Shown: piece after piece, positions 1 to 64,000 of the stretch
Numbering within the stretch: the stretch's first letter is position 1
Layout of the letters: each line of letters starts with the position of its first letter
Assembly (NCBI RefSeq): GCF_000383975.1
Contig: NZ_KB913019.1
Span: 62,001-126,000 of the forward strand
Length of the DNA: 64,000 nucleotides
Direction of reading: 5' to 3'
Source: Natronorubrum tibetense GA33
GTDB taxonomy: Archaea; Halobacteriota; Halobacteria; Halobacteriales; Natrialbaceae
The notes under the pieces: generated by a model
Told to the model about the DNA's origin: nothing
What the model saw: only the letters and a program-made list of their open reading frames with translations
Database searches by the model: none
Program-made: the position numbers and the translations under genes

Positions 1-118
1 AAGAACTGAGAGTCCGAATCCTGTGACGGTCGACGATCAGGATCTGTGAGCGCGTCGACTCGAGCCCGTATAGATCAGGCCGTAGACAAAAGACGGCGGG
101 GAGCAACAGTCGATCCCG

Positions 119-1345
119 ATGGATCTGTCGAAACTGAACCGTCGGACCTACCTCCGCGCTACAACGGCAGCGGTGGGTCTTACAGGCCATACCGCCGCTG
201 CAAACGGTCCGTCGGAGTCGGAGGTCGAGGACGGAGCGAACGACTCGAGCGACCATCCGGACGCTACGGGAACCGACGACGATTTCGAGGAACTGGATCG
301 CTGGGATGTCTCCGGCGGAACGCTGACGGCCGACGAGGATCGGTCAGTCGTCGGCTCGCAGAGCGCTCGGCTCGAGACCGACGAGGAACCGGCCACGCTC
401 GCGAAATCGTTCTCGGAGTCGCGCGAACTGACGGACGTCGTTCCCGGCGTCGCGGTCGCGTCGGAGGAGATGGTGATTCCGTGGCTACGGTTGATCGACA
501 GCGACGGCGAGACGATCGAGTACCGTCGCACCGTGACCGGCGACCTGCCGCTCGAGCGATACAACTTCGGCGTGACCGACGTCGACGACGGCTTCGACGC
601 GACGAGCGTCGATGAGGTACACCTACGGATCCCCGGAGGGGACGACGAGGAACGGACGATCTGGTTCGACGACTTCCACTTCACCCCTCGCCCGGAGACG
701 GGAAAGGTGATGATCCAATTCGACGACACCCACGTCACAGATTACACGGAGGCGCTGCCGCTACTCGAAGAGTACGACTATCCCGCGGTGACGTTCGTCA
801 ACCCCGACTACGTCGACGGCGGCGACGTTGGCGGTGACCCGCGAATGACGATCGATCAGTTGCACGAACTCCACGACGCCGGCTGGTGTATCGCGAACCA
901 CACCGCAAGCCATCCGGAACTCCCGGAACTCGACGCCGAGGAGCAGGAGGCCGAGATCCGCGAGGGCAAGGAATGGCTCGAGGGCCACGGCTTCGAGGAG
1001 GGAGCCCGATACTTCGCCTACCCGTTCGGCGAGTACGACGAGACGACGCTCGAACTCGTCGACGAGTACCACGCGATCGGCTTCGGCGGCGGCCAACCGG
1101 TACAGGGGTACACCACGAATACGCGGCTGGCCTCCCGAATCGCCGAACCGGACGCCGAGCGCATCGAGACGGAACTCGAGCGAACGGCCGAGATTCGCGG
1201 GATCACGTCGATGTTTTATCATCGCCTCGAGGACGACGACCTCGAGGCGTTCGAAACACTGGTCGAAACGATTCGCGAGTACGAATTGCGGGGCGAACTC
1301 GAGGTGATTCTGCCGCAGGATCTCGAGCGGGAGTTCCTCTTTTGA
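119..1345 (+). CDS. Secreted polysaccharide deacetylase (NodB-type)
   Basis: The 408-residue protein begins with a twin-arginine signal (RR at 8-9, then an Ala/Gly-rich hydrophobic stretch), so it is probably exported folded by the Tat route. Residues ~75-195 form a beta-rich domain, possibly carbohydrate-binding. A NodB-type deacetylase domain starts near residue 195, with FDDTH (~200-204) in the position of the metal-binding FDDG motif and HTASHPEL (~261-268) supplying the two metal-binding His. The DDT instead of DDG variation is seen in divergent members. The family removes N- or O-acetyl groups from surface polysaccharides; the substrate here is unknown. The ATG at 119 puts the RR motif at the correct place. 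Confidence 0.85.
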   Translation: MDLSKLNRRTYLRATTAAVGLTGHTAAANGPSESEVEDGANDSSDHPDATGTDDDFEELDRWDVSGGTLTADEDRSVVGSQSARLETDEEPATLAKSFSESRELTDVVPGVAVASEEMVIPWLRLIDSDGETIEYRRTVTGDLPLERYNFGVTDVDDGFDATSVDEVHLRIPGGDDEERTIWFDDFHFTPRPETGKVMIQFDDTHVTDYTEALPLLEEYDYPAVTFVNPDYVDGGDVGGDPRMTIDQLHELHDAGWCIANHTASHPELPELDAEEQEAEIREGKEWLEGHGFEEGARYFAYPFGEYDETTLELVDEYHAIGFGGGQPVQGYTTNTRLASRIAEPDAERIETELERTAEIRGITSMFYHRLEDDDLEAFETLVETIREYELRGELEVILPQDLEREFLF

Positions 1346-1524
1346 GACGGAAGCGGGTGTATTCAGGACGCTATTTGTGAATTGTCACTGATGGTCGATA
1401 GCCGGACCGGGAGCCATTTCTCTCTGACTGAACGGTACCTACAGATGCGTACTTTCTGTGAGTTTCAAAACGATCGCTGAATACAATCGCAAGTAGTTTG
1501 TAACAGCCATGAAATAACTTTACC

Positions 1525-2145
1525 ATGGTGTCAGACGGGCAACTAAACTCTGTGCAACTAGGCCTCACTGATTTCATTGGCGTCGTTACGAAGCGTCAGA
1601 CCTACCGAAATCTCCTCTATCTCTTCGTTACGAGCTTCGTCGGCGGCCTCTATTTCGTCGGTATATTTTTCGGGTTCTTCGTTGCGCTTGTTCTCACCCT
1701 CGCTCTCGTTGGCATACCCCTCTTTCTCGTTCTGCTCGCTGGAACTCGCGGTGCAGCAGAGCTTGAACGGCGATTGACGAATCGCTTACTCGGAACGGAT
1801 ATCCACTCACCCCCGTCTGGAGTGAATCCGTTCACGTACGGCTGGGTCTCCGCACTTCGGGAGCTTGTCGTCTCTGACACGACGTGGAAAGGAATCGGAT
1901 TTCTTGCCATCAAAGGTGTAATAGCCTTTTTGCTCCCGCTGTTTGTGTTACTCGCTGGCGTCACCTCGCTTGCGCTGATTCTCTCGCCATTCGGCGAAAC
2001 TGTCGTCTGGGAACTCTGGACGATTGACACGTGGATCGAGTCGCTGATCGCCGTTCCACTTGGGGTACTGACAGGCCTCGCGACGCTCCACGCTCTTAAC
2101 GGACTTGCTCGTGTTACTGGATCCATCGCGGAAAGCCTTCTCTGA
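1525..2145 (+). CDS. Membrane protein with putative sensor domain
   Basis: This 206-residue protein has about four hydrophobic segments in two pairs (roughly residues 30-75 and 125-200), separated by a cytoplasmic or loop region that contains TRGAAELERRL. The arrangement matches the 'putative sensor' domain (Pfam Sensor family) that in haloarchaea and actinobacteria occurs alone or fused to histidine kinases. No kinase, HAMP or output domain is attached, so it is either a stand-alone membrane protein or the partner of a kinase elsewhere. The family assignment rests on pattern recall. Confidence 0.6.
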   Translation: MVSDGQLNSVQLGLTDFIGVVTKRQTYRNLLYLFVTSFVGGLYFVGIFFGFFVALVLTLALVGIPLFLVLLAGTRGAAELERRLTNRLLGTDIHSPPSGVNPFTYGWVSALRELVVSDTTWKGIGFLAIKGVIAFLLPLFVLLAGVTSLALILSPFGETVVWELWTIDTWIESLIAVPLGVLTGLATLHALNGLARVTGSIAESLL

Positions 2146-2254
2146 GACAGAGGCTCTGTTGAAATCTTCGAAGAGATATATTCGTCCTGTAAATTGATGG
2201 GGGAATCCCGAGCTGAGGCTACCCTTCAAGGTCCGTGTCAACCAAGAATCGTCA

Positions 2255-2494
2255 ATGTCAGACCACGAGATCACCCTCACCATCGACGGAGATCAAGAGC
2301 GGTTGGCGAGTGAGGGACGAACGCGGCTCATCCACATGCTTCAGGAGGAACTCGGCGTTACCGCCCCAAAAGTCGACTGTGAGACCAGCAAGTGTGTGGC
2401 CTGTACGGCCGAATTCGACGAAGCGGCCACTGTAGCTGCGGACGGCGTGGATACCGTGAGTGCTGACGAATTTGTACCGGAGGGAGAGAACTGA
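2255..2494 (+). pseudogene. Truncated [2Fe-2S] subunit (CoxS/XdhC-like) remnant
   Basis: The 79-residue reading frame starts like a molybdenum hydroxylase iron-sulfur subunit: ITLTIDGDQERL, then CETSKCVACT with three Cys of the plant-type [2Fe-2S] motif. It then jumps to a short tail (ADGVDTVSADEFVPEGE). Intact family members have about 155-170 residues, a fourth Cys for the first cluster and a C-terminal domain with four more Cys for the second cluster. All of these are missing, so the protein cannot carry either cluster normally. The stop overlaps the next start (TGATG), so the S-M-L operon architecture survives. This is best read as an in-frame internal deletion plus loss of the C-terminal domain. 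Confidence 0.75.
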
Positions 2495-2667
2495 TGTACC
2501 AGCCACCGTTCGATTATCGTCACGCCTCAAACGGGTATCGTGTGAGCGTCCTTTCGACCGACACCGAACAGGCAGTTCTGGCGGCCGTCGACGACGCGAC
2601 GGACGACTCTACTGCCGACAGCTTGGTCGGCCACCGATTTACCGGTCGAAGAGGTACGCACCGATGA
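2494..2667 (+). pseudogene. Remnant of FAD subunit (CoxM-like)
   Basis: A 57-residue frame lies exactly where the medium FAD-binding subunit should be, between the small- and large-subunit genes, and overlaps both (TGATG at 2492-2496 and ATGA at 2664-2667). It begins MYQPPFDYRHAS, close to the typical N-terminus of CoxM/XdhB proteins. The rest (TDTEQAVLAAVDDATDD and on) resembles the helical C-terminal region of the family, although this match is weak. Intact members have about 280-290 residues, so some 230 residues, including the FAD site, are gone. Function is not expected. Confidence 0.6.
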
Positions 2668-5102
2668 GCGACGCGGAATCTTCGGATGCAGAGCAGGGAG
2701 TCAAACTGGACGCTGACGACGCCGATGGTGACACAGGTGAGACGTACACAGGGTCTCGAGAAATGCGCCGGGAGGACGCCGCGTTGCTGACCGGCCGTGC
2801 CGAGTACACCGACGATCACGAGCCGCCGGGAACGGTCTCCCTCGCGTTCGTCCGGAGCGAGTACGGCCACGCCGACCTGAAAGAAATCGACACGTCCGCC
2901 GCCGAGGCGATTGACGGCGTGCTCGGAGCGTACACGTGGAACGATATCGAGGCGTCGCCGTCGCCGGGCCGACTTCCGCTTTCGGGACTCGAAGAGGATA
3001 TCCCGGCCCATCCGGTGCTCGCGACGGATCGTGTACGGTACCACGGCCAGCCCGTCGCCGCCGTCGTCGCCGAAGACCGGTATCGCGCACGCGACGGTGT
3101 CGCGGCAGTCGACATCGAATACAAACCGCTCGAGGCGGTGGTCGACCCACAGGAAGCGGCGACCGATCCGAACGCGCCCCAACTATTCGCGGAAGCGCCG
3201 GACAACGTCGCGACAGCCGCCGAGTTGGGTGACGCTGATGCGACCGACGAGGCGTTCGCCGCAGCCGATCGGACCGTGGAGATCGAGCTGACGAACAACC
3301 GACTGATCCCCTCTGCGCTCGAGCCACGGGCGGCCGTCGCGGAGTTCGACTCCGACGAGGGATTCACCGTCACGATGACCAGCCAGTCGCCACACGGCCA
3401 CCGCCGGAAGCTAGCCCACTCGCTCGGCGTTCGCGAAGGAGAGATTCGGGTCGTCTCGCCCCACGTCGGTGGCGGGTTCGGTCACAAGGGACACCACCAT
3501 CCCGGCGAGGCGATGGCGGCGTGGTGTGCCCGCGAACTCGAGCGGCCGGTCAAGTGGACCGCAACGCGGAGCGAAAACTATCTCGAGGGTGCACACGGGC
3601 GCGATCACCGCACCACCGCGACGCTGGCGATCGACGACGACGGAACAATTCGCGGGCTCAGCGCGGAGACGTACGCCAACGTCGGTGGCTACGGGCTCGG
3701 CAGCGGCGCAGCGATGCCCGCCAGGTACGGACGACTGCTGTCCAGTCAGTACGCGATCAATGCCATCCACTGTGAGACTCACACCGTCTTCACCAACACG
3801 GCGCCGATCCACTCCTACCGCGGTGCCGGCCGTCCCGAGGCGATATACGTCATCGAGCGGCTGGTCGACGTCGCCGCAGACGAACTGGGGATGGATCCCG
3901 CCGAACTCCGCCGACGGAACCTCATCCCGTCCGGAGCGTTCCCCTACGAGACGCCTGTCGGGGCGACGTACGACTCGGGCGACTACGAGCCCGCGATGGC
4001 GAAAGCACTCGACGCGATCGGGTATGACGACCTTCGCGATCGGTTTGGGACAAATTGGAATCGCTCGAGCGAAGCGATCGAGAACGGAGAGATGGACGAC
4101 GGCCGGCTTCGCGGCGTCGGGATCGCCAACTACGTCGAGTCCACCGGCGGCGGCTTCGAGAGCGGGCTCGTCCGCGTCCTCCCTGACGGCGACGTGAACG
4201 TCTACGCGGGGACTCACTCGCACGGACAGGGCCACGAGACGACCTACGCCCAGCTCGTCGCGGACGCGCTCTCCCTCCCGCTCGATCGGATCCACGTCTC
4301 CGAGGGCGACACGGACGCGATCCCCACCGGGACGGGCACCTTCGGGAGCCGGTCGACTATCGTCGGCGGCAACGCGGTCGTCACGAGCGCCGAGACGGTG
4401 CTCTCGAAGGCGCGTCGGATCGCCGCCGCCGAACTTGAGGCCGATCCGGAGCGAGTCGCGTACGACGACGGAACGTTTACCGTGTCCGGAACAGACGGTC
4501 CCGGAGCGGGCGAATCCGGCGCACGCGGTGACGAAACGGTTTCGTTCGCGGCCGTCGCCGGGACGGCGTACAGTAGGGGGCTTCCCAACGGCCTCGAGCC
4601 GGGGCTGGAAGCGACGACGTTCTACGAACTGGACGGAACGGCGTACACCTTCGGCACGCACGCCTGCATCGTCGCCGTCGATCCCGCCACCGGCGACGTG
4701 GAACTCGAGCGCTATCTCGCCGTCGACGACTGCGGCGAACGGGTCAACCCGACCATCGTCGAAGGCCAGGTACACGGCGGTGTCGCACAAGGGATCGCAC
4801 AGGCGCGCTACGAGCAGGTCGCCTACGACGAGGACGGCACGCTCCTGACCGACGCGATGGACAGCTACGGCGTCCCGCGCGCCGCCGACCTTCCGCCAAT
4901 CGAGACCGACGCGACGGTAACGCCAAGCCCCCTGAACGCACTCGGAGTCAAAGGAATCGGCGAGGCCGGCACCATCGCAGCGCCACCGGCCGTCGTAAAC
5001 GCCGTGTGTGACGCGCTCGACGTCGTTCACATCGACATGCCGCTTACTGAAGAGCGCGTCTGGCAGGCTGTTTCGGACGAGCGAGGCGATGTGATTGAAT
5101 AG
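2664..5102 (+). CDS. Molybdopterin-binding large subunit, xanthine/CO dehydrogenase family
   Basis: An 812-residue molybdenum hydroxylase catalytic subunit of full family length. Residues ~40-150 form the a/b hammerhead domain, followed by two Mo-pterin-binding domains. The active-site loop reads SYRGAGRPEA (~384), which is the AYRGAGR (form II) type and not the CSFR loop of true CO dehydrogenase. The catalytic Glu lies in GEAGTIAAP (~766). The start at 2664 is chosen because it overlaps the preceding frame by ATGA; a longer in-frame extension has no family resemblance. Its small and medium subunits upstream are broken, so the enzyme is either idle or borrows partners encoded elsewhere. The substrate is unknown. 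Confidence 0.88.
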   Translation: MSDAESSDAEQGVKLDADDADGDTGETYTGSREMRREDAALLTGRAEYTDDHEPPGTVSLAFVRSEYGHADLKEIDTSAAEAIDGVLGAYTWNDIEASPSPGRLPLSGLEEDIPAHPVLATDRVRYHGQPVAAVVAEDRYRARDGVAAVDIEYKPLEAVVDPQEAATDPNAPQLFAEAPDNVATAAELGDADATDEAFAAADRTVEIELTNNRLIPSALEPRAAVAEFDSDEGFTVTMTSQSPHGHRRKLAHSLGVREGEIRVVSPHVGGGFGHKGHHHPGEAMAAWCARELERPVKWTATRSENYLEGAHGRDHRTTATLAIDDDGTIRGLSAETYANVGGYGLGSGAAMPARYGRLLSSQYAINAIHCETHTVFTNTAPIHSYRGAGRPEAIYVIERLVDVAADELGMDPAELRRRNLIPSGAFPYETPVGATYDSGDYEPAMAKALDAIGYDDLRDRFGTNWNRSSEAIENGEMDDGRLRGVGIANYVESTGGGFESGLVRVLPDGDVNVYAGTHSHGQGHETTYAQLVADALSLPLDRIHVSEGDTDAIPTGTGTFGSRSTIVGGNAVVTSAETVLSKARRIAAAELEADPERVAYDDGTFTVSGTDGPGAGESGARGDETVSFAAVAGTAYSRGLPNGLEPGLEATTFYELDGTAYTFGTHACIVAVDPATGDVELERYLAVDDCGERVNPTIVEGQVHGGVAQGIAQARYEQVAYDEDGTLLTDAMDSYGVPRAADLPPIETDATVTPSPLNALGVKGIGEAGTIAAPPAVVNAVCDALDVVHIDMPLTEERVWQAVSDERGDVIE

Positions 5103-5119
5103 ATGAATGTTGGGAGCGT

Positions 5120-5162
5120 AAGCGGACGGTGACGCCCGTCAGGGCGTTCGCTGTCCGTCCCC
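5120..5162. other. Inverted-repeat hairpin downstream of the large subunit
   Basis: About 20 bases after the stop, GGACGG (5124-5129) can pair with CCGTCC (5155-5160), and CGCCC (5133-5137) with GGGCG (5142-5146) around a 4-base loop. This may be a transcription-end or RNA-stability structure. No T-tract follows directly, so a classical terminator is not clear. Confidence 0.35.
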
Positions 5163-5397
5163 ACTCGACCGGTTATTCTCTTCGAGAGAGACAAGTGATA
5201 CTTCGCTTAATCGGTGTGTACCCTCTCATAAAGCGATTTAGACTAGGTACATCGGCTAGCTGATAGCGTTCCAGATCCGCCGATGGCTTCGCCGTCGCGG
5301 TCCACTATTGATGAAATTCTGTTACGATTAACGGCGACTAATCTTGGGCATAGATTGCAAGATATCTATACTCAAAACTACTTCTCGATGTCGCAGT

Positions 5398-5724
5398 GTT
5401 CGGACATCGAGGCACGAATCCAGCTGCTGCGTTTCTGCACCGACTGACCGAGAAACACGTCTATCCAAAACCGATTTTCTCGCTGACAGCTATGTATATC
5501 TAACTGCCCTCTTTTGATTAGGATTGAGCGATCAACTCGGCTACGTTGATCGAAACCTGATCGAAAAGTGGTTTCACACCTCGAACGTGAGAGCAGACCG
5601 CTCCCATAACTCTTGGTGGACAGCTACGCGAGCGTCAGATAATGCATTGACCATTTTGTACACTGCTATAATACGCCATGACCGAACCAGTCACTCATCT
5701 GATAGAAGCCAGCGGAGGTGCTAA
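5398..5724 (+). pseudogene. IS6-type transposase remnant
   Basis: Two short pieces in different frames carry the C-terminal half of a haloarchaeal IS6/IS240-type transposase. The piece near 5410-5457 reads NPAAAFLHRLTEKH. The piece from about 5530 reads LGYVDRNLIEKWFHT followed by NVRADRSHNSW, which matches the conserved IEKWFHTxKxRxDRxHNSW region of these enzymes. The intervening bases contain stops and the tail is frameshifted. The catalytic N-terminal part is gone. The family is assigned from remembered motifs. Confidence 0.6.
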
Positions 5725-5867
5725 ATTAGAGAGTGGCCGAAGCGGGCCATCTCCATGAAAGCTAACGATTGGTAGTTATTGTATCAATTCCGAGAGTCGT
5801 TCACGAGGGATGGTGGAGAGCGATAGTAACCGTTAGAATTTTTTACTCAGGAGTTGTCGATGACACA

Positions 5868-6680
5868 GTGGACCATCTCGACGAAATCTCTGTCGAGGAA
5901 TTACAAGATGCCCTCGACAACGTGGAGGGAAAGAAGCCGACACAACGGCTATTAGCTGCAATAGCGTACAAAAATGGCCTCACACAGACTGAACTAGCCG
6001 AATGGTACGGCGTTCAGCGACGGACGATCTATAGCTGGCTCAAGCGACTTGACACCGATGAGTCGCTCGAACTGGCTGTTACTGATGCTCACCGGTCTGG
6101 GAGAAAGCGGAAAATCTCAGAAAGCGAGCAAAAAGAATTCGAAGAAGCTGTCCACGAATCTCCTGTGAAAGTTGGATTTGACGCGCAGGCGTGGACGCCG
6201 GCGCTCGTCCAGCAGTATCTTAACGAGACATACGAAGTCGACTACTCAATCCCAAGTTGCCGGCGGTTGCTCAAAGAAGCGGGATTGAATTATCAAAAAC
6301 CACGCCATACAGCCGCTGAGTCCAATTCTGGCGAGCAAGAAACGTTCCGCGATGAACTCAAAAAAAGTGGCGGAAAATGGACGTCACAGTAGTCTGTATC
6401 GATCAAACGAAGGAATCTGTCCACGTCAAGCCGCGTGTCGCATGGTTTCGGCGCGGTATGCGGCAGGCTGTTGAACTCTCTGGACAACGCGACTGGACGT
6501 GTCTGCTGGGCGATAACGGTAATCGCTATTTCTCTCGAACTAAATCCGGTCGAGGAGTGCTGGCGACAGCTGCAAACGTCTCTCATCAATCGGCTCTTTG
6601 ATTCACTGAATGAGTTACCAACGGTGCTCGATACCCCTCTTGGTAAACTCTCTGTACCAAAAGTGAGTAACTATTTCTAA
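5868..6680 (+). pseudogene. IS630-type transposase, frameshifted and internally deleted
   Basis: The first frame (GTG 5868 to 6392) has the helix-turn-helix part of an IS630-family transposase: LTQTELAEWYGVQRRTIYSWL, then SIPSCRRLLKEAGL and a linker. A frameshift near 6375 moves the reading into a second frame that reads VVCIDQTKESV, the first catalytic Asp block, up to QRDWTCLLG. A jump near 6515-6535 then leads to LELNPVEECWRQLQ (catalytic Glu block) and the C-terminus SVPKVSNYF ending at 6680. The segment carrying the second catalytic Asp is missing. Compared with intact relatives roughly 75 residues are lost. The element cannot transpose on its own. Confidence 0.8.
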
Positions 6681-6696
6681 TTCTGTTATAGCGAAG

Positions 6697-6990
6697 ATAG
6701 CCCTCCCGACCGGCGAACCACGTCGGGTTCGATTCCAGTCTCCTCGAGGGGGTCGCAAACAGTCATAACCGAATCCAGAGATGGATCGGGATCGTAGAGT
6801 TCGTCCGACGAGATCTTGCTTCCTTCGTCGACGGCTCAAAATTCCTCGAAAACGTTGAGAACGGTGACACCAAGGTCCTTCGGGCCCGCGACGGGGTCCT
6901 TGTGAGCAGCGATTTGATGAACTCGACGACCTGCATTCCCTGCTCCTGTTGGGTGTCGGCTGGGACGACGATTCGGTATATGATCGATAT
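6697..6990 (-). pseudogene. Decayed coding sequence, family not recognised
   Basis: On the minus strand, protein-like sequence is split over frames: ADTQQEQGMQVVEFIKSLL (rc of about 6900-6960), then after a frameshift DPVAGPKDLGVTVLNVFEEF, an in-frame stop, and EGSKISSDELYDPDPSLDS followed by VCDPLEETGIEPDVVRR. The acidic composition and codon pattern are those of a real haloarchaeal protein, but I do not recognise the family. It lies in the 446-base gap between the transposase scar and the MFS gene and is probably the tail end of a gene cut by the insertion events. Confidence 0.4.
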
Positions 6991-7126
6991 AGGGCGTGGA
7001 ATTTACCTAATTCTACATTCTCTGACTTAGCGGAGCCACCACGGCAGTTTCCGCCGACTCGCTCACCACTAAGCACCCAGTCCGGTATCGGAACCGCTTT
7101 TCCAACCCCCGAGAAACGGTACTCTA

Positions 7127-8299
7127 GTGAACTGGTCGTACAGAAATACGGTCCTCATCCTGTGTACGTCCGCCTTCTTTGCGACGGTTACCGCCCGGCT
7201 AGTGATCAGTCCAGTTGTCCCAGATATTGTCGACAGCTTCGGCGTAAGTACGGGGGCCGTGGGTCTCGCGCTGTCGGGGATGTGGGCTGCCTACGCCCTT
7301 TCACAGTTTCCCAGCGGCCTGCTTGGGGATCGATACGGCGAACGACGGATCATCGTAACAGCAATCGGGGGCACGGCCGTCGCCAGCGCGTTGCTGGCCC
7401 TCTCGCCGACCTACTTCAGCTTTCTGTTGTTTGCTGTCGTCCTGGGTGCGGCAGCCGGTCTCCACTACAGCGTCGCGACGACGCTGCTGACCGGACTGTA
7501 CGATCGGACCGGACGCGCAATCGGGATTCACGTCACTGGCGCACCGCTGGCCGGGCTCCTTGCTCCGATACTTGCTGCCCTCGCTGCGAGTCGGTACGGC
7601 TGGCGCGCAGCGGTGGCCGTCGGCGTTGCTGTCGCGGTCCCCATCGTGATCGTCCTCGTATGGCGTATTCGCCCGACAGAACCTCGACATCCGGATCGAC
7701 GGATGCGCGATCAGATCGATCCCGGGCTGCTCGCCGAACTGCTCTCCCGCCCCGCCGTCGCGTACACGACCGTTCTCAGTGCGCTGGGTGCTTTCACCTG
7801 GCAGGCGACGGCCTCGTTTCTCCCCGCATTTCTTGAGGTTGGCTACGGGCTCTCCCGGACGGACGCAGGGCTCCTGTTTTCATGGTACTTCCTCGTCAAC
7901 GGTGGCGTCCAGCCGGTAATAGGCGCGCTGTCGGACCGGTACTCGCGAGATGCCGCGGCGGGACTAACGATGACGGCGGGCCTGATCGGCTTCGGCGTGT
8001 TGGTCACGGGTAACGGACTGCCGGCGGCGATCGGCGGCGTCACCTGTGTCGGGGTCGCGATGACCTGGGGCGCGCCGCTGCAGTCACGGTTCATGGATGC
8101 ACTTGATTCGTCGGAGCGCGGACTCGGATTCGGACTCGTCCGGACCGTCTACATGACCCTCGGTGCGACCGGCAGTGTCGCTATTGGTGCCACCGCGGAC
8201 GTCTTCGGCTGGATGGTCGCGTTTAGCCTCCTCTCGGCGGTAATGGGAGTCGCACTGGTGACGATCGCCGCGAACACCGTTCTCTCGCTGGGGTACTGA
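7127..8299 (+). CDS. MFS transporter (paralogue 1)
   Basis: A 390-residue major facilitator with 12 predicted membrane segments. The cytoplasmic loop between helices 2 and 3 reads GLLGDRYGERR, the classic MFS motif A. ISPVVPDIVDSFGV, GLHYSVATTLL and GFGLVRTVYM are shared almost word for word with the transporters at 32706 and 44758, so the three are close paralogues. The start codon is GTG at 7127, aligned with the ATG starts of the paralogues. The substrate is unknown; an organic anion is plausible given the CoA-enzyme surroundings. The only downstream neighbour on the other strand is a broken ThDP-enzyme gene. Confidence 0.88.
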   Translation: MNWSYRNTVLILCTSAFFATVTARLVISPVVPDIVDSFGVSTGAVGLALSGMWAAYALSQFPSGLLGDRYGERRIIVTAIGGTAVASALLALSPTYFSFLLFAVVLGAAAGLHYSVATTLLTGLYDRTGRAIGIHVTGAPLAGLLAPILAALAASRYGWRAAVAVGVAVAVPIVIVLVWRIRPTEPRHPDRRMRDQIDPGLLAELLSRPAVAYTTVLSALGAFTWQATASFLPAFLEVGYGLSRTDAGLLFSWYFLVNGGVQPVIGALSDRYSRDAAAGLTMTAGLIGFGVLVTGNGLPAAIGGVTCVGVAMTWGAPLQSRFMDALDSSERGLGFGLVRTVYMTLGATGSVAIGATADVFGWMVAFSLLSAVMGVALVTIAANTVLSLGY

Positions 8300-8340
8300 C
8301 CCACATCCAAGGAATCTCGGGCCCGGTTCACCGATATCCG

Positions 8341-9040
8341 CTACTCGCTCATCCAGTCGCTGGTCTGTGGCTCGCCCTGGTCGGTCGGTGCCTCGAGCAA
8401 CACCAGTTCGTCGGCGACGATGCCGACGGCCGGCTCGTATCCGGTGCCGAGGTCGTCGTCGAGTATGACGTGGACAAGTGTCTCCGGAATGTCGACCAAC
8501 CAGGCGCGGATGGCGATGGCGTCGAAGTCGGTCCCGATCGCCAGTGCAGCGTCGGCGTCGGAAAGCAAGTCGGCGGCCGCCGCGACGATTTCGTCCGGAA
8601 CGCTCGAGACGTAGTCCGATCGTCGTCACCGGCCGACGCGAGCGGGACGTCCATCCCGAAGAAGTTCTTCGAGATACCGACACGGACGGGCCCCTTCGGC
8701 GGCGTCTTCGCGACCGCTTCCTCGAGGACTGCGGCGGTGCCCGTTAGCTGCTCGACGAGCAGGTTCGCCTTGACAATGCTGTCATAGGCATCGGATGGCG
8801 TCCCATGGATGGCATCGCCGCCGCGGAGTTCTGGCTCGGTCTCGACAGCGAGGTGGATCAGTACCGTACAATCGTGGCGCGCATTCTTCTGGCCGTCCAT
8901 CGCGTTCATATCGCCCAGGTCAGGAACGACAGCTGTCGCCGCGAGGGAGCCGCTGATTTTTGTATACCCCCACGCCTAATGAGTAACGGCAGTCTCGTGG
9001 CGGGCCACAACCAACTGGATGGTCGTTTCGGATAGTGAAA
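8341..9040 (-). pseudogene. Broken ThDP-dependent enzyme gene
   Basis: Minus-strand sequence parallels the intact ThDP enzyme at 52004-53647. It retains VVARHETAV with the catalytic Glu region, then an in-frame TAG (8976-8978) where the intact gene has Gln, then GDMNAMDGQKNARHDCT, ETEPELRGGDAIHGTP and GPVRVGISKNFFGMDVPL. A frameshift follows, then a join ADLL/SDADAALAIGTDFD that skips about 80 residues of the central domain, and a second join from GIVAD to the C-terminus EPQTSDWMSE that skips about 200 residues including the ThDP-binding GDG motif. The 5' end before about 9040 is also missing. No active protein can be made. Confidence 0.85.
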
Positions 9041-9758
9041 CGGTGGTGGTGGAGAGTAGCAACTGTAGTGCCAGACAAACCGCCATCCAATTTCAGTTAT
9101 ACCGGTCAATAACCTCGTTTGGGCCCATATGTTGGTTTACTCCGTTTTGTAAACCGCAATTCTGTGGAAATCCGTTGTCGGATCTGGCAACGCAAAAATT
9201 GCTACAGGCACCTACTCGTTTCACCCTCCGAAACACCGGAGTTTTTTGTTGGGTGTCAATAAAGAAAAAAGAGATTGTGTTGACCGAGCACCTCTGAGTC
9301 CGGCGTGGCGTCATTTAATTACAAGGGTACGCTTGTAAAGCACTGGTCGGATCTACTCGCCGAGAGTCTTGCTACGGACCGTATTTCTCCGTCTTACCGG
9401 CATTCACCGGCCTTTCAACACGAAACGGGCGTCTATTTGATCGTGTGTATTTTGTCGGTCTACAGGTCGCGCTTCAATCAGCTACCGTTGCGATTGAATA
9501 CGGTAGCACCCACAATGAAGGTTAGCCATTCACACGGTTTCGAGTCGAATTGGCGAAATTGCTGCCGTTCGAGCCACAGTAATTTCTCTCTATGAAACGA
9601 TCTTAGATATACGTTCCTAAGACGAAACAGACATTTCGAGTTGCAGTATCGGAGTCGATGCCTGGCTACGCCGGGACCGTGTTACTCACCAGTTGACCAG
9701 ACGGTCGGCGAGTTGGCAGACGGCGAGTCAGTTCTCGGTCCTTTTGAGCGGGCGGCGA
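9041..9758. other. Gene-free interval
   Basis: This stretch of about 700 bases is lower in GC than its surroundings and has short frames on both strands without acidic haloarchaeal composition. I see no recognisable protein, RNA or repeat. It borders the broken ThDP gene and may be eroded sequence. Confidence 0.5.
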
Positions 9759-10940
9759 TCAGATGACTTCGTCGTCCTCGAGGCTCTCGATTTCGTCGTC
9801 GGAGTAGCCCAGTTCCCCGAGGACCTCCGCGGAGTGTTGGCCGAGATTCGGCGGTGCGCGTTCGTGGGTGGTCTCGAGGGAGGAGAAGTTCACCGGGTTC
9901 GCCGGGGATTTGAGTGTCCCATGTTCGGGGTGTTCCATCTCCGCGATCATGTCCCGCCCCTGGATGTGTGGATCGTTGACCACGTCCTCAACGTCGTTGA
10001 CGGGCGAACAGGGGACGTCGAACTCGCGAAGGTGGTCGATCCACTCGTCGGTGGTGAGTTCGGCGAAGATCGTATCGAGTCGAGCGTCGAGTTCCTCGCG
10101 GTGTTCGATCCGGTCTTTGAACGTCGCGAATCGGTCGTCATCGATCCACTCCTCGTGGTCGAGGGCCCGACAGAGGTTCGGCCAGATGCCTTCGCTGATG
10201 ACGCCGACGATAATGTAGGAGTCGGCCGTCTCGACCGCCTGATACGGGGTGAGACTAGGGTGTTTCGTTCCCATCCGTTCGGGGACTTCGCCAGAGACGA
10301 AGTAGTTGGTGACGTGATAGAGCAGCCACTGAAAGCTGGTGTCGTACAGGGAGAGTTCGATGTGCTGGCCCTCGCCGGTCTGTTCGCGGTGGTACAGCGA
10401 GGTCAGAATGGCGTACGTCGCGGTCATCGCGCCGGAGACATCACAGATCGAGACGCCGACTCGAGCTGGCTGATCGCTACTCCCCGTGATACTCATCATC
10501 CCGGACTGACCCTGCAGGACGATGTCAAAGGACTTGCGGTCGCTGTAGGGGCTGTCCGAGCCGTAGCCGGAGACATCACAGTAGATGAGGTCATCGTTCA
10601 GCGCCGAGAGCGTCTCGTGATCCGCATCGAACTCCTCGGCCTTGCCGGGGCTAAAGTTCTGCATAAAGATGTCGGCCTCCTCGATCAGTTCGTGGAGAAC
10701 CTCCTGTCCCTCCTCGCTGGTTAGATCCAGAGAGAGACTCCGTTTGTTCCGGTTCAGGCTGACGAAGTACGCCGAGAGTCCCTTGTCGTACTCCGGCTGA
10801 TACGTCCGGGTCAGATCCCCGTAACCGGGTCGCTCGATCTTGATCACGTCGGCACCGAGGTCACCGAAGGTCTGGGTCGCCATCGGACCGACCAGCGCCT
10901 GCGTCGCATCGATAACGGTAATGTCCGCTAACGGTTGCAT
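9759..10940 (-). CDS. Class III CoA-transferase (CaiB/BaiF family)
   Basis: A 393-residue protein of normal family length. The N-terminus (ADITVIDATQALVGPMATQ) and FGDLGADVIKIERPG are the CoA-binding Rossmann start. The catalytic Asp lies in KSFDIVLQGQSG (Asp139), which forms the aspartyl-CoA thioester intermediate in formyl-CoA and carnitine CoA-transferases. The family moves CoA between carboxylic acids such as succinate, oxalate, mesaconate or carnitine. It is transcribed away from the TRAP uptake system at 11531 and may activate the imported acid; the substrate cannot be named. A related gene is at 49729. Confidence 0.88.
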   Translation of the reverse strand: MQPLADITVIDATQALVGPMATQTFGDLGADVIKIERPGYGDLTRTYQPEYDKGLSAYFVSLNRNKRSLSLDLTSEEGQEVLHELIEEADIFMQNFSPGKAEEFDADHETLSALNDDLIYCDVSGYGSDSPYSDRKSFDIVLQGQSGMMSITGSSDQPARVGVSICDVSGAMTATYAILTSLYHREQTGEGQHIELSLYDTSFQWLLYHVTNYFVSGEVPERMGTKHPSLTPYQAVETADSYIIVGVISEGIWPNLCRALDHEEWIDDDRFATFKDRIEHREELDARLDTIFAELTTDEWIDHLREFDVPCSPVNDVEDVVNDPHIQGRDMIAEMEHPEHGTLKSPANPVNFSSLETTHERAPPNLGQHSAEVLGELGYSDDEIESLEDDEVI

Positions 10941-11497
10941 ACATCAATCCTCTGTCCCACCCGAGTATATACGCACCGATACTGTTTCCATGTCGCTACT
11001 ATCCGAACCGACGGGTTCGTCATACTGCTGGACAGAACGACGTGAAAGTGGTCACATTCCCGGCCCGTCTCTGCGGGCGACGGCCGTAAAACGTGTGCGC
11101 TCTGTTGGGCATCCAACCCACTTGATTGCCTAACAGCCGCGGATTCGCGACCGGCGTCGTACTATACTATCCACTGAACGTCAATACACACCTAATCGCA
11201 CGACTGCTGTACGATTAGTGTGTGAGTCGTTTCAGTTGTTGCGATAATTGATACCTGCCGGTAGCAGTCTCGACCGATCTTTTGCCAACTGGGGACCGAT
11301 TACCGACACGATCGGCGGTGACACCGGCGACAGACGAGTCATGCGGTCTACCGTTCGTCGGTACCGGCATATCTGGGACCCGGTCGGTGTGCTGGTGCAG
11401 AGTTACAACAGTCCGTATCACTGCAGTCAGCATCGACAGGTTCCCGACCGGCGAATAATGTAACCAGTCTAAGGCATGCCAATTGCCGATAATAGTA
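10941..11497. promoter_or_regulatory. Divergent intergenic region
   Basis: About 560 bases separate the CoA-transferase from the TRAP receptor gene. I see no convincing gene. It must hold the promoters of both and is a candidate site for the nearby IclR regulator. Confidence 0.4.
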
Positions 11498-11505
11498 ATA
11501 TTTAT
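11498..11505 (+). promoter_or_regulatory. TATA box of TAXI receptor gene
   Basis: ATATTTAT lies 26-33 bases before the ATG at 11531, the spacing expected for an archaeal TATA element with a leaderless or very short-leader transcript. An AT-rich run precedes it. Confidence 0.5.
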
Positions 11506-11530
11506 CTATTGGATTCTCCCACCATGTGGT

Positions 11531-12556
11531 ATGACGCCAAGTCAGATCGATAGACGTAGCTTTCTGAAAGTATCGGGCGGTGCCGGTATCGCCGCACTGG
11601 CAGGCTGTCTCGGCGGAGATGTCGAGGCGGTTTCGATCGGGATTCCGGGTGGGTCGTCCACGACGGGTCAGTCCGCACAGGCCCTGCAGTCGGTCGTTCA
11701 GGATCAGTCCGATAGCATCCGGTTCGACACCGAAGATTCTGGGGGCGACCCGGCGAGCATTCGACTCTTCAATGATGACGAACTCGACGGCTACACGGCT
11801 AGCAACTTCATTTCGACAGCCGCGATGAACGACGACGAGCCGTTCGCCGAGGACCCTGTCGACGGAATTGCCTACCAAGGCTTCCAGATCGGCGTCCTCG
11901 AACTGCACTGGGTCGCACTCGACGGTTCGGGCGTCGAAACGACCGACGACCTGCTTGACGACGACATCACCGTCTGGATGCTCCCGCCAGGATGGGGACT
12001 GCGCCAACTCAGCGATACCGTTCACGAGAGTATCGGCATCCTCGATGAACTCGAGGAGAACGAGGTCGACGCCGACACGAGCGACATCGCCGGCCGCGTC
12101 GACGAGGGCGATGTCGACGCACTAATCTCCTACGGGGCGAACGGCGTCAACCTCCCCGGGTGGGCGACCGAGGTCGACGCCCGGGCGGATCTCTACGCAG
12201 TCGAACACACTGAAGAGTTCCAGGAGGGCGCGGCAGCTACCGAGGGTGTCAACACCGACACGATCGAAATCTACGGCTACGACCAGGACATGGGCGCCGA
12301 CGAGGTCTTTACCTGGCAGGAGACGTTCCAGTTCTTCTTCGCAGAGGAAATGTCCGACGATGTTGCCTACGAGGTCGCCGAAATCAGCCACAACCACTGG
12401 GAGAGCGCACGCGAAGCACAGGAGGCCTACCTCGACCATTCCGACTTCGCGAACATGGTCGGTGGCTACATGGACGGCGTTCCCATCCACCCCGGCGTCG
12501 CCGACTTCCTCGAGGACGAGGGCGAGTGGGACGACTCCTGGGAACGCGGCGAATAA
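11531..12556 (+). CDS. TAXI-family TRAP transporter solute receptor
   Basis: This 341-residue lipoprotein has a Tat signal (RR at 8-9, FLK) followed by a lipobox LAGC with the lipid-carrying Cys at 26, so it is exported folded and anchored outside. The mature part begins VSIGIPGGSSTTGQSA, the ligand-binding start of TAXI receptors. The ATG at 11531 is preferred to an upstream in-frame start because it places the twin Arg correctly and lies ~28 bases after a TATA box. The fused permease follows 35 bases downstream. TAXI systems import organic acids; the solute here is unknown. Confidence 0.88.
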   Translation: MTPSQIDRRSFLKVSGGAGIAALAGCLGGDVEAVSIGIPGGSSTTGQSAQALQSVVQDQSDSIRFDTEDSGGDPASIRLFNDDELDGYTASNFISTAAMNDDEPFAEDPVDGIAYQGFQIGVLELHWVALDGSGVETTDDLLDDDITVWMLPPGWGLRQLSDTVHESIGILDELEENEVDADTSDIAGRVDEGDVDALISYGANGVNLPGWATEVDARADLYAVEHTEEFQEGAAATEGVNTDTIEIYGYDQDMGADEVFTWQETFQFFFAEEMSDDVAYEVAEISHNHWESAREAQEAYLDHSDFANMVGGYMDGVPIHPGVADFLEDEGEWDDSWERGE

Positions 12557-12591
12557 CTGACCCAATACCAATCATTACTATTTGACCAGTT

Positions 12592-14553
12592 ATGGACCTG
12601 AAACCATCACGACTGGCGGTGACGCTCATGGCGGTCGTCCTGTGGGTTTGGGTGATCTCGTACGCGTGGTTCTCGTGGCTACCGCGTGCGCAGTACACGG
12701 TCGCCTTTGTTGGGTTGTCCGTGTTCGTCTACCTGTTCCACGAATATCTCGAACTCGGAGACGACGATAATCGGCTGCTACAGAGCGCAGTTCTCGGAGC
12801 GAGCGGCCTCATCACAGCCGTCGCGACCGTCTACATCTACGTGAACTACAGCACCCTCGTCACGACTCGGGTCGGCTACGCCCTGCAACACGAGATCTGG
12901 TTGGCCGCCGTCTTTACGGGAGCCATGATCTACCTGACCTACCGGGCGTTCGGGCTTGCGTTCGTCGGCGTGCTCCTCTTTGCCATCTTCTACGGCTACT
13001 TCGGGGAGTACTTCCCAGGCGTGTTGGTTCACTCCGGGTTCTCGGGGACCCGTATCCTCAACATCATGGTCCTCGAGGCGAACGGCTTCTTTGGCAACCT
13101 CTCACAGATCGTTGCTGCGTGGGTCGCCCTGTTCCTGTTGTATGCAGGACTGCTGAAGTCCTACGGGGCGTTCGATCTTGTCATCCGCGTCGCGTTCAGG
13201 GCGGCGACGGTCGTCCGATCGGGTGTCGCTCAGTCGGCAGTCGTCGCGAGTCTCGTCATCGGGTCGATCAACGGCTCGCAGACGGCAAACGCCGCGATGA
13301 CCGGTTCGTTCACCATCCCGCTAATGAAAAACAGCGGCCTGAAGTCCGAGACGGCTGGCGGCGTCGAATCGGTCGCTTCGACTGGCGGCCAGATCATGCC
13401 GCCGGTCATGGGCGCGGCGGCGTTCGTCATGGCCTCGTTGCTCGGGATCCAATACATCGATGTCGTGATCGCCGGACTCATTCCGGCCGCGATCTTTTTC
13501 CTGTCGGTTGCCGCAGGTGTCCACTACACGTGGATCGCACAGAGCGGAAAGGCGGAACTCGACGTCAACGACCACATCGACGAGGTCAAGTCGAAACAGC
13601 AGCTGATAATCGAAGGCGTGACGTTCGCCGTTCCGCTCGTAATCTTGATCTTCCTGCTCGGTATCCTGCAGTGGACCGTCATGACGTCTGCACTCTATAC
13701 CGTCATCTCGATGGTCCTGCTCGGCATCGGCGTCCCCGTCACCCAGTCGATCCTGAAACAGGACGAACTGCCGGGGACCGTGTTGAAAACGAAGTTGCTC
13801 GAGACGATCGACGGCTTCCGTGAGGGTGCGGTCATCCTTGCACCGATCGTGATCATCATCGCCGCGGTCAACGGGATCGTCGACGTACTGGTCTCGACGG
13901 GGGTTCCCGGGATCCTCTCGCTGATCCTCATCGATCTCTCGGGTGGCTCTATGCTGCTGGCCGTCATCATCGCGATGGCCATCTGTATCCTGCTCGGCCT
14001 CGGGATGCCAACCGTGGCGGCCTACTCCCTGGTCGCGTTGCTGATCGCACCGGCGCTGATCAACGACTTCGCGATCCCCGAACTCGCAGCCCACTACTTC
14101 GTGCTGTACGCGGCGATACTCTCGGGGATCACGCCGCCGATCGCGATAGCAGTCGTGGTGGCTGCCGGAATCGCGGAGGCCAACTTCTGGCGGACGTGCC
14201 TCGAGTCGGTGAAACTGGCGGCGCCGCTGTACGTGCTGCCGTTCGCGTTCGTCTACAACCCAGAGATTATCATCGGTGGGTTCACCACGATGACGTTCGT
14301 CTCGGGCGGCCTGGCGCTGCTCGGTGCGATCGCTATCATCCACGGCCTGAACTTCTATGAGCGGCCGTTCGGCGCCGGACGCGCGGCCAACGTCGGTATC
14401 CGGAGCATCTACTTCGTTCTCGGTGTGGCCATCATGGCCGCGCCGTCGCTGACGATTCGTATCGGCGCGCTCGTTGTCGCGATCGGGCTGTACGCACTGC
14501 AGTTGCGTAACCCGCTCGAGGCCGCACCATCCGCGTCCGCCCAGGAAAACTAA
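12592..14553 (+). CDS. TRAP transporter permease, fused small and large subunits
   Basis: A 653-residue membrane protein with many hydrophobic segments. The first ~150 residues give four helices equivalent to the small DctQ-type subunit, and the rest is the large DctM-type subunit with about 12 helices and further C-terminal ones. Typical motifs are NGSQTANAAMTGSFTIP, STGGQIMPPVMGAAAFVM and GLGMPTVAAYS. Such fusions are the rule in TAXI-type systems. It works with the receptor encoded just upstream and uses an ion gradient rather than ATP, normally Na+ in halophiles. Confidence 0.92.
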   Translation: MDLKPSRLAVTLMAVVLWVWVISYAWFSWLPRAQYTVAFVGLSVFVYLFHEYLELGDDDNRLLQSAVLGASGLITAVATVYIYVNYSTLVTTRVGYALQHEIWLAAVFTGAMIYLTYRAFGLAFVGVLLFAIFYGYFGEYFPGVLVHSGFSGTRILNIMVLEANGFFGNLSQIVAAWVALFLLYAGLLKSYGAFDLVIRVAFRAATVVRSGVAQSAVVASLVIGSINGSQTANAAMTGSFTIPLMKNSGLKSETAGGVESVASTGGQIMPPVMGAAAFVMASLLGIQYIDVVIAGLIPAAIFFLSVAAGVHYTWIAQSGKAELDVNDHIDEVKSKQQLIIEGVTFAVPLVILIFLLGILQWTVMTSALYTVISMVLLGIGVPVTQSILKQDELPGTVLKTKLLETIDGFREGAVILAPIVIIIAAVNGIVDVLVSTGVPGILSLILIDLSGGSMLLAVIIAMAICILLGLGMPTVAAYSLVALLIAPALINDFAIPELAAHYFVLYAAILSGITPPIAIAVVVAAGIAEANFWRTCLESVKLAAPLYVLPFAFVYNPEIIIGGFTTMTFVSGGLALLGAIAIIHGLNFYERPFGAGRAANVGIRSIYFVLGVAIMAAPSLTIRIGALVVAIGLYALQLRNPLEAAPSASAQEN

Positions 14554-14742
14554 GCGGCATCTTCAATCTCGTTTTCCGATTACTCTGCTGTGCGTCTCGT
14601 CGGGTCGAGATCCCCCTCACGACCACCAACGGCCGGATGTGATCGGTACGCGACGTTCGACGAGTCGATCGGCGTCCCCTGTCGGACTCGCGGCGGTGGC
14701 CAAAAAATAGGTCCAGAGACACGTTCAATCCGATCACGAGGC

Positions 14743-14930
14743 TTACTCGAGGTAGACGCCGTCGGGGCCGAGTTCCTCATCGGTCGGTGCGCGCGTCTCG
14801 GCGACCTCGTCGGCAAACTGCACGTCCCAGCCGGTCGCCTCGCGGATATCGTCCACGATGACATCGGGATGGAGACTCTCAACGATCATCTCGCCGTCGT
14901 CGAACGGGCTCTCAGCCGTTCATCGACACC
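14743..14930 (-). pseudogene. C-terminal stub of CoA-transferase beta subunit
   Basis: The minus-strand frame reads SPFDDGEMIVESLHP, then DDIREATGWDVQFADEVAET and a short acidic tail ending at a stop codon (14743-14745). It matches the C-terminus of the intact beta subunit at 55513-56277 (MYVDSLHP, ETGWEIEFADDLGTT). A stop codon precedes it in frame and no more of the gene is found. The remaining bases of the 14554-15017 gap hold no gene. Confidence 0.7.
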
Positions 14931-14969
14931 GACGGGTTGATCACCATGTGAAACGAACGCGGTTTCCGT

Positions 14970-14994
14970 TTCCCTTGCGGGAACCTTTTTATTC
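14970..14994 (+). promoter_or_regulatory. Promoter and palindrome before iclR-type gene
   Basis: A perfect hairpin palindrome TTCCC-TTGC-GGGAA (14970-14983) adjoins a T-rich TATA-like element (CTTTTTATTC, 14985-14994) about 28 bases before the start at 15018. The palindrome occupies the BRE position, where a bound regulator would block transcription, so autoregulation by the IclR protein is a reasonable inference. Confidence 0.45.
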
Positions 14995-15017
14995 GAGCGA
15001 CCCAATATCAACTCAGT

Positions 15018-15809
15018 ATGCCTCGCAACAATCCCGGGGACGGCAATCGCAAACCTGGTTCTCCGACGATCAAAAGCGTCGAGACCTCGCTCGAAATTGT
15101 CGACGAGTTGCAACGGCGTGAGAACGCCCAGGTTACAGAATTGGCCAACGCGACCGGGAAATCCAAGGGTACTGTCCACAAACATCTGATCACGCTCCTG
15201 AAACACGATTACGTCGTCAAAGACGGCAACACCTACCGGATCGGGCTTCGATTCCTCGACATCGGCGGCTACGCACTTCACCAGATCGACGGTCTCCAAT
15301 ACATCGAACCGAAAATCGACGAGCTAGCCGAGGTCACCGGCGAAACGGTGCAATTCTCAGTCGAACAGCGAGGCCGTTCCGTCGTTCTCGATCGAAAAGC
15401 GGGCAAAAAGGGCGTGTTTAGCCGGGCGCGCATCGGTAAGCGGTTTTATATGCACCAGATCGCCGGCGGCAAAGCCGTTCTGGCGAACCTCCCGGACGAG
15501 CGAGTCCGCGATATCATCGACCGACACGGACTGCCCCCTACGACTGACGAGACGATCACCTCTGAAGCTGCTCTGTTCGAGGAACTTAAGGAAGTTCGCG
15601 AACGAGGGTACGCGTTCAACATCGACGAGAGTACGCAGGGACTCCGCGCGGTCGGCGTTCCCCTGATGGGTCCGAGCGGAACGGTAATCGGTGCCTTTGC
15701 CGTGGCCGGACCGAGCCACCGGATGCGCGGCGAACGCTTCGAGTCCGAAATCCCTGATGTGATCAGGAGCGTTATCAACGAACTCGAGTTGAACCTCGCT
15801 CACTCCTGA
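15018..15809 (+). CDS. IclR-family transcriptional regulator
   Basis: The 263-residue protein has an N-terminal winged helix-turn-helix (~18-80: IKSVETSLEIVDEL, AQVTELANATGKSKGTVHKHL) followed by the IclR ligand-binding domain (~90-260: VFSRARIGKRFYMHQIAGGKAVLA, GYAFNIDESTQGLRAVGVP). This order and length are standard. IclR proteins sense small carboxylic acids and control catabolic genes nearby. The adjacent TRAP system and class III CoA-transferase are its likely targets. A palindrome in its own promoter suggests autoregulation. Confidence 0.92.
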   Translation: MPRNNPGDGNRKPGSPTIKSVETSLEIVDELQRRENAQVTELANATGKSKGTVHKHLITLLKHDYVVKDGNTYRIGLRFLDIGGYALHQIDGLQYIEPKIDELAEVTGETVQFSVEQRGRSVVLDRKAGKKGVFSRARIGKRFYMHQIAGGKAVLANLPDERVRDIIDRHGLPPTTDETITSEAALFEELKEVRERGYAFNIDESTQGLRAVGVPLMGPSGTVIGAFAVAGPSHRMRGERFESEIPDVIRSVINELELNLAHS

Positions 15810-17277
15810 CGGCCGGTGATGATCCCCGTCCCCAGGGAATAGACAGAATAGTGTTAATACCCGGGAAGATTTATATATAAATTTTTATTTTTCTAACCAA
15901 CAACAGGATATACCGTTTTGAGGCCCCATCCTGGTCAATGGTTGCCGATGAATGAGATGTCTGAGAATCAAGAGCAATTTCGTGATCACAATTCAGAACA
16001 GTTGGTAGACACACCGCTTCAGACGCTGAAAGTCGAATAGCTGTTGTCGACCTGAATTCGAGTGCTATCGGTGTACTTCTGACAATATTTGAGTATAATG
16101 CCAGAGTTGTCTGAGTTATAACAATAGGACCGTCCCGAGCCGCCGAGCTGATGGACGACGATCACCGGTCTACCCGACTGACGACGAGCCGCTGGGACCA
16201 GTGTCAACGTTCGGTCTCAACGGTGTCAACGTTCGGTCTCAACGGTGTCAACGTTCGGTCTCAACGGTGTCAACGTTCGGTCTCAACGAGCCGATCGTCT
16301 TCGGCGGTGCCAATACAACCGTATCTGGAGGATGTTTTCATTTCTGGAGTGACCGTCTGGTTCGAGGGAAGCGGAACTCGTACCTACGATTGTCAAACTG
16401 AGAATTGTGACAGTCCAAAATATGATAAGTACAGCAACTATGCCGGATTACGCCAACTGCCTCGAGGTCAAGCCCCGTGACATTCGCCTTGAGAACCCTG
16501 CAAATCCGCAGCAATTTAGATTCAAGCAGCATCATGCCGTGTCCATATATTGGGATGGCTACTTGTCACCTCCATCAGAATTCTGGCAGTAATCGAACCG
16601 TTCGCCGATGTGCCATTCAGCATCGCGTTCCTGTAGTCGCTGAAGCGTGGTCGACATCTCTTTTCGGAAGTGTTTCGCACGCTTGCCACTCCAGAGAATG
16701 GGTCTTGTCGGTGTACCGTGCTTAAGACCACAGGTCGTGATCAGCGCAGTCTCACCGATACGTTCTGCGTTTTCCTCGGTGAGGATGGTCGCACGGCACT
16801 TCGTGACGGTCACAAAGTGATGTTGAATCGCCTAGACCGTGTGCGACTGACGTAGAGTATTCAGTGGACTGTAGCTCGCAGTTAGTGTAGTCGACCGACG
16901 CGATCCACGCCCGTTGAGCAACCCGAAGGTCTGCGATGCATATCAGAACGCAAAACGTTCTAAGGACGTCCCCAGAAGCCGTCAGCTTCTGGTGTGCGAA
17001 TGAGACGCATATTCCTCTCATCAACGCGGTAAACGGCGGGATTCTCTCGCTGCTTCAAAATAGCGGTGGCATCGATGAAGGTGGGAGCCCCTGCGTTCAC
17101 GCTGGACGAAAATATCATTCGGCGGTAATTTGGGGTGAGAGAATCGAGAAGAATTGGAGCTGAAAGCATTCAGTCTACGCGGAAAATTTGAACAAGCTAC
17201 TCTGCGATCGGGTGTGGGTAATCTGCGATCGGTGTGTAAACAGTTTCAGTTGTTACTATGGTACATCCCTGCCTGAC
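15810..17277. other. Decayed, lower-GC interval without intact genes
   Basis: About 1.5 kb contains only fragments. A strong TATA-like string (TTTATATATAAAT, near 15870) follows the iclR-type gene. On the minus strand, frames around 16560-16813 (SGKRAKHFRKEM, ERDAEWHIGERFDYC) and 16985-17169 look protein-derived but are interrupted; the family is not recognised, possibly a transposase. The only clear structure is the tandem repeat at 16201. Confidence 0.5.
16201..16288. repeat. Perfect 22-bp tandem repeat, four copies
   Basis: Four identical, head-to-tail 22-base units start at 16201, 16223, 16245 and 16267. Each begins GTGTCAACG and ends GTCTCAACG. The period is not a multiple of three and no intact reading frame covers it, so it is not a coding repeat. 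There are no spacers, so it is not a CRISPR array. Confidence 0.95.
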
Positions 17278-17574
17278 TTAAGTCCCCATGAGTACGACAT
17301 CGCCGTTTCGCATCGGCCTTTTGGAGCTTCGGTGAGATACCAGGAACTGTTTTCTCGAGTTCACTGATACGGATTGCTGTAACGATTTGCCGGCGCAACC
17401 GCCGCACGGGTCGCAGTTGCGCCGGAAATGACTTACAGTAAATCGTATGAATCGGAGCGACCGTGATTCCAGAAGAGCGATTAGTACAACCGGATCCCAT
17501 TTGTTCGAGACCAATGAGAGCGCATCGAGAGCAGCCCGATTGTTTGGTGGTACGATAACGTCATCTTTGCCCAT
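17278..17574 (-). pseudogene. HxlR-family regulator remnant
   Basis: The minus-strand frame starts MGKDDVIVPPNNRAAL, then ALSLVSNKWDPVVLIALLE, which is the start of the HxlR winged-helix domain (LSLLGGKWtxxIL). Further on, GKSLQQSVSV and RSSKRPMRNGD resemble the recognition-helix region (vSxKmLsqtLreLe) and the wing, but the middle (FIRFTVSHFRRNC) does not fit. A frame change there and the early end suggest a damaged gene. It is a tentative identification. Confidence 0.45.
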
Positions 17575-17979
17575 ACACCCTACATGGTAGCAATACGATA
17601 TTCTTGCAACGACTGATTCACAGAAATACAAGGTCGAAGTTGACGACTTCAGTCGTGGATCACTGACACCGGCGAAAGCGTCGGTCGTACTGGTCCACTT
17701 TCACTCCGGTTGGATCACCTATATACAGAAAGCCGTAGAATCAACCTACTAACGTAGTGGATACCGGAGTCCACCCTCGCAATACGGACAATCACCTCAA
17801 TCACCTCGTGGAAAGATCTGTTGCCACATCACCGATCGATACAAGACTACCGCTCTGTTACCGAATCCTCTCCCTCCACATGTCATTCACCCAATATTCT
17901 GTGGCATTGTACACCTGCATCTCACACCGCACTCTAAATCCACGGCCAGTGAACACAACTTCTGAACGGGTATCTCGCC
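17575..17979. other. Gene-free interval
   Basis: About 400 bases of mixed composition between the HxlR remnant and the small zinc protein gene. I see no coding or structural signal. Confidence 0.4.
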
Positions 17980-18120
17980 ATGATTAAACTGAGACAAATA
18001 TTCGCGCGCAATTCGGAACAGGTCCTGTTCGAATGCCGGCGATGCGGGACGAATGTAGAGCCGGACACCGAGAGATGCCCCGAATGCGATTCGACCGACA
18101 TTACACGGTACGAACTATGA
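17980..18120 (+). CDS. Small zinc-ribbon protein, 46 residues
   Basis: A short gene from ATG 17980 to TGA 18120 encodes 46 residues with two CxxC pairs: CRRC (19-22) and CPEC (33-36), spaced as in a rubredoxin-like zinc ribbon, and ends DITRYEL. Small single-zinc-ribbon proteins like this are common and conserved in haloarchaea, many with unknown or regulatory roles. The four Cys spacing and acidic composition support a real gene although it is short. Its direct role cannot be inferred. Confidence 0.65.
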   Translation: MIKLRQIFARNSEQVLFECRRCGTNVEPDTERCPECDSTDITRYEL

Positions 18121-18333
18121 TACGGCGATACGAACTGTGTCGAGGATACCAAAACGGACTATTCGGAGTGACGTGGCGCTAACGAACGGAGAACCGCGGC
18201 CTGTCGGGTACATCGGATAGTTCGGGAGTAGCTGCTCGTGTTGTATTCAAGCTACTCGAGTATCCTCTCGAGAGCGTCTCGAAAACTAAAATAAGGCGAG
18301 AAGCTATCATACTGCAACGCGAACTGCGGAGTA

Positions 18334-18657
18334 ATGAGTACGGCTGTCGACATCACCCAACAGTACTCGTTTCCGTCACCAATCGACGTGACAGCAGTGC
18401 TGGAGCGACTGGGAATCCAGTTCCTGGACGTCAACGAACGTCGCGCGATCGTGATCTTCGACCGCGCCATTCTCAATCTCGAGGCACGGAACGGGAGACT
18501 GACTGCTCTCGAGCGGGTAGCGATTACGGTCTACGATATCCCGCTGGACGATGACCGGGAGATCGAAAGCGAAAGCGAGGCCGCAATCGAACTGGTCGAA
18601 GACTTCCGTGAGCAATTATCGAGTACCGTGGGCACGAGTACGGAGAACCTCGCGTGA
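18334..18657 (+). CDS. Hypothetical acidic protein
   Basis: This 107-residue protein has no motif that I recognise. It begins STAVDITQQYSFPSPIDVTA, followed by a short beta-rich section and a C-terminal helix-rich acidic part (SEAAIELVEDFREQLSS). There is no signal peptide, membrane segment or Cys. The codon composition is normal for the genome, so it is likely a real gene. It lies about 100 bases before the first origin repeat, transcribed toward the origin. Confidence 0.6.
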   Translation: MSTAVDITQQYSFPSPIDVTAVLERLGIQFLDVNERRAIVIFDRAILNLEARNGRLTALERVAITVYDIPLDDDREIESESEAAIELVEDFREQLSSTVGTSTENLA

Positions 18658-18754
18658 GGAGCGCTGGTGTTGTGAGTATCGCGAACATGCCGAAAAGATA
18701 TAGTTAGGGATCAAGAACGAACGTAGAGGTCAAGAAAGAACGGCGAGAACGAAG

Positions 18755-18780
18755 ACACCCACACCCCACGTTTCCGTCGT
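18755..18780 (-). repeat. Origin recognition box (ORB) 1, reversed
   Basis: Read on the minus strand, this is ACGACGGAAACGTGGGG followed by TGTGGGTGT, i.e. the GGAAAC core plus G-string of haloarchaeal ORBs. It is the outermost box on the left side of the origin and points outward. Confidence 0.8.
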
Positions 18781-18826
18781 ATTGTTGTGAGAGGTGGGGG
18801 GGCCGTTTTCTCAGGAGTGGATGGGG

Positions 18827-18850
18827 CACCCCCCACGTTTCCGTCGTTTC
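18827..18850 (-). repeat. ORB 2, reversed
   Basis: Minus-strand sequence GAAACGACGGAAACGTGGGG followed by GGTG; same orientation as ORB 1 and nearly identical to it. Confidence 0.8.
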
Positions 18851-19214
18851 TCCAGGAAAGTGCGGAGGAAAGCACGGTTAGAAAGACGTCAGAAGGACGC
18901 TGACGTGCGGTTAGAGTTTATAGACGAATATGGACCCAACGTCAAAGGGCCGTACAGTTAGCGTTGTATAGCTAGATATAGATACTAACACCTCATAGAC
19001 ACTAACACCTAGATTGAAGTGCCTAGGCTGAGAATAGTTCACTAACTTAACTTCGTTAGTTGATACAAGAAGTGTAACTTCGTTGTATCGGTCGAAACAA
19101 GGGTGCTACCTCGATATCTACTTCAGTCGGTGATCCGCGGTTGACCGGCGTTCTATTAGGTATCCACCTCTCCGACCCTCGCTTCATCACCCCTCCCCCC
19201 TTCTTCGCCGAGTT

Positions 19215-19240
19215 ACGACGGAAACGTGGGGTGTGGGGGT
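19215..19240 (+). repeat. ORB 3, forward
   Basis: ACGACGGAAACGTGGGGTGT with a further GGGGGT. The 17-base core is identical to ORB 1 in inverse orientation, so ORB 1 and ORB 3 form the closest inverted pair. Confidence 0.82.
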
Positions 19241-19364
19241 AGGAAAAACAATCCCCCAACACTCCGCTTTAGACTTCTTCTCGGCATACGTCGGAAACTC
19301 GGTTGTACTATCAATTCTCTTATCCGACCGCTAGATCCCCTCACTAGCCTATATTATCGATAAT

Positions 19365-19388
19365 TACGTCGGAAATGTGGGGTGGGGC
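19365..19388 (+). repeat. ORB 4, forward, next to the orc1 promoter
   Basis: TACGTCGGAAATGTGGGGTG followed by GGGC; a slightly diverged copy. It ends about ten bases before the TATA-like TTTTATA (19399-19405), which is about 30 bases before the orc1 start, so Orc1 binding here could repress its own promoter. Confidence 0.75.
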
Positions 19389-19398
19389 CGTCCGCTAG

Positions 19399-19405
19399 TT
19401 TTATA
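19399..19405 (+). promoter_or_regulatory. TATA box of orc1/cdc6
   Basis: TTTTATA, 30-36 bases before the ATG at 19435, consistent with a leaderless archaeal transcript. ORB 4 directly upstream suggests autoregulation. Confidence 0.55.
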
Positions 19406-19434
19406 CACCTCCCGCGCACACCGTGTGATACCGA

Positions 19435-20667
19435 ATGACATCAGACTCCTCGTCCAACTCCGTGGACGATCCGCTGTTCGAATCGGGGCATCGGATTTTC
19501 TCGAACAAGGATCTCCTGAAAATCGGCCACGTGCCGGAGGCCGACCGGATCGTCGGTCGCGACGAAGAGATCTCGAAATTAGCGAAGCGACTGAACGGGG
19601 CCGTTCACGGCTACTCCCCGGAGAACGTGATGATCTACGGAAAGACGGGGACGGGAAAGTCCTTGGTCTCGATGCACGTCTCTCAACGCGCCCGAAACGC
19701 CGCACAGGACGGAGTCGCGATCGGAACCGCGTACATCGATTGTGCAGAAGACAACACGGAAACGCAGGCGATCTCTTCTCTAGCCGCGAAGTTGAACGAC
19801 GAATCAGTCACCGGTATCACCGTTCCACACACCGGTCTGAGCACGTCGAAATATTACAAACTCCTCTGGCAGACGCTCGACGCACAGTTCGACTCCGTCA
19901 TCATCATCCTCGACGAGATCGATCTGATGAACGACGATAGTCTGTTGATGAAGCTCTCTCGAGCCGAGGAAGCGGGGAAGATCGACTGTAGCATCGGCAT
20001 CATCGCGATCAGTAACAAGATCCAGTACGTCGATAATACGAACGAACGCGTGAAGAGTAGCTTCCAGCACAAGGAGCTGTTCTTCAAGCCCTACGACGCG
20101 AATCAGCTCCGAGAAATCATGCTCAACCGGGCAGACGCATTCCAGGACGGTGTTCTTTCCGACGACGTCGTTCCGCTCTCTGCGGCGTTCGCCGCGCAAG
20201 AACACGGTGACGCCCGAAAGGCGATCGATATCCTCCGTCACGCCGGCGAGGTCGCGTATGAGGAGGGCGCCGAGAAAGTTCGGGAAGAACACGTACGACA
20301 GGCCCAACAGCACGCCGAAAAGGATCGGTTTCGAGAACTCGTCAACGGTGCACCCACGCAGGCGAAAGCTGCCCTCCTCGCGTTGACCGAACTCAGCGTC
20401 AACTCCGACGACGACGCGTTCCTCACCAGCCGCGTCTACGATCAGTACGAACAGATCTGCGAGTATCTTGACATGGATATTCTCTCGGTCCGCCGATTCC
20501 GGGACATCTTGAAAGAACAGGCGTTTCTCGGCGTCGTCGAGATCGAGAAGATCAATAAAGGGAGCGCAGGCGGAATCCATCTGCAGAATCGACTTATCGA
20601 GGACCCGCAGGTCGTTCGCGAGACCATCCTGGAGGATTCTCGGATGCAGAACTGGAATGCCGAGTAA
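19435..20667 (+). CDS. orc1/cdc6: Orc1/Cdc6 replication initiator
   Basis: A 410-residue AAA+ initiator. The Walker A motif is GKTGTGKS (69-76), Walker B LDEID (159-163), and sensor 1 AISN (191-194). The C-terminal ~110 residues form a winged-helix domain that in family members reads ORB DNA. Archaeal Orc1/Cdc6 proteins bind ORBs and help load the MCM helicase. The origin lies directly upstream and an extra ORB array directly downstream. Haloarchaea have several orc genes; this copy's exact subtype cannot be decided from sequence recall alone. The downstream genes encode a helicase-nuclease pair on the opposite strand. Confidence 0.95.
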   Translation: MTSDSSSNSVDDPLFESGHRIFSNKDLLKIGHVPEADRIVGRDEEISKLAKRLNGAVHGYSPENVMIYGKTGTGKSLVSMHVSQRARNAAQDGVAIGTAYIDCAEDNTETQAISSLAAKLNDESVTGITVPHTGLSTSKYYKLLWQTLDAQFDSVIIILDEIDLMNDDSLLMKLSRAEEAGKIDCSIGIIAISNKIQYVDNTNERVKSSFQHKELFFKPYDANQLREIMLNRADAFQDGVLSDDVVPLSAAFAAQEHGDARKAIDILRHAGEVAYEEGAEKVREEHVRQAQQHAEKDRFRELVNGAPTQAKAALLALTELSVNSDDDAFLTSRVYDQYEQICEYLDMDILSVRRFRDILKEQAFLGVVEIEKINKGSAGGIHLQNRLIEDPQVVRETILEDSRMQNWNAE

Positions 20668-20750
20668 GGAATTTGATATTTATGCGGGATTCCACGACAG
20701 AAGTCCCGGATGAGGCGTAAAGAACCGACAGAAGTTTGATGTGGGTCATG

Positions 20751-21017
20751 CGGAAACGACGGAAACCTGGGGAGGGGTGTACGGAAACGACGGAAACGAG
20801 GGGTGTCGAAGTGAACGACGGAACTGAGGGGTCCGATGACGGTATCGGCAAACCGGTGCCCATTCGTATCCGTGGATACCCGTACGTCGGAAACGAGGGG
20901 TGCGTCCAAACTATCGTGAAGTCAACGTACGTCAGAAACGACGGAAATGCGGGGTGGGGCGTGCGGAAACGACGGAAACGAGGGGGGTCAAAACGTCGAC
21001 GGGAACACGGGGGTCAC
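20751..21017 (+). repeat. Downstream ORB array, all in the same direction
   Basis: Five clear ORBs lie in direct orientation after the orc1 stop: 20751-20780 (GGAAACCTGGGGAGGGGTGT), 20781-20807 (GGAAACGAGGGGTGTC), 20882-20907 (GGAAACGAGGGGTGCG), 20930-20960 (GGAAATGCGGGGTGGGGC) and 20961-20989 (GGAAACGAGGGGGGTC). Two weaker copies are at 20811-20833 and 20995-21017. Several carry a duplicated CGGAAACGACGGAAAC head. Unlike the upstream boxes none is inverted and the flanking DNA is not AT-rich. The role may be Orc1 titration or control of the origin. Confidence 0.82.
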
Positions 21018-21125
21018 AGCTGGTGGACTATAGCTATCGCTCGACTCTTTTCAAAAAAATGTTGTGCTCGAGATTCGTGCCATCTCCGTCGACGATGGCG
21101 TTGTCTATTCCTGACTACCGTTGTG

Positions 21126-21404
21126 TTAGTCGAGATCGACGTACTGACTCTCCCAATCTCGGCGGGCTTCGAGCTCTCGCGTTCCGCGACGGGTAACCGA
21201 GTAGACGTTGGTCCGTCGGTCCTTGGTGCCCTTCTCGACGAGACCCTTGTCGACGAGCGTATCTAGATTCGGGTAGAGACGGCCGTGATGGATCTCTTTC
21301 TCGTAGTAATCCTCGAGTTCTTCTTTGATCGCCAGTCCGTGTGGATCATCCTGTCCGGCAATGACGTACAACAGGTCTCGCTGAAACCCTGTAAGATCGT
21401 ACAT
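21126..21404 (-). CDS. PadR-family transcriptional regulator
   Basis: A 92-residue PadR-type winged-helix protein: the start (YDLTGFQRDLLYVIAGQDDP), HGLAIKEELEDYY, then HHGRLYPNLDTLVDKGLVEK, which is the recognition helix and turn, and a basic wing (RRTNVYSVTRRG). It lacks the long C-terminal dimer helix of full-length PadR proteins, as is usual for this short haloarchaeal group. It sits between the ORB array and the helicase gene and reads toward the origin. Its targets are unknown. Confidence 0.9.
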   Translation of the reverse strand: MYDLTGFQRDLLYVIAGQDDPHGLAIKEELEDYYEKEIHHGRLYPNLDTLVDKGLVEKGTKDRRTNVYSVTRRGTRELEARRDWESQYVDLD

Positions 21405-21405
21405 A

Positions 21406-21440
21406 TGGTATCATGCTCGCTCCTATTATATAAAATACCA
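21406..21440 (-). promoter_or_regulatory. Promoter and possible operator of padR-type gene
   Basis: An AT-rich TATA element (TATTTTATATAATAGG on the minus strand, 21422-21437) is centred about 26 bases before the start. A 6-base inverted repeat, TGGTAT (21406-21411) and ATACCA (21435-21440), encloses it. Occupation by a PadR dimer would block TATA-binding protein; this is an inference. Confidence 0.4.
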
Positions 21441-21670
21441 GTTACGTTCACGTCGCGGAAAACCGACAAGAATATTTCACATCGGCTTTCAGGCACGCTC
21501 GGACAGATTCGAACGGGTCGGAATCAGCCACGACAGTGGTGTGCAGTCCGATCTCGTTACAACGTTTCGCCTACGGCATCGGTTCACGCATCGATCCGAT
21601 GTCCGCAGATCTCGTCCGCAGAACCGCTGACAGGAAACGAGTTCTTCGCCTGTCGAAGACGTTACAAACC

Positions 21671-24511
21671 TCACGCCACCCGCTCACGTAGTTCCGCCTT
21701 CGAGAGCGGATCGATCGCTACGCGCTCGTCATCCGCAGTGTAGAAGATCGAGATCGTTACCTCTCGATTGCTGAACCACTCCTCGAGAACGTGGTAGTAG
21801 ACGCTGAGCTGGACGCGATACTCCGATTCGGCGCGACGGCTACGATCCGTTTTGAAGTCGATGATCTCGGCCGTCTCGTCGGTCAGATGCACCAGATCGA
21901 CGATCCCCGACAGCGTGACTCGTTCGCCGCCGACCTCGAGCGGCAGATACGCTCGTTCTTCGACCGTAAGCTCTCCCGACAGCCCATCGAGAAACGATGC
22001 GACGTGTCTCTCGTCGTCACTGTCGGGTGTCACGTTCCTCCCGAGGACGTAGTCCTCGGCAAACTCGTGAACTCGGGAACCGAAGTCCATCCCTCTCCCC
22101 CCTCCACCGCCACCCGATTCGTAGACGCTGTCGTCCATGAGCGAGTGCGGCGAATACCCCGTTGGTCCGTCGGGCTGTGGGATATCGACGCTGAGTCGCG
22201 TTTGGCTCGTCTCGACTCCGTCCACCGTCGAGACGGCCGGTTCGAGCGATTCGATCTCGACCGGTAACGCCTCGAGGAACGAGTTCGGTTCTGTTCCCGC
22301 GCCGAACAGGAGGTGATCCTTCGCTCGAGTCATCGCGACGTAGAGAAGTCGGCGCTCCTCGTCGTACTCCGTCGGCTGGCAGTTCCGCAGAACGTCGGTG
22401 CGCCAGTTGTCGTAGACGTGTGGCTTACCGTGCGCGTCGGCATAGCATTTCTTCTGACGAATTCCGGTGATCTCCGAGTAGGTGATCGACCCGCCACGGC
22501 CGCCGGAGGGCGGGAACGCACCGCTGTTCATGTTTCCGAGAATCACGATGGGATGCTCGAGGCCCTTGACGGAGTGAATCGTCTGGACGGTGACCGCGTC
22601 GATACCAGCCGGGGCCTGTACCTCTTGGGTGTAGCCGTTCTCGATTCCGCGTTCGACGATCCGGATCAGATCTCCCCGCGTCATCGTGGTCGTGCTGTGG
22701 ATCGACTGGATCGTCGTGAGGACCACGTCGGCCGTCGCTCCATCGTAGCCGTAGCGGTCAAACACGCGCCGACCGACTGCGGTGTGGGTCTCGAGTGCCG
22801 ATAGTTCGGATCGGAACGACTCCATCTCCTCGGGATACGCCTCGTGCTCGAGGATGTGATCGATCTCGTCGAGCGTGTAGCCAGCACGCTCCAGCACGAC
22901 CGCCCACCCCCGCTCGGCCGTCGAGCCGTCCTCGAGAATTCGCAACCAGGCCAGCAGTAGTTTCGCCTGGTCGGTTCGGAAGAGTTCGATCCCCCCTTCG
23001 TAGGCTATCGGGAACTCGTACGCCTCCGCAGTGGCCAACAGTTCGCGACCGAAATCACGGGTTCGCGTGAGCACGGCGATGTCGTCGTACGTGGGAGTTC
23101 GAAGTTCGCCCTCGTCCTCGACGGCGTACTCGTCGTTGCCGACGACGTCCTGTATCTTCGTGAGGATCGCCTCGTGTTCCTCGGCATGGTGAAACGCCTC
23201 GATTCGCGAGTGATCGCGGTCGGTGTTCGAGAACAGTGAGACGACTCGCTCCAGAATCGCCTCTCGGTCGATCGACTCGCGACTGGTTCCGGGTGCCACG
23301 AGCGCGTGCTCGGAGAAGTCGAGAATCGACTGCGTCGACCGATAGTTCCGCTCGAGTTCGATCGTCGTGACGGGTTCGAGTGGGAACGACACCCGCTCGG
23401 CGTCGTCGTTCAGTTCCGCGGCGAAACGTTCGAGCCGCGACTCGAACTCGGTGATGTTCTCGATCTCGGCGTCCTGGAACGAGTAGATGCTCTGTTTCCA
23501 GTCGCCGACGACGCAGAGATTGCCCGTCCCCGAGAGGAGCAGGGCGAGCTTGAACTGGATCTCGCTCGAGTCCTGGAACTCGTCGATCATCACGTACTCG
23601 GACGCCAGCGACTCCCGGAGCGCGCCGTCCTCACAGCACAGCACGAACGCAAACAGCTGCAGGAACGAGAAGTTTAGATAGTTTCGCGAGAGTGCGAACT
23701 CGAGGTAGCCGAAGTAGACATCGTGGACGAACTCGATGAGGTGGTCGCGGTCCTCGACGAAGGCCCGTTCGGCGACGTCCTCGGGGACGGTCTTCGAGCC
23801 GTACTCGCCTCGCAGTTCGTTCCGGTCGGGTGCCTCCGGAAGATAGCACTTGTTCGATCCGTATCGGCCGAGACTCGAACGGAGTTTCGACTGCTTCGAC
23901 CCGTCGTTTCGCGGCTGATTCAGTTCGTCGAACGCCGCCTCGAACGCGTCGAAGTCCCCCTCGAGGTCATCTTTGGAGTCGCGATACCACCCGTCGGCCG
24001 TCGGAAAGATCCCCTTCGACGCGAGGGTGTTGACGAGATCGAGTAGCTCCGTCGGCTCGGAAAGACAGCGAAGCAGGTTGGCGTACTCGTCGTGGTCGTC
24101 GCTGAACCGATCGACGAACTCGCGGAAGTGCTCTCGTTCGATGGTCTCGTTCTCGAGGACCCGCGTTGAGCCGGTGATCGAATCGTCGATACCGAGATAG
24201 GTGGGTGCGTGGAAGCCGTGCTGATCCAGAATGTCGTTACACAGGCTGTGAAACGTTTGAATCGGAGCGTCGTGTAGCGCCCGCATGTCGTAGTCGCAGT
24301 TGGCGACGATGCGATCTTTCATCTCCGTCGCCGCATTGCGCGTGAACGTGATCAGCAACACGTCGTCGGGTTCGACGTCGTCCTGGGCGACGATGTTCGC
24401 GTACCGTCGGGTCACCGTGAACGTCTTCCCGGTCCCGGCGCCGGCGTCGACGAGGCAGAGGCCGTCCGTCCGATCGATGAGTTCTTGTTGGCTCTCGTTC
24501 GGCGATGTCAT
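21671..24511 (-). CDS. UvrD/AddA-like helicase with C-terminal nuclease
   Basis: A 946-residue superfamily 1A helicase. Walker A is GAGTGKT (24-30), the Ia region contains ITFTRNAATEM, motif II/III reads MIDEFQDSSE (~307) and GDWKQSIYSFQ, and motif VI is LLYVAMTRAKD. The C-terminus holds a PD-(D/E)XK nuclease of RecB type (GIVDLVH, EIIDFKTD, QLSVYYHV, ~870-910). Fusion of both in one chain is the AddA pattern. Its start overlaps the stop of the upstream nuclease gene by four bases, so both are co-translated. Likely role: resection of double-strand breaks, here beside a replication origin. Confidence 0.9.
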   Translation of the reverse strand: MTSPNESQQELIDRTDGLCLVDAGAGTGKTFTVTRRYANIVAQDDVEPDDVLLITFTRNAATEMKDRIVANCDYDMRALHDAPIQTFHSLCNDILDQHGFHAPTYLGIDDSITGSTRVLENETIEREHFREFVDRFSDDHDEYANLLRCLSEPTELLDLVNTLASKGIFPTADGWYRDSKDDLEGDFDAFEAAFDELNQPRNDGSKQSKLRSSLGRYGSNKCYLPEAPDRNELRGEYGSKTVPEDVAERAFVEDRDHLIEFVHDVYFGYLEFALSRNYLNFSFLQLFAFVLCCEDGALRESLASEYVMIDEFQDSSEIQFKLALLLSGTGNLCVVGDWKQSIYSFQDAEIENITEFESRLERFAAELNDDAERVSFPLEPVTTIELERNYRSTQSILDFSEHALVAPGTSRESIDREAILERVVSLFSNTDRDHSRIEAFHHAEEHEAILTKIQDVVGNDEYAVEDEGELRTPTYDDIAVLTRTRDFGRELLATAEAYEFPIAYEGGIELFRTDQAKLLLAWLRILEDGSTAERGWAVVLERAGYTLDEIDHILEHEAYPEEMESFRSELSALETHTAVGRRVFDRYGYDGATADVVLTTIQSIHSTTTMTRGDLIRIVERGIENGYTQEVQAPAGIDAVTVQTIHSVKGLEHPIVILGNMNSGAFPPSGGRGGSITYSEITGIRQKKCYADAHGKPHVYDNWRTDVLRNCQPTEYDEERRLLYVAMTRAKDHLLFGAGTEPNSFLEALPVEIESLEPAVSTVDGVETSQTRLSVDIPQPDGPTGYSPHSLMDDSVYESGGGGGGRGMDFGSRVHEFAEDYVLGRNVTPDSDDERHVASFLDGLSGELTVEERAYLPLEVGGERVTLSGIVDLVHLTDETAEIIDFKTDRSRRAESEYRVQLSVYYHVLEEWFSNREVTISIFYTADDERVAIDPLSKAELRERVA

Positions 24512-27225
24512 CGACTCACCTCCGCACCCTCGTTTCCTTCAGACGGTTCGGTTCGTTCGGGATCTTCGGTTTCAAGAGCCTCTTCGGTGACTACCGGCGG
24601 CGAATCCTCTCTCGAGCGGTCTCGAGCCGACCGCGGCTCGGTCAACAGCAGATCGCGGTTGTCCACGTAGCGGTAGTTCGGCTCGCCCGCACGGCCGTCG
24701 ATCGGGAATCGGCTCTCGCCGCGTCGATAGCGGTTCAACGCCGCGAGTTGGTCGTCGACGAAGCGTTCGAACTCGTCGAGGTCTGCCACGAAGTAGCCCT
24801 CCGTTCGGTAGCCACACAGGTGTCTGAATGCCTGCAGACACCCGTTTTTGACGTATTTGTAGTCGCCGACGTCGTCGACCATCCGTTCAACGAGCGCCTC
24901 GCCGAACGGTGAATCTGCCATCTCGTCTGCATCCCGTGTTCGGGGAACGTCGTGGGCGTCGAACGCCGTCAGATACGCTTCGTAGCTGCTCTTCGAGAAC
25001 GTCTTGTTGCAGTCGTTTGCGGCGTCTTCTCGGAGTTCGTCGAAGACGGCGCGGGATTGCACGAACTCGTCGAACGCGACGGGGTTGTACGTCACCGTCG
25101 TCAGGCAGTCCTCGAGGGAGGCGTCTCCGGCGACGACGTCGTCGATCGTCTCGAGGAAGTGAAAGAACGTGAACTCGAGGCGCTCGTCGGGCCGCTGGCG
25201 TCGCCAGTAGGCGAGATAACACAGCGCCTGAAAATTCGGCTTGTCGCTCGGCTCGTCGATCGAGGCGTGTTTCGTCACCCGCGAGGCGGAGTTCTTGTTC
25301 CCGCTCTTGAAATCGACCAGTGTCGTCGGCGACTGGATCATGTCGATCTTCCCCTTGAGTCGGATCTCCTCGTCCTCGAACCAGCGTTCGGTCACCGGCG
25401 AGTCAACCGCTCGATCGAAGTACTCGGCGAAGAAGTTCGTTCCCCGGCCGCTCGAGGGAGTCAGGAACGTCGGCTCCGACGGGGGGTTTTCCTCGAGATA
25501 CTCGCGAATCGTCTCGAGACCGATTCGGTATCGCGTTCGCCGCGTTGGGAGGTCGACGCGCCGGTGGAACGCGCGGGTTTCCTCGATCATGACGTCGACG
25601 ACCTCCGAAATGCGCTCGTCGTCGACGAATTCCGGATGGTTGACGACGAACTCGGCGAAGTCGTGGAAGAGATTCCCTTCGGCGAAGTAGTCCCTGTCCG
25701 CAGTCTCGACGAGTCGCCCGAAGAAGTAGTCTCGCGGGGAGTTTGCGTACGCGTTAAGACTGGACTGGCTGATCGTCCCGACATGTTCGGGTTCGACCGC
25801 ATCGCTCAGCGGCTCCGTCCCGAACCCGTCACCGGTCGTCCGCCTCGCCCGCGTATGGCGGATCGACTCGAGATCGCTGAATCGCTCGAACTCGTCCTCG
25901 AGCAGCGCTTCGAAGTACAGACACGGCGTGACAGGCGAGCCACCGGCGGTATCCTGCACGAGATAATACTGCTCGACGCCGCTCTGCAGGAGCGACTGAA
26001 AACCGTCGATGTTTCGGTCGTACTCCTCGTCGCGGTCGACCCACGGCCGCTTCGGCGAGTCGTGCGTCCAGCTTTCGTCGAGCCCCAGATAGAAGACGAC
26101 CGGTCGGTCGACGAACGAGGCCGATTTCGCGTCGGCCAGCAGGACGCCCTCGTTCTCCCGGTCGATCGGCACCTCGTAGGTCTCGAGATAGAAGGCGAGC
26201 CGATCGGTCGCCGCTGCAGTGATCGGCTCCTCGAGGAGACCCAACGCCTGGAGTTCATCGCGGAACGCCTCGAGCGTCCGTCCCGTCCGGTCTTCGTACG
26301 CGCACAGCGCGTCCGCGAACGTGAGCGAGTCCGCTCGAGCGATAAACTCGCGGAGCCAGTCGGTTTCGGGATCGTCGATCTCGGCGAGACGCTTCTCGTC
26401 GTGTTCGACGGGTACCGTCGCCCCGAGACACGACAGTAACGGTTTCACGGACCGAACACGAGTGTCGGAGCCGGCGGTCGTACAGCGAAGCAGTTGCACG
26501 AACGCCCGATGATCCCGGTCGTCCGTGAAGCCCGGACCGCCGTAGTACGGAATATCGGCAGCTTCGAGGGCTGATTCGACGAGCGGCGAGTACTCGCTGC
26601 TCCCGTCGAGAACGATCCCGATCTCCTCGGCGTTGTCGTGCGTAACGGTGTCGAGAACGGCGTCGACGATCGCCGCGGACGACTCGAAGATTCGAAACGG
26701 CGATATCTCGAAGGCGTCCCCGGTGAACCGGTCGATCGAGTCGTACTCGTCGGGGAGAATCGATCGCTCGAGGTTCGTCAGTTGGCGTTCGCCGACGACC
26801 GCGACCGACTCGGCTGTCCGGTCGTCGATCCGGTACTCCGTCAGGAGACGCGAGGACGTTTGCAGCGAGTCGACGATTTCGACGACGGCTCTGGTCGCCG
26901 GCGTCTCGAACGTCTCGTACTCGAGGATCGCGTCGGCGCTTCCCCGATACTCCCAGCACTGAAGCACGTTCCCGACCGTATAGGAGGTTTCCTTCCAGCG
27001 CAGATCTGTTTCGTCGATCACCTCGAGAAATGCGGTCCGGTCCTCTGCGGTCTCCCGCCGTCGTGTCGCGAGTCGTCGCGGCGTGATCGCAAACGGGCCG
27101 AAGTGTGGTCGCTCGAGACGACGATTGAGCGCGTCCGCGAGCGGCGAATCGGGGACGACCACGAGGTCGTATGCGGCGACCTCGCGATACAGTCGATCGA
27201 TAGATTTCGACTGTGTGACTGTCAT
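24508..27225 (-). CDS. AddB-like PD-(D/E)XK nuclease partner
   Basis: A 905-residue protein upstream of, and overlapping, the AddA-like gene. The N-terminal ~550 residues are an inactivated helicase-like body without Walker A, as in AddB. The C-terminal part has a RecB-type nuclease: LKGKIDMI and TLVDFKSGNK (~637), then NFQALCYLAYW. SSLNAYANSPRDYFF lies where AddB proteins have a Cys-Pro of their iron-sulfur cluster; the Cys is Ser here. A start at 27225 (MTVTQSKSIDRLYREV) is preferred because the longer upstream extension is Arg-rich and overlaps the preceding gene. It probably works with the downstream protein in DNA-end processing. Confidence 0.8.
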   Translation of the reverse strand: MTVTQSKSIDRLYREVAAYDLVVVPDSPLADALNRRLERPHFGPFAITPRRLATRRRETAEDRTAFLEVIDETDLRWKETSYTVGNVLQCWEYRGSADAILEYETFETPATRAVVEIVDSLQTSSRLLTEYRIDDRTAESVAVVGERQLTNLERSILPDEYDSIDRFTGDAFEISPFRIFESSAAIVDAVLDTVTHDNAEEIGIVLDGSSEYSPLVESALEAADIPYYGGPGFTDDRDHRAFVQLLRCTTAGSDTRVRSVKPLLSCLGATVPVEHDEKRLAEIDDPETDWLREFIARADSLTFADALCAYEDRTGRTLEAFRDELQALGLLEEPITAAATDRLAFYLETYEVPIDRENEGVLLADAKSASFVDRPVVFYLGLDESWTHDSPKRPWVDRDEEYDRNIDGFQSLLQSGVEQYYLVQDTAGGSPVTPCLYFEALLEDEFERFSDLESIRHTRARRTTGDGFGTEPLSDAVEPEHVGTISQSSLNAYANSPRDYFFGRLVETADRDYFAEGNLFHDFAEFVVNHPEFVDDERISEVVDVMIEETRAFHRRVDLPTRRTRYRIGLETIREYLEENPPSEPTFLTPSSGRGTNFFAEYFDRAVDSPVTERWFEDEEIRLKGKIDMIQSPTTLVDFKSGNKNSASRVTKHASIDEPSDKPNFQALCYLAYWRRQRPDERLEFTFFHFLETIDDVVAGDASLEDCLTTVTYNPVAFDEFVQSRAVFDELREDAANDCNKTFSKSSYEAYLTAFDAHDVPRTRDADEMADSPFGEALVERMVDDVGDYKYVKNGCLQAFRHLCGYRTEGYFVADLDEFERFVDDQLAALNRYRRGESRFPIDGRAGEPNYRYVDNRDLLLTEPRSARDRSREDSPPVVTEEALETEDPERTEPSEGNEGAEVSR

Positions 27226-27307
27226 ACGAACTTGCTCGGATCCAATGACAAGAAGATTGTGTATCAACCCGTCTGGTAGATTCGCAGTCCGCTCGGCGAA
27301 CAGGTCG

Positions 27308-28282
27308 TTACTCGCCTCCGGTGGTTTCGTCGTCCTCGAGCGGTCGCAGCGCCTGGCGGATCGCAGCAACCCGCTCGTCTCGCCGTCCCGTGATCTCGTC
27401 TGGATCGTGATCGTACTCGAAGAACCCGGCACCGGCTTCGATCCCCGTCCGCCCCTCGTCGATCCGCCGATCGTACAGCGGATTCGCCTCGTCCCGATCC
27501 GTGAGGTCCGGATAGATGTCGTTCGCACTCGTCTGAAACAGCTCTAATCCGGCAATGTCGACGGTCTCGAGCGGTCCGATTGCGGCGGTCCGGGTCGCGT
27601 ATCCATCACGAATCGCGCGGTTGACGTCCTCGGCGGACGCGATGCCCTCTTCGACGATGTGGAGACACTCTCGGATGACGGCGTGTTGGACTCGGTTCCA
27701 GACGAATCCCGGAACGTCGCGGTCGACGGTGACTGGATCGCGGTCGACGGTTTCGAGAAACGCTCGGAGCCGGTCGACCGTTCGATCGCTCGTCTCTGCG
27801 CCGGCGATGACCTCGACCGGACGAAGGAGATACGGCGGATACCACCAGTGACAGCCGATGATGCGGTCCGCTGCCTCCGGGGCCCCGGCGGCGATTTTCG
27901 TGATCGGCAATCCGGACGTGTTCGAGGCCAGCACTGCGTTCGAATCGGCCTCATCAGCGAGCGCCCCGAATAGCTCCTGTTTGGCCTCCAGATCCTCCGA
28001 AATCGTCTCGAGAACGATATCGACGTCTTCGACTGCGGCCGCACGGTCGGTCGTATAGGTCACGTCCGTCTCGACCGCCGCCGGATCGATCTCCGCGAGA
28101 TCTCGTTCGGCGAGGAAGGCTGCGGCGGACTGGGCTCGGTCTTGTGCTCGCTCGAGATTCGAGTCGCGGTGGTCGACGAGGGTGACGTGGTGCCCGGATC
28201 GGAGAAACTGGACGACGAAGCCGGTTCCCATCGAACCGGCACCGATGATCGTGACCGTTTTGGGGGGTTCCATGGCTGTCAC
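27308..28282 (-). CDS. 3-hydroxyacyl-CoA dehydrogenase
   Basis: A 324-residue NAD-dependent dehydrogenase. The N-terminal Rossmann fold has TIIGAGSMGTG (GxGxxG) and an Asp at the end of strand 2 (LVDHRD), so NAD is the cofactor. SNTSGLPIT and HWWYPPYLLRPVEVI correspond to the catalytic Ser and His regions. The C-terminal domain (GFVWNRVQHAVIREC) is the dimerising helical domain. It may oxidise a 3-hydroxyacyl-CoA; HWW for HFF/HFM suggests a short or unusual substrate. It starts at 28282, or at the ATG three codons later. Confidence 0.88.
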   Translation of the reverse strand: MTAMEPPKTVTIIGAGSMGTGFVVQFLRSGHHVTLVDHRDSNLERAQDRAQSAAAFLAERDLAEIDPAAVETDVTYTTDRAAAVEDVDIVLETISEDLEAKQELFGALADEADSNAVLASNTSGLPITKIAAGAPEAADRIIGCHWWYPPYLLRPVEVIAGAETSDRTVDRLRAFLETVDRDPVTVDRDVPGFVWNRVQHAVIRECLHIVEEGIASAEDVNRAIRDGYATRTAAIGPLETVDIAGLELFQTSANDIYPDLTDRDEANPLYDRRIDEGRTGIEAGAGFFEYDHDPDEITGRRDERVAAIRQALRPLEDDETTGGE

Positions 28283-28621
28283 TCTGTCCCAATCAATAAA
28301 AGTTCACGGTGGGACATGCGGCAGTGTTTGACGTGAGGTGGTGGGTAGTAACGGTATCTGACTCGTAATGGAGTTTCGGCTCATATTCAGCTTGAAATCT
28401 CCCTCAGGGTGTTGAAAATATACACTTAATATACTGTATATCTATCTGAAGTATTCCTCTCCAAACGGACCCGATCAGCGGAACGCCCACTACTATACTC
28501 AACTTTGTTCGAATAACTGCCATTCTCACTGGATCAAGTCCGATCAATCATCGAATAATTCGTCTGCTGTGCTCTGACTTAGTAATCGTTATCACGGTGG
28601 GTGCCAGTTTGTAAATCATAT
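28283..28621. promoter_or_regulatory. AT-rich divergent promoter region
   Basis: About 340 bases between two divergent genes, with long AT-rich tracts (TTAATATACTGTATATC, near 28426-28442). No gene seen. Promoters for both neighbours are expected here. Confidence 0.45.
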
Positions 28622-29902
28622 ATGAGTACGGAGCAGTCAACTGGACTGAACGACAACGACAAATCTATCACGGGGTTCGTGATGATCTCGCACGCTGTCG
28701 TCCACACGTACGAGCTCTCGATTCCGATCTTGATGGTCATTTGGCTCGCTGATTTCGGTCTGAGTACGGCGATTCTCGGGACGGCCGTCGCGGTCGGGTA
28801 CGGGTTGTACGGTATCGGTGCCCTCCCGGCCGGGGTGCTCGTCGACAAGTTCGGGTCTCGAGAACTGGTCTTGGTCTGTCTCGCTGGTATGGGCGGCTCG
28901 TTCCTCCTCTTGAGCGCGGCTCAGGGAATCGTCACGATCACGATTGCTATCTGCGTCTGGGGAATCGCAGCGAGCGTCTACCATCCGGCGGGACTGTCCC
29001 TGATCTCGACGGGCGTCGAACAGCGCGGCACCGGCTTCGCCTATCACGGGATGGCTGGGAACTTCGGCATCGCGTTCGGTCCGCTGCTAACCGCAGTGCT
29101 ACTGTTGTTCTTCGACTGGCGTTACGTCACCGCCCTCCTAGTCGTTCCGGCCGTCATCGCTATCCTCTACGCGATGTCTGCTAGCTTCGACGAAACGGCC
29201 GCCGTACAGACGAAAACTGACGGCGGCGAGCCGACGGACGACGAGTCGATGTCGTTGTCGAAGTTCGTCACGGACAGTCGAGCGCTGTTTACGCTCGGGT
29301 TCAGTATCGCAATCGTCGTCGTCATGATGAACGGGCTCTTCTATCGAGGGACGCTGACGTTCCTTCCGGACGTCCTGAGCGACTTCGTTCCGAACGTCGC
29401 CGACCAACTCCAACTGTTCGATCCGGACAGTCCGATGGCCGAAGAGTTCAATCCGGCGTCCTACCTCTACGCCGGATTGCTGATGATCGGGATGGGCGGC
29501 CAGTACGTCGGCGGCAAGCTGACCGACCGAATCCGCACCGAAACCGGTCTCGCGGTCATCTTCGGCTCACTGGCCGTCGTCGCAGTCCTGTTCGTTCCGG
29601 CGGCCCAGGCCGGCGTCGTGCCGCTGCTCATCATCAGCGCACTGCTCGGATTTCTCCTGTTCTCGCTACAGCCGATGTATCAGGCGACGATCGCCGAGTA
29701 CAGTCCTCCTGGCGATCGCGGGCTCTCGTACGGCTACACCTACCTCGGCGTCTTCGGCGTCGGTGCCACCGGTGCGGCCATCGCCGGCTACCTCCTCTCG
29801 GTCGTTACCGTCGGAATGACGTTCGTCGCGCTCGCAGTGTTCCCCGCGACGGGTGCCGTGCTGGCGATTCTGCTCTCGCGAACCGGCGATCGACGAGCGT
29901 AA
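28622..29902 (+). CDS. MFS transporter
   Basis: A 426-residue, 12-helix major facilitator. Motif A reads GVLVDKFGSRE between helices 2 and 3. Helix 4-5 contains ASVYHPAGLSLIS, and the large loop after helix 6 is acidic (TKTDGGEPTDDES). YHPAG is typical of the fosmidomycin-resistance/sugar-type branch, different from the three close paralogues at 7127, 32706 and 44758. ATG 28622 is preferred to a GTG seven codons earlier. The substrate is unknown. It is divergent from the 3-hydroxyacyl-CoA dehydrogenase. Confidence 0.87.
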   Translation: MSTEQSTGLNDNDKSITGFVMISHAVVHTYELSIPILMVIWLADFGLSTAILGTAVAVGYGLYGIGALPAGVLVDKFGSRELVLVCLAGMGGSFLLLSAAQGIVTITIAICVWGIAASVYHPAGLSLISTGVEQRGTGFAYHGMAGNFGIAFGPLLTAVLLLFFDWRYVTALLVVPAVIAILYAMSASFDETAAVQTKTDGGEPTDDESMSLSKFVTDSRALFTLGFSIAIVVVMMNGLFYRGTLTFLPDVLSDFVPNVADQLQLFDPDSPMAEEFNPASYLYAGLLMIGMGGQYVGGKLTDRIRTETGLAVIFGSLAVVAVLFVPAAQAGVVPLLIISALLGFLLFSLQPMYQATIAEYSPPGDRGLSYGYTYLGVFGVGATGAAIAGYLLSVVTVGMTFVALAVFPATGAVLAILLSRTGDRRA

Positions 29903-29919
29903 TCTGCCGAATAATTTTC

Positions 29920-31080
29920 TCAGATCTCCGAGGTCGAAACGTACTCGAAGGACGTGTCGATGCGCTCAAACCGGTCCGCGGCGAACGGCTCGATCGGAAA
30001 TCCTGCGTCTGTACCGGTCAGTCGCTGGCGCACCGTTGGCCCCACTACGGGCGATGTCATGATCCCCAGCCCGTTGAATCCGGTCGCCACGAGTACCCCC
30101 GTCGGCGCGTTCTCGGGTGCATCGACGATCGGGCGCGTGTCCGGTGACGCGGCGTCGATCCCCGCCCAGCCGTTGACGAACCCGGCATCGCCGAAGCCGT
30201 CGATGAATTCGGGGACGGAATCCGCGATCTCGAGCCGAAACGACTCGTCCGCGTCTTTCGAGGCCGAAGCCGGAGTCTCGAGCGGGTGATGCCCGCCGCC
30301 GACCAACAAATCACCGTTGTGTTCCGGGCGGAAGTAGAGATGTTCGCTCTTGATACGGCCGAGTGGGAACTGCTCTGTGAGCGGTTCGTCGGGTTCGAGG
30401 ACGATGACCTGCGTCCGATACGGCCGAATCGGAACGTCGACGCCGTCCGGCAACAGGTCCCGGGTACGCCAGCCGGCGGCGATCACGACGGCGTCCGCGT
30501 CGACGCGACCCATATCTGTTTCGACACTGACGACCGTTCCGTTCTCGACGTCGATATCCGTCACCTCGCTATCGAGTCGGAACTCGGCGCCGCGATCCTC
30601 CGCTGCCGACTGCAGAGCAGTTGCATAGGTGTACGGATCGACCCATCCGGTGTCCTCGTACAGAACCGCACCAGCGAACTCGTCGAAGTCGAACTCGGAA
30701 TATCGCTCGGTCACCTCCTCAGTCCCGAGGAAGCTGACCGGGAACCCTTCGTCGGCGAGCCGTTGGGCGAGGGCTCGAGCGTCCGCGACTTCGTCGTCCG
30801 TCATAACGTCGATCCGATCACGCCTCGTAAATTCGAATCCGTGGGTGCCGTCGAACTCCCGAAAAAACGCGTTCGCGTGGCGTGCGATGTCCGGAACGTC
30901 GCTGTAGAACAGTGTTGGCGCGACGATCCCAGCGGAAAGGCCGGTCGCCTCAGCAGCCACCCCGGTCCGGTCGATAACTGTCACCTCGTGGTCTGCGGCG
31001 AGATTTCTGGCAGTGTGGCAGCCAGCGATGCCAGCGCCGACGATTACGACGTGCTCGAGTTCCCCGTCAGTCGTGCTCAT
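29920..31080 (-). CDS. FAD-dependent amino-acid/amine oxidase (DAO family) 1
   Basis: A 386-residue protein with an N-terminal FAD site VVIVGAGIAGCHTARNL and a second conserved patch ATGLSAGIVAP. The C-terminal GWAGIDAASPDTRPIVDAP and VATGFNGLGIMTSPVVG are typical of the glycine/sarcosine/D-amino acid oxidase family. It oxidises a C-N bond, producing an imine and reduced flavin. The stop is 18 bases from the end of the convergent MFS gene. A homologous enzyme is encoded divergently at 31412, and the two probably act on related amines. Confidence 0.87.
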   Translation of the reverse strand: MSTTDGELEHVVIVGAGIAGCHTARNLAADHEVTVIDRTGVAAEATGLSAGIVAPTLFYSDVPDIARHANAFFREFDGTHGFEFTRRDRIDVMTDDEVADARALAQRLADEGFPVSFLGTEEVTERYSEFDFDEFAGAVLYEDTGWVDPYTYATALQSAAEDRGAEFRLDSEVTDIDVENGTVVSVETDMGRVDADAVVIAAGWRTRDLLPDGVDVPIRPYRTQVIVLEPDEPLTEQFPLGRIKSEHLYFRPEHNGDLLVGGGHHPLETPASASKDADESFRLEIADSVPEFIDGFGDAGFVNGWAGIDAASPDTRPIVDAPENAPTGVLVATGFNGLGIMTSPVVGPTVRQRLTGTDAGFPIEPFAADRFERIDTSFEYVSTSEI

Positions 31081-31411
31081 GGAACATGATTATTCGAACG
31101 GCTACATACGCGTTTCGTCGGTCGAAAAGTATCGTCTCACGACCATTTGTCCGTCCTCCCGACGCTCCCACTGCCACCTTCGCTATCGGGAACACGACTG
31201 CCTACCGGTCGCCCTGACCTGCCCAACGGTCACCCACCGAACCGACGGTCCGACCATTTATCGGGGTGTGTGCGGTTATCGCTAGCATGTATTCCCGGAC
31301 AGCAGTGACTGCTACGGGCCGGATGAACGCCTCGCCCCGAATCATCGACGCATTCGCGATCGAATCGAACCGCAGCCGTGGGACCCCAATCTCGCACGGG
31401 GAATCGTGACG
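31081..31411. promoter_or_regulatory. Divergent promoter region of the two oxidase genes
   Basis: About 330 bases separate the two divergent FAD oxidase genes. No coding signal; it should contain both promoters and their control sites. Confidence 0.4.
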
Positions 31412-32587
31412 ATGGCGAAACGAGTCGGCATCGTCGGCGGCGGTGTGTACGGACTCTCGATCGCGTACTACTTGAGCGAGTTCGGCGACGACGATCTCGA
31501 GATCACGGCCTTCGAACGCGGTGCCCTCGCGAGCGAGACGACCGGCTACTCGGCCGGGATCGTTCGTCACCACTATACGAATCGGGTGCAGATCGAGACG
31601 GCGATTCGCGGCCGGGAACTGCTCGAGGGGTTCGAATCGGTCGCCGGCGGCGACGGCGGCTTCCGACAGAATGGCTATCTCGTCCTTACCGACGCCGATG
31701 GCGTAGACGAGTTCCGAGCGCTGGTCGACCGACAGCGACGCGCCGGCCTCGAGGTCGACCTCGTGGAGGCGACCGACCTCGAGTCGTTTCTCCCCGGAAT
31801 CGATCCGGCGGGTGTCGCACTCGGCGCGTACGAGCCCCAGGCAGGCTTCGCCGACCCATATCTCGTCGCAACCGACTACGCGACTGGCGCTCGCGAGAAC
31901 GGGGTCGAAATCCGCACCGCGACTCCGGTTACGGATCTTGTTACGGATGGAACGGCGGTAACAGCGGTCGAGACGTCCGAGGGGCGTGAGCCCGTCGACA
32001 TCGTGGTCAACGCCGCGGGACCGTGGGGCCGGGAGATCGCGTCGATGGCCGGCGTCGACGTGCCGCTCGAGTGGTACGAGTCGAAAGTCGCCGTCCTGCG
32101 CGGCGACGAACCGTACGGCGTCGAAACCCCGACGCTCTCCGATCACTCGGAGTCGCCGGATATGTATCTCAAGCCCGAACCCGGCGGCGACGTCCTCGTC
32201 GGGGGGATCGATCGCCCGCCCGTCGATCGAGCGGCGGGTCTCCAGGGCGTCGACGAGTCGTTCCTCCGGGCGGTCGGCGACCGACTCGACTCTCGCCTTC
32301 CGACGTTCGCCGACGCGGCGGTCGTCGACTCCTGGTCAGGCGTGATCTCAGTGACGCCGGACTCTCACCAGATCGTCGGCGTTCCAACCGGCGTCGACAA
32401 CCTCTACAACGCGCTCGGCGGCAGCGGCCACGGGTTCAAGGAGGCGCCGGCGTTCGGCGAGTCGATCGCGCTGTCAATTCTGGGTGAGGACCCGCGAATC
32501 GACCTCGAGGCGTACCGTCTCGAGCGCTTCGCGGACGGGGACGCGCTCTCGGGTGTGAGCGAGAAGTCCTATGGGGGCGACGAGTAG
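31412..32587 (+). CDS. FAD-dependent amino-acid/amine oxidase (DAO family) 2
   Basis: A 391-residue oxidase. The FAD-binding start is VGIVGGGVYGLSIAYYL, then ETTGYSAGIVRHHYT with the motif that packs on flavin. The C-terminal end has SWSGVISVTPDSHQIVG and ALGGSGHGFKEAPAFGE, the second FAD contact in sarcosine-oxidase-like enzymes. ATG 31412 is chosen; a GTG two codons earlier is possible. It is followed after 118 bases by an MFS gene on the same strand, so uptake and oxidation of one compound is likely. Confidence 0.87.
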   Translation: MAKRVGIVGGGVYGLSIAYYLSEFGDDDLEITAFERGALASETTGYSAGIVRHHYTNRVQIETAIRGRELLEGFESVAGGDGGFRQNGYLVLTDADGVDEFRALVDRQRRAGLEVDLVEATDLESFLPGIDPAGVALGAYEPQAGFADPYLVATDYATGARENGVEIRTATPVTDLVTDGTAVTAVETSEGREPVDIVVNAAGPWGREIASMAGVDVPLEWYESKVAVLRGDEPYGVETPTLSDHSESPDMYLKPEPGGDVLVGGIDRPPVDRAAGLQGVDESFLRAVGDRLDSRLPTFADAAVVDSWSGVISVTPDSHQIVGVPTGVDNLYNALGGSGHGFKEAPAFGESIALSILGEDPRIDLEAYRLERFADGDALSGVSEKSYGGDE

Positions 32588-32705
32588 CCTCGTACACGGA
32601 TTCCACTACATTCTTGACCCTCTCGCGTGAGTCGCAACTGAGACTGCCGGACTCGAGTGCCCCATCGACCGTGGCGTCGAGTCCGAGGGTCACCTCACCC
32701 GAACG

Positions 32706-33881
32706 ATGATTCGCTGGCGCTACCGAGACACCGTCCTCGCACTCTGTACCCTCGCCTTTTTCGTGACCATGTTCGGCCGGCTGGCGATCAGCCCGGTCGT
32801 CCCGGCGATCACCGACGAGTTCGGCGTCTCGAACGCGGTCATCGGAGCGTCCCTGACGGGAATGTGGCTCGCGTACGGACTGGCGCAGTTCCCGAGCGGT
32901 GTGCTCGGTGATCGATACGGCGAACGGGGTATCATCCTCGTCGCACTCGGCGGGACTGCGGTCGCGTGTCTGCTCATCGCCGTCGCACCGCTGTTCTCGC
33001 TGTTCGTCCTCGCGACGGTGGTACTCGGCGCCGTCGCGGGGTTACACTACAGCGTCGCGACGACGCTGCTGTCGCGAATCCACGACAACGTCGGGATCGC
33101 GATCGGCATCCACAACTCCGGAGCGACCGTCGCGGGACTGATCGCCCCCGTCGCCGTCGCCTGGGTCGGCGTCACGTACGGCTGGCGGCCGGCCGTCGCC
33201 GTCACCGCCGCCGTCGGGATCCCGGCGTTCGTCCTCTTCGCCCTGTCGGTTCGACCGACCGAACCCCGCCGATCCGATCTGCCGCTGCGCGAACGCTTCA
33301 AACTCCGGTCGCTGCTCGAACTCCTCTCGCGTCCGGTGATCGCGTTCACCCTGTTCGTCGCCATCGTCGGCGAGTTCGTCTGGCAGGGGTCGGCCTCGTT
33401 CCTGCCGGTCTTTCTCATTGAGCACCGTGGCTACTCGACGACGGTCGCGGCGACGGGGTTCTCCGCGTACTTCGTCGCGCAGGGGATCGCACAGGTCGGC
33501 GTCGGTGCGGCCTCCGATCGGTTCGGCCGCGACCGAGCGACGGCCAGCTGTCTGCTCGTCGGTGCCGTCGGCCTCGTCGTACTCGTTTCCGGTCCCGGAC
33601 TCGTCGGTGCCGCACTCGGCGTGATCCTCCTCGGAATCGGGATGAGCTTCGAGGCCGCGCTGTTACCGCGGTTCCTCGAGGAGTTAGGCGCCGCCGAGCG
33701 CGGTGCCGGGTTCGGACTCGTCCGGACCGTCTACGTCATTACGGCGTCGCTCGGCTCGGTCGTCGTTGGACTCGTCGCTGACCTCTTCGGTTGGGGCGTC
33801 TCGTTTGCCTTCCTCGCGGGGCTGTTGACCCTCGCGGTCGCCGCGTTCGTTGTGAACTGGACGCTGGGACTCGATCTGTAA
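32706..33881 (+). CDS. MFS transporter (paralogue 2)
   Basis: A 391-residue 12-helix carrier. It shares with the 7127 and 44758 genes the strings LAISPVVPAITDEFGV, GLHYSVATTLL, GAGFGLVRTVYV and the motif A loop VLGDRYGERG. Placed directly behind an FAD oxidase gene and 115 bases before a thiolase gene on the same strand. The specificity is unknown; carboxylates or amino-acid derivatives are plausible from context. Confidence 0.9.
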   Translation: MIRWRYRDTVLALCTLAFFVTMFGRLAISPVVPAITDEFGVSNAVIGASLTGMWLAYGLAQFPSGVLGDRYGERGIILVALGGTAVACLLIAVAPLFSLFVLATVVLGAVAGLHYSVATTLLSRIHDNVGIAIGIHNSGATVAGLIAPVAVAWVGVTYGWRPAVAVTAAVGIPAFVLFALSVRPTEPRRSDLPLRERFKLRSLLELLSRPVIAFTLFVAIVGEFVWQGSASFLPVFLIEHRGYSTTVAATGFSAYFVAQGIAQVGVGAASDRFGRDRATASCLLVGAVGLVVLVSGPGLVGAALGVILLGIGMSFEAALLPRFLEELGAAERGAGFGLVRTVYVITASLGSVVVGLVADLFGWGVSFAFLAGLLTLAVAAFVVNWTLGLDL

Positions 33882-33996
33882 CTGTGGAACTCGGTCCTGA
33901 TTCGCCGAGGCCCACTCGGTTCCGCCCGTTCTCGAGTGGAACTCCCTCGCAAACACCTAGACGTATTACGGACCGGACTGTACGGTGCGTTACCAT

Positions 33997-35199
33997 ATGA
34001 CAGCAGCTCGCAAAGCAGCCGTAGCGGGAGTCGGACTGCTCCCGAACGGAACGTACTCGCTCACGGAACGGGAACTGGCGGTGGACGTCATCCACGAGGC
34101 GCTCGAGGACGCCGCCGTGTCGCTGGCGGACGTCGACGGGCTCTACATGCCCTCGCCGCGACCGTGGACGGAACAGAAGTTCTTCTCGACGAATCTGTTA
34201 CACCTGCTCGGGCTCGAGGTCGATCGGACGATCGAGGTCTCGACCGGCGGAACCAGCGGCGGGAAAGCGTTTCAGACGGCCGTTTCGGACGTCCGAAGCG
34301 GCGCGGTTGACACCGCTCTCGTGTTCGCGGTCGAACGTAACTCGACGATCGACACGACCGGTCCGTACTTCGATTACATTCTCAGCACCTTCGATGCCGA
34401 GTTCGAGTCACCGATCGGAATGTCGATCCCGGGTGTCTACGCCCAGAGCATGCAGCGGTACTGCCACGAGTACGACGTCGACCGCGAGGACCTCGCCGAA
34501 ATCGTCGTCAAGAATCGCGACAACGCGGCGGCCGATCCCGACACGCTCTTCGACGACTCCGTGACCCGGGAGGCGGTCCTCGGCTCGCGTCCGATCGCCG
34601 ACCCCATCAGGATGTACGAGTGTCCGGCTCCCTGTGATGGCGGCGCGGCGTTGGTCGTGACGAGCGCAGACGCCAGCGGAGACGGCGACGGAGACGATGC
34701 CAGCGAGACGAGTAGCGAAACTGAGGAAACGGTCGAAGTAGCCGGATTGGGGAGCCACCACGCCGCAAGCCACCAGCTGATGACCCGCGATGAGTCGATC
34801 ACCGAACTCCCGGCCGTCCGAAAGGCGGCGCGGGAGGCGAGCCAGGACGCGGGTCATGCTCCCGACGAGATCGACGTCTACGAGCCGTATGCCCCATTCC
34901 CTCACATCGAGGCGATCATCACCGAAGAGTTGGGACTGGTCGACCGAGGTGCGGGCCTCGAGGCCTGCCTCGACGGGCGAACTGCGGCCGATGGCGAGTT
35001 TCCGATCAGTCCGTCGGGCGGCTGTCTCGGTCGCGGCCATCCGCCGATGGTGACGCCACTGTACAACTACGTGGAAGCGGTTCGACAGCTCAGGGGAACC
35101 GCATCGACGCCGGTTTCGAACGCGGACCACGTCCTGACGACCTCGGAGCACGGCCACGTCAACGGAGCGACCGCGACGGTCTTCGCGAGGGGTGAGTGA
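33997..35199 (+). CDS. Thiolase-like acetyl-CoA acetyltransferase
   Basis: A 400-residue thiolase-superfamily protein of the sterol-carrier/SCP2 type. GVGLLPNGTYS, EVSTGGTSGGKAFQTAV and the C-terminal ISPSGGCLGRGHPP with the HP motif are family marks. At the usual nucleophile position there is STGGTSG rather than a Cys, which is typical of this thiolase-like subgroup that pairs with a DUF35 protein. The next gene encodes exactly such a Zn-ribbon OB-fold partner, two bases downstream. ATG 33997 is preferred over an upstream GTG. Confidence 0.82.
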   Translation: MTAARKAAVAGVGLLPNGTYSLTERELAVDVIHEALEDAAVSLADVDGLYMPSPRPWTEQKFFSTNLLHLLGLEVDRTIEVSTGGTSGGKAFQTAVSDVRSGAVDTALVFAVERNSTIDTTGPYFDYILSTFDAEFESPIGMSIPGVYAQSMQRYCHEYDVDREDLAEIVVKNRDNAAADPDTLFDDSVTREAVLGSRPIADPIRMYECPAPCDGGAALVVTSADASGDGDGDDASETSSETEETVEVAGLGSHHAASHQLMTRDESITELPAVRKAAREASQDAGHAPDEIDVYEPYAPFPHIEAIITEELGLVDRGAGLEACLDGRTAADGEFPISPSGGCLGRGHPPMVTPLYNYVEAVRQLRGTASTPVSNADHVLTTSEHGHVNGATATVFARGE

Positions 35200-35201
35200 C
35201 G

Positions 35202-35609
35202 ATGCGCGAGACGCCTTACACCGAGCGATTCTGGGAGGCGCTCTCCGACGGCCGGTTCCTGATCCACGCCTGCGAGGACTGCGAGGAGCGGTTCTTCCCG
35301 CCAGCACCGGTCTGTCCGAGCTGTCACTCACGGTCCGTCGAGTGGGTCGAGTCGAACGGGACCGGAGAACTCTACTCGTTCACCCGACAGCACGCGACGG
35401 CCGACGGCTTTCCCGACGAGATCGTCGCGGGCGTCGTCGAACTCGACGAGGGGCCGCGGCTACTGACCGCGATCGACGAGGCGTACGCGGATCTTGCACT
35501 CGGCGATCGCGTACGCGTCGAACCGTGCGAGTACACACACGACTACGATCGGGGTCGCCACGCTGAGCAGCCGTTCTTCGCGGCGACGACGATCGATGGC
35601 GACGAGTGA
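35202..35609 (+). CDS. DUF35 Zn-ribbon/OB-fold partner of thiolase
   Basis: A 135-residue protein with an N-terminal zinc ribbon CEDCEERFFPPAPVCPSCHS (CxxC-x11-CxxC) and an OB-fold (ELYSFTRQHA, PDEIVAGVVELDEGPRLLTAI). DUF35 proteins bind CoA derivatives and are obligate partners of thiolase-like enzymes in archaea. It follows the thiolase by 2 bases; a GTG six bases earlier would overlap it. Together they likely catalyse acyl-CoA condensation or cleavage, perhaps an aldol-type step. Confidence 0.88.
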   Translation: MRETPYTERFWEALSDGRFLIHACEDCEERFFPPAPVCPSCHSRSVEWVESNGTGELYSFTRQHATADGFPDEIVAGVVELDEGPRLLTAIDEAYADLALGDRVRVEPCEYTHDYDRGRHAEQPFFAATTIDGDE

Positions 35610-35785
35610 CGCCCGTCGCCGTTGCAGGTCCGCTGAATCTCACTGTCTGCCCTTCTCCACTGGGCAGCCGAACGGAATCCTCGCGAATCGCCGTCGTCAC
35701 CTGCAGTAAAGCTTTGTCCTCGGCGGGGAAACCACGCCTCTATGTCACACGAAACGAGCCGACAGTCAGACGAGGTGCACCGATC

Positions 35786-37222
35786 GTGAGCGAGCCGGAC
35801 CCCGAAACTGCCCTCAAGCGCCACGACGAGACGTTTTTCGCGGATCTCGAGGCGCTGCTGGCCCAGCCCTCGATCAGCGCGACCGGCGACGGGATAGCCG
35901 AGTGTTCGTCGATGGTCAAGGACCTGTGTCTCGAGTACGGCTGCGACGAGGCGGAGATCGTCGAGACTCCGGGTCGGCCGGCCGTCGTCGCACACGCGAG
36001 AGCGGACCGTGGTGATGAATCCGACGGGACCACCGCCAACGGCGAGAGCAGGCCGACCGTTCTGCTCTACGGCCACTACGATGTCCAGCCGGCGACGCCG
36101 TCGGAGTGGACCTCGCCGCCGTTCGATCCAACCGTCCGGGACGGTCCCGACGGCGAGCAACGACTCTACGCCCGCGGCGCGGGCGACAACAAGGGCCAGT
36201 GGTTCGCACACCTCTGTGCGATTCGGGCGCTGCGCGAGACGACCGGGCTACCGGCCGACGTCGTCCTCCTGATCGAAGGGGAAGAGGAGAGCGGGAGCGA
36301 GAATCTCGAGTGGCTCGTCCGCGAGCACAGCGACGAGTTCGACTCGGACGTCGCCATCGTCGCCGACGGACCGATCGACTCGTCGGGTCGGCCGCACGTC
36401 CTCCTCGGCGCGCGCGGATTGCTGTACGTCGACATCGAGGCTCGAGGGGCGAATCGAGACCTGCACTCCGGGAATTTCGGCGGTCCCGTACCCAACCCGG
36501 CGACTGCGATCGCAACCCTCTTGGCGTCACTGACGGACGAGGACGGACGCAGTACGCTCGCGGGGTTCTACGACGACGTCCGACCCCTGACCGAGCGAGA
36601 CCGGGAGGTCCTCGACGCGATCCCGGTCGACGAGGAAGACATCCTGTCGGACCTCGGTCTTGACGCCCTCGCGACCGATCCCGACGAGGGATACGTCGAG
36701 CGGTTGCTCACCCGCCCGAACCTGAACGTGGCGGGACTCGACGCGGGGTATCACGGCGAGGGAATGAAGACCGTTCTCCCGTCTCGAGCGCGCGCGAAAA
36801 TCGACTACCGACTGGTCGCAGATCAGGATCCCGACGCCGTCTACGACGCGCTCGAGCGACACGCCCGGGAGCACGCGCCGGCGGGAATCGATGTCGAACT
36901 CAGCCGCGTCGCGGCGATGGCGCCACAGCGGACGTCGGCGGACAGCCCGGTCGTCGAGCCGGCGATGCGGGCGGTCCGCAACGGCTGGGACACTGACCCG
37001 ATCCTGAAACCCGCACTGGGCGGCTCGGTGCCGACGTACGTCTTCGCCGACGCCCTCGACGTTCCGTGTCTCGTGATTCCGTACGCAAACGAAGACGAGA
37101 ACAACCACGCACCGGACGAAAACATCAAGCTCTCCTGCGTTCGCGCCGGGGCGCGAACGACGGTAGCACTCCTCTCGGAACTCGCCGACGCGGACCTCGA
37201 GTCGGTATCGACGCACTCCTGA
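35786..37222 (+). CDS. M20-family metallopeptidase (dipeptidase/carboxypeptidase-like)
   Basis: The 478-residue enzyme has all M20 zinc residues: the His of GHYDVQP, the Asp of GAGDNKG, the EGEEESGS pair, ADGP and the C-terminal ENNHAPDE. A lid/dimerisation domain lies between (SGNFGGPVPNPATAI onward). GTG 35786 is chosen because the longer in-frame extension overlaps the preceding gene and lacks family similarity. M20 enzymes split dipeptides or N-acylated amino acids. It lies in line with the gamma-glutamyltransferase gene, 110 bases before it. Confidence 0.9.
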   Translation: MSEPDPETALKRHDETFFADLEALLAQPSISATGDGIAECSSMVKDLCLEYGCDEAEIVETPGRPAVVAHARADRGDESDGTTANGESRPTVLLYGHYDVQPATPSEWTSPPFDPTVRDGPDGEQRLYARGAGDNKGQWFAHLCAIRALRETTGLPADVVLLIEGEEESGSENLEWLVREHSDEFDSDVAIVADGPIDSSGRPHVLLGARGLLYVDIEARGANRDLHSGNFGGPVPNPATAIATLLASLTDEDGRSTLAGFYDDVRPLTERDREVLDAIPVDEEDILSDLGLDALATDPDEGYVERLLTRPNLNVAGLDAGYHGEGMKTVLPSRARAKIDYRLVADQDPDAVYDALERHAREHAPAGIDVELSRVAAMAPQRTSADSPVVEPAMRAVRNGWDTDPILKPALGGSVPTYVFADALDVPCLVIPYANEDENNHAPDENIKLSCVRAGARTTVALLSELADADLESVSTHS

Positions 37223-37332
37223 GACGGGAGAACTCGGTTCGTCAACGGTGGCGAATTTTTGGACTCCGTTCCATACTATTCTTGAATTTTCGGACAATAA
37301 TGTTTTTGCCCCCGTCTATCCACACCCTTCGT

Positions 37333-38970
37333 ATGGACGGACAGCAATCGCCAGATCTCGATCAGTTCACTTCGCGCCGATCGACCGTGTACGCACCGAA
37401 CGGAATCGTCGCGACTAGCCAACCGCTCGCCGCCGAAGCCGGAGCGGCGATCCTTCGCGAAGGCGGTAACGCGTTCGACGCAGCGGTATCGACCGCTGCA
37501 GCCCTGAACGTCGTCGAACCGACCAGCACCGGGCTCGGCGGCGACGTCTTCGCGCTCTACAAGACCGCCGACGGCGAGGTTGGCGCGCTTCGAAGCTGCG
37601 GCGGCGCGCCTGGCAATGCGACGCTCGAGCGCGTTCGCGACCGGATCGCCGCCGATCAGGGCGTCGAACCCGACGCGGCGGAGATGCCAACCTACGGTCC
37701 GTACACAATCACCGTTCCGGGAACCGCTCGCGGCTGGGAACGCACCGTCGAGGATCTCGGCACGCTCTCTCTCGAGCGAGTGCTCGAGCCGGCGATCGAG
37801 TACGCGACCGAGGGGTTCCCAGTCTCGGAGATCATCGCCAATCAGTGGGCGGAGGCGTCGTCGGTGCTCCGAGACGACAACGCTCGCGACGCGTATCTGC
37901 CGGACGGTCGCGCACCCGAGGTCGGCGAACACGTCCGTCTCCCGGCGCTCGGCGAGACGATGCGACGGATCGCCGAGGACGGGGCCGACGTCTTCTACGA
38001 GGGCGAGATCGCCGAGGAGATCGTGTCGGCGGTCCAATCGCGCGACGGCTTCCTGACGCTCGAGGATCTGGCGTCGTTCGAACCGGAGTACGTCGACCCG
38101 ATCAGTACGACCTACGGCGGCGCCGAAATATTCCAGTTGCCGCCGAACAACCAGGGAATCGTCGCGCTCGAGGCCCTGAACATCGCCGAGGCGCTCGGCG
38201 CGGGCGATCACCCGCCTGACTCGCCGGAACGAATCCACCTCGCGGTCGAAGCAGCGAAACGCGCGCTGACCGACGGGCTCTTTCACGTCACCGATTCCGA
38301 CTTCGAGGACGTCCCGGAGCTCGGCTCCAAGGCGTACGCGGCCGAGCGAGCCGATGAAATCGGGGCCGAAGCGACGCAGGATGTCGATATCGGACACCCG
38401 AGCGCAAACGGGAGCGCCGAGGACGCCGACACCGTGCTCCTGACCGTCGCCGACGAGGAGGGGAACGTCGTCTCGTACATCAACTCCCGCTTCAAGGACT
38501 TCGGCAGCGGCGTCGTCGCGGGCGATACCGGCGTCGCCCTGCAGAACCGCGGCAGTTCGTTCTCGCTGGACCCGGATCATCCGAATCGGATCGAGCCCGG
38601 GAAGCGACCGTTCCACACCCTCATCCCCGGACTGGCGCGGTTCGACGACTCCGACTGGGCCGCATTCGGCGTCATGGGTGGCTACATGCAACCGCAGGGG
38701 CATCTTCAGGTTCTCCTGAACCTTCTCGAGGATGGGATGTCGCTGCAGGAGGCGATGGATTACCCTCGATGGCGCTATCAGGTCGACGGCCAGCTCGCCG
38801 TCGAAGGACGCTACGACGGGACCGTGCTGACGAAACTCGCCCGACGCGGTCACGAGGTGCGGGTCCGACCGCCGGGACACTTCGGCGGCAGTCAGATCGC
38901 CCGCAACGACGACGGGACGCTCTCGGGTGCCACCGATCCGCGTAAAGACGGCTCAGTCGTCGGATTCTGA
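37333..38970 (+). CDS. ggt: Gamma-glutamyltransferase family protein
   Basis: A 545-residue Ntn-hydrolase precursor. The family nucleophile Thr aligns with Thr367 (DTVLLTVADEEGNVVSYINS), at which the chain is normally cut into large and small subunits. VVEPTSTGLGGDVFAL and GYMQPQGHLQVLLNLL are conserved. ATG 37333 is preceded by an AT-rich region. There is no signal peptide, so it is likely cytoplasmic, unlike most bacterial GGTs. It may hydrolyse gamma-glutamyl compounds or an acylated analogue; neighbours M20 peptidase and FAD oxidases point to the breakdown of N-modified amino acids. Confidence 0.88.
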   Translation: MDGQQSPDLDQFTSRRSTVYAPNGIVATSQPLAAEAGAAILREGGNAFDAAVSTAAALNVVEPTSTGLGGDVFALYKTADGEVGALRSCGGAPGNATLERVRDRIAADQGVEPDAAEMPTYGPYTITVPGTARGWERTVEDLGTLSLERVLEPAIEYATEGFPVSEIIANQWAEASSVLRDDNARDAYLPDGRAPEVGEHVRLPALGETMRRIAEDGADVFYEGEIAEEIVSAVQSRDGFLTLEDLASFEPEYVDPISTTYGGAEIFQLPPNNQGIVALEALNIAEALGAGDHPPDSPERIHLAVEAAKRALTDGLFHVTDSDFEDVPELGSKAYAAERADEIGAEATQDVDIGHPSANGSAEDADTVLLTVADEEGNVVSYINSRFKDFGSGVVAGDTGVALQNRGSSFSLDPDHPNRIEPGKRPFHTLIPGLARFDDSDWAAFGVMGGYMQPQGHLQVLLNLLEDGMSLQEAMDYPRWRYQVDGQLAVEGRYDGTVLTKLARRGHEVRVRPPGHFGGSQIARNDDGTLSGATDPRKDGSVVGF

Positions 38971-39091
38971 CTGCCCTATCGGCAAAACGGCGGGAGCGCA
39001 GTTTACCGCGTCACCCGGTCTGTGGGTCTCGAGACGAATTTTGCAGTACCTATCGCTCCCGTCGCTCGAGGTGGTGACGACCGATTCAAGT

Positions 39092-39895
39092 CTACTCCGA
39101 CCAGTTTTCCTCGATCTCGTCGTACGGCGGCGACGGCGGCCACTCGTCGGCGACCCAGGCGTAGTCGATGGTCAGTTCGTCCCCGATCAGAAACACCGCC
39201 GGACGGGGCTCCGACACTCCCGACATCCCGTCGAGATCGTGAACGACGCCGTAGCGTTCCGCGACGCCGTTTCCGGGATCGGAGTAGAGCGAGTGCTCGA
39301 GACCCCGGTGCTCGATGAACCGCTGGTGGTCGAACGGTTGTGAGATCCCGACGCCGACGACCGTCAGCTTGTCTCCCCATCCTCGTTCCTGAATCTCTTT
39401 CCACCAGTACACCGACTTTCCACCCCAGTTCAGCGGATAGAACACCAGCAACACGCATCCATCTCTCGCAATCAGATCGGATAACGACGTATCCTCCCAG
39501 TACTCCTCGGACACGAGCGGACGGATGAAATCCGGCGCTTCATCTCCTTCAGTCGGATGATCTGACGGAGCAAACTCGACCAGATCGAACCCGTCCGAAG
39601 TCGATTCCTCGTCCGTGACTCCGTTGCCGTACGTCCGATCGAGGTACTCGAGGATGTGGCCGCTCTCGGGCATCGTCACCCCGTGTTCGTGATCCACCAC
39701 GACGGGCACCGATCGCGTCCCCGACGCGCGCGCGACCGCGTCTCGGCGACTGTGTTCACCCGCGACGAATCGGGAGCGATACGGAACGTCGTATCGCTCG
39801 AGCCGCCGGACGACGAGTTCGCAGTAGGGACAGCCGTGGAGTCGGTACAGCGTCATCGTCGCGTCGTCACCGTGTGGATTGATGTCTGTGGACAT
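39092..39895 (-). CDS. Glutaredoxin-peroxiredoxin-like fusion without peroxidatic Cys
   Basis: A 267-residue two-domain protein. Residues 13-90 form a glutaredoxin-like domain with CPYC (22-25) and the SVPVVVD cis-Pro loop. Residues ~110-260 form an AhpC/TSA thioredoxin-like fold (LVFYPLNWGGKSVYWWKE, VGVGISQPFDHQRF, YGVVHDL). In ordinary peroxiredoxins the sequence after FYP contains the peroxidatic Cys; here there is none in GGKSVYWW. So the second domain cannot reduce peroxides in the usual way and may be structural or a binding module. It stands alone on the minus strand. Confidence 0.8.
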   Translation of the reverse strand: MSTDINPHGDDATMTLYRLHGCPYCELVVRRLERYDVPYRSRFVAGEHSRRDAVARASGTRSVPVVVDHEHGVTMPESGHILEYLDRTYGNGVTDEESTSDGFDLVEFAPSDHPTEGDEAPDFIRPLVSEEYWEDTSLSDLIARDGCVLLVFYPLNWGGKSVYWWKEIQERGWGDKLTVVGVGISQPFDHQRFIEHRGLEHSLYSDPGNGVAERYGVVHDLDGMSGVSEPRPAVFLIGDELTIDYAWVADEWPPSPPYDEIEENWSE

Positions 39896-40036
39896 TCGGA
39901 GCTACGGTTCGTTCGGGTCGGGTCGTCTAAAACGTCACTGCCGAAATGAACCGCAATCAGGCGTGCTGATCGGTCGGACTCTCCGAAAGCGGACCCGTTA
40001 GCTAATAAGCGTGGGTATAGATACCACAGAACGAGT

Positions 40037-41359
40037 ATGGCAATTGAGCAAATAGATGATGAACTCGAGACCGCGGCGAAAACGATCCCCCACTGGTACT
40101 CGGCGGACGACGACGTTCCGACGCTCGTCGACGGTGACGGTGTCGAGGTGTTCGACGCCGACGGAACGGCCTATCTGGACTTTCAATCCCAGCTGTACTG
40201 CGTCAACGCGGGCCACAGCAACCAACGGATTATCGATGCGATCGCGGACCAACTGGCCCGAATTCCGTACGTCTCCTCCGGAAAGCACAACGACACCCGA
40301 AACGAGCTCGTCACGCGACTGCTCGAGGTCGCGCCGGAATCGATGTCGCAGACGCTCTTTTCGATTTCGGGAAGCGAAGCGAACGAAGCGGCGGTGATGC
40401 TCGCACGGGAGTACGCCGACGCGCCGAAGGTACTCACCAGGTGGCGGTCCTACCACGGGTCGACCTACGGAACGGCCAGTCTGACGGGCGACACCGATAC
40501 GCGTGCCTTCGTCGAATCGCGCGCTGCGATGACGGGAAGCGAGAAGTTCCTGCCGCCGATTCCAGCGGCGTTCGATGCGGAATCGCCCGAAGAACTCGCC
40601 GAACAGGCGGCAAACCACCTCGAGTTCGTCATCCGCAACGAGGGACCCGACTCGATCGCCGCGATCCTTACCGAAATCGTCGCGGGGTCGAGCGGCGGCT
40701 TCACCGCGCCGCCGGGCTATTTCGACCGCGTCCGCGAACTCTGCGACGAGTACGATATCCTGATGATCGCGGACGAAGTGATCACCGGCTTCGGTCGAAC
40801 CGGCGAGTGGTTCGGTGCCCAGAGCGAGGGCGTACAACCCGACCTGATGACGTTCGCGAAGGGGGTCACGAGTTCGTACGTCCCGCTGGCGGGCGTGATG
40901 ATGAACGAGGAAATCGCCGACTACGTCGTGGAAGAGGGGTTCGATATCGGCCAGACGTTCGCTGGTCATCCGGTCGGGTGTGCTGCTGGACTGGCCGCGA
41001 TGGACGTCTACGAGGACGAACTGATCGAGAACACGCGATCGGTTTCGCCCCACCTCGAGTCCCGACTCGGCGCACTGGAGGACCGATTCGATGTCGTCTC
41101 GTCGGTTCACGGCCGCGGCCTCCTCTGGGGCGTCGAGTTCGCCGATTCCGAGACGGGCGAGCCGTTCGTGGATCCGCGGGTGAGCGACGCCGACAATCCG
41201 GTCAAAACGGTACTTTCGGCGGCCGGCGAAAACGGTGCGATATTCGGCATGGGTCGCCCCGGTATCCAGCTCCTCGTCTCACCGCCGCTCTGTGTGACCG
41301 AAACCGAGATCGACGAGGCGGTCGACATCCTCGAGAACGCGATCGAAACCGCGTTCTAG
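40037..41359 (+). CDS. Class III aminotransferase (PLP)
   Basis: A 440-residue enzyme of fold type I. It has the small-domain start, then EANEAAVMLAR, the PLP-binding ADEVITGFGRTG (Asp contacts the pyridine nitrogen) and the Schiff-base Lys275 in TFAKGVTSS. TFAGHPVGCAAGLA follows. The class includes 4-aminobutyrate, omega-amino acid and 2,2-dialkylglycine aminotransferases, so the substrate cannot be named. It ends 24 bases before a convergent alcohol dehydrogenase that could act on an aldehyde product. Confidence 0.9.
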   Translation: MAIEQIDDELETAAKTIPHWYSADDDVPTLVDGDGVEVFDADGTAYLDFQSQLYCVNAGHSNQRIIDAIADQLARIPYVSSGKHNDTRNELVTRLLEVAPESMSQTLFSISGSEANEAAVMLAREYADAPKVLTRWRSYHGSTYGTASLTGDTDTRAFVESRAAMTGSEKFLPPIPAAFDAESPEELAEQAANHLEFVIRNEGPDSIAAILTEIVAGSSGGFTAPPGYFDRVRELCDEYDILMIADEVITGFGRTGEWFGAQSEGVQPDLMTFAKGVTSSYVPLAGVMMNEEIADYVVEEGFDIGQTFAGHPVGCAAGLAAMDVYEDELIENTRSVSPHLESRLGALEDRFDVVSSVHGRGLLWGVEFADSETGEPFVDPRVSDADNPVKTVLSAAGENGAIFGMGRPGIQLLVSPPLCVTETEIDEAVDILENAIETAF

Positions 41360-41382
41360 ACCCCCGAATCAATCGCTTCGAC

Positions 41383-42399
41383 CTACTGCTGAGGGCGCAC
41401 GACGAGCTTTCCGACCATCTCCCGAGATTGCATGTCGGCCATCATCCGTGCCGTGTTTGAAAGCGGGTACTCCCTGGCGATGACCGGGTCCAATCGCCCA
41501 CGTTCGACGAAGTCGACGAGTTTCTCGAGATCGACCTGCGTTCCGAGCGTGCTTCCGAAGAGACGCTTGTGACCGAAGTACAGATTTCGAGCGTCGAATT
41601 CGGGGAACTGACCCGCTGTCCGTCCGCAGACGACCATCGCCCCGTTCGTTCGCAACACCTCGAGTCCGACGCGGGTAAACGGTCCGCCGAGGTGGTTGAT
41701 CGTCACGTCGACGTCACCGATCGCGGCGACCGCTGTGCGCATCTCGTCGGGGTCGCCGGTGTGAATCGGGTGATCGAGGCCGAGCGACTCGACCGTGCGG
41801 AGTTTCGCTTCGTCGGTCGACGTCCCGATGGTTTCGGCACCCAGAATCGTCGCAAGCTGAATCGCTGCCACGCCGACGCCGCCGGTCGCACCCGGAACGA
41901 AGACGAGATCCCCGGCCGTCGTTCCGGCGCGCTCGAGCATCCTGAACGCGGTTACGTACGCGATCGGAAGCGCCGCAGCGTCGACGATGTCGACGGATTC
42001 AGGGAGTTCGACGAGTCTGTTCGCGTCGACGACTGCTAGTTCGGCGAACGCGCCGTCGTAGCTGCTGTAGTTCTCGCACATGTTCTCGGGACCCTCGCGA
42101 CAGAACCGGCAGGTCCCGCAGGTCTCGAGCGGACAGAGGACGACGCGGTCTCCCTCAGAGACGCCCGAAACGTCGGCGGCCGTCTCCTCGACGATACCCG
42201 CCAGATCGCCGCCGGGTACGAACGGGAGGTCATCGGCGGTGAGCCGGTCATCGTCCTCGAGTTTCCAGAGGTCGCGGTGGTTGAGTGCGGCGGCTTCGAC
42301 GCGAACGATCGCTTCGCCGGGACCCGGGCTCGGCGTTGACCGGTCCTGGATTTCGACTTCGGGGGGCGTCTCGTGACTGGTGAGTGCGGCGACGCGCAT
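41383..42399 (-). CDS. Zinc-dependent alcohol dehydrogenase / quinone reductase family
   Basis: A 338-residue MDR-family oxidoreductase. The N-terminal GroES-like domain has AAALNHRDLWKL, PGGDLAGIVEET and a four-Cys structural zinc loop CGTCRFCREGPENMC. The NAD(P) domain begins VFVPGATGGVGVAAIQLA. At the catalytic zinc position N-H replaces the usual Cys (ALNHRD), which is typical of MDR branches without a catalytic zinc, so the reaction could be an enoyl or quinone reduction instead of alcohol oxidation. ATG 42399 is favoured over a longer upstream start (MRVAALTSHETPP). Confidence 0.82.
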   Translation of the reverse strand: MRVAALTSHETPPEVEIQDRSTPSPGPGEAIVRVEAAALNHRDLWKLEDDDRLTADDLPFVPGGDLAGIVEETAADVSGVSEGDRVVLCPLETCGTCRFCREGPENMCENYSSYDGAFAELAVVDANRLVELPESVDIVDAAALPIAYVTAFRMLERAGTTAGDLVFVPGATGGVGVAAIQLATILGAETIGTSTDEAKLRTVESLGLDHPIHTGDPDEMRTAVAAIGDVDVTINHLGGPFTRVGLEVLRTNGAMVVCGRTAGQFPEFDARNLYFGHKRLFGSTLGTQVDLEKLVDFVERGRLDPVIAREYPLSNTARMMADMQSREMVGKLVVRPQQ

Positions 42400-42532
42400 A
42401 GTGTAGACTGAGACCACACCTCGTACCATCTTACCTCCTGCGTTCTCACCAAATGATCACAGCGTTGCAGTCGTCTCGAGAGCAGTACGGACGTCTCAAT
42501 CGAGCCCTCTCGTCCTCACGCGAGTTTCTTAC

Positions 42533-43675
42533 TCACGTCTTCCGTAGCTGATTACCGAACCGGTGGACGCCGATCGGATTGTCGGTGTCGCCGTCGGTCG
42601 CAAAATCCGCCAGCACCTCACCGACGACGCTGGCGAATTTGAACCCGTGGCCGGTGAATCCCGCGGCGATCGAGACGTGGGGATACTCCGGGTGCGTATC
42701 GAGATAGAAGTGGCCGTCGAGCGAGCGAGTCACGATGCAGGTTGTGAGGCGCAGCGTCGGCCCAGACGCGGCGGGAAAGTGGTTTTCGGGGAGCCGTCTG
42801 AGTCGTTTTTCGTCCTCGAGCGTCGCCTCGTCGTTCCAGTCGTCCGGATCGATGGAGTCGGCTCCGGAGGGCGTGTAGCCGAACTTGAACCCGGGCCGTT
42901 CGGCCACCGGAAAGCCGTAGAACTCTCCCTCGGGAACGTCGACGTTGAATACCGGAAACGTATCCGGCGTGAACTTCGCGGGCTCCGTCGGCTGAAGCCA
43001 GGCCATTACCCGTCGCTGCGGCGAGAGCGCGTTCTCGAGCAGCGGCATGTGTTTGCCCGCCCACGCGCCGGCGGTAACGACGAGGCGGTCCGCCTCGTAC
43101 GTCTCGCGATTCGTCCGAACCTCGACGCCCCGTTCTCGAGGCGTCCACCCGAGCACCCGCTCGCGAGCGTGGACGGTTCCGCCGTGTTCGTGAGCGAGAT
43201 TCACGTGCGTCGAGATGGCCCGCTCACAGGCGAGAAAGCCGCCGTTCGGCTGATAGACGCATCTGTGGTCGTCGGGAAGCTCGTAGCCCGGAAATCGCTC
43301 CCGAAGCTCCTCTCCTGACAGTACCTCGTGCGGTAGGTCGTTCGACGCACAGGATTCGATCGCGGCCGAAACGTGCGCTGCGTCGGCAGGGCCGGCGCGG
43401 ATCGATCCCGTTTCCGTGAGGAGACGCTCGCCCGATTCGGCCTCGAGGTCGCGCCAAAGCGTCCGCGCTCGCTCGGCGAGCGGAACGTACGACGGATGTT
43501 CGGGCTGTGTCAGCCGGAAGATTCGGGTATCTCCGTGGGAGGATCCCCGTCCGTGCGGAACGTCGTACTGCTCGATTCCCAGCACATCGACGCCTCGCTT
43601 GGCCAGGTGGTAGACGGCCGAACTCCCCATCCCACCGACGCCGAGGACGATTACGTCGTACGAATCTCGCGTCAT
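42533..43675 (-). CDS. Monomeric sarcosine oxidase/N-methyltryptophan oxidase-like (SolA type)
   Basis: A 380-residue flavoprotein. It begins YDVIVLGVGGMGSSAVYHLA (dinucleotide fold), followed by GIEQYDVPHGRGSSHGDTRI, the diagnostic signature of the MSOX/SolA family. LTTCIVTRSLDGHFYLD holds the Cys that carries covalent FAD in relatives. The C-terminal HVSIAAGFTGHGFKFASVVG is also diagnostic. The enzyme oxidatively demethylates N-methyl amino acids. Start 43675 (MTRDSYDV) is chosen; 43687 is possible. It is divergent from a PadR regulator. Confidence 0.9.
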   Translation of the reverse strand: MTRDSYDVIVLGVGGMGSSAVYHLAKRGVDVLGIEQYDVPHGRGSSHGDTRIFRLTQPEHPSYVPLAERARTLWRDLEAESGERLLTETGSIRAGPADAAHVSAAIESCASNDLPHEVLSGEELRERFPGYELPDDHRCVYQPNGGFLACERAISTHVNLAHEHGGTVHARERVLGWTPRERGVEVRTNRETYEADRLVVTAGAWAGKHMPLLENALSPQRRVMAWLQPTEPAKFTPDTFPVFNVDVPEGEFYGFPVAERPGFKFGYTPSGADSIDPDDWNDEATLEDEKRLRRLPENHFPAASGPTLRLTTCIVTRSLDGHFYLDTHPEYPHVSIAAGFTGHGFKFASVVGEVLADFATDGDTDNPIGVHRFGNQLRKT

Positions 43676-43996
43676 CGATACGACCATTGGTGTGTGGTAG
43701 CAAAGCCTTTGATCTTCCGTCGCCGAAATCGGCCGCTGAGTGTCAGCCGTTTTTGGTTGCGTCGTGAATCGTCGCGTGTAGTCACTGAGACCAGGAAAAA
43801 CGGCGGTGAGTGAGTGACAAATGAGACGATCAGTCCTCGCGATGTCTGCGGTGGACATCGATCGGCTATCTCGTTGTGACGGTACTTCGCGTGAGACAGG
43901 GGGAACCGCGGCCCGATTCAGTCGTCGAGTGTCTCGAGTCGATTTTCGACCGACCCTCGAGTTTAGCTTTAAGATGATGGGCCCGGTAGGTCCGGT
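43676..43996. promoter_or_regulatory. Divergent promoter region, SolA-type oxidase and PadR
   Basis: About 320 bases between the two divergent genes, without a gene. A TATA-like TTTAGCTTTAAG (near 43963) precedes the PadR start at 43997. Control of the oxidase by the PadR protein is plausible. Confidence 0.4.
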
Positions 43997-44545
43997 ATGG
44001 AACAACGGGAGCTTGCGAGTCTTGCCATCCTCGGTATCTTGGCCGAGAAAGAGCGTGCAACAGTCAAAACTGTCCACGAGAAACTTCGCCACAATTTCGG
44101 TCGCTACTGGGGTGCGAGCACCGGAATACTCGTTCCGACGGTCAACCAGCTCAACGACGACGGGTACGTCAAAACGACCGATAGCACCACACAAGCCGCG
44201 ACGTACAAAATCACCGACGAAGGTCGTAACCACCTACAATCGTTGCTCACGAAGCCGATCGAAGACGTCTCTCACCCCTCTTTCCGGGCCCACCTGATGA
44301 TGAAACTGGGCTTTCTCCACCATCTCTCGATCGACGGCCAACAGGCGGAAATTCGGGCCCTGAAAGATCAACTGAAGACCGCTCGTGAGGAACTGCGGAC
44401 GATCGACGCCGCTCACGAGTCGGAAGTCGACGACCGAGAGCGAGTCGGGTACCGACAGGAACTCATCGACCTCCGGGTCCGAATCCTCGATACGTTCCTC
44501 GAGTGGCTCGACGCTATCGAACCATCACAGCCGCTCGAGCAGTGA
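43997..44545 (+). CDS. PadR-family transcriptional regulator, long form
   Basis: A 182-residue protein with an N-terminal winged helix (LAILGILAEKERATVKTVHE, YWGASTGILVPTVNQLNDDG) and a C-terminal helical dimerisation/ligand domain (residues ~95-180, coiled, FRAHLMMKLGFLHHL). This is the VirR/PadR type with an effector domain. It lies divergent from the SolA-type oxidase and upstream of an MFS gene on the other strand. Its inducer is unknown. Confidence 0.88.
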   Translation: MEQRELASLAILGILAEKERATVKTVHEKLRHNFGRYWGASTGILVPTVNQLNDDGYVKTTDSTTQAATYKITDEGRNHLQSLLTKPIEDVSHPSFRAHLMMKLGFLHHLSIDGQQAEIRALKDQLKTAREELRTIDAAHESEVDDRERVGYRQELIDLRVRILDTFLEWLDAIEPSQPLEQ

Positions 44546-44757
44546 GGTGACGATGTCGTGGTCGGCCGATGATCTCGACACCCGAGCGCTAACACTGGAG
44601 AGCCCCGTCAGGCGTAGTATTCGTTCACGTATTCTGTGCTGTCCTCGCTCTCGCAAATCGACTCGCCGCGTGCGGTATCGACCAGGGAGGAACCTAATCC
44701 GCTCCACCGAACTCGAGCAATTCGGCGAACACCTGTGCGTACCGCTGGCCGAGGACG

Positions 44758-45930
44758 TCAGTAACCGAGATCCAGGAGCCAGTTGACGGCCAGCGCGACG
44801 GCGACGAGGAGCAAGAGGGCCATGAGCATCCCGAACGACGCCGCCCAGCCGAAAACGTCCGCAAACAGCCCGACTGCGACGGAGCCAAAGGAGCCGACGA
44901 TGAGGTACACCGTCCGGACGAGTCCGAAGCCGGCGCCTCGCTCTTCGTCGGTCATGTTGTCCATGAACCGCGGCTCCACGGCGACGGCCCAGCTCAATCC
45001 GTTACCGATCAGTATGAGGCCGCCGGCGACACCGAGGACCCCGGGGACCGCGACGAACAGCCCTAACCCCGCTGCACTGGTGACCATGCAACCGAAGGTC
45101 GTCACGTCGCGACCGAAGCGGTCCGAAATCGCACCGATGCCGGGCTTGACGATCGACTGGATGACGAAGTACGCGGAGAAGACGATGCCGGCGAGCGTCG
45201 CCGACTGACCGCGATGCTCGACGAGGAACGTCGGGAGGAACGATGCCGTCCCTTGCCAGACGAACGCGCCGACCGACGCGATAGCGACGGTGAACACGAT
45301 CTCCGGCTTGCTGAGGATGTTCGTGACCTCCTCGAATTGAAACCGCTGTCGGAGCGGTTGCTTGGGCCGATGGGGTTCGACGGGGTGAATTCGCCAGACG
45401 AACAGCGCGAATATCGGGGCGGCGACGATCGCTCCGAACGCGACGGCCGGCCGCCAGCCGTACTGGATGCTGATCCAGGCCGCGGCGATCGGAGCAACCA
45501 GTCCCGCCGCCGACGAGCCGATCGTGTGGACGCCGATTGCGAACCCCAGATTATCGTACGTCCGATCGAGAAGCGTCGTCGCTGCGCTGTAGTGGAGTCC
45601 GGCGACTGCGCCGAGCACGACCATGGAGAGCACGAACACGGCGTAAACCGGGGAGAGTGCCAGCAGCAGGCTCATCACGGTCGTACCTCCTATCGACACC
45701 AGAATAATCGATCGCTCTCCGTACCGATCGGCGAGAATCCCACTCGGAAACTGCATGATCGCGTAGGACAACCACATCCCGGTCAGTGCGATCCCGATGA
45801 CGGTGTTTCCGATCTGAAAATCGTCGGTGATGGCGGGCACGACGGGGCTGATCGCGAGGCGTGCGACCATCGTCGCAAAGAACGCGAGTGTACACAGCGT
45901 GAGTACCGTGTATTTGTACTGCCATCTCAT
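44758..45930 (-). CDS. MFS transporter (paralogue 3)
   Basis: A 390-residue, 12-helix carrier closely related to the genes at 7127 and 32706: LAISPVVPAITDDFQI, GILADRYGERS (motif A), GLHYSAATTLLDRTYDN and GAGFGLVRTVYL. It is the last gene of a likely minus-strand unit, following the D-2-hydroxyacid dehydrogenase and acyl-CoA dehydrogenase with gaps of 82 and 110 bases. The substrate may be a hydroxy acid or branched carboxylate used by these enzymes; this is inference. Confidence 0.9.
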   Translation of the reverse strand: MRWQYKYTVLTLCTLAFFATMVARLAISPVVPAITDDFQIGNTVIGIALTGMWLSYAIMQFPSGILADRYGERSIILVSIGGTTVMSLLLALSPVYAVFVLSMVVLGAVAGLHYSAATTLLDRTYDNLGFAIGVHTIGSSAAGLVAPIAAAWISIQYGWRPAVAFGAIVAAPIFALFVWRIHPVEPHRPKQPLRQRFQFEEVTNILSKPEIVFTVAIASVGAFVWQGTASFLPTFLVEHRGQSATLAGIVFSAYFVIQSIVKPGIGAISDRFGRDVTTFGCMVTSAAGLGLFVAVPGVLGVAGGLILIGNGLSWAVAVEPRFMDNMTDEERGAGFGLVRTVYLIVGSFGSVAVGLFADVFGWAASFGMLMALLLLVAVALAVNWLLDLGY

Positions 45931-46040
45931 CGTTCCTCACGCATCGACGCGGTCATGAACGGCTACTCACAACGGGCCCCAATCAGTGTGAATTTTCCGG
46001 CAAACGACACCGTTCTCGGCGACGACCGAGCGCCACGGCC

Positions 46041-47210
46041 TCAGTAGGATTTCGGGAGCCCGAGGACGTGTTCGGCGATGTAGTTTTTGACCATCTCGTT
46101 CGATATCGGTGCGATGACGTTGATCATCGTCTCGCGCCAGTAGCGCTCGACGTCGTACTCGCTCGCGTAGCCCATCCCGCCGTGTGCGCGGATCGCGCGT
46201 TCGCAGGCTTCGAGCGAATCCTCGCTGGCCCGGAGTTTGACGGCGTTTGCCTCAGCCCCACAGTCGCGGTCGGTGTCGTAGAGCCACGCCGCTTTCCGGA
46301 TCATGAGTTCGTCCTGCTCGAGCTTCGCCCACGAATCCGCGAGCGGATGCTGGACCGCTTGATACGAGCCGATGGGGTTGCCGAAGACGACTCGCTCCCC
46401 GGCGTACGCGGCTGCTTTTTCGATCGCGGCTTGCCCGACGCCGACCGCGTTCGAGGCGATCGCGATCCGTTCGGTGTTGGCGAACCGAAGGAGATACCGG
46501 AACCCGCTCCCCTCCTCACCGATCCGGTCGGCGGCGGGGATGCGAACGTCGTTGAACCAGACCTCGTTCGAGTCCGATGCACCCCGTCCCGCTTTCGGGA
46601 TTTCAGAGACTTCGACGCCGTCCATGTCCCGGCTAAACTCGGTGAAAAAGAGCGTGAGCCCGCCGAAGCGGTCGGATTCCGCTCGAGGTTCGGTCCGAGT
46701 AAGCAGCATGATCACGTCCGCCTCCTGGGCCTTCGAGGTCCAGATTTTCTGTCCGTTGATCACGTACTCGTCGCCCTCGCGCTCGGCGACCGTCTCGATT
46801 CGAGAGGTGTCCGTCCCGGCGTTCGGTTCGGTCACGCCCGTACAGACCTGTACCGACCCGTCGGCGATATCCGGCAGGTAGCGTTCCTTGTGCTCCTCGT
46901 CGGCGAACGCGACGAGCGGTTCGGTGCTGAATGTGTGGTGGGCGGTGATCGACGTGCCCGCCATTCCGGCACCCGATCGGGCGATCTCCTGCTGGACCAG
47001 TGACGCCTCCTGAACGCCGTAACCCTGCCCGCCGTAGGACTCGGGGATCGTAATTCCGCACCAGCCGCCATCGGCGAACGCCTCGAAGAACGCGGTCGGA
47101 TACTCGTGTTTCAGGTCTTTCTCGCGCCAGTACTCGTCGCCGAACTCGTCGCAGAGATCGCGTACCTGTGATCGGATCAGCCGCTGTTCGTCGGACAGCT
47201 CGAAGTCCAT
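46041..47210 (-). CDS. Acyl-CoA dehydrogenase 1
   Basis: The 389-residue flavoenzyme shows the family signatures: VCTGVTEPNAGTDTS with flavin contacts, INGQKIWTSKAQ, and the C-terminal AIRAHGGMGYASEYDVERYWR. The catalytic base of the family is a Glu around residue 365-370 (relatives: QxxGGxGY...E). Start 47210 (MDFELSDEQRLIRSQ) is typical; a start six codons earlier is possible. It probably introduces the double bond in an acyl-CoA, feeding electrons to ETF. It sits between the D-2-hydroxyacid dehydrogenase and an MFS gene. Confidence 0.93.
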   Translation of the reverse strand: MDFELSDEQRLIRSQVRDLCDEFGDEYWREKDLKHEYPTAFFEAFADGGWCGITIPESYGGQGYGVQEASLVQQEIARSGAGMAGTSITAHHTFSTEPLVAFADEEHKERYLPDIADGSVQVCTGVTEPNAGTDTSRIETVAEREGDEYVINGQKIWTSKAQEADVIMLLTRTEPRAESDRFGGLTLFFTEFSRDMDGVEVSEIPKAGRGASDSNEVWFNDVRIPAADRIGEEGSGFRYLLRFANTERIAIASNAVGVGQAAIEKAAAYAGERVVFGNPIGSYQAVQHPLADSWAKLEQDELMIRKAAWLYDTDRDCGAEANAVKLRASEDSLEACERAIRAHGGMGYASEYDVERYWRETMINVIAPISNEMVKNYIAEHVLGLPKSY

Positions 47211-47292
47211 GACCGGTATTTCCCCCATGCTGGCTAAACAGTTTCCCCCGTGCCGGACGCCCAGCCTCGGGACTCGTCGACCGCTCTCGGAC

Positions 47293-48222
47293 TCAGACGA
47301 CCCGGTTGGTGAGGTCTTCGCCCCGTCTGCTCCGTTCGACGTTCTCGCGGACGATACCGCCCACGTCGCGGACGTAATCGCGGGTGTATGCCGCCGCGTG
47401 CGGGGTGACGATGACCTCGTCCAGCTCCCACAGCGGGGACGTCTCGGGTAATGGCTCGGTCTCGAACACGTCGAGTGCTGCGCCCGCAAGGTCGCCGGCC
47501 TCGAGGGCGTCGATCAACGCTCGTTCGTCGACGACTGCGCCGCGGGCGACGTTGACGAAGTACGCGTCCGATCGCATGGCGTCGAACTCCGAGGCGGCGA
47601 ACAGGCCGCGGGTGGCCTCGGTCAACGGCACGGTGACGATAACGAAGTCGGCCGTTGCGATGGGTTCGTGGAGGGCTTCGATGGCGTACATCTCGTCGAA
47701 CTCGGGGAGGGGGTCGTCGGACCGCCGGACGCCAACCGTTTCGACGCCGAGCGAGCCGAGGACGTCGGCGACGCCGCGGCCGAGCGTCCCCGTGCCGACG
47801 ACGCAGGCGGTGGTACCCGGCAGCGTGAACGCCTCGTCCCACGCCGGTCGCTCCCAGCGCCGCTCCGTCGCGCTCGCGATCTGGTCGTGGAGCCGACGAG
47901 CGAACGCGAGCAGGTAGCCCGCGACGGTTTCGCCGACCGTTCGCCCGTGGATTCCGGTGCTGTTGGTGAGTGCGACGCCCTCCTCGGCGAGCGCCTCGAG
48001 CGGGAATCGATCGACGCCCGCCTGCGTCGAGTGGATCCAGTCGACCTCGAACAGCGCGTCGAAGTGGTTTCGCGTGACGACCGCGTCACAGTCGGCGATT
48101 CCCGCCTCGTCGACTACGGAGACGTCGACCGGGAGGTCGGAGAGGAATGCCGCGAGTTCCGACGGCGGAAAGATGGCTTCGACGGATTCCTGAACGCCGA
48201 GTCGCTCGAGTTTGCCAGTCAT
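47293..48222 (-). CDS. D-2-hydroxyacid dehydrogenase
   Basis: A 309-residue NAD-dependent dehydrogenase. The nucleotide site is VVGTGTLGRGVADVL, the catalytic triad residues lie in NVARGAVVDE (Arg), DVFETEPLPE (Glu) and VTPHAAAYT (His). It interconverts a D-2-hydroxy acid and a 2-oxo acid. The ATG at 48222 is preferred over a longer Arg-rich extension. It is the first gene of a likely unit with acyl-CoA dehydrogenase and MFS, and divergent from another MFS at 48486. Confidence 0.9.
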   Translation of the reverse strand: MTGKLERLGVQESVEAIFPPSELAAFLSDLPVDVSVVDEAGIADCDAVVTRNHFDALFEVDWIHSTQAGVDRFPLEALAEEGVALTNSTGIHGRTVGETVAGYLLAFARRLHDQIASATERRWERPAWDEAFTLPGTTACVVGTGTLGRGVADVLGSLGVETVGVRRSDDPLPEFDEMYAIEALHEPIATADFVIVTVPLTEATRGLFAASEFDAMRSDAYFVNVARGAVVDERALIDALEAGDLAGAALDVFETEPLPETSPLWELDEVIVTPHAAAYTRDYVRDVGGIVRENVERSRRGEDLTNRVV

Positions 48223-48485
48223 ACTCCCCCGGAGGTGTAGTCGTCGTATCAATCTTCGCACGGAGTAGTGGTACAGGGGACAGTGTAGAAGATTCTCCCG
48301 CGGCGGTCGACGCGCAACCGGGTGGGTGTGTCGTCAGTTGTCCGTCACCATTCGTGCGGCCGCTTGGAATCGGGAAGACACTCAGTCCGGTTTCGTTCGT
48401 ATTGGTTCGACGTAGCTCGGATCTCGCCGCACCTCGTTCAGCCGTAGCAGAATATTTATCATTAGTACCAGAGTACCACTCTCCT

Positions 48486-49706
48486 GTGGGAAACAACCCT
48501 TTCGAGAGCCTCTCCGACCTCAGGAACGGAGTGGCCGACCTCTGGAGCGGCGGCCGCGGGAGGATACTCACCGCAGTCGCCGCCGGTTGGTTTCTCTCCA
48601 TCGGCGTTCGGATGATCTATCCCGTAATGCTGCCCTATCTCAGGACCGCTTACGGGCTCGACCTGACGACCGCCGGCCTCCTGCTAACGGTGTTGTTCCT
48701 CGCCTACGCGCTGGGCCAGTTTCCGGGCGGGGTGCTCGCGGACCGGTTCGGAGAGCGGTTCACGCTCACGGCGAGCGCGGTGATCTCCGCGGTAACGTTG
48801 ACGCTCGTTGTCACCGCCAACTCCTCGATTGTTCTCTTCGCCGCTACGGCGCTGTTCGGGTTCGGAACGGCGCTGTACGCGGTCGGGCGATACACCGTCC
48901 TGCCGCGACTGTACACGGACCGCCTCGGCGCTGCGAACGGCGTGACGGCCGCCTCGCAGGACGCCGGACAGTCGCTTCTGCCGCCGGTCGGCAGCGTGAT
49001 CGCGGCGACGTTTCTGTGGCAGCTCGGATTCGGTTTCGCGATTCCGTTGTTCCTGCTCGCAGCCGTCGCCCTTTGGGCCGTCGTTCCGCCCCGTTCGTCG
49101 AGCGCTTCGGACGGCGACTCCGGGTTTAGCCGCGACGATTTTCACGTTCTCACGTCGGTGTTCCGCCAGCCGTCGGTCGTGTACGCGACGGCGGTGTTGA
49201 TCCTCGGACTCTTCGTCTGGCAGGCGTTTACGAGCTTCTATCCGACGTACCTGGTCGAAATAAAGGGACTCTCGACGACGGTCGCCAGCTTTCTCTTCGG
49301 GATCTTCTTTGCACTCGGCATTCTTATCAAACCACTTGCAGGCGGCGCGTACGATCGATTCGGCATCCGCCGCTCGCTCACGATCGTCGCGAGCGGACCG
49401 ACGATCGGCCTCGTCGCGCTCCCGTACGTCGACGCCCTCTGGATCCTTATCGTGGTCACCGCTCTCGTGAGCACCCTGCTCGGCTTCGCGACGGTCGTCG
49501 AACCGTCGTTGCTCCACTCTCTCCCCGAGGAAATCCGCGGGACGGGGTTCGGAATCCTTCGATCCGTCGGCTTCACGATCGGTGCGACCAGTCCGGTGCT
49601 GTTCGGTGCCGCGGCCGATCGAGGATTTTTCGACGAGATGTTTATTGCTCTGGCCGTGTTCGCCGCCGGCATGATTCTCCTGGCGTTTCGGATCCCCGAG
49701 AACTAA
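48486..49706 (+). CDS. MFS transporter (diverged)
   Basis: A 406-residue major facilitator. Motif A reads GVLADRFGERF; the second-half start FRQPSVVYATAV and GILRSVGFTIGATSP parallel the FGLVRTVY segment of the three close paralogues, but overall similarity is lower. The start codon is GTG 48486 (GNNPFESLSDLRNGV); longer in-frame extensions are not protein-like. It converges on the class III CoA-transferase gene with a 22-base gap. Confidence 0.85.
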   Translation: MGNNPFESLSDLRNGVADLWSGGRGRILTAVAAGWFLSIGVRMIYPVMLPYLRTAYGLDLTTAGLLLTVLFLAYALGQFPGGVLADRFGERFTLTASAVISAVTLTLVVTANSSIVLFAATALFGFGTALYAVGRYTVLPRLYTDRLGAANGVTAASQDAGQSLLPPVGSVIAATFLWQLGFGFAIPLFLLAAVALWAVVPPRSSSASDGDSGFSRDDFHVLTSVFRQPSVVYATAVLILGLFVWQAFTSFYPTYLVEIKGLSTTVASFLFGIFFALGILIKPLAGGAYDRFGIRRSLTIVASGPTIGLVALPYVDALWILIVVTALVSTLLGFATVVEPSLLHSLPEEIRGTGFGILRSVGFTIGATSPVLFGAAADRGFFDEMFIALAVFAAGMILLAFRIPEN

Positions 49707-49728
49707 CGGTCGGGGAGTCGGTGAGATG

Positions 49729-50916
49729 CTACGAACTTGAGAAGACCGCGTCGCGTTCGTGAAACCGCTCGATTTCGTCGTCGGAGTACGACAGGGCCTC
49801 GAGAATGTGATCGGTGTGTTCGCCCTTCTTCGGCGGTCGCGAGGAGAACTGCCCGTCGTGAATGTTCGAACTGAAGCGGAACGGAAGTGATGCTGCCAGG
49901 ACCTGTTCGTCGACCTCCGGATTGTAGCTGTCGACGATCATCGACCGAGCCTCGACGTGCTCGTCGTTCTCCACGAGATCTCGGACCGTCTGGACGGCCC
50001 CCGCCGGGACCCCCGCATCGAGTAGTTTTCGCTCGAGCTCCGCGGACGTGAATTCCGTGAACTCCGGAATGAGTTCGTCCCGGAGCGCTTCCCGGTGGTC
50101 CATGCGGTCGTCGATCGTCTGGAACCGGTCCTCCTCGAGCAGATCGCCTCGGTCGAGAACCGTACAGAGCCGCTCGTACATCGCCTCCGAGAGCGCCGCG
50201 ACGTAGATGTGTCCATCGGCCGTCGGGAAGACCCCGTTCGGCGCGCTGCCGATTCCCTTGCCGCCTGCGCGTTCGGGGAGCGATCCCGACTGGTCGTAGT
50301 TCGTGATCCAGTAGGACATCCAGGAGATCGCGACGTCGAACAGCGAGATGTCGATGTGAGTCCCGTCCCCCCCGCGGTCGCGGTGGCGCACGGCGGCGAG
50401 AATCGCGAACGCGGCGTTCGCACCCGTCCCGCAGTCGATGAGGCTCGCCCGGATTCGGACCGGCGGCCGATCGCTGTAACCGGTGGTCGCCATGAGCCCC
50501 GAGACGGCCTGAATGCAGGGATCGTAGCCGGGATACGACTGATACGGGCCGGTTCGGCCGAAGCCCGACAACGAACAGTAGATGACGTCCTCGTTTCTCG
50601 TCGTGACCGACTCGTAGTCGAGATCGTACTTCTCTAAGACGCCGGGCCGAAAGCTCTCCACGATCACGTCGGCTTCGTCGACGAGTTCCGTGACGATCGA
50701 GAGCCCTCCGTCGGTTTTCATATCGACACACAGGCTCTGCTTGCCGTGGTTGAACGGGGTGAACATATTTCCGTTCATCAGGTTCCGAAACGAGTCCCCC
50801 GACGGCGGTTCGACCTTCAGAACGGTCGCCCCCATCTCTGCGAGCAACTGCGTGCAGACCGGGCCCGCTATCGATTGTGTCAAATCAACGACGGTAAGGT
50901 CGTCTAACGGCTTCAT
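49729..50916 (-). CDS. Class III CoA-transferase 2 (CaiB/BaiF family)
   Basis: A 395-residue protein: start PLDDLTVVDLTQSIAGPVC, EMGATVLKVEPPSGDSFR, and the catalytic Asp132 in PGYDPCIQAVSGLM. TGYSDRPPVRIRASLIDCG and HIDISLFDVAISWM are conserved. It is homologous to the enzyme at 9759. The start at 50916 is used because a longer in-frame extension overlaps the divergent aldolase gene. It likely transfers CoA to an organic acid, and the neighbouring aldolase may split the product or a related hydroxy acid. Confidence 0.9.
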   Translation of the reverse strand: MKPLDDLTVVDLTQSIAGPVCTQLLAEMGATVLKVEPPSGDSFRNLMNGNMFTPFNHGKQSLCVDMKTDGGLSIVTELVDEADVIVESFRPGVLEKYDLDYESVTTRNEDVIYCSLSGFGRTGPYQSYPGYDPCIQAVSGLMATTGYSDRPPVRIRASLIDCGTGANAAFAILAAVRHRDRGGDGTHIDISLFDVAISWMSYWITNYDQSGSLPERAGGKGIGSAPNGVFPTADGHIYVAALSEAMYERLCTVLDRGDLLEEDRFQTIDDRMDHREALRDELIPEFTEFTSAELERKLLDAGVPAGAVQTVRDLVENDEHVEARSMIVDSYNPEVDEQVLAASLPFRFSSNIHDGQFSSRPPKKGEHTDHILEALSYSDDEIERFHERDAVFSSS

Positions 50917-51093
50917 ACTACCTTCGATATCACCGTCGGAGAAAGTTCTTTGGAATGAGTTAACACACATATGCACACGGAACGGCCCCCACACCTCTCG
51001 ATGTCTGCCGCCGTCGGGAAGAGCCGTCCCTGAAACCGCGCGTGTCACTCCAACCCACAGGCTTTTGCTACTCGCATCGAAATCGAGGGCACG

Positions 51094-51885
51094 ATGACAA
51101 CTGACGCGGACGGAGAGCGCTTCGTGTCTCGATTTACCGACGGCAACGTTCTCGGGACGTGGGTTTCGATTGGCCACCCGGCCATAGTCGAAGCGGCCGC
51201 GAGAGCGGGATTCGACTTCGTTCTCATCGACACGGAACACACCACGATGAGTCTCGAGACCGTCGCCGAACTCGCCCGTGCGGCCGCTGCGTCGCCCGGA
51301 GAACTCGGGGTAATCGTCCGCCCCGCCTGGAACGACCCGGTCCGAATCAAACGGATCCTCGACATCGGGGTCGACGGGATTATGGTTCCGATGGTCGACA
51401 CGCCGGACGCTGCCACCGAACTCGTCCGGGCGACGCGGTATCCGCCCGACGGTGATCGCGGAATCGCGTCGGGTCGGGCGGCCGGCTACGGCCAGAATTT
51501 CGTCGACTACGTCGCGGAGGAGCACCGATCGTTGCTCACGATCGCACAGATCGAAACGCCCACCGGCGTCGAACACGCCAGCGACATCGCGGCGGTAGAC
51601 GGGATCGACGCGCTCTTCGTCGGACCCGCCGACCTCTCGGCGTCGCTCGGCGTCTTCGCCGAGTGGGACGGACCCGAACTCACTGACGCGATGGCGCGCA
51701 CTATCGAAGCCGGAGCGAGCGCTGGGACGCCCGTCGGCACGCTCACAGTTCGCGAAGCCGACGTCGAGGACCGCGTCGAACGAGGGTTCGACTTCCAAAT
51801 CGCGGGAAAAGACATGACGACGCTCATCGAAACCGGCGAACGAATCCGCGAAACGTACGAGGAGAGCGTCTCCCGACGCGAGTAA
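51094..51885 (+). CDS. HpcH/HpaI-family aldolase (citrate lyase beta type)
   Basis: A 263-residue class II aldolase, TIM barrel. GTWVSIGHPAIVEAAARAGF and FVLIDTEHT form the start with the catalytic His nearby, and IDALFVGPADLSASLG is the metal/substrate-binding signature. Family members cleave 2-keto-4-hydroxy acids, for example 4-hydroxy-2-oxoheptanedioate, to pyruvate and an aldehyde or semialdehyde. It is divergent from the CoA-transferase with a 177-base gap. The aldehyde product could be used by the local dehydrogenases. Confidence 0.9.
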   Translation: MTTDADGERFVSRFTDGNVLGTWVSIGHPAIVEAAARAGFDFVLIDTEHTTMSLETVAELARAAAASPGELGVIVRPAWNDPVRIKRILDIGVDGIMVPMVDTPDAATELVRATRYPPDGDRGIASGRAAGYGQNFVDYVAEEHRSLLTIAQIETPTGVEHASDIAAVDGIDALFVGPADLSASLGVFAEWDGPELTDAMARTIEAGASAGTPVGTLTVREADVEDRVERGFDFQIAGKDMTTLIETGERIRETYEESVSRRE

Positions 51886-51910
51886 ACCAGCACAGATCCC
51901 ACCGACGGTA

Positions 51911-51995
51911 CGGAAAGCCCCGGCGTCGTCGGGCGTAGCCCGACTGCTCGAGGGAGCAAAGCTCCCTCTCTGTTCACGCCGGGGAGGATGTCACA
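51911..51995 (+). ncRNA. Three-way-junction RNA structure, TnpB omega-RNA-like scaffold
   Basis: Between two convergent genes lies a compact, perfectly paired fold. The outer stem is CCCCGGCG (51918-51925) with CGCCGGGG (51977-51984). Inside are hairpin 1, GTCGGGC/GCCCGAC (51928-51934 with 51938-51944, loop GTA), and hairpin 2, GAGGGAGC/GCTCCCTC (51950-51957 with 51961-51968, loop AAA). It continues with AGGATGTCAC. The GC-rich end structure and the tail resemble the 3' scaffold of haloarchaeal IS200/IS605 tnpB elements (omega-RNA, sotRNA), which carries its guide just after the tail. No tnpB is present. A bidirectional terminator is the alternative. Confidence 0.45.
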
Positions 51996-52003
51996 CTGTT
52001 CTC

Positions 52004-53647
52004 TTACTCGTTCATCCAGACGCCGGACTGCGGCTCGTAGGGGTCAGTCGGAATCTCGACGAGCGTCGGACCGTCGCTCGCGATGGCATCGGCGACGGTC
52101 GCTTCGATTTCGTCCGGCGTCTCCGCCCGTTCGACGTCGATTCCGAGTCCGTCGGCGACGGTCGTGTACGAGACCGGATTCTCTTCCCAGCCGTACTCGC
52201 CCTCGTCCATCCGGTAGCTCCGCCCGGCTTCCTCGCTGATGATGGCGTAGTCGCTGTTGTTGAGGACGACGACGGTGACGTCGATCTCCTCGTCGGCCAG
52301 CGTGTGTAGTTCGTGAAGACACATCAGGAGTCCCCCGTCCCCGGTGAGCGCCACGACGTCCTGCTCCGGGTTGGCGACCTTCGCCCCGATCGCGGAGGGA
52401 ACTCCCGACCCCATCGTCGCCCACGAGCCCGGATTGACGTAATCCCGGGGCTCGTACGTCGGGAACATCACGAGCGTCCACAGTCGAAACCCGCCCGCGT
52501 CGACGGCGACGACCGCATCGCGGGGCGTTCCTTCACGGATCGCGTCCAGCGCCTTGACCGACGTAAGCGGCGCGTCCGACACCGCTCGTAACTCCTCGAG
52601 ACGCTCGTCGATCGCGTCTCTGGTCGCCTGCGCGCGCTCCGCCCCGTTTGCGCCGGAAATCGATCGTTCCGAAAGCGCGCCGTCGAGTTCGTCGAGCGTT
52701 CTGGCGGCGTCGGCGACGATTCCGACCGCTGGCTCGTAGCCGGTTCCGATGTCGTCGGCGCCGAGCGTCACGTGGACCAGTTCGTCCGGGACTTCGATCG
52801 ACCAGTTCTGCATGGTAACCGCGTCGAAGTCCGTCCCCACGCCGAGCGCTGCGTCCGAGTCGGCGATAAGTTCCTTCACGGCGGTTCCCGTCCCACCGCA
52901 CAGCACCCCGCCCATGAGTTCGTGCTCGTCGGGAAAGACCGCTTTCCCCTTATACGTGAGCACGACCGGCGCTTCAAGGCGTTCGGCGACCGCTCTCAAT
53001 TCGTCGCTCGCGTCGGCCGCTCTCGTTCCGCCACCGGCGATGATGACCGGACTCGAGGCTTCCGCGAGGAGGTCCGCCGCAGCGTCGACCTTCGCGTCGG
53101 GAACGCCGCTGAACGACTGACGTTCGACCTCGCCCCGTTCGGCGAGCGGGACATCCATCTTGAGGAAGTTTTTCGGGATGCCGATCCGGACGGGGCCTTT
53201 CGGGGCCGTCTGTGCGGCGTCGATCGCCGTCTGCAGTTCGGCGACGGTGCTCTGTGGCGTCTCGACGGTGATGTTCTCCTTGACGACGTTGTCGTAGGTG
53301 TCCGGCGGCGTCTCGTGGATTCCGTCTCCGCCGCGAATCTCCGGTTCGGTCTCGACGGCGATGTGCAGGAGCGGCGTGCAGTCGTTCAGTGCGTTTTTCA
53401 GCCCGTTCATCGCGTTCATATCGCCCGGTCCGGGGATGACCACTGTGGCGGCCATTCCGCCGCTGGTCTCCGCGTACCCCCACGCCTGATGCGAGACGGC
53501 GGTTTCGTGGCGAGCCATGACGAACTGAATATCGTCGCGTTCGCTGATACTCTCGTTTAGCGGGAGCGACTGTTTGCCCGGAATGCCAAACAGCGTGTCG
53601 ACATCGTTCTCAGTCAGACAATCGATGATTGCTTCGTTGACCTTCAT
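52004..53647 (-). CDS. ThDP-dependent decarboxylase/acetolactate-synthase-like enzyme
   Basis: A 547-residue enzyme with the three-domain layout of the acetolactate synthase/benzoylformate decarboxylase superfamily. The N-terminal Pyr domain has the catalytic Glu in ARHETAVSHQAWGYAE (~48-50). The central domain includes GVGTDFDAV and EPAVGIVAD. The C-terminal domain binds ThDP-Mg through GDGGLLMCLHELH followed by NNSDYAI (GDG-x(~26)-NN). The start at 53647 (MKVNEAIIDCL) is preferred to a longer extension. A broken homologue is at 8341-9040. The substrate is a 2-oxo acid, not further definable. Confidence 0.9.
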   Translation of the reverse strand: MKVNEAIIDCLTENDVDTLFGIPGKQSLPLNESISERDDIQFVMARHETAVSHQAWGYAETSGGMAATVVIPGPGDMNAMNGLKNALNDCTPLLHIAVETEPEIRGGDGIHETPPDTYDNVVKENITVETPQSTVAELQTAIDAAQTAPKGPVRIGIPKNFLKMDVPLAERGEVERQSFSGVPDAKVDAAADLLAEASSPVIIAGGGTRAADASDELRAVAERLEAPVVLTYKGKAVFPDEHELMGGVLCGGTGTAVKELIADSDAALGVGTDFDAVTMQNWSIEVPDELVHVTLGADDIGTGYEPAVGIVADAARTLDELDGALSERSISGANGAERAQATRDAIDERLEELRAVSDAPLTSVKALDAIREGTPRDAVVAVDAGGFRLWTLVMFPTYEPRDYVNPGSWATMGSGVPSAIGAKVANPEQDVVALTGDGGLLMCLHELHTLADEEIDVTVVVLNNSDYAIISEEAGRSYRMDEGEYGWEENPVSYTTVADGLGIDVERAETPDEIEATVADAIASDGPTLVEIPTDPYEPQSGVWMNE

Positions 53648-53820
53648 AGCGGTAGTGAGACCGAAGACAGTGTAAAGGTATAGGATCTCTCCTGAAAGAC
53701 AGTTCAATTTCCAGCGGTGGTCGTTGTGTGGGTCGCAACGCAGCCGTTGCTGAATCGTACGGTCGCGAAACTGGCGTCGCTGACGATATGCTTTTGTATC
53801 GGGCCTTGATGGGAGATATC

Positions 53821-54195
53821 ATGGACGTCCTACACACGGCCATCTGGGTCGACGACATCGATGCACAGCTGGCGTTTTACTGCGACGGACTCGGACTCGA
53901 GCAGACGCGCGAGTTCGACCTCGACGGCGTGACCAACACCTACGTCGCCGGGGAGAGCGATGCGGAGATCCAGTTCAAACACGACGACACCGAGCGAAAC
54001 CCCGAGCCGGCCGGTATCGACCACCTTGCCGTCGAAGTCACCGATATGGCCGAAACGATCGAGACGGTCGTCGAACGGTACGAAAGCGAGGTCGTCGACG
54101 AGCCACGGACCATCGAAGAGAAGGGGATTCAGATCGCGTTCGTCACCGACCCGGAAGGATACATCGTCGAACTTATCGAAACCCTCGAGGCGTAA
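53821..54195 (+). CDS. VOC/glyoxalase-like protein
   Basis: A 124-residue VOC-fold protein: MDVLHTAIWVDDIDAQLAFY is the first half with a metal-binding His, GIDHLAVEVTDM the second, and FVTDPEGYIVELIET holds the Glu. Two of these form the metal site. Such proteins are lactoylglutathione lyase-like isomerases or dioxygenases; a methylglyoxal-type role is possible but not shown. Start ATG 53821 gives the normal family N-terminus. It is divergent from the ThDP enzyme. Confidence 0.88.
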   Translation: MDVLHTAIWVDDIDAQLAFYCDGLGLEQTREFDLDGVTNTYVAGESDAEIQFKHDDTERNPEPAGIDHLAVEVTDMAETIETVVERYESEVVDEPRTIEEKGIQIAFVTDPEGYIVELIETLEA

Positions 54196-54215
54196 CCGAA
54201 CGTGGAATCTTCCGC

Positions 54216-54377
54216 ATGAGCAACGAGAACCAAGGCCTGATCGAATCGCTGCTCGAAGCTGAAGCCCAGTTTCACGAGCTGATGCCGATCAAAGCCACCT
54301 ATAGCAAGCTCTTCTTTCGCTCACTCTTCTGGTTCGCACTCTTCAGTGTGGTTTACACTGTCGTCACCAGCCTGTGA
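54216..54377 (+). CDS. Small membrane protein, 53 residues
   Basis: An ATG at 54216 opens a frame of 53 codons ending at TGA 54377. The N-terminal half is soluble and acidic (SNENQGLIESLLEAEAQFHE), followed by a single hydrophobic helix (LFFRSLFWFALFSVVYTVVT). It lies 20 bases behind the VOC gene on the same strand and before the zinc dehydrogenase gene. I do not recognise it. The codon pattern and position support a real gene. Confidence 0.55.
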   Translation: MSNENQGLIESLLEAEAQFHELMPIKATYSKLFFRSLFWFALFSVVYTVVTSL

Positions 54378-54464
54378 GCGGGCGACGAGTCCACCGACTC
54401 TGACCCGAAGTATATGATCTCTCCTCGCGTCACCGCAGATGTGACGTCGAACACAGCGGATCGA

Positions 54465-55487
54465 ATGACTGTGCTACTGAAGACGCGACCCGAACCGGGA
54501 ATGGCACTCGAGTCCGTTCCGGTCCCCGAACCGGGGCCCGGCGAGGTCCGAATTCGCGTCGAGTCGGTCGGCATCGACGGCGGTGCGGAGGCGCTGATCT
54601 ACGACTGGCACGAGAGCAAACGCCACTACGCCGACCAGCTCCCGCAGCTGTTCGGCCACGAGTTCGCCGGTACGATCGACGCGACCGGTCCGGATGTCGA
54701 GGGGTTCGAGGAAGGGACCCGCGTCGCGGTGGAGCCGGTCCTCGGCTGTGGCCGTTGTCGGCTCTGTCGCTCGGGCTCGTTCGGTATCTGTCCCGATCGG
54801 CGAATCGTCGGACTCCATCCGGACCTCGAGGGCGCACTCGCGGAGTACGCTGTGGTACCGGAGGAGACGCTCTATCCTATCGGCTCCCTGAGTGCCGACG
54901 AGGGCGTCTTTCTCGAGTTGCTCGGACTGGCCGTCCACGGCATCGAACGCTCCGATTTCGAACCCGGCGATAGCGTCGCGATCGCCGGCCCCGGATCGGT
55001 CGGGATCGGCGCGCTCGTCGCGGCGGTCGCCGGCGGAGCGAGTTCGGTCACGGTTATCGGGACGGCGGACGACCGCGAGGATCGACTGCCGCTCGCGCGC
55101 GAGCTCGGTGCGACGCGCACGGTTGTGGCCGAGAACGGCGAGGCGGAACTCGACGAGGAGGTCGACGTCTTCGTCGAGGCCTCCGGCCACCCCGACGCGG
55201 TATCGCTCGCGTCGTCGGCGACGCGTCGCGACGGCGAAATCATCCAGATCGGCATCTTCCACGGCTCGGAGACGGTTCCCGTCGATCTCACCCGACTCGT
55301 TCGGCGGGGGGTCTCAATCACGACGGTCTACGGCCGGCGGGACTCGAGCTGGCGACGGGCGATTGCGATCGCGGAGAACACCGACCTCTCACCGGCACTC
55401 GGTCCGTCGTTTCCGCTCGCCGAGTACGAGCGCGCCTTCGACGCGACCCGGCGGCGAGAAGGGATCAAAATCATGCTACACCCCTAG
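54465..55487 (+). CDS. Zinc-dependent dehydrogenase (threonine/polyol dehydrogenase-like)
   Basis: A 340-residue MDR enzyme. The structural zinc loop CGRCRLCRSGSFGIC has four Cys, and the NAD domain starts SVAIAGPGSVGIGALVAA. HEFAG supplies the His and Glu of the catalytic zinc, but the usual catalytic Cys is Asp here (VGIDGGAEALIYDW). Asp in that place is known from haloarchaeal glucose dehydrogenase, so the zinc can still be bound. The region resembles threonine dehydrogenase (xxxHIYxWD). ATG 54465 (MTVLLKTRPEPGM) is chosen. Confidence 0.88.
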   Translation: MTVLLKTRPEPGMALESVPVPEPGPGEVRIRVESVGIDGGAEALIYDWHESKRHYADQLPQLFGHEFAGTIDATGPDVEGFEEGTRVAVEPVLGCGRCRLCRSGSFGICPDRRIVGLHPDLEGALAEYAVVPEETLYPIGSLSADEGVFLELLGLAVHGIERSDFEPGDSVAIAGPGSVGIGALVAAVAGGASSVTVIGTADDREDRLPLARELGATRTVVAENGEAELDEEVDVFVEASGHPDAVSLASSATRRDGEIIQIGIFHGSETVPVDLTRLVRRGVSITTVYGRRDSSWRRAIAIAENTDLSPALGPSFPLAEYERAFDATRRREGIKIMLHP

Positions 55488-55512
55488 CGTAAACGATGCG
55501 CTCGAGGAGTTC

Positions 55513-56277
55513 TCACTCGGCCTGGTCGGTGTACATCTCGTCCGGGTCGAGATCCTCGCGGATCAGGCGTAGCTCCTCCTCGTACGGCTCCGGCGTCGTC
55601 CCGAGATCGTCGGCGAACTCGATCTCCCAGCCGGTCTCGGCGCGCACCTCTTCCCGCGAGGCGTTCGGGTGAAGCGAGTCGACGTACATCTCCCCGCGCT
55701 CGTCGAACCGGCAGACGGCGAGGTCGGTGATGACCGCTTCCGGACCGCCGTCGAGTCCGAGTACTTCCCGACCCTCGCGCCCGTCGACGAAGCCGGGGCT
55801 CGTGATGAAATCGACTTCTTCGGGGAACCGTCGCTCCGAGTGGGGCGTGACCATCAGCGTTCGATCGACGTGGCCCGCGATCTCGCAGGCTCCGCCGCTG
55901 CCCGGCAGCCGAACCGTCGGATCGTCGTAGTCGCCGATGACCGTCGAGTTGATGTTGCCGTACTTATCAATTTGTGCGCCGCCGAGAAAGCCCACGTCGA
56001 GGCGACCGGCCTGAAGGTAGTAGTTGAACCCGTTGCGCATCGGTTCGATCGAGACGGCTCCCGACGCGAGCACCGGATCGCCGATCGAAAGCGGCGGCGA
56101 GGACGGATTCGATCCGATCGTCCCCGACTCGTAGACCATCTTCAGATCCGGAGCGTGCGTTCGCTTGGCGACGTTACACGCCAGGTTCGGCTTGCCGATT
56201 CCGACGAGCACCGAGTCGTCGTTCTCGAGTTCTCTCGCGGCCGCTACCACCATCAGTTCGCTCTTCGTGTAGTTCAT
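55513..56277 (-). CDS. CoA-transferase beta subunit (class I, glutaconate type)
   Basis: A 254-residue subunit that pairs with the alpha subunit encoded just upstream. VYESGTIGSNPSSPPLS carries the Glu that forms the CoA-thioester intermediate in class I enzymes, and GGAQIDKYGNINSTVIGDYD is the conserved glycine-rich loop. It transfers CoA between dicarboxylic or branched acids, as in glutaconate or 3-oxoadipate CoA-transferase. A C-terminal stub of a homologue remains at 14743. The substrate is unknown. Confidence 0.9.
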   Translation of the reverse strand: MNYTKSELMVVAAARELENDDSVLVGIGKPNLACNVAKRTHAPDLKMVYESGTIGSNPSSPPLSIGDPVLASGAVSIEPMRNGFNYYLQAGRLDVGFLGGAQIDKYGNINSTVIGDYDDPTVRLPGSGGACEIAGHVDRTLMVTPHSERRFPEEVDFITSPGFVDGREGREVLGLDGGPEAVITDLAVCRFDERGEMYVDSLHPNASREEVRAETGWEIEFADDLGTTPEPYEEELRLIREDLDPDEMYTDQAE

Positions 56278-56347
56278 TGGATTACCTCCGCAGATTCGGT
56301 CGACCGATCTGTTCCGCTATCCTCGCGCCCGCTCGAGCGAGGGCCGG

Positions 56348-57262
56348 TCATCGGTACGCCCCCATATCGATGGGCGTCGCGTACGAGTGCTCCGGTTGCA
56401 GGTCGAGCAGTCGCTCGGCGCCGAGTTTCTCGACGTACTCTCGGCGGTTTTCGACGCCGTAGACCCACTCGTCGAGCCACTCCTCGACGCGGTCGACGTC
56501 GCTCGCGATCTCGGCCCACTCGATGTAGGCCTCGTTGTCCCGACCGTAGTAGCCCTGGGCGTACGACGGATGGGAGCCGTAGGGGTCGTGGACGACGTGA
56601 TCGACGTCGTCGCTCGTAATGACGGTCCGGTTCGGATCGCTGCGGATCGTCTCCTCGGAACAGCGTTCCTCAACCGAGAGGATTACCGTGTCGGCGGCCA
56701 GCCCCGCGATTTTCACTTCGCCCTGGATCCCCCAGAGGTGAGCGTTCCCCGCGTCGTCGGCGCGTTGGGCGCGGATGACCGCCACGTCCGGTTGGATCGG
56801 CGCGACGGCGTAGACGTAGTCGTCGTCGAACGGACTCTCGACGCGAGCGATGTTGTCGTTGTGTTCGGGCAGATCCGAACCGATGAACCCGCGAAGCGGG
56901 GCGAACGGCAGGTTCGACGCTCCGGCGTCGAGCGCGGCGATCAGTCCGAAGTGGGTGTACTCCTCGAGTTCCAGTTCGGTCGGGATTCCGTCCTCGGCCG
57001 CGCGGCGAAACGCCGGCAGGCTGCCGACGCCCGGGTTCCCCGCCCACGAAAACGTCGCCTTCCGCGCACAGCCGGCGGCGATCAGCTGATCATAGATCAG
57101 ATCCGGCGTGGCTCGGATCAACTCGAGGTCGCGTTTTTCTTGTCTGATGATCTCGTGTCCCGCGGCGAACGGGATGAGGTGCGTAAACCCTGCGAGATAG
57201 ATACTATCGCCGTCGGAGACGCCGGTGCTGATGGCGTCGTGCATGGACGTGACCTTGCTCAT
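56348..57262 (-). CDS. CoA-transferase alpha subunit (class I, glutaconate type)
   Basis: A 304-residue subunit: start VSDGDSIYLAGFTHLIPFAA, the conserved SWAGNPGVGSLPAFRRA and APIQPDVAVIRAQRADDAGN. It is the first gene of the pair; the beta gene follows with a 70-base gap. The two together form the heteromeric glutaconate-type transferase. Divergent by 152 bases from an acyl-CoA dehydrogenase gene, which may act on the same acyl-CoA. Confidence 0.9.
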   Translation of the reverse strand: MSKVTSMHDAISTGVSDGDSIYLAGFTHLIPFAAGHEIIRQEKRDLELIRATPDLIYDQLIAAGCARKATFSWAGNPGVGSLPAFRRAAEDGIPTELELEEYTHFGLIAALDAGASNLPFAPLRGFIGSDLPEHNDNIARVESPFDDDYVYAVAPIQPDVAVIRAQRADDAGNAHLWGIQGEVKIAGLAADTVILSVEERCSEETIRSDPNRTVITSDDVDHVVHDPYGSHPSYAQGYYGRDNEAYIEWAEIASDVDRVEEWLDEWVYGVENRREYVEKLGAERLLDLQPEHSYATPIDMGAYR

Positions 57263-57414
57263 AGCTGTGTTGGACTACCGTACGAATGGCGTAATTCGCA
57301 CATAAGAATTGCCTTTGGGGCCACTTCGAGGCGATTTCGCCATCTGAACCGCTTAGCCACGGCCGGAGATCCGGTTACAGTACATTGATGCCAGTAGCTA
57401 CGATACCAACACAC

Positions 57415-58551
57415 ATGCTATCGCTCAGCCCGGAGCAGGAGTTACTGGTCTCGTCAGTCGCGGACATCGCGGAGCGCGAGTTCGCCGACCGAGCGTTCGA
57501 GTGGGACGGTGAGCCGCCGTGGGAGAACGCGCAACTGTTGGCCGACCGGGGATTTCTCGGCGTCAACTTCGCCGAGGAGTACGGCGGCGGCGGAATGACT
57601 GAACTGGATGCGATCCTCACCATCGAGGCCGTCGGCCGTGTCTGTCCCGATACCGCGGAGTTCCTCTACAATCAGCAACTGGTCGCGCCGCGAGCGATCG
57701 AGTTGTTCGGAACCGAGGACGCAAAGGAACGATATCTGCCGCCGGTTCTCGCCGCCGAAGACAGCATCGCGATCGGCATTTCGGAGCCGGAAGCGGGCTC
57801 GGACGTGGGCGCAATGGGAACGCGAATCGAGGAAGACGGGGACGATCTGGTGCTCAACGGCGAGAAAACGTGGGTGAGCAACGTCGAGCACTCGAGTGCG
57901 GCGCTCGTCTGGACGCGGTTTCCCGACGGGCTCGGCTCGGTCGTCGTCGAGTTCGACTGGGACGGCGTCGAGATCGTACAACACTACGCCAACATGGCCG
58001 GCCATCATCAGACGCACTTCGTCATGGAGGACGTCGTCGTTCCGGAGGAAAACGTCGTTACGAGCGGTCCCGAGGGATTCAAAAACCAGCTCCGGGCGCT
58101 CAACTGGGAGCGGGTGGGAAGCGCCACGCTGGCGAACGCGCTCGCGAGCTGTGCGCTGGAGAAGGCCCTCGAGTACGCCGAGCAGCGAACGCAGTTTGAT
58201 CAATCGATCGGCGAGTTCCAGGGCATCGAGTGGAAACTCGCGGACGCGGTGACCGAACTTGAGGCCTCGCGGGCGCTCACCCATCGGACGGCGGCCCGCG
58301 CACACGAGCAGGGACGCATTCCCGCCCGTCTCGACGCGTCGATGGCCAAACTCCGCGCGAGCGAGATGGTCGAGCACGTGGTCAGCGAAGCCCTCCAGAT
58401 CCACGGCGCGAACGGCTATCAGCAGGGCCACCCCCTCGAGTACCTTTACCGGCTGGCTCGAGGACGCCGGCTCGCGGCCGGCACCGACGAGATACAAAAG
58501 AATCAGATCGCGGCCGTGCTCAAGCGGGACGGACTGCCGAACCTTGCGTGA
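57415..58551 (+). CDS. Acyl-CoA dehydrogenase 2
   Basis: A 378-residue flavoprotein. IAIGISEPEAGSDVGAMGTR is the FAD/substrate signature, LNGEKTWVSNVEHSSA follows, and ALQIHGANGYQQGHPLEYLYR is the C-terminal signature. The start at 57415 (MLSLSPEQELLVSS) gives the usual N-terminus; an ATG nine codons earlier is possible. The gene is divergent from the CoA-transferase pair and ends 17 bases from the convergent enoyl-CoA hydratase. A beta-oxidation step on the product of that transferase is likely. Confidence 0.92.
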   Translation: MLSLSPEQELLVSSVADIAEREFADRAFEWDGEPPWENAQLLADRGFLGVNFAEEYGGGGMTELDAILTIEAVGRVCPDTAEFLYNQQLVAPRAIELFGTEDAKERYLPPVLAAEDSIAIGISEPEAGSDVGAMGTRIEEDGDDLVLNGEKTWVSNVEHSSAALVWTRFPDGLGSVVVEFDWDGVEIVQHYANMAGHHQTHFVMEDVVVPEENVVTSGPEGFKNQLRALNWERVGSATLANALASCALEKALEYAEQRTQFDQSIGEFQGIEWKLADAVTELEASRALTHRTAARAHEQGRIPARLDASMAKLRASEMVEHVVSEALQIHGANGYQQGHPLEYLYRLARGRRLAAGTDEIQKNQIAAVLKRDGLPNLA

Positions 58552-58567
58552 TTCGTGGACCCCTCCG

Positions 58568-59350
58568 TCACGAGTAGTCGCGATCGAATTCCGGATCTCG
58601 ATTTTCGCTGAAGGCGTTGATCGCCTCTCGGTGTTCGGGATCGGTCACGCACTCCCACTGGTACGCGATGGCCCGTTCGCAGTACTCTTCGAACGATTGC
58701 TCCGGATCGACGAGCCGGTTCGTCCGTCGAACCGCCAGCGCGGGTAGCTCGAGCAATTCGGCCGCCAGTTCGCGTGCGCGTTCGACGGGTTCGTCCGCGC
58801 TGTCGACCGCGAGACCGAGGTCGACGGCGGCCTCGGCGGTGATGTCTTTGCCGGTGAGGAGGTACTCCTTCGCTTTCGCCTCCCCGATAAGCCGCGGTAA
58901 CAGCCAGCCGCCGCCGTCGCCGGGGACGAGGCCGACGCGGACGAACCCCTCCCGGAGGATCGCGTCCGGGCCGACGATACGCAGATCACAGGCCAGCGCG
59001 AAGTCACAGCCCGCACCGACCGCGGGCCCGCCGACCGCCGCGATCGACGGCTTCTCCATTCGGCGGAGCTGTCGAACGACGTTCTGGACCGACCAGAGGT
59101 AGCCCGCGTACTCCTCCTCGGTCATCTCCTCGCGCCAGTTCGGCATCTCCGTGATGTCGGCTCCCGCACAGAACCCGCCGTCCGCGCCGGTCAGGACGAC
59201 GACGTAGACGCCATCGTCGCCGGCGGCCTCGCGCAGCGCCTCGTTGAGTTCGAGGATCGTCTGCCGTCGAAAGGCGTTGTGTACCTCGGGACGGTCGATC
59301 GTAATCGCGGCGATTCCCCCGTCGGTCTCGTATCGGATGTCGTCGGCCAT
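58568..59350 (-). CDS. Enoyl-CoA hydratase/isomerase
   Basis: A 260-residue crotonase-fold protein: DRPEVHNAF at the start, then GADGGFCAGADITEM with the oxyanion-hole region, and PSIAAVGGPAVGAGCDFALA. LVPGDGGGWLLPRL follows. This is the short-chain hydratase/isomerase family. It starts six bases behind the enolase-superfamily gene and likely shares its transcript. Together with the acyl-CoA dehydrogenase it can hydrate the enoyl-CoA produced. Confidence 0.92.
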   Translation of the reverse strand: MADDIRYETDGGIAAITIDRPEVHNAFRRQTILELNEALREAAGDDGVYVVVLTGADGGFCAGADITEMPNWREEMTEEEYAGYLWSVQNVVRQLRRMEKPSIAAVGGPAVGAGCDFALACDLRIVGPDAILREGFVRVGLVPGDGGGWLLPRLIGEAKAKEYLLTGKDITAEAAVDLGLAVDSADEPVERARELAAELLELPALAVRRTNRLVDPEQSFEEYCERAIAYQWECVTDPEHREAINAFSENRDPEFDRDYS

Positions 59351-59356
59351 TTTCCA

Positions 59357-60523
59357 TCACTCGTAGACTCGCCGCCCGATCTCTCTGGCTTCGATCTCGT
59401 CCCAGTCGTACTCGACGCCGAGTCCCGGCCCGTCCGGGACGTGGACGTGTCCGTCCGCGTCGACGGTATCCAGCATGTCGGAGTAGTCGTCCGCGTACAC
59501 CGGCGGCTGGGTGTTCGGACAGATCGGGTGGACGAGCGCTACTTCGTAGTAGTTGCTGTTGCGCGTCGCCGCCAGACAGTGGCGCTGTGCCGGACCGGGC
59601 GCGTGGTACTCCACGTCGAGTCCGAACCCTTCCGCCATGTGGGCGATCTTCATCGCGCCGGTGATGCCGCCGTCGTACTCGGGATCCGCGCGCACGAAGT
59701 CGGTCGATTCCGTCGCGACGAAATCGGTGTGGGCCTCGAGGCCGCGTACGTGTTCGGTCTGGAGCAGCGGCGTGTCGAGCATCTCGCGGAGCTTTCGGTG
59801 GGAGTGCTGGGAGACGCCGCCGTCGCGGTAGGGATCCTCGTACCAGAGGAAGTCGGCGTCGTCGCAGGCCTTTCCGATCTTCAACGCGTCGGCGAACGTG
59901 GCCGGATTGCAGGCCGGGTCGAGCATGAGATCCATCTCGTCGCCGACGCGCCGACCGACCTCGCGGACGACCGCGGCCGTCTCGTCGGGATCCGTCCAGT
60001 CGCCGCCCCAGTCGTGGATCTTGAACCCCTGATACCCCATCTCGAGACAGTCCTCGGCGAAGTCGGCGTACGCGTCGGGCGAGTCGAGGCCGCCGTTCCT
60101 GTCGCCCTGGTAGGTCGAGGCGTAGGCCGGGAAGGAGCTACGATAGCTCCCGAGCAGTTCGTGAATCGGCGCACCGCGGTACTTCCCGGCGAAGTCCCAC
60201 AGTGCGATGTCGATCGGTCCCATCCCCATCCAGTCGTACTTCCGCAGGGCGCGCTTGAACGCACTCCAGTGGCGCTCGCGCTCGAGCGGGTTCTTGCCGA
60301 CGAGGTAATCGGCGATCATGTTGAGTTGTGCGGCACCGGGCGAGTTGCCGCCAACGTACTCGCCGGTCGTTCCGTCGTCGGTGTGTACGCGGAGGGCGAA
60401 CAGTTTCCGTTCGGTCGTCGTGCCGGGTTCGTAGACGATGCTGAACCCGTTCGGTGCGTAACCGACGTCGGGAAGCTCGTAGCCGAACTCGACCGACTCA
60501 ATGCGCGTGATCGTAGGTACCAT
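59357..60523 (-). CDS. Enolase-superfamily dehydratase/racemase (mandelate-racemase-like)
   Basis: A 388-residue protein. The N-terminal capping domain is followed by a barrel with the base motif KxH (FKIHDWGGD), metal ligands in MLDPACN (Asp), WYEDPY (Glu) and LQTEHVRG (Glu), and a distal VEYHAPGPAQ His paired with RADPEYDGGI. KxH plus a His places it in the mandelate-racemase subgroup, which includes many sugar-acid dehydratases. The substrate is not known. It shares a unit with the enoyl-CoA hydratase and is divergent from the LLM gene. Confidence 0.88.
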   Translation of the reverse strand: MVPTITRIESVEFGYELPDVGYAPNGFSIVYEPGTTTERKLFALRVHTDDGTTGEYVGGNSPGAAQLNMIADYLVGKNPLERERHWSAFKRALRKYDWMGMGPIDIALWDFAGKYRGAPIHELLGSYRSSFPAYASTYQGDRNGGLDSPDAYADFAEDCLEMGYQGFKIHDWGGDWTDPDETAAVVREVGRRVGDEMDLMLDPACNPATFADALKIGKACDDADFLWYEDPYRDGGVSQHSHRKLREMLDTPLLQTEHVRGLEAHTDFVATESTDFVRADPEYDGGITGAMKIAHMAEGFGLDVEYHAPGPAQRHCLAATRNSNYYEVALVHPICPNTQPPVYADDYSDMLDTVDADGHVHVPDGPGLGVEYDWDEIEAREIGRRVYE

Positions 60524-60624
60524 CGGTACGCTATCACATGGCGAAGTGTTCTATATGATTTTGCATCGCGGTGATGTGTAGGCCGAGCGCAAACAGTTAG
60601 GACGCTCGGTCGAAACGATGTGGT

Positions 60625-61599
60625 ATGGTATCCCACGGCTACGTACTGCCGACTCGCGGTGTCGTTCTCTCCGCCGATGACTCCCTCGAGCAGGCCGCTC
60701 GCGTGCAATCGGAGGTAATCGGGCTCGCTCGCCGGGCCGAATCACTGGGGTTCGACGGCGTGTGGGCCGGAGACAGCGTGCTGGCGAAACCGCGCCTCGA
60801 ACCGTTATCAACCCTCGCCGCGGTCGCCGGGGCGACGGAATCGGTCACCCTCGGCACTGCGGTCTATCTGCCCCAGCTTCGACACCCGGTTCACGTCGCC
60901 CATCAGACGGCGACCGTCGATCTGGTCAGTGGCGGCCGGCTCGCTCTCGGCGTCGGAGTCGGTGTCGGTGACGGTGTCGAGGCCGAACACGACCAGCTCG
61001 ACGTTCCCTACGAGCGTCGGGGCGCGTTGCTCGACGACGGGCTCGAGATCCTCGAGGGGCTCTGGAGCGACGAGCCCGTCACGGTCGACGACGAGTTCTT
61101 CGAACTGGGCGACGCCGATATCGGCATCCGTCCGTGCGGGAGCCCGCCGCCCATCTACATCGCCTCGGCGACGTTCGATCCGCGGGACGGCTTCCCGCGA
61201 CAGATACGGGACCGCATCGCCACTCGTGGCGGCGGCTGGCTCCCGATCGGCATGTCCCCCGAAATGTACGAGGGCGGACTTGACCGGGCGCGCGAAATCG
61301 TCGACGACGCCGGTCGCGACCCAGCGGGCTTCGACGCGGCCTACTATCACGACGTGGTGATCGCGGAAACCGAAGCGGAGGCGATCGACCAGGCTCGCGA
61401 CTTCCTCGATCGATACTACCCCTCCTGGGGTGCGCTGAGCGACGACGACATTCGGAAGCGGGGAGCGTTCGGCCCGCCGTCGGTCGTCGCGGACCACCTC
61501 GAGCGGTACGCCGACGCCGGCGTGGAAACGTTCGTCACCCGGTTCACCGCGGCCGATCAGCGCGAGCAGTTGCGACGCTTCGCCGATATCGTCGACTGA
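60625..61599 (+). CDS. LLM-class F420/FMN-dependent oxidoreductase
   Basis: A 324-residue luciferase-like TIM-barrel protein. The start LSADDSLEQAARVQSEVI, AESLGFDGVWAGDSVL, LGTAVYLPQLRHPVHVAHQ and GRLALGVGVGVGDG are typical. In archaea, which make coenzyme F420, members are usually F420-dependent dehydrogenases or reductases. The substrate cannot be inferred. Divergent from the enolase-family gene with a 101-base gap containing TCATATAGA (minus-strand TATA-like). Confidence 0.9.
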   Translation: MVSHGYVLPTRGVVLSADDSLEQAARVQSEVIGLARRAESLGFDGVWAGDSVLAKPRLEPLSTLAAVAGATESVTLGTAVYLPQLRHPVHVAHQTATVDLVSGGRLALGVGVGVGDGVEAEHDQLDVPYERRGALLDDGLEILEGLWSDEPVTVDDEFFELGDADIGIRPCGSPPPIYIASATFDPRDGFPRQIRDRIATRGGGWLPIGMSPEMYEGGLDRAREIVDDAGRDPAGFDAAYYHDVVIAETEAEAIDQARDFLDRYYPSWGALSDDDIRKRGAFGPPSVVADHLERYADAGVETFVTRFTAADQREQLRRFADIVD

Positions 61600-61737
61600 G
61601 ACGCGTCAGTTCGGTTTCCCGACTCGAGCGTTCGGTCGTCGACGTACGAGAACTGATCGTCGTTGATTTTCCCTACTTCACCGCTGGTCCGGACTGGCGG
61701 TCACTGCGACGCTGGACCGTTTCCTCCCTCTTTTGGC

Positions 61738-62184
61738 TCAAAGAGAGCCCTCCGACAGGTGATAGACGAACGAGGTGCAGTACTCCTCGTAGCCCATCCG
61801 CTCCGTATAAAACCGATGGGCGTCCTCGCGCCACTGGCCCGACTCGAGTTCGACCGCGTCGCAGTCGCGCTCGGCGGCCCAGTCGTGAACGAACGAGAGG
61901 AGTCGTTCGCCGTGTCCCTTCGACCGCTCGCCCTCAGCCGTCACGAGGTCGTAGACGTAGACGTGCCGGCCGAGGTAGAAGTTCGTCGCGATCTTCACGC
62001 CGGCGGCCGCGACCGCTTCGTCGCCGTCGTAGCGCGCGAACAGTCGGTACCCCTCCTCGCGCATCTCCTCGAACAGCTCGAGATACGTCTCGAGATCGAG
62101 GTGATCGCGCAGTTCCGTAACGAGCGGGAACAGTTCGCGCCGGCCGGACTCGGTGGTGATCTCTCGGATATTGGTTGTCGTCAT
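61738..62184 (-). CDS. GNAT-family acetyltransferase
   Basis: A 148-residue N-acetyltransferase: LFARYDGDEAVAAAGVKI is the middle beta region, DLVTAEGERSKGHGERLLSF the acetyl-CoA-binding R/Q-x-x-G-x-G/A loop (ERSKGHG), and RFYTERMGYEE the closing helix. These transfer acetyl groups to amines or amino groups. It reads toward the end of the LLM gene and stands alone. Confidence 0.9.
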   Translation of the reverse strand: MTTTNIREITTESGRRELFPLVTELRDHLDLETYLELFEEMREEGYRLFARYDGDEAVAAAGVKIATNFYLGRHVYVYDLVTAEGERSKGHGERLLSFVHDWAAERDCDAVELESGQWREDAHRFYTERMGYEEYCTSFVYHLSEGSL

Positions 62185-62357
62185 CGCTCGCAGTTAGGTA
62201 TCGCTACGACGTAAATTCCGGGGATAGAACGAATCGCCCCGCCCTTCTGTGGCGGTTCGGCCGTCGGAGCGGTCGTCGTCCACCCGTTCGACTGGTCGAC
62301 GAGAGGGCGTCCACGCCTTCGCACACCCGTATGAAGTGCCCCGAAAATCGTGCGGAT

Positions 62358-62594
62358 ATGGTCGTGAATATCGACGACATCGAGACCGTCGCAGTGGTCG
62401 GTGCGGGACAGATAGGGCGCGGGATCGGTGCCGTCGCCGTGCTGACCGGGTACGGGACGACGATCACTTCGTCCATCTCCCACAGCGGCGACGCGGACTT
62501 CGTCACCGAAGCGGCGGTCGAACAGCAGGCGGTCAAGCAGTACATCTTCGCGGACCTCGCGAAGAACCGGCCTGAAGGGTCTATCGGGGGATGA
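62358..62594 (+). pseudogene. 3-hydroxyacyl-CoA dehydrogenase N-terminal remnant
   Basis: A 78-residue frame begins like a 3-hydroxyacyl-CoA dehydrogenase: DIETVAVVGAGQIGRGIGAV (GxGxxG). After TGYGTT it jumps to DADFVTEAAVEQQAVKQYIFADLAK, a later part of the NAD domain (relatives read DADFVIEAVVEdlevKqxvFadL), so about 40-50 residues are missing inside. It ends after PEGSI, just before the catalytic Ser region. Intact members have 285-320 residues. It is an internally deleted and truncated pseudogene. Confidence 0.7.
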
Positions 62595-62675
62595 TGACGA
62601 ACGTCGACGACTGATGGATCGTTCGCGTTCTTCGGTTAGAAAATCGAACCGTACTGGTCTGGATACTGCGCGCGG

Positions 62676-63686
62676 TTATTCCGACGGGAGCCGGCCGGTC
62701 AGCGCCTCGCTGGCGGGGGCGATCGGAAGTTCGGTTCCCAGCCCCTCCTCGAGAGCCTTCTCGTAGAGCATGTAGCCGGCGGCGACCGTCTCGATCCCCG
62801 TTCCGCCGCTGTCGAACACCGTGATTTCGCCGTCGCCCGTTCGACCGGGAGCGGTCCCTGCGACGACTTCACCGAGTTCCGCGTGGACGTGATCCTCGTC
62901 GACGACGCCCTCTTCGAGCGCCGCGAGGAACGATCCCGCGTCCTGTGTCACGCGGTCGCGGAGGTCGGGGACGTACGTCGCGCGCTCGATGGTCGTCGTG
63001 TCGAGTTCGCGGCGGCCGGGGGTGTACTGACCCATCGCCGTCACGTGCGTCCCGGGCTCGAGGTCGTCGCCGTCGAAGACCGGATCGGCCGCCTTCGTCG
63101 CCGTAATGACGACGTCGGCACCGGTTACGGCGGCCTCGCTCGAGTCGACGGCCTCGACGGACGCGTCGAGGTGGTCGTCGAACTCCGCGGCGAATGTCTC
63201 TCGATTCTCCGGCGTCGGTGAGAAGACGCGGACCGACTCGAAGTCGCGGACGGTCGTCGTCGCGTGGAGTTGGCCGCGGGCCTGTGCGCCACTACCGATG
63301 ACGGCGAGGGTGCTCGCGTCATCCCGCGAGAGCGCGTCGACGGCGACCGCACCGGCGGCGCCCGTCTTGAACGGATTCATGCTCGCACCGTCGATCAGCG
63401 CGATGGGTTCGCCGCTTTCGGCGTCGAACAGCGGCGTCACGAACCAGGCGTTGGGTCCGCTAAAGCCCGACGTGTACATGTAGCCACCCATCGCACCCGT
63501 CTCGGGGAGGATCGTCGAGTAGTTCGTGAGCTTTCCGTCCGGGTTCTCGTTGCGGAACGTCTGTCGCGGCAGGGCCGGGGCACCCTCTCCTCGTTGGCGG
63601 TAGCCCTCTCGGACGACGTCGACGTATTCGGCCGGCGTTGCGAGTCCGTCGACTTCGTCGCTGGTGAGAAACAGCGTGTCTGTCAT
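62676..63686 (-). CDS. Ornithine cyclodeaminase/mu-crystallin family protein
   Basis: A 336-residue protein of the OCD family. The NAD-binding segment is AVIGSGAQARGQLHATTTV, the active-site region includes INPFKTG-type sequence (MNPFKTGAAGAVAVDALSRDD), and GADVVITATKAADPVFDGD is typical. Family enzymes include ornithine cyclodeaminase, alanine dehydrogenase and various imine reductases. It stands beside a Lrp/AsnC regulator, which in archaea often controls amino-acid genes. The start at 63686 fits the family. Confidence 0.9.
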   Translation of the reverse strand: MTDTLFLTSDEVDGLATPAEYVDVVREGYRQRGEGAPALPRQTFRNENPDGKLTNYSTILPETGAMGGYMYTSGFSGPNAWFVTPLFDAESGEPIALIDGASMNPFKTGAAGAVAVDALSRDDASTLAVIGSGAQARGQLHATTTVRDFESVRVFSPTPENRETFAAEFDDHLDASVEAVDSSEAAVTGADVVITATKAADPVFDGDDLEPGTHVTAMGQYTPGRRELDTTTIERATYVPDLRDRVTQDAGSFLAALEEGVVDEDHVHAELGEVVAGTAPGRTGDGEITVFDSGGTGIETVAAGYMLYEKALEEGLGTELPIAPASEALTGRLPSE

Positions 63687-63773
63687 ACTCGATCCATCAC
63701 AGGCAGGGTAGAAAAAGGCAACCGTTAGGCGAGAGTTCTCACGCGCGGAGTGCTCGCGGCGCGTGCGGATCGC

Positions 63774-64000
63774 TTACTCGGTCTCGAGGACGTTGCCGAT
63801 CATCTCGTCGGACATGTTCTCCAGTATCCTGTTTTCGTTCTTGAGTTCGCGCATGACGAATCGGGACGACGTTTCGTTGACGCCGTCGATGGCGACGATA
63901 TCGTCGACGACCTCGTTCATCTGATCGTGGTTTTGGACGCGGGAGATGACGACGAAGTCGACGTCTCCCATGGTGTAGTAGACCTGCTGTACGCCCTCGA
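63774..64000 (-). CDS. Lrp/AsnC-family regulator, C-terminal part (cut by window end)
   Basis: The last 75 codons of a Lrp/AsnC regulator run off the window; its N-terminus, with the DNA-binding helix-turn-helix, lies beyond 64000. The visible part is the RAM/ligand-binding domain: VQQVYYTMGDVDFVVISRVQ, then EVVDDIVAIDGVNETSSRFV and a short tail. In archaea these regulators respond to amino acids. Its position next to the ornithine cyclodeaminase-like gene suggests control of amino-acid use. Confidence 0.85.
   Translation of the reverse strand, partial: EGVQQVYYTMGDVDFVVISRVQNHDQMNEVVDDIVAIDGVNETSSRFVMRELKNENRILENMSDEMIGNVLETE

Follow-up and report, generated by a model that had tools for sequence, protein, structure and literature searches.

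A probable solo right end of an IS1341-type tnpB element between convergent aldolase and thiamine-diphosphate enzyme genes of Natronorubrum tibetense

The right ends and omega-RNAs of haloarchaeal IS1341-type elements have been described in Halobacterium salinarum, where the RNAs are called sotRNAs (PMC12558985). Leftovers of IS605-type elements that lack tnpB are also known: PATEs and terminal-only IS605 remnants in Haloquadratum walsbyi (PMC3119063) and a PATE-like sequence in Halanaerobium (PMC7290912). Their origin has been described as a deletion of the core by way of short repeats (PMC3119063, PMC7290912), and such repeat-mediated deletions are documented for the IS605-type elements of Haloquadratum (PMC3119063). 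The near-terminal palindromes of IS605 elements and PATEs are in turn the insertion sites of small mobile repeats, SMR-A, whose mobilization in Haloquadratum has been called enigmatic (PMC3119063). The subject of the present analysis is a three-stem fold on the + strand (51913-51994, the stems lying within 51918-51984) of a 64,000-nucleotide stretch of the N. tibetense GA33 genome, here termed the window (Table 1). With a probability of about 0.85, the fold belongs to a solo right end of 109 bp (51886-51994), derived from an IS1341-type tnpB element that once stood between an aldolase gene and a thiamine-diphosphate (ThDP) enzyme gene.

Table 1. Coordinates of the fold, its parts and its neighbours, numbered from the first base of the window
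Feature	Position	Strand	Detail or basis
HpcH/HpaI aldolase gene, upstream	51094..51885	+	PF03328, E 1.3e-40
Putative remnant of post-stop tnpB sequence	51886..51912	+	24/27 bases identical, ungapped, to L265/L291
Right-end hairpin P1 of IS200/IS605-type tnpB element, opened by insert	51918..51984	+	Pairing, covariation, 94% identity to the end of an intact element
P1 stem	51918-51926 with 51976-51984	+	9 pairs, innermost U-A
47-bp twin-hairpin insert (P2 51928-51944, P3 51950-51968) in P1 loop	51926..51972	+	Absent from right ends of close relatives
P2 stem	51928-51934 with 51938-51944	+	7 pairs, loop GTA
P3 stem	51950-51957 with 51961-51968	+	8 pairs, loop AAA
Conserved element tail AGGATGTCAC	51985..51994	+	Copies diverge after GTCAN; tail base covaries with 5' hairpin loop
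16-nt guide position	51995..52010	+	Native flank, antisense to 3' end of ThDP gene
Convergent ThDP enzyme gene, downstream	52004..53707	-	PF02775, PF00205, PF02776

The fold is very stable and is conserved by pairing. Folded alone, the + strand reaches -51.9 kcal/mol as against -37.9 +/- 3.6 kcal/mol for shuffled sequences (z -3.9), and 0 of 200 shuffles equal it; the minus strand of the same region gives z -3.25. Across 23 homologous copies standard pairs occupy 95.6% of the pair cells, two-sided changes are found in 10 of the 24 pairs, and the covariation score of 0.204 is matched by 0 of 500 shuffles and by no slid register. Covariation supports all three stems and is compatible with pairing in RNA or with the single-stranded DNA hairpins of transposition. 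The three perfectly paired stems with 3-base loops reported in an earlier note on this DNA, made from the letters alone, are thus confirmed, with the correction that the 8 bp ascribed to P1 fit its G-C part only. A scan of the whole window against Rfam returned nothing at gathering scores, so that no curated family accounts for the structure, and a tRNA/tmRNA scan found none.

The kinship of the fold is revealed by its copies. Three other good copies are present in the same genome, two of them at 93–94% identity. The 94% copy (C1:3935135) lies directly 3' of an intact 417-aa TnpB (PF01385, PF07282), which bears out the likeness to the 3' end of haloarchaeal TnpB elements that had been proposed; the 93% copy (C3:201481) is tnpB-less, like that of the window, and both stop at the same tail base as the window copy. 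The genome holds 30 PF07282 matches above the cut-off. The stretch between the aldolase stop codon and the fold also resembles sequence that follows tnpB: the match of 51886-51912 scores 45, whereas 300 shuffles reach at most 35 and 300 random 27-mers from the window at most 33. The description of the fold as a scaffold without a tnpB gene holds, as neither a TnpB HMM match nor a TnpB-like frame occurs in the 2.4 kb upstream. The left end seen in related elements (CTATCT followed by a palindrome) is likewise absent, and the conserved aldolase gene lies left of 51886. Three further loci of the same genome (L006, L008 and L009, contig C2) display plain one-hairpin right ends with no evident tnpB directly upstream, and two of them are near subtilisin/halolysin-like protease genes.

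The position between two convergent genes is as the earlier note gave it. The remnant starts straight after the aldolase stop codon and occupies nearly the entire intergenic gap; only 51995-52003, nine bases ahead of the ThDP stop codon, lie outside the element. The aldolase stop codon, TAA at 51883-51885, is native and sits at the junction with the remnant, and GAGTAA also terminates the 95% identical aldolase gene of the relative G005. Derivation of this stop codon from tnpB was considered and rejected on account of its conservation in G005, though its bases match the tnpB stop region too. The same convergent gene pair is found without the fold in 11 relatives, of which G005 is the nearest (95% protein identity for both genes) and the most distant stand at about 70%; the fold is therefore best regarded as an insertion-derived remnant. 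An attempt to reconstruct a clean empty site from G005 failed, the remaining intergenic spacer being unrelated in sequence. Together with the intact element whose 3' end is 94% identical, this comparison favours the insertion relic among the possibilities raised in the note.

Another of those possibilities was a terminator. A bidirectional terminator, or a 3' structure under selection for mRNA stability between the convergent genes, would suit very stable hairpins on both strands placed precisely between the two genes; however, no T-rich tract and no terminator-like site exist at the fold on either strand, and hence no G+C-rich hairpin followed by a T-run as in an intrinsic terminator. Moreover, the 11 relatives manage the same gene pair without any such fold, and its homologues by sequence are transposon ends. 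A selected terminator or stabilizer is scarcely credible on these grounds.

A solo right end could have arisen as follows. An element of IS1341 type (tnpB-bearing, of the IS200/IS605 superfamily) would have inserted between the aldolase and ThDP genes. A deletion would then have removed the left end and tnpB, its ends presumably meeting at a short sequence, GTAA-ACC, shared at the aldolase and tnpB stop codons, and the 3' tail of the element would have stayed behind to become the aldolase 3' untranslated region. The 94% identical element is not certainly the parent, as the window copy, in its left part and in the tail base C, more closely resembles the group of L160 and L265.

The three-way junction described in the note is present in the window copy but does not represent the basic plan of the scaffold: the two inner hairpins form an optional 47-bp insert. 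In close relatives the right end is a plain hairpin, CCTCGCCG-TTCA-CGGCGAGG. Locus L295 carries the extra 47 bp and L169, in the genome under study, is without it, their TnpBs being 93% identical; similarly, the L265-L269 group has the insert (the comparison is given as L266-L269) and L160 does not, with TnpBs 87–88% identical. Judging by presence and absence among these sequences, the three-way junction appears to be a simple hairpin whose loop holds an insert of 47 bp, a pattern compatible with gain or with loss. Twin-hairpin inserts recur elsewhere in the family: at the base of P1, with about 60 bp, in L308, L315, L328 and L340, and in the loop of the 5' hairpin, with about 55 bp, in L281 and L311. 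As a side observation, inserts of about 47–62 bp (or nested, about 110 bp) occupy loops or bases of IS605 end palindromes in L144, L145, L152 and L153 of the same genome and in L189, L281, L308, L311, L315, L328 and L340 of relatives. One type, with the ends TCGTTCG/CGGACGA, occurs in both orientations and in L189 is nested within the 47-bp type.

The completeness of the omega-RNA can be judged from a second region. Full-length copies harbour, about 80–175 nt upstream of the fold, GGAUAGGAGUAACGG and a small hairpin with the loop N-UGGC. In all 53 distinct sequences that have it, this loop can pair with the tail GUCA-N, the pair at N being G:C in 46, U:A in six and A:U in one. In the window, GTCAC of the tail (51985-51994) corresponds to the pseudoknot strand (TEM-like) and marks the element boundary. 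The window copy has no 5' core hairpin with GGAUAGGAGUAACGG; aldolase codons take its place upstream. As the 5' half is missing, and with it the partner of the tail, the pseudoknot is impossible there, and without it the copy should not load a TnpB. What it retains of an omega-RNA is the 3' right-end hairpin and the tail, both with homology to a tnpB element, and what it lacks is the required 5' hairpin loop; of an IS200/IS605 (IS1341) transposon it lacks tnpB directly upstream and the left end with its palindrome.

These findings weigh heavily on the suggestion, also made in the note, of a stand-alone guide RNA. Read-through from the aldolase gene would yield the scaffold followed by a guide that is antisense to the ThDP gene at its 3' end, and a TnpB would be supplied from elsewhere. 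The orientation, downstream of a + strand gene, is right, the stems are intact, and an intact TnpB element with almost the same 3' end is present in the genome; from 51995 onwards a guide would enter the ThDP gene in antisense, as had been noted. The missing 5' half, with the GGAUAGGAGUAACGG hairpin and the pseudoknot loop, nonetheless speaks against this reading, and the sequence at the guide position recurs exactly nowhere else in the genome (three matches with 2 mismatches, versus one for a control pattern). Furthermore, the TnpB of the 94% copy reads VVGDL, without the canonical RuvC-II glutamate, although activity is still possible: a rearranged site did not prevent a TnpB from being active (PMC10278001), and by this analogy a missing glutamate would be compatible with activity. 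On this evidence the window copy would not be a usable guide RNA, and a function in trans is highly improbable. Among 11 TnpBs of the genome associated with the GGATGTCA right end, 10 are missing the RuvC-II glutamate (L142, L144, L148, L151, L152, L155, L157, L158, L160 and L169), reading VGDL, VGNL, VSWP or VGAL in place of xEDL, and L161 retains it.

The solo right end is most likely a dead relic that has lost tnpB, the left end and the 5' half of the omega-RNA, and its present role would most likely be no more than that of a stable 3' structure in the aldolase mRNA. As a counterpoint, the three stems are still perfectly paired, which need not be so in a long-dead copy; this could reflect a recent origin or some residual function at the RNA or DNA level.

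The window sequence is found in 19 of 61 genomes (its own and 60 relatives) at E <= 1e-6; the matches often directly follow tnpB and involve at least three tnpB subgroups. A covariance model of the fold has matches in 118 of 125 family genomes at E <= 1e-4, of which the weak ones may be due to chance. G095, G102, G103, G105 and G129 also contain tnpB elements that are intact and have this type of end. A census was taken of 82 copies, namely 80 of the strongest full-length covariance-model matches, the window copy and L002. The upstream tnpB is intact in 21, broken in three, a fragment in three and absent in 55, as judged by a profile built from 25 TnpB proteins of the genome under study, which very divergent remnants could escape, and with two loci (L276 and L324) near contig ends. 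An exact search with the tail gave 120 mixed matches, many by chance in unrelated bacteria, and these were left out of the counts. The 5' core is kept in 24 of the 55 tnpB-less copies, and loop and tail are complementary in 23 of these; the other 31 include copies truncated like that of the window and may include some from subgroups with a different 5' part.

Several tnpB-less copies have evidently moved. L285-L289 occupy five sites with different flanks in three genomes (G103, G104 and G105); they are 98–99% identical over about 480 bp, and their edges, CTATCTT on the left and GGTCAC on the right, are sharp and shared; L282/L284 (96%) and L296/L297 (98%) behave in the same manner. Element boundaries were taken from these families, and the near-identical pair L157/L158 shares its left flank too. 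The stem of the core hairpin covaries in tnpB-less non-coding copies (score 0.396, 0 of 500 shuffles), and TnpA-like genes were detected in six of six genomes tested. L285-L289, L275, L282, L284, L296 and L297 are mobile tnpB-less elements of about 330–480 bp in which both ends and the whole pseudoknotted omega-RNA are preserved, and each copy has a different would-be guide. Terminal-only, PATE-like copies exist as well: in L179 and L317 (G009) and L190 (G020) a left end, CAGCGAGAGARTCCCG, runs straight on into the right-end palindrome and tail, and the 47-bp insert is present. In the N. tibetense genome TnpA (PF01797) has only three matches (C2:224409, C2:26782 and C2:225648), two of which contain stop codons, as against the 30 of TnpB.

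The window copy itself might be taken for a miniature mobile element of PATE or MITE kind moved by TnpA in trans. The second tnpB-less copy at 93% identity, the sharp-ended mobile families of tnpB-less copies in relatives and the PATEs known in Haloquadratum (PMC3119063) are in keeping with this. Yet the window copy is missing the left end (CTATCTT and a palindrome) common to those families and to the intact tnpB element, and differs from the 93% copy in its left junction; moreover, near-terminal palindromes at both ends, as found in PATEs together with the lack of a coding gene, are reduced here to that of the right end. A miniature element is accordingly very unlikely.

A tentative and rather doubtful extension of the solo right end reading concerns the family as a whole. 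Many tnpB-less elements may be guide-RNA-only transposons, in which both ends and a pseudoknotted omega-RNA would be kept under selection, TnpA would act in trans, each insertion would acquire a new guide, and TnpB, presumably used in trans, would be borrowed for retention at, or copying back into, sites that have been left. The window copy would then be a decayed member, and the twin-hairpin inserts a small mobile unit specialized in the hairpin loops of omega-RNAs. Complete nuclease-free copies are common and have spread, and these possible guide-RNA-only transposons are an interesting lead. No description of complete omega-RNAs in nuclease-free haloarchaeal mobile elements was found in the literature searched; as most subscription literature lay outside the search, the novelty of the lead is not established.

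The window copy is ordinary in kind: it was correctly spotted and over-interpreted as a possible guide RNA. It matters little in itself, and illustrates that a transposon end can resemble a free-standing guide RNA; the comparison with its relatives is of greater consequence. The pairing of loop N-UGGC with tail GUCA-N offers a precise test that tells complete haloarchaeal omega-RNAs from dead ends.

Set beside the sotRNAs of H. salinarum (PMC12558985), the locus shares the right-end hairpin, the GAUGUCAN tail and the place directly after the tnpB stop codon, and full-length copies of the family also pair the loop of the 5' hairpin with the tail. In contrast to the sotRNAs, the window copy is devoid of tnpB and of the 5' hairpin, and hence of the pseudoknot, and its right-end hairpin is enlarged to a three-way junction by the twin-hairpin insert. 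Like the PATEs and terminal-only remnants of H. walsbyi (PMC3119063) and the PATE-like sequence of Halanaerobium (PMC7290912), it is a tnpB-less IS605-type leftover, but one whose left end is gone too, which makes it a solo right end. The 47-bp insert is comparable to SMR-A, by description and not by sequence: it lies within the near-terminal palindrome of an IS605-type element, varies in presence among close relatives (L169 and L160 are without it) and shows no obvious target duplication, whereas it measures 47 rather than about 110 bp and has no terminal inverted repeats that are clear by inspection.
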